Part shown: piece after piece, positions 1-10,205 of the stretch
How positions within the stretch are numbered: the first letter of the stretch is position 1
How the letters are laid out: each line of letters opens with the position of its first letter
Assembly: GCA_027596035.1 (NCBI GenBank)
Contig: JADGJA010000822.1
Location: 1 to 10,205 of the forward strand
Direction of reading: 5' to 3'
DNA from: Thoreauomyces humboldtii
Lineage: Eukaryota > Chytridiomycota > Chytridiomycetes > Spizellomycetales > Powellomycetaceae
Length of the DNA: 10,205 nt
Translations under genes and position numbers: made by a program
Notes under the pieces: model-generated
Databases searched by the model: none
Told to the model about the DNA's origin: nothing
Seen by the model: only the letters and a program-made list of their open reading frames with translations

Positions 1-412
1 AATCGGTAGGGGGTCGCTATATATACTGGGGAAGGAGTGTGCGGCCGGGGGGAAGAAGGGACGAAGTGGCACAGCAGAGGAAGCCGAGGCACAGCAGGGA
101 GGGTCGGAGACCAGGTGCTCGACAGTGAAGTGAGGGATTCAGAAGAGAAGGGGGTGACTACGTGGGAATTTGGATAGCTAAAGAGAAGGCGTATCACATT
201 ACGGGCGGCAAAGTCAGGGAGCTGAGGAATACTCAAATAGATCCCTTCAAAGTCATGGACAAACTTAGCGATGTCAGACTTTGTTGCTCGTAGCGCTTGG
301 GTCGAGCAAATTGATGGAAAGCGTGATCATGAGGAACAAAGCGCTTGACCATAGTGCTCCGGATACCCGGGACGGTAGTACCGTCTACGATACGGTCCAG
401 CCAGGTTAAGGT
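1..412 (-). pseudogene. degraded gag continuation, two further frames, cut by window edge
   Basis: Downstream of ORF B on the minus strand, gag-like coding continues in another frame from about 412 to 276 (TWLDRIVDGTTVPGI, then KRFVPHDHAF), as in the F.P.dh segment of gag capsids. It then changes frame again from about 276 leftward (SDIAKFVHDFEGIYLSIPQL, then RNVIRLLFSYP), which resembles the gag 'sv.eYv.eFe' segment followed by the 'F..gL' segment. Two frame changes within 150 bases show that the gene is a pseudogene. Below about 130 the translation becomes Ser/Pro-rich and unrecognisable. No knuckle, protease or pol motif is seen before the left edge. Confidence 0.5.
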
Positions 413-990
413 AATGTAACGTCCGCTTCAGAGCGGCGTTCCCACCAATCAAGTGCTCGATCAGTAAACTTGCTGAGGAGATAGTCCCCAACGTTGTTTG
501 AATCAATTGCACGTTGACGAAGTGCGACGTCCACTTTGTTAATGAAATTGTGGAGTGGTTTCCACTCCCATGCGCCTTTAAAGATAGGGATATTCTTCAA
601 AAGATCTTCATGAAACTTGCTGTACCTTGGGACCTCCCCGCCCCAAGCCGCCTGTGGCTCGGGCACTGGGGGATATCGGGAAGTAGGGTGGTCATGACCA
701 CCAAATGGGTGTCCACCCTGATGTGCTACGCCAAACTGAGGCGCACCGTGAGGAATATTGTGAGAATTAACCCCGTGATCGCGACCCGCGGCAGGGTAAT
801 CGTGATCGGAGGAAATAGAGCTAGGTGGTCCAGGGTGGCGGTCAGCCATGTACTGGCGCTCAGAGCCCGGTTGGGATCGGCTTTCGTGATATTGCGAGGG
901 TACTGGGGAAATTTGACGCGGGAAGTATTCAGCACCTGCGCCGTGGTGGAGCGTAGGTGATCGAGGGTCCGTCATTATTGGGGGTCCCAT
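406..990 (-). pseudogene. gag capsid-like region of the decayed retrotransposon (ORF B)
   Basis: A 194-residue minus-strand ORF in a different frame from ORF A. The first 120 residues are His/Pro/Gly-rich. From about residue 125 the sequence changes to a Ty3/copia Gag-type capsid start: IPIFKG, then WKPLHNFINKVD, a helix rich in charged residues, and ALDWWERR. This matches the retrotransposon gag pattern in which a substrate-like FxG motif is followed by helices and a Trp near the capsid middle. It stops at TAA (406-408), and similarity continues in the next frame (TWLDRIVDG), so the stop looks like the result of a small indel near 410-413. Function would be capsid assembly. The gag call is fairly secure; whether ORF A and ORF B were once one frame or overlapping ORFs is not. 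Confidence 0.65.
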
Positions 991-1523
991 CAGGACTGGT
1001 TGCTCCCGATACCCGGAAGGGAATGCACCGGGATAATATAAGGAGTCTGATGTAAGAAAGCTGACCCAGGGATAGGTGGCGGGACAAAGTGTCCCGGAGT
1101 GTGAAGCGTGAACGGTGACTGCGGTACCGGATCCGGTGCGCGTTGCGGAGGCGTAGGAATACGTTCTATCCGCATGGGCGTCGGTGTAGGAATACGTTGT
1201 AATCGCAAGGACTCAATCTTCTCGTTCAAGCCCTGAACTAGACGTTCATTATGCTCTTGTTGTTGCGCCAAACTTTGGGCAACTTCCTCCCGTTGCGCGC
1301 GCGATTGGGAGGATAAAATCTCGAGGAGTTGGTCCAGAGTGAGTGCCGGGGAAGTTTCAGGATTTTCCGGGGTCTCTGAACTGGGTGCCTTTCCTTTATC
1401 GAGGGGTTTGTCGGCTGGAGGAGGTGCGCCAGTCGCTGGCGCACCGGATAGTTGTTTGGATCTGCGCTGGGGTATGCCCCCAGGGTCCGCGGAGGCCGAA
1501 GACGATTCGTTCCTTGGCCCCAT
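990..1523 (-). pseudogene. gag N-terminal part of a decayed LTR retrotransposon (ORF A)
   Basis: A 177-residue minus-strand ORF that opens with an ATG about 60 bases downstream of a tRNA-type primer-binding site, which is where a copia-class gag starts. The first 60 residues are Ser/Pro/Ala-rich and disordered. Residues of about 60-110 are rich in Gln, Glu and Leu (for example LAQQQEHNERLVQGLNEKI) and look like a coiled coil. The rest is Pro-rich with an imperfect RIPTP repeat. It ends in TGA at 992-990, which shares one base with the ATG of the next ORF (TGATG). The protein would be a structural capsid precursor acting in cytoplasmic virus-like particles. The gag assignment rests on position and on the capsid-like ORF that follows, not on a diagnostic motif here. 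It could be intact ORF1 of a two-ORF arrangement or one piece of a frameshifted gag. Confidence 0.55.
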
Positions 1524-1582
1524 GCTGATCGAAGTTGCTCAGAAGTACTGGATCAGAGATAAATGCAGTAGTCACGTAGGGA

Positions 1583-1596
1583 CAGGGCTCATAACC
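1583..1596 (-). other. primer-binding site, complementary to tRNA-iMet anticodon arm
   Basis: On the minus strand the sequence reads GGTTATGAGCCCTG directly after a CA that fits an LTR end. Its complement, CAGGGCTCATAACC, matches the anticodon arm of the yeast initiator Met tRNA as I remember it, including the CAT anticodon. Drosophila copia and yeast Ty5 prime minus-strand DNA synthesis from this internal, half-tRNA site rather than from the tRNA 3' end. The site lies about 60 bases upstream of the gag ATG at 1523, the expected position. It marks the leftward element as copia-like. Confidence 0.6.
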
Positions 1597-1749
1597 TGTG
1601 AGCAGGACGGCGTAGCTGTGGGAACTGATAGACGAATGTATAGGTTGGTGAAGCTTACTCAACTAAGGGGGGAAGAGAGCCGAGGGGAAAGAAGACTATC
1701 TGAGGAGTGGCTGTGCTCCTGCTATGTGTGTCCGGGTACGCCGGACACA
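1597..1749 (-). repeat. putative short 5' LTR of the leftward element
   Basis: The left edge (TGTGAG on the plus strand) abuts the primer-binding site, so the minus-strand LTR would end in CTCACA. A matching end lies at 1749, where the plus strand ends CCGGACACA, so the minus-strand LTR would start TGTG and finish CACA. The interior is rich in pyrimidines on the minus strand (TTCCCCTCGG, CTCTTCCCCCC), as in many fungal LTRs. The partner 3' LTR lies outside the window, so the outer boundary is a guess. Confidence 0.35.
1727..1749. repeat. perfect 9-bp inverted repeat at the outer end of the putative LTR
   Basis: TGTGTCCGG (1727-1735), five bases GTACG, then CCGGACACA (1741-1749). The arms are perfect and could fold into a hairpin in RNA or single-stranded DNA. 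Confidence 0.75.
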
Positions 1750-1777
1750 GGCGCAGGTGAGACAACGGGTAGGATGA

Positions 1778-1923
1778 CCTACCCCCGCCGACAGAGGTCA
1801 CCCTTCGCTTCACCCTCCGACGGCGGCCCAGGCGACACAGCCTCATGAATATCTCCAACCAGCGATCAACCCATTTGAACCACATCTTGCTCCACCGTCG
1901 GTGCACCCAATGCACACCCGCAG
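1778..1923 (+). pseudogene. shifted N-terminal piece of the copia gag
   Basis: Upstream of the main gag-pol frame, the frame starting at 1778 is open and reads Pro/His-rich protein (PTAAQATQPHEYLQPAINPF, then EPHLAPPSVHPMHT) very like the composition of the following gag N-terminus. The main frame itself has TGA codons at 1846 and 1876. A change of frame between about 1905 and 1923 would join the two. Upstream of 1778 this frame has a TGA, so the true start, leader, primer-binding site and 5' LTR are not present or are unrecognisable. A GTGAGA at 1756 could instead be a splice donor. Confidence 0.4.
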
Positions 1924-4446
1924 GTGCCTCCCGCTCACGTCGGAGGTGGTTTCCCGCCGAACCATCCTGTCACGATCTACCCACCTTCCCCGTCCACGCA
2001 TGCTTATCCACCTCCGCAACCGACTATGGCAGCCACCGAAGTGTTCCCCGCTGCGGCAAGTGTATCGTCGGGCGCATCCGAGAAGCGCGTCAAGCGCCTT
2101 GAGAAGGGCATGAAAACGTACAATGGACGGGGCGAATACGTGAAACTCGAGAAGTACATTGAAGCGGTTGAGGACTGGGCGCTGTCGTCGGGCCTATCGC
2201 TGACCGATTACGCGGTAGTGCTGTTTGCAAAGGATCATCTCGACGGCAGCGCCTGGACGATCTGGAAGGAGCAGCGCCTCAGCTGCCGCAGTTGGGTTGA
2301 GCTTCGTCACATCCTTGAGGAATCGTTTGCGCCGAGCGCCGAACTGGAACGAGCTCGCCGTGACCTCCAGAACCTCGTTCAGAAGGGCACCGTCGCGACT
2401 TACAACCTCGAGTTCCGAGAAATCATGGTAAAAACGAACCACTCCACCGTCTCCAAACGCGACATGTACCTCGACGGCCTGAAAGCTCCGATCCATCAAG
2501 CCATATTTCTGGCGAAGCACCAACCACTGGAGACCCTTATGCGTTTGGCGGCTGAGGCCGACTCGCCTCGCGGAGTGCCGACCGGGAACGTCCCGGGTCT
2601 GGCAGCAACCGAGAATCCAGCACCAGCACCGCCGACGAAGCCTCGTCCGAAGGGCCGCGGCAACCCTCTTCCGCATCGCGGTCCGGTTCCTGAAAACTTC
2701 CGCTGCCGCATGTGCAAGGTTCGCGGGAAGCACTGGACGGAAGACTGTGCTATCTTCCGCGCCGCCAAGGCAAATATCCGATCGGTCGGCGCGGCCGCCG
2801 AAGCGCACTCCACTATCGACGCAAACGTTCCGTTTGCGCTAGCTGCGGACATGGACTCTCGAGACGCACTGGTGATCGACTCCGGCGCGTCTAGCATCAT
2901 GGTTATGCATGCACACTGGCTAACTAACCTTCGTCCCGACCCCCTCTCCCGACGCATCACGGTCGCTGCCAAGGAATCCGGGGACGGCATCGAGACCACC
3001 ATCCCTGTTGAGGGCCTCGGTACATTCACGTTCGACTTGGATGGGCCAGACGGACCCGTCTCACTGACCCGGCACGATGTCCTGTATTCGTCTCACCTGG
3101 CACGGAATCGGGTCGAGGTCCAGGCCCTCATCAAGGAGGACTACCAGCTCTCCTTTCACAAGGATTTATGTACCTTGTATGACCCGGCAGGCAGTCCCAT
3201 CGGGTACGGCGACCTTCTTGCCAACCGTCTCTGGCATCTGCGCGGCCAGGTTTGCCTCCCCGACGACTTCCAAGCCTTCCTGGGCAGTACGGCCCCGAGC
3301 GAGGACGGGTGGATTCACGATTACCGAAACTCTTTCTCCGCACTGGCCGCGGAGACCCGCTTTCGCGCACTCCGTCGTCCTGTAGTGCCCCCTCCAACTC
3401 GGACCACCTCGCTGACGCCGCCAATGTCGTCAGTCGCTGGGTCTGCACCGCCGGTTTCTGACGCTGCCGCCGATCAGACCGACGACCTCAGTTCGTCCTC
3501 CACGGATGTCGCGGTTGACGCTGCGCTTCCGTCCTTCACCGACGCCACCTTCGACGATGCCACCTTCGACGTCGCCACTCCGTCCTCTGCCCCTCTTTCC
3601 CTGGCTCTCCTCTGGCACCACCGTCTTGCGCACCGCGGCATTAATGCAACCAAAGCTCTGGTTCGCCAGCATCCGGAACTCCGTCCGATGGTGACCGCGG
3701 GTCATATCTCTTGCAAAGGCTGTCATCTCGCAAAGTCTGCTCGGAAACCTCATCCAGCGCGCGCGCTGGGCCCGGGACACCGTAGCACGCAGCCCTTCTA
3801 CCGAATCTATTCCGATGTGAGTGGCAAGCTTCCCGCGTCCTACCGCGGCTTTGAGTACTACATCGTCTTTGTCGACGACGCAACTCGGTGGTCCGCCGTA
3901 TATTTCCTGAAGCACAAGAGCGACACGTTCGAAGAGTTCCAACGGTTTCATGCTCTCGTCAAGACGAAGTATCAACGCGCCATTGTTGTTTTCCACGACG
4001 ATGAAGGAGGCGAGTACCATTCCCAGGAGTTTACCACGTATCGTCGCCAACACGGTATCTCACGAGAGATTACCACGACGGACACACCTCAGCAGAATGG
4101 CGTCCCCGAACGCCTCAACCGCGTGATTATGGAGGGCGTCCGCGCCTTCATGCACTCACAGAACATTCCGTCGCAACTCTGGGCTGAGCTCGTCAACACC
4201 ATGGTCTACCTTCGCAATCTCCTCCCGACCACGGCGAATCCTCAGAGCAAGTCGCCATACGAGCTTCTCCACGGTTACCCTCAATCAGTAGCTCATCTAC
4301 GCGTGATCTGGTGTCGCGCGTGGGCTCACATCAACGAGGACAAGCGTTCGAACAAGTTATCCCCCCGCGCTCGTGAGGTGCGTATGCTCGGGTACTCCTG
4401 GGAGAAGAAGGCGTATCGCGTCTGGGATGTCTCGGTCGTCAGGTGA
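1879..4446 (+). pseudogene. Ty1/copia Gag-protease-integrase polyprotein, broken at its 3' end
   Basis: An open frame of about 850 codons; the first in-frame ATG is at 2026 and upstream codons are also open back to a TGA at 1876. Order: a Pro-rich N-terminus; Gag capsid helices (about 2110-2560, KTYNGRGEYVKLEKYIEAVE); a CCHC-type zinc knuckle C-x2-C-x5-H-x4-C (2704-2748, spacing one longer than the usual x4); a protease with the active site DSGAS (2878-2892); an integrase zinc domain with HH/H and CxxC (3616-3723); and an integrase core with D (3814), D (4000) and E (4108), D-35-E spacing intact, followed by PxLWAEL-type sequence. Protease-integrase-RT order is the Ty1/copia signature. The frame ends SVVR-TGA while the coding sense continues one frame over at 4443 (VIETGDVDFDEG), so a one-base loss near 4441 broke the polyprotein. 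All visible catalytic residues to this point remain. Confidence 0.9.
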
Positions 4447-4907
4447 TCGAGACAGGCGATGTTGATTTCGACGAGGGAACAGCTCTTGCAACTACTCCCC
4501 TCGAACTCATCTCCCTGGACGATATGTGGTCCGTCGAAGCCATTGTTGACGAACGCCCTGCTGGAACCGGTTCGCCACCACAAGTCGAGTACCACGTCAA
4601 GTGGCTTGACGTTGACGAGTTTACGTGGGAACCACTCTCGGTGGTCAAGGACACGGCCGCCTTACGGATTTGGCGCGCTCGCCACAACCCGGTGGCGCTT
4701 CTGACTGCACTACGTGTTGCAACCTGCTCCTCCGTCCCGACATACTCGCCGTTATCATCAACCCCGACGGACTCACCAACTGACGAACTCGACTGCCTCG
4801 ACGGCCTCGACCGTCGAGACGGACTCGCCGTTATTGTCTACGCCATCTGCCCCATCCCAGATGAACCCGACGGCCTTGACTGTCGACGCCGACGGGTGCT
4901 CCGATGA
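4443..4907 (+). pseudogene. integrase C-terminal tail with chromodomain, frameshifted from gag-pol
   Basis: This frame overlaps the end of the previous one and carries on its sense: VIETGDVDFDEG is the usual copia 'RDVxFDE' segment after the integrase core. Residues 29-79 (4527-4679) form a chromodomain: WSVEAIVDER, a short loop, then YHVKWLDVDEFTWEPL and a terminal helix ALRIWRAR. The aromatic positions W (4527), W (4602) and W (4626) are those expected for a methyl-lysine cage fold. The domain would tether integration complexes to modified histones. After about 4700 the sequence is a low-complexity Thr/Ser/Asp linker and coding sense moves to another frame, so the stop at 4905 is not the natural end. 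The chromodomain call is strong. Its position between integrase and RT is unusual. Confidence 0.75.
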
Positions 4908-6634
4908 GAACTATTTTTTTGACCTTCGCCTCGACCAGCTCGCCGTCCTCGCTCCTCAACAATCCGTTGCTGGCGCTGGCCGCTGGCACTCTCCATCCGA
5001 CGACCCCTCAAACCATGCGCGAAGCGCTTGCGGGCCCCAATGCCGGCGAGTGGCAAGCCGCGCTGGACGTCGAGCTCGAGGCTCATCGAGTGAACAACAC
5101 CTGGATGCCCTGCGTCCTCCCCGCGGGGCAACGTACGGTAGGGTGCCGACCGGTACTCGTGGACAAGTACGCACTGGATGGTTCGATCCTCAAGCGAAAG
5201 GTACGCCTGGTTGCACAAGGGTTCAGCCAGCGCAACGGCGTGGACTACTGGAGCGATGAGGTGTATGCGCCCGTCGCTCAGGCGGAGTCCCTTCGCCTGG
5301 TTCTCGCCATTGCCACCGCACTGGACCTCGAAGTTGACCAGATGGACGTCACTACCGCATTCCTCAACTAATCGGTCGAGAAGGACCTCAAGGTCTACAT
5401 GCGGCTCCCGGACGGCTCCGTCGGTCTCCTCAACAAGAGCATTTACGGGCTGAAACAGTCGCCGCGTCTGTGGAACAAGGAGCTCGATGCCTTGCTCCGA
5501 CAGCAGTCCTTCGGTCTCTCCCCAACCGCGAGTGACCCGTGCGTCTACGTGTCCTGGAGCAATGGCGAACCTTCCTTTGTGGTCATCTACGTCGACGACA
5601 TCCTCATTGTGGGCAATCGCCGCCGCGTTGATGCTCTCAAAGCACTCTTATCGGCTCGGTTCAAGATGACCGACGGTGGCCCCGTCCACTACTTCCTCGG
5701 TATGCGTGTCACGCGTGACCGCACCCAGCGCACGCTGTCGCTCGACCAGTGTCATTACGTGGACCAACTCCTGCAGCGCTTCGGCATGTCCGATGCGAAG
5801 CCGAACGTGGTCCATCTCTCTCCCGATCACAAGCTGGAGCCTCTCCGTCCAGTTTCCGATGGCGAAACTCCCACAGCCGCGTCTCGCAAGGCCGACAAGA
5901 CCAAATACCAACGTCTCTGTGGCTCGGTCAACTGGCTGGTTACGATGACACGACCGGACGTCGCTACCCCGCTCAATATTCTAGGTGCCTTCCTCGCTGC
6001 TCCGTCGGAAGCCCACATGACGGCCGGAAAGGGCCTCCTTCGCTATGTCTCCGGGACTCGTCGTCATGCATTGATGTTCGATTTTTCTGAGTACAAGGAC
6101 ACGCCCCCCACTTCCCTTCGTGACCTCCTGGTTGGCTTCTGTGATGCCGATTGGGGTGGGGAGTTACATACCCGCCGCTCCACGACTGGTTTCCTGTTCT
6201 TCCTCGGCAAGTCACTGATCTCCTGGTGCGCCAAGCGCCAACGCACGGTCGCTCTCTCGTCGACCGAGGCGGAATATATGGCCATCACGCTGGCGGCCAG
6301 GGAAGCGGTCTGGCTTCGCGCGTTCGTCAGCCAACTTCTCTCCGATCCGGGCCTTCCGACCACTCCGTACTCAGCCACGGTCGTCTACGAGGACAATCAG
6401 TCCTGCATCGCTCTGGCGAAGAACGCTATCCATCACGCTCGCACCAAACACATCGATATCCGCCACCACTACATCCGAGAGGCGGTTGAGAACGGCATGA
6501 TCAGATTAGTCTACACTCCTACCAATGACATGGTGGCCGATGCAATGACCAAGCCCCTTCCGCGCCCCAAGCTGGAACGGTTTCGCACCAAGATGGGCCT
6601 TCACCGTCCATCGGTCGCTCCAGCTAGTCGTTAA
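4904..6634 (+). pseudogene. Ty1/copia reverse transcriptase-RNase H with one internal stop
   Basis: One frame from 4904 to a TAA at 6632, interrupted by a single TAA at 5369-5371. Before the stop are the RT N-terminal motifs (TMREALAGPNAGEW, LVAQGFSQRNGVDYW, QMDVTTAFLN). After it are VYMRLPDGSVGLLNKSIYGL, the catalytic YVDD (5588-5599), LSLDQCHYVDQLL and the RNase H domain with D in CDADW (6143), E in SSTEAEY (6266), D in VYEDNQ (6392) and the C-terminal ARTKHIDIRHHYIRE and DAMTKPL motifs. It copies genomic RNA to cDNA in virus-like particles. The stop sits in the conserved AFLN..-YM region where a sense codon is expected, so it looks like a recent point mutation. The remaining 411 codons are open and well conserved. 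The frame upstream (4700-4904) is not the same as that of the chromodomain piece. Confidence 0.9.
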
Positions 6635-6646
6635 CGACTCGACATT

Positions 6647-6654
6647 AAGGGGGG
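6647..6654 (+). other. polypurine tract of the copia element
   Basis: AAGGGGGG lies 12 bases after the RNase H stop codon and immediately before the putative 3' LTR. This is the standard position of the plus-strand primer. Confidence 0.75.
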
Positions 6655-6660
6655 TATTGC

Positions 6661-6690
6661 GGTTTCGCTGTACAAGTACAGTAGGAAACC
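6661..6690. repeat. nested inverted repeat in the 3' LTR
   Basis: GGTTTC (6661-6666) pairs with GAAACC (6685-6690). Inside it CTGTAC (6668-6673) pairs with GTACAG (6676-6681) around AA. Together they form a 12-bp interrupted stem near the LTR start, comparable in position to the hairpin at the outer end of the other element's LTR. Confidence 0.7.
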
Positions 6691-6723
6691 TCGTACTGTC
6701 TAGTCTCTTACTCCCTCTCTCCG

Positions 6724-6747
6724 AAGCATGCTTTCCAAAGCATGCTT
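6724..6747. repeat. perfect 11-bp inverted repeat in the 3' LTR
   Basis: AAGCATGCTTT (6724-6734), CC, then AAAGCATGCTT (6737-6747). AAGCATGCTT is itself a palindrome, so the unit is also a direct repeat (6724-6734 and 6738-6748). Confidence 0.8.
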
Positions 6748-6817
6748 TGCTGTCAAGTCTTTTCCCCTTCCCCTTCGTGGACGAGAACCTTTTCCTCTCG
6801 TTGTCTCCTGAACAATA

Positions 6818-7020
6818 CACACATTGCATTATCGTATCCAGCTCGAGTCCACTCTCTCTTCTTCTCGTCTTCAGTACAGCCATTGAGTACGATAGTCTTA
6901 ATAGAGCGCCCGGCCTTTATACTTTGTGTGGGAGATGAGGGATTTTTGCAATCAGCTGCTCGGTCAGCTGTTTTTCTTTTTCTTCTGGCAGCGATAAGCT
7001 TGAGACATTGATACGGCCAG
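6818..7020. other. region between the copia LTR and the integrase-Ulp1 gene; no confident gene
   Basis: I see no conserved coding sequence here. It contains pyrimidine-rich stretches, a TTTATAC box near 6916, an ATG at 6935 opening only 20 codons, and a strong polypyrimidine tract ending in CAG at 6989-6991 that could be a splice acceptor. The real 5' part of the downstream gene (promoter, first exon) may lie here or may have been separated from it by the retrotransposon. Confidence 0.4.
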
Positions 7021-7276
7021 AAAAAGTTAGAGCCTCCCGAAGAGACAACGCCCCTGTCAGTGAGACAGGGCACATTAAAGGCTCAGTGCACATTCAGGGC
7101 TCCCGTGGCCGGTGCACGCCATGCCATACCGTCTGCGACCCTTACAATAGAGGTTTTGAAGAAGCTGTTCCCCCAACGAAGCCCAGAAACGCTCTACGTT
7201 TCCGGACCTGATCGCTGGTCTCACTGGTACACACTTGAACCCGACGATGATGGGCACTACCGTAATATCGCTCCCG
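7021..7276 (+). CDS. exon 1 (5' boundary uncertain) of the integrase-Ulp1 gene
   Basis: This frame is open from 7012 after a TGA at 7009 and ends at a GTAAGA donor at 7277. The end of the exon reads convincingly as protein (LYVSGPDRWSHWYTLE, then DGHYRNIAP). It has no ATG in frame. An acceptor-like CAG at 7018-7020 could start the exon. A second frame (6993-7211) is also open and contains a Cys/His cluster, RCTPCHTVC, so an additional intron or frameshift within 7020-7200 cannot be excluded. Confidence 0.5.
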
Positions 7277-10205
7277 GTAAGAGAATTCATCAAACAAAGG
7301 AAAACGCCGCGCGGAGTATTCATGTCAGACTCCAACTCAGGGAAGACTTACACCGTTCACGGGGATCTTGTCGCTTTGCCCAAGCCGGCACCGTTTTCCC
7401 TACCACCACTCACTGCGTGGGAACAGCGCAGGCTGAGGGAGTACCTGGAGGGGTGGCGCCTTGCTGGCGGATATGCGCAACACGGACCCAGAGCATACAA
7501 TGCAGGTCTCGACCGAAACCTGAAAAAAACCCTTCGGAACAAGGTATGTCGCATTCTCAGCCAAAGCCTATTGAACGAACAAGGAAACTGAAAACTTCGC
7601 ACGGCGTTTTGCCTTCCAGGCAAAGAAATGCAGCTGGAACAAAACGTTCACGGTTTTGACCTACAAGGAAGACACGAGCGATCGGCCGAGGCAGCTGCTC
7701 ACTTTGCAGGCTGAATTCGAGCAGGTCTTTAGCACATATCACATGTCCGACACGTACGGCTGTCACAGCAAGTTCGAACGGACTTGGCAAAAAGCTACCG
7801 AGCGCTTTCACTTGTACGGACTGAAGGGACTCATTCAGAGCCTCATTCGATGCTGCCCCTTGTGTGCACTGAGCACAGTAAAACTGGGCGTGACTCCATT
7901 GCAACTGATTCAAACGACTCGCCCAAACCAGATGGTGAGTGAGAAACTCAAAACTCCGCGCGGCGTTTCGTGCATTCCCTCTAAAATGTCTTACAGTTCC
8001 GGTGCTTCCAGTGGGTTACCGATTATACACATTTTGGGGTATACTGGATTCTCGCAGTTGTGGACCACTTCACTGGCTACACTTGGCACGCAGCTTTTGC
8101 CACCTGCGAGGCAGTCAGTGTTGAGGCCTTTCTTGAACAGCTGTTCACGAAAGCTGGGAAGCCGGGAGTCCTTCTTAGCAACAACGGCGTCGAGTTCTGC
8201 GCAAAGATTATTTGGCGGCTCTGTGAACTGTGGGAAGTCACGCACCGATTCGGTCTACCCTACAAACCGACCACCCAAGGATCGGTGGAGCGCTCGCATC
8301 AGGAATTCAAGAAGAAAACCTGGTCTCACTGGGTAGCGAAGCACGGCAAACGAGCTCAAGTCTCGCGGATGACGCTCGCCGAACTGAAACGCATCTGTCA
8401 GATTGTTGACAACGTGAATAACCACGAACAATCTTTGGTTTACAAGCGTACTCCGTACCAGGCTTATCATGGACGCACTGATCATCAATGGCGAACCAAC
8501 AACCTTCCTACGCCTTTGTTCGAAGAACACGTTATGAACAACAACGAGAAAGTTGCGATGTACGACAACATGGTCTGTCTCATCGCCATCAAAAAAGAAT
8601 ACGATGTCAAGCGAAGCATCCGAAACCTGGAGAACAAACGCGGCGCACCGCTCACCCTCCTGACCAAGGTGGAGCGGGTCTTGGTGGCGCACTTCAATCC
8701 TAGGAAGTGTCAACACGTCGCTGCCTGGGGCAAAGGTGGCGCCCCAAAAGGGCATCCTGGACTGTGTTGGGCGGGCCTTGCTGAGATTGTCACAAAGTTC
8801 ATCCTCCAACAAGCAAGGCTTGCGCGTCGGAGCCATCTTTCAAAATCCGCTGGGTTATGCAGCCCACCATTGCCGCCCGCTCTGTCGGGCAGATCGAGAA
8901 GAGACGCTATTCGCCCAGGAGATCCGAAAAACGCCGCGCGGAGTTTTGATATTCTCGCATCCTCATTCTCGTTATTTTGCCAGACACCTGGTCCGCCCGC
9001 CAGAGGGTCTTGACTTGGATGCGGTCCGGGATCTGATAAACCATGAAGCTGACCTCATGGAAGTCCTGGATGTGCAGTACGCGTTTGCCAAAAGATTTTG
9101 GCTGGACGATGTGTCAGAGCCTGTCAAGGACGCCAAAGAGCAACATATCTTTGAGGTCTTGGTGGTGTTAGCGGGCTGCCCACCGGAAGCAGCAATATGG
9201 GTTGCGACAACCCATATCTCCGATGAGATCGCCGAAGTCTGGGAAAGTCTGCCAGATCTTTCTGAATCCACGGACAAGAGCGTCAACGAGCTTCTGGAGG
9301 TTCTAGCACCAGGCAAAGCCAAGGCTCCCAAGTTTGAAGCTGGATTGGAAGCACTCTGTCCCGAGAGCATTCACATTCTCCCGGGTTATGACATCAAACT
9401 GGAAGCTGACAAGTCGGTCCCAGAAGAACTGTTTACGTCCCCGTTCCATCCAGAGGTGCTCACTCCGCCCTCCACATTACCTTCCCCGCCGCCAGCTTCC
9501 AAGCAATTACATGAAATGACTCAGAGCAAAGCTCTTGATGCGCCTCGCCATATGGTGCGACCGCTCATTCTAAACCCAATGAAAGGAAGAGCGAAGGTTA
9601 CGAAGCCCCAACAGGCAGAAAACTCTAAACTCCGCGCGGCGTTTTCGCATTCTTACGCTTTGTGCCTCCCAGTTCCCCAATTCGAAAAAGCTTGCCAGGG
9701 AGAAGAGCTTGACTGCAACCAAAAAAGCAGCTGCGGACCTGACGCCCTTGGCTCTACCTTCACTGCGCAGTCTCGTCCCAGTGTCCTTGCCGCTTGTTCT
9801 CTACAGTGATCTTGCGCAATCCGACCGCCTTGATGAAATCGCCTCACTACGTCCAGGCCAGGAGGTTTCCGCAGAGGTCATCTTGAACCGGCTGTTCCTA
9901 TGGTCCCGGTTGCTCAACTTGCGTTCTTTAATCTACGTGCTTGAACCCAACCTTCCGTCCAGTAAGCACTTGTCTCCGCAGACCTTTCGTGCGTTGAAAG
10001 TGCCATGCGGCGTTTTTGACTTCACTTTATCTTTAGCGCAAGGGCTGCTGGATCATCACGCTCAATTTGAGATGTTGGCCGCTCGAGAAGCAACTCATGT
10101 GGTCTACGTACCGAGCTCAGGGACGGCGTCCCCTGGCACAGGTGGACATTGGAAGTGTCTTGTGTGGGATGTGCATCGCGATCTCATGATCATATGTGAC
10201 TCCTT
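7021..10205 (+). CDS. spliced gene: integrase-like (D-N-E) plus Ulp1-type cysteine protease, partial
   Basis: No single ORF covers this region, but joining exons <7021-7276, 7341-7543, 7620-7934, 7997-about 8883, 8984-9596, 9673-9961 and 10037->10205 gives one continuous frame. Five of the six junctions have clear GT...AG ends and restore the frame exactly. The product has an N-terminal region without a recognised fold, an HHCC-like zinc-binding segment (exon 3), a retroviral-type integrase core (exon 4), a long acidic then Pro-rich linker (exon 5) and the start of a Ulp1/C48 protease (exons 6-7). The catalytic Cys would lie beyond the window. Integrase plus Ulp1-like protease is known from Ginger-type and Polinton/Maverick DNA transposons, in the latter as separate genes. 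The second catalytic Asp of the integrase is Asn, which argues for a domesticated or inactive enzyme. No in-frame ATG exists in exon 1, so the 5' end is unresolved. Confidence 0.75.
7277..7340 (+). other. intron 1 (64 nt)
   Basis: GTAAGA donor and CTCAG acceptor. The split codon g|gg gives Gly and restores the frame. An upstream CAG at 7326-7328 is also in phase. A copy of the shared palindrome lies at 7301-7320. Confidence 0.7.
7301..7320 (-). repeat. intronic near-palindrome copy 1
   Basis: AAAACGCCGCGCGGAGTATT. Orientation is opposite to copies 3 and 5. One base differs from copy 4. Confidence 0.85.
7341..7543 (+). CDS. exon 2 of the integrase-Ulp1 gene
   Basis: It begins with two bases that complete a Gly codon split by intron 1, then reads KTYTVHGDLVALPKPAPF and LTAWEQRRLREYLEGWRLAG, and ends in LRNK at a codon boundary before GTATGT (7544). 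The segment has no recognised domain. It is rich in Arg and Leu near the end and may be helical. If the alternative acceptor at 7328 is used, four residues (DSNS) are added without changing the frame. Confidence 0.65.
7544..7619 (+). other. intron 2 (76 nt)
   Basis: GTATGT donor, TTCCAG acceptor, phase 0. It contains the palindrome at 7591-7610, only 9 bases before the acceptor, so the branch point probably lies upstream (CTGAA near 7588). Confidence 0.75.
7591..7610 (+). repeat. intronic near-palindrome copy 2
   Basis: AAAACTTCGCACGGCGTTTT, 18 of 20 bases as in the consensus AAAACTCCGCGCGGCGTTTT. Confidence 0.8.
7620..7934 (+). CDS. exon 3: integrase zinc-binding (HHCC-like) region
   Basis: The exon starts at a codon boundary after CCAG (7617-7619). 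A later AG at 7633 would break the frame. Residues include AEFEQVFSTYHMSDTYGCHS, then ERTWQKATERFHLYGLKGL and IRCCPLC. This fits the integrase H2C2 zinc-binding pattern, in which two His precede a helix, a Tyr/His-containing second helix and a C-x2-C, directly upstream of the integrase core. The family normally uses it for multimerisation and end binding. The His spacing here (x7) is wider than usual. Confidence 0.65.
7935..7996 (+). other. intron 3 (62 nt)
   Basis: GTGAGT donor and TTACAG acceptor, phase 0. It joins the zinc-binding exon to the integrase core in a new frame. CTAAA near 7981 is a possible branch site. The palindrome is at 7950-7969. Confidence 0.85.
7950..7969 (+). repeat. 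intronic near-palindrome copy 3
   Basis: AAAACTCCGCGCGGCGTTTC, 19 of 20 bases as in the consensus. Confidence 0.85.
7997..8883 (+). CDS. exon 4: retroviral-type integrase core with D-N-E active site
   Basis: It opens in FRCFQWVTDYTHFG, where the Asp at 8021 is the first catalytic residue, then LAVVDHFTGYTW. The second catalytic position, normally SDNGxEF, reads SNNGVEF with Asn at 8180. The Glu is in QGSVERSHQEFKKK at 8288. Spacings are 52 and 35 residues, matching the retroviral DDE fold, so the Asn is exactly at the missing Asp position. After the core, sequence such as VYKRTPYQAYHGR matches the 'tP.e..fG' region of integrases. Up to about 8700 the frame is secure. From 8736 to 8883 all three frames are open for long stretches, and the 3' end of the exon is not settled: the donor could be at 8884, 8854, or an extra intron could remove 8736-8785 or 8736-8797. 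Confidence 0.75.
8884..8983 (+). other. intron 4 (donor uncertain)
   Basis: The acceptor TTTTGCCAG at 8983 is convincing. The only GT within 50 bases upstream of the palindrome is a weak GTCGGG at 8884. GTTATG at 8854 is the other in-phase choice. The palindrome is at 8928-8947. Confidence 0.4.
8928..8947 (-). repeat. intronic near-palindrome copy 4
   Basis: AAAACGCCGCGCGGAGTTTT, the exact reverse complement of the consensus. Confidence 0.85.
8984..9596 (+). CDS. exon 5: linker between integrase and protease domains
   Basis: It starts after TTTTGCCAG and reads in one frame to the donor at 9597. The first 100 residues look globular and helical (LDLDAVRDLINHEADLMEVL, then EIAEVWESLPDL), with many acidic residues. 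The last 60 are Pro-rich (TPPSTLPSPPPASKQL) and probably disordered. I recognise no family. A donor at 9555 (GTGCGA) is also in phase and would drop 14 residues. Confidence 0.6.
9597..9672 (+). other. intron 5 (76 nt)
   Basis: GTTACG donor (weak), TGCCTCCCAG acceptor with a CTTAC branch-like motif near 9651, phase 0. The alternative donor at 9555 is also in phase. The palindrome is at 9626-9645. Confidence 0.6.
9626..9645 (+). repeat. intronic near-palindrome copy 5
   Basis: TAAACTCCGCGCGGCGTTTT, 19 of 20 bases as in the consensus. Confidence 0.85.
9673..9961 (+). CDS. exon 6: start of Ulp1/C48-type protease domain
   Basis: It is read in a different frame from exon 5 and restored by intron 5. 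After a Lys/Ala-rich stretch it reads DEIASLRPGQEVSAEVILNR and LFLWSRLLNLRSLIYVLEP. This is the Ulp1 entry pattern, in which 'L.pg.WLnD..I' is followed by a helix and a hydrophobic strand, although the usual WLND is replaced by EVSAE. It ends one base into a codon completed by exon 7. Confidence 0.6.
9962..10036 (+). other. intron 6 (75 nt)
   Basis: GTAAGC donor and ATCTTTAG acceptor. The split codon a|cg gives Thr and restores the frame across the protease domain. A diverged palindrome copy is at 9997-10016. Confidence 0.75.
9997..10016 (+). repeat. intronic near-palindrome copy 6 (diverged)
   Basis: AAAGTGCCATGCGGCGTTTT, 15 of 20 bases as in the consensus. The right half (GCGGCGTTTT) is intact. 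Confidence 0.65.
10037..10205 (+). CDS. exon 7: Ulp1-type protease catalytic His and Asp, cut by window end
   Basis: It follows CTTTAG and reads GLLDHHAQFEMLAAREATHV, then GGHWKCLVWD and LMIICDS. The His (10147) and Asp (10198) are 17 residues apart, the same spacing as His514 and Asp531 of yeast Ulp1, in the family pattern HW.L.v......i.i.DS. These enzymes cleave SUMO-type or polyprotein Gly-Gly bonds. The nucleophile Cys, some 50 residues later in Ulp1, is outside the window. Confidence 0.7.

Follow-up and report, generated by a model that had tools for sequence, protein, structure and literature searches.

Ginger1 DNA transposons encode one protein in which an H2C2 finger and an integrase core are followed by an Ulp1-like domain, their ends begin with TGTNR, and some have 1 to 4 introns, with one GC-AG intron recorded (Bao et al. 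2010, PMC2836005). The gene described here is like them in its H2C2 finger and integrase core, and probably in an Ulp1-like end, the last assigned by similarity to a paralogue. It differs in its setting: as described in the accessible text of PMC2836005, Ginger1 comes from four animals, whereas the present host is a chytrid, and each element has a single transposase and no second gene; neither "palindrom" nor "ParB" appears in that text. The ends of piggyBac carry palindromes 19 bp long, a type of site to which the transposase binds as a dimer (PMC11707139). Like our locus, piggyBac and piggyBat have short palindromes repeated in the element, there dimer-bound, and an extra site can restrict activity; unlike those in our introns, their palindromes lie in the ends in the accessible part of that source. 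The P element likewise has internal 10-bp transposase sites, 11-bp inverted repeats inside the element and an intron with regulated splicing, but its sites lie near the ends, and the accessible sections of PMC7776569 give no intron series. Introners (PMC9860276) and symmetrical stwintrons (PMC8469720) resemble our locus in repeated, sometimes symmetrical sequence in fungal introns; in the accessible text of both sources, however, these are intron copies over many genes, whereas here some 20 bp recur in one transposon family. DNA transposons with repeated internal sites are already known, and it is the intron location and the switch of version between related elements that are unusual. A literature search of titles and abstract starts, with subscription journals mostly outside it, returned among the matches listed no palindromes in DNA-transposon introns and no Ginger1-like elements in chytrids; pieces of the 20-mer and the peptide KTPRGVF retrieved nothing.

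A near-palindrome in the introns of an integrase-Ulp1 gene

We analysed a stretch of 10,205 nucleotides, hereafter the window, from the chytrid Thoreauomyces humboldtii (Spizellomycetales). The product of the truncated gene at its right end matched Pfam Integrase_H2C2 (3.3e-7) and rve (2.7e-11), both over the curated cut-off; the reading frame of the gene is broken between 8791 and 8794. Its end is Ulp1-like through similarity to the paralogue on contig C575 (42% over 55 residues), whose own end matched Peptidase_C48 (Pfam) at a sub-threshold level (E 0.054; 13.8 bits, cut-off 20.7). Protein searches yielded three proteins in total, all from T. humboldtii (P0001, P0002 and P0003), and P0001 shared 86-88% identity with segments of the gene in the window. 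Neither phage records nor viral_contigs, the latter searched with the exon 4 protein, gave a match.

Table 1. Positions of genes, introns and palindrome copies in the window.
Feature	Position	Strand	Remarks
Copia-type retroelement	1879..6640	+	upstream of gene; RVT_2, gag_pre-integrs and others
integrase-Ulp1 transposase gene	7012..10205	+	truncated by contig end; 7012 is the open-frame start, not an established gene start
intron 1	7277-7340	+	GT..AG; frame and splice consensus only
palindrome copy 1	7301..7320	-	1 mismatch; intron 1
intron 2	7544-7619	+	GT..AG; frame restored; probable C575 counterpart
palindrome copy 2	7591..7610	+	2 mismatches; intron 2
intron 3	7935-7996	+	GT..AG; C575 intron at matching place
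palindrome copy 3	7950..7969	+	1 mismatch; intron 3
intron 4	8919-8983	+	GA..AG; P0001 continuous across; C575 counterpart
palindrome copy 4	8928..8947	-	0 mismatches; intron 4
intron 5	9615-9672	+	GC..AG; frame and P0001, which ends at donor
palindrome copy 5	9626..9645	+	1 mismatch; intron 5
intron 6	9962-10036	+	GT..AG; C575 intron at matching place
palindrome copy 6, decayed	9997..10016	+	5 mismatches; intron 6

Introns were called from sequence, using frame, splice consensus, the relative P0001 and the paralogue C575. The six introns proposed in a preliminary description of this DNA were retained, five through these lines of evidence and intron 6 through C575, with the limits of introns 4 and 5 corrected: two longer intervals that we first considered, 8884-8983 and 9597-9672, were contradicted by P0001, which is coding (KVTKPRQ) up to 9614, immediately before the intron 5 donor, and were replaced by those in Table 1. 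Both introns have non-canonical donors in the window copy. Since intron 6 is frame-neutral and open, frame restoration is no proof of it; its support comes from the C575 intron at the same place, which has GTAAGCAC and CTTTAG in common with it.

All six introns (58-76 nt long) contain the near-palindrome AAAACTCCGCGCGGCGTTTT (version 1), in five copies at no more than 2 mismatches and a decayed sixth (5 mismatches). All six intron places noted previously were thus found, the last only in decayed form, and the absence of the motif from exons and retroelement DNA was confirmed, as the window, with its Copia-type retroelement, held no further copy at up to 6 mismatches. Shuffling the sequence 200 times produced 0 matches at up to 3 mismatches, and a simple calculation for the window puts the expectation within 2 mismatches at 3e-5 matches, which places the number of the first five copies far above chance. 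The sixth is weak (0.0004 expected per intron of such length, 0.08 per window). The 8-bp core CCGCGCGG was unremarkable both in the window (7.8 matches expected within 1 mismatch, 11 observed) and in the searched genome (350 sites vs 287 for the reversed word). The AAAACTCCGCGCGGCGTTTT intron series is real and no artefact. Reading the motif as conserved peptide code (KTPRGVF and others, in several frames) was dropped, because P0001 does not contain this peptide at the intron 4 copy.

Palindromes as such were common, the window holding 23 and each of the other stretches 1 to 15 under the same criterion. When the window and 24 loci were scanned, 8 of the 25 stretches had a palindrome repeated at least 3 times; four of these were the elements described here (window, L022, L042, L043), and the remaining four (L029, L034, L037, L041) had palindromes of different sequence. 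Pattern searches gave 5 matches to an 18-mer in viral_contigs and 7 to the 20-mer in bacterial genome_contigs; we give these matches no weight.

The preliminary description held the introns to be unalike outside the palindrome, which was not borne out on one side. With introns aligned in palindrome orientation, agreement over the 10 nt of one flank was 57 (shuffled mean 37.8; p = 0.0014), and over the opposite 10 nt it was 41 (39.5 for shuffled letters; p = 0.40). Orientation contributes little to this likeness, because alignment in gene orientation still gives 51.

A second palindrome version in related genes

The C575 paralogue was 41-43% identical to the window gene over exons 3, 4 and 7 and 29% identical over exon 5, with no significant match to window exons 1, 2 and 6. 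Its introns match window introns 3, 4 and 6 in place, and probably also 2. They carry a different near-palindrome, AAAATTCCGACTCGGAAATTTT (version 2), in three copies: one in the intron at the place of window intron 4 (77 nt) and two at that of intron 6 (111 nt, the longest), with none at the places of intron 3 and probably 2. The C575 introns without a copy are 65, 87 and 91 nt long. Comparison of relatives, which the preliminary description had raised for orthologues, supported the places of introns 3, 4 and 6, and probably 2; the palindrome within them differs or is absent. These are the two versions observed so far, and they have a common layout of A-tract, TCCG, 2-3 letters, CGG, 2-3 letters and T-tract. 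Each is fairly uniform inside its own element and has copies in either orientation.

Contigs C548 and C711 carry a second gene, distinct from the integrase-Ulp1 gene. The pieces of the C548 gene that were scanned had no significant Pfam match. The best PDB match of its protein was "Free serine kinase" (E 0.78, not significant), a protein with a ParB fold; the ParB-like motif is a weak resemblance. P0003 was 98% identical to C711 over residues 123-246, and only 55% over its first part, in a gapped alignment running across introns. Version 2 occurs inside two of the six C548 introns and in arrays upstream of the second gene on both contigs, with a spacing of mostly 72 bp (range 71-72, one gap of 86). 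Searching C575, C548, C711, C676 and the window at up to 6 mismatches gave 13 version 2 copies. Introns held six of them, 3 in C575 and 3 in C548, and the other seven lay upstream of the second gene, 2 on C548 and 5 on C711; no copy lay in a called exon of these five sequences. By eye, an oppositely facing start codon, with a possible splice donor after it, is seen upstream of the C711 array, and a C548 exon (3121-3131) contains the shorter stretch TCCGACTCGGA.

The earlier statement that every intron has a copy thus holds for the window gene, but not for its relatives (2/5 introns in C575, 2/6 in C548). Introns with and without sites coexist, so the site is not required in every intron. This coexistence also counts against an intron RNA hairpin that promotes splicing or maintains splicing-level control of the gene, as do the mixed orientation of the copies and their presence upstream of the likely start codon, although a 5'UTR intron is possible there. 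We folded the six window introns and the two C548 introns with sites. The palindrome forms the predicted hairpin in window introns 1, 4 and 6, but not in 2, 3 and 5, and the two-copy C548 intron (2230-2314) folded far better than its shuffles (z = -4.76); the other 7/8 showed no excess (z from -1.17 to +1.88 in 6/6 window introns, +1.18 in the other C548 intron). The splicing hairpin proposed in the preliminary description is weakened by this lack of fold excess and by the mixed orientation, and we consider it quite unlikely.

Genomic distribution of the sites and the shared end sequence

Genome counts covered 20.67 Mb, in which the contigs carrying P0001 and P0002 were not encountered, so that short contigs may lie outside the counts. 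Elsewhere in this sequence, version 1 was found at 3 places (1.2 expected; 3 matches for the reversed control) and version 2, outside C575, C548 and C711, at 10 places (14 expected; 1 match for the reversed control). The comparison of motif frequency outside introns suggested earlier therefore gave chance level in the rest of the searched genome for both versions. Two of the three other version 1 places are on contigs that look alike by eye. Inside the three genes all sites (12/12) lay in introns, which account for 8-10% of the positions at which a site could start (naive p = 3e-13, for copies that are not independent and gene limits set by the analyst), and 7 more sites lay in the upstream arrays.

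A common end sequence of about 98 to 173 bp was found on three contigs, downstream of the integrase-Ulp1 gene on both C575 and C676 and of the second gene on C548, with 76-88% identity between C575/C676 and C548. It terminates in CGTGACA or TGTGACA in C548 and C575, the C676 match stopping earlier; fragments also occur at C131, C408 and C464, and a diverged one at C118. Read inward, the end begins TGTCA in C548, C575, C408, C131 and C464. The adjoining letters, seen at one end only, are AGGT, CCGC, GAGC, ACTT and AGGG, none of them CCGG, CCGT or ACGG, the forms of the 4-bp duplication of Ginger1. An exact 11-nt half-site, GTCGGAATTTT, is present in all three gene-linked ends (C548, C575, C676) and absent from the C131, C464 and C19 stretches; when the C548 end was shuffled 20,000 times, 7 of the shuffled sequences contained any of four half-sites. 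The end reads identically outward from either gene type, as would be expected if it were a terminal inverted repeat of a single element whose two genes face outward; no contig examined shows both ends of this putative element.

The sites thus follow the element, neither the host nor introns as such: the version switch in the paralogue, the upstream arrays, the end half-site and the lack of exon copies all point this way. The ends of the window element are absent from the contig, so version 1 is known solely from introns.

Short palindromic insertion elements, introner-like or MITE-like, that colonise transposon introns and upstream DNA could account for copies in both orientations, for the partly alike flanks in the window and for the letters CCAG, which stand directly before intron 4 and at its end like a target duplication. 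They would also fit intron length where introns with sites are the longer ones, as in C548 (85 and 85 nt with sites; 47, 66, 73 and 74 nt without) and in the longest, two-copy C575 intron. The length trend fails, however, in C575 as a whole and in the window, where introns of 58-76 nt all have a copy, and neither version rises above chance level elsewhere in the 20.67 Mb. The latter, together with the copy-less introns at matching C575 places, weakens the introner-like element put forward previously; introners, understood as whole introns present in numerous near-identical copies across many host genes, do not describe sequences with about 20 bp in common and chance level outside the elements. 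We regard insertion as rather unlikely. Duplication of one intron, or spread of its sequence by gene conversion with the palindrome as a remnant, is in our view very improbable: introns 2, 3 and 5 do have a few extra letters in common beside the palindrome, but copies 1 and 4 are inverted, the upstream arrays, the end half-site and the second version at matching places would be left unexplained, and that second version in C575 largely refutes it. The likeness of the window flanks, together with the lengths of the C548 introns, leaves room for insertion or partial duplication.

A candidate element-specific DNA site

We favour, with a probability of roughly 0.55, the reading that the palindrome is a binding site for a protein encoded by a Ginger1-like DNA transposon. 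Occurrence in both orientations, placement in non-coding DNA, likeness within and change between elements, and the half-site at the end argue for a double-stranded DNA site recognised by an element protein; counterpoints are the greater length of C548 introns with sites, which is compatible with insertion, and the shorter stretch TCCGACTCGGA in a C548 exon. Binding, the binder, its purpose and the membership of both genes in one element are what we infer here. The preliminary description had offered a DNA-binding site surviving only in introns, and of its suggestions this fits best, except that the upstream arrays widen the location to non-coding DNA of the transposon family.

The palindrome would then be a repeated site specific to one Ginger1-like element, bound by a dimeric DNA-binding protein of that element, which may be its integrase-Ulp1 transposase or the second-gene product. 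The piggyBac transposase is not known to be related to the former. Sites would be placed clear of coding sequence: half-sites near the ends, an array ahead of the second gene, and further sites in the introns of both genes. Their binding would assist end pairing, limit activity or act as a switch for promoters of the element. As the specificity of the protein drifted, the copies of one element would change together, giving one version per lineage.

A bolder and improbable extension of this binding-site reading, drawn by analogy, is that a two-gene Ginger1-like element keeps its introns as non-coding space for lineage-specific palindromes. A ParB-like second protein would bind ends, central promoter and introns, so that copies could be marked, paired or counted in a manner similar to the marking of parS plasmids by ParB. 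Protein and sites would co-evolve, and sister elements would take no notice of one another.

For DNA transposons, binding sites have been described from the ends. If the favoured reading is true, a selfish element can keep introns as a cis-acting DNA space, the specificity of its ends may be readable from intron sequence, and Ginger1-like elements would be extended to a chytrid. The system offers a ready test of co-evolution between transposase and site.

Other repeats and chance matches

A different palindrome-like word, GCATCTGCTGCAGTTGC, is found eight times within 10 kb in L037, one of the stretches compared with the window, and is perhaps a coding repeat there. In L042 a tandem duplication of 55 bp marks where the second gene ends; the scanned pieces of this gene gave no significant Pfam match. 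Contigs C597 and C601 each hold a chance match to the intron palindrome within an open frame; these two are alike by eye, have a lower GC content (~44%) and differ in look from the remaining sampled stretches.

Coordinates of the features discussed
Stretch	Position	Feature
Window	1-1800	region holding the LTR-like sequence (putative)
Window	1580-1800	segment resembling C676 start
Window	1879-6640	Copia-type element
C676	first 200 bases	resembles window segment in reverse complement (by eye)
L037	7602 and seven others	GCATCTGCTGCAGTTGC
L042	3349-3458	tandem duplication

Retroelement sequence beside integrase-Ulp1 genes

A Copia-type element, assigned via Pfam in the window and by eye from the translation in C575, which bears a diverged paralogue, lies immediately upstream and in the same orientation for both integrase-Ulp1 genes. 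This may reflect target preference or chance. Compared by eye, the start of C676 looks like window 1580-1800 read in reverse complement, which suggests a common LTR-like sequence; the third integrase-Ulp1 gene, on that contig, seems to have taken an insertion of it.
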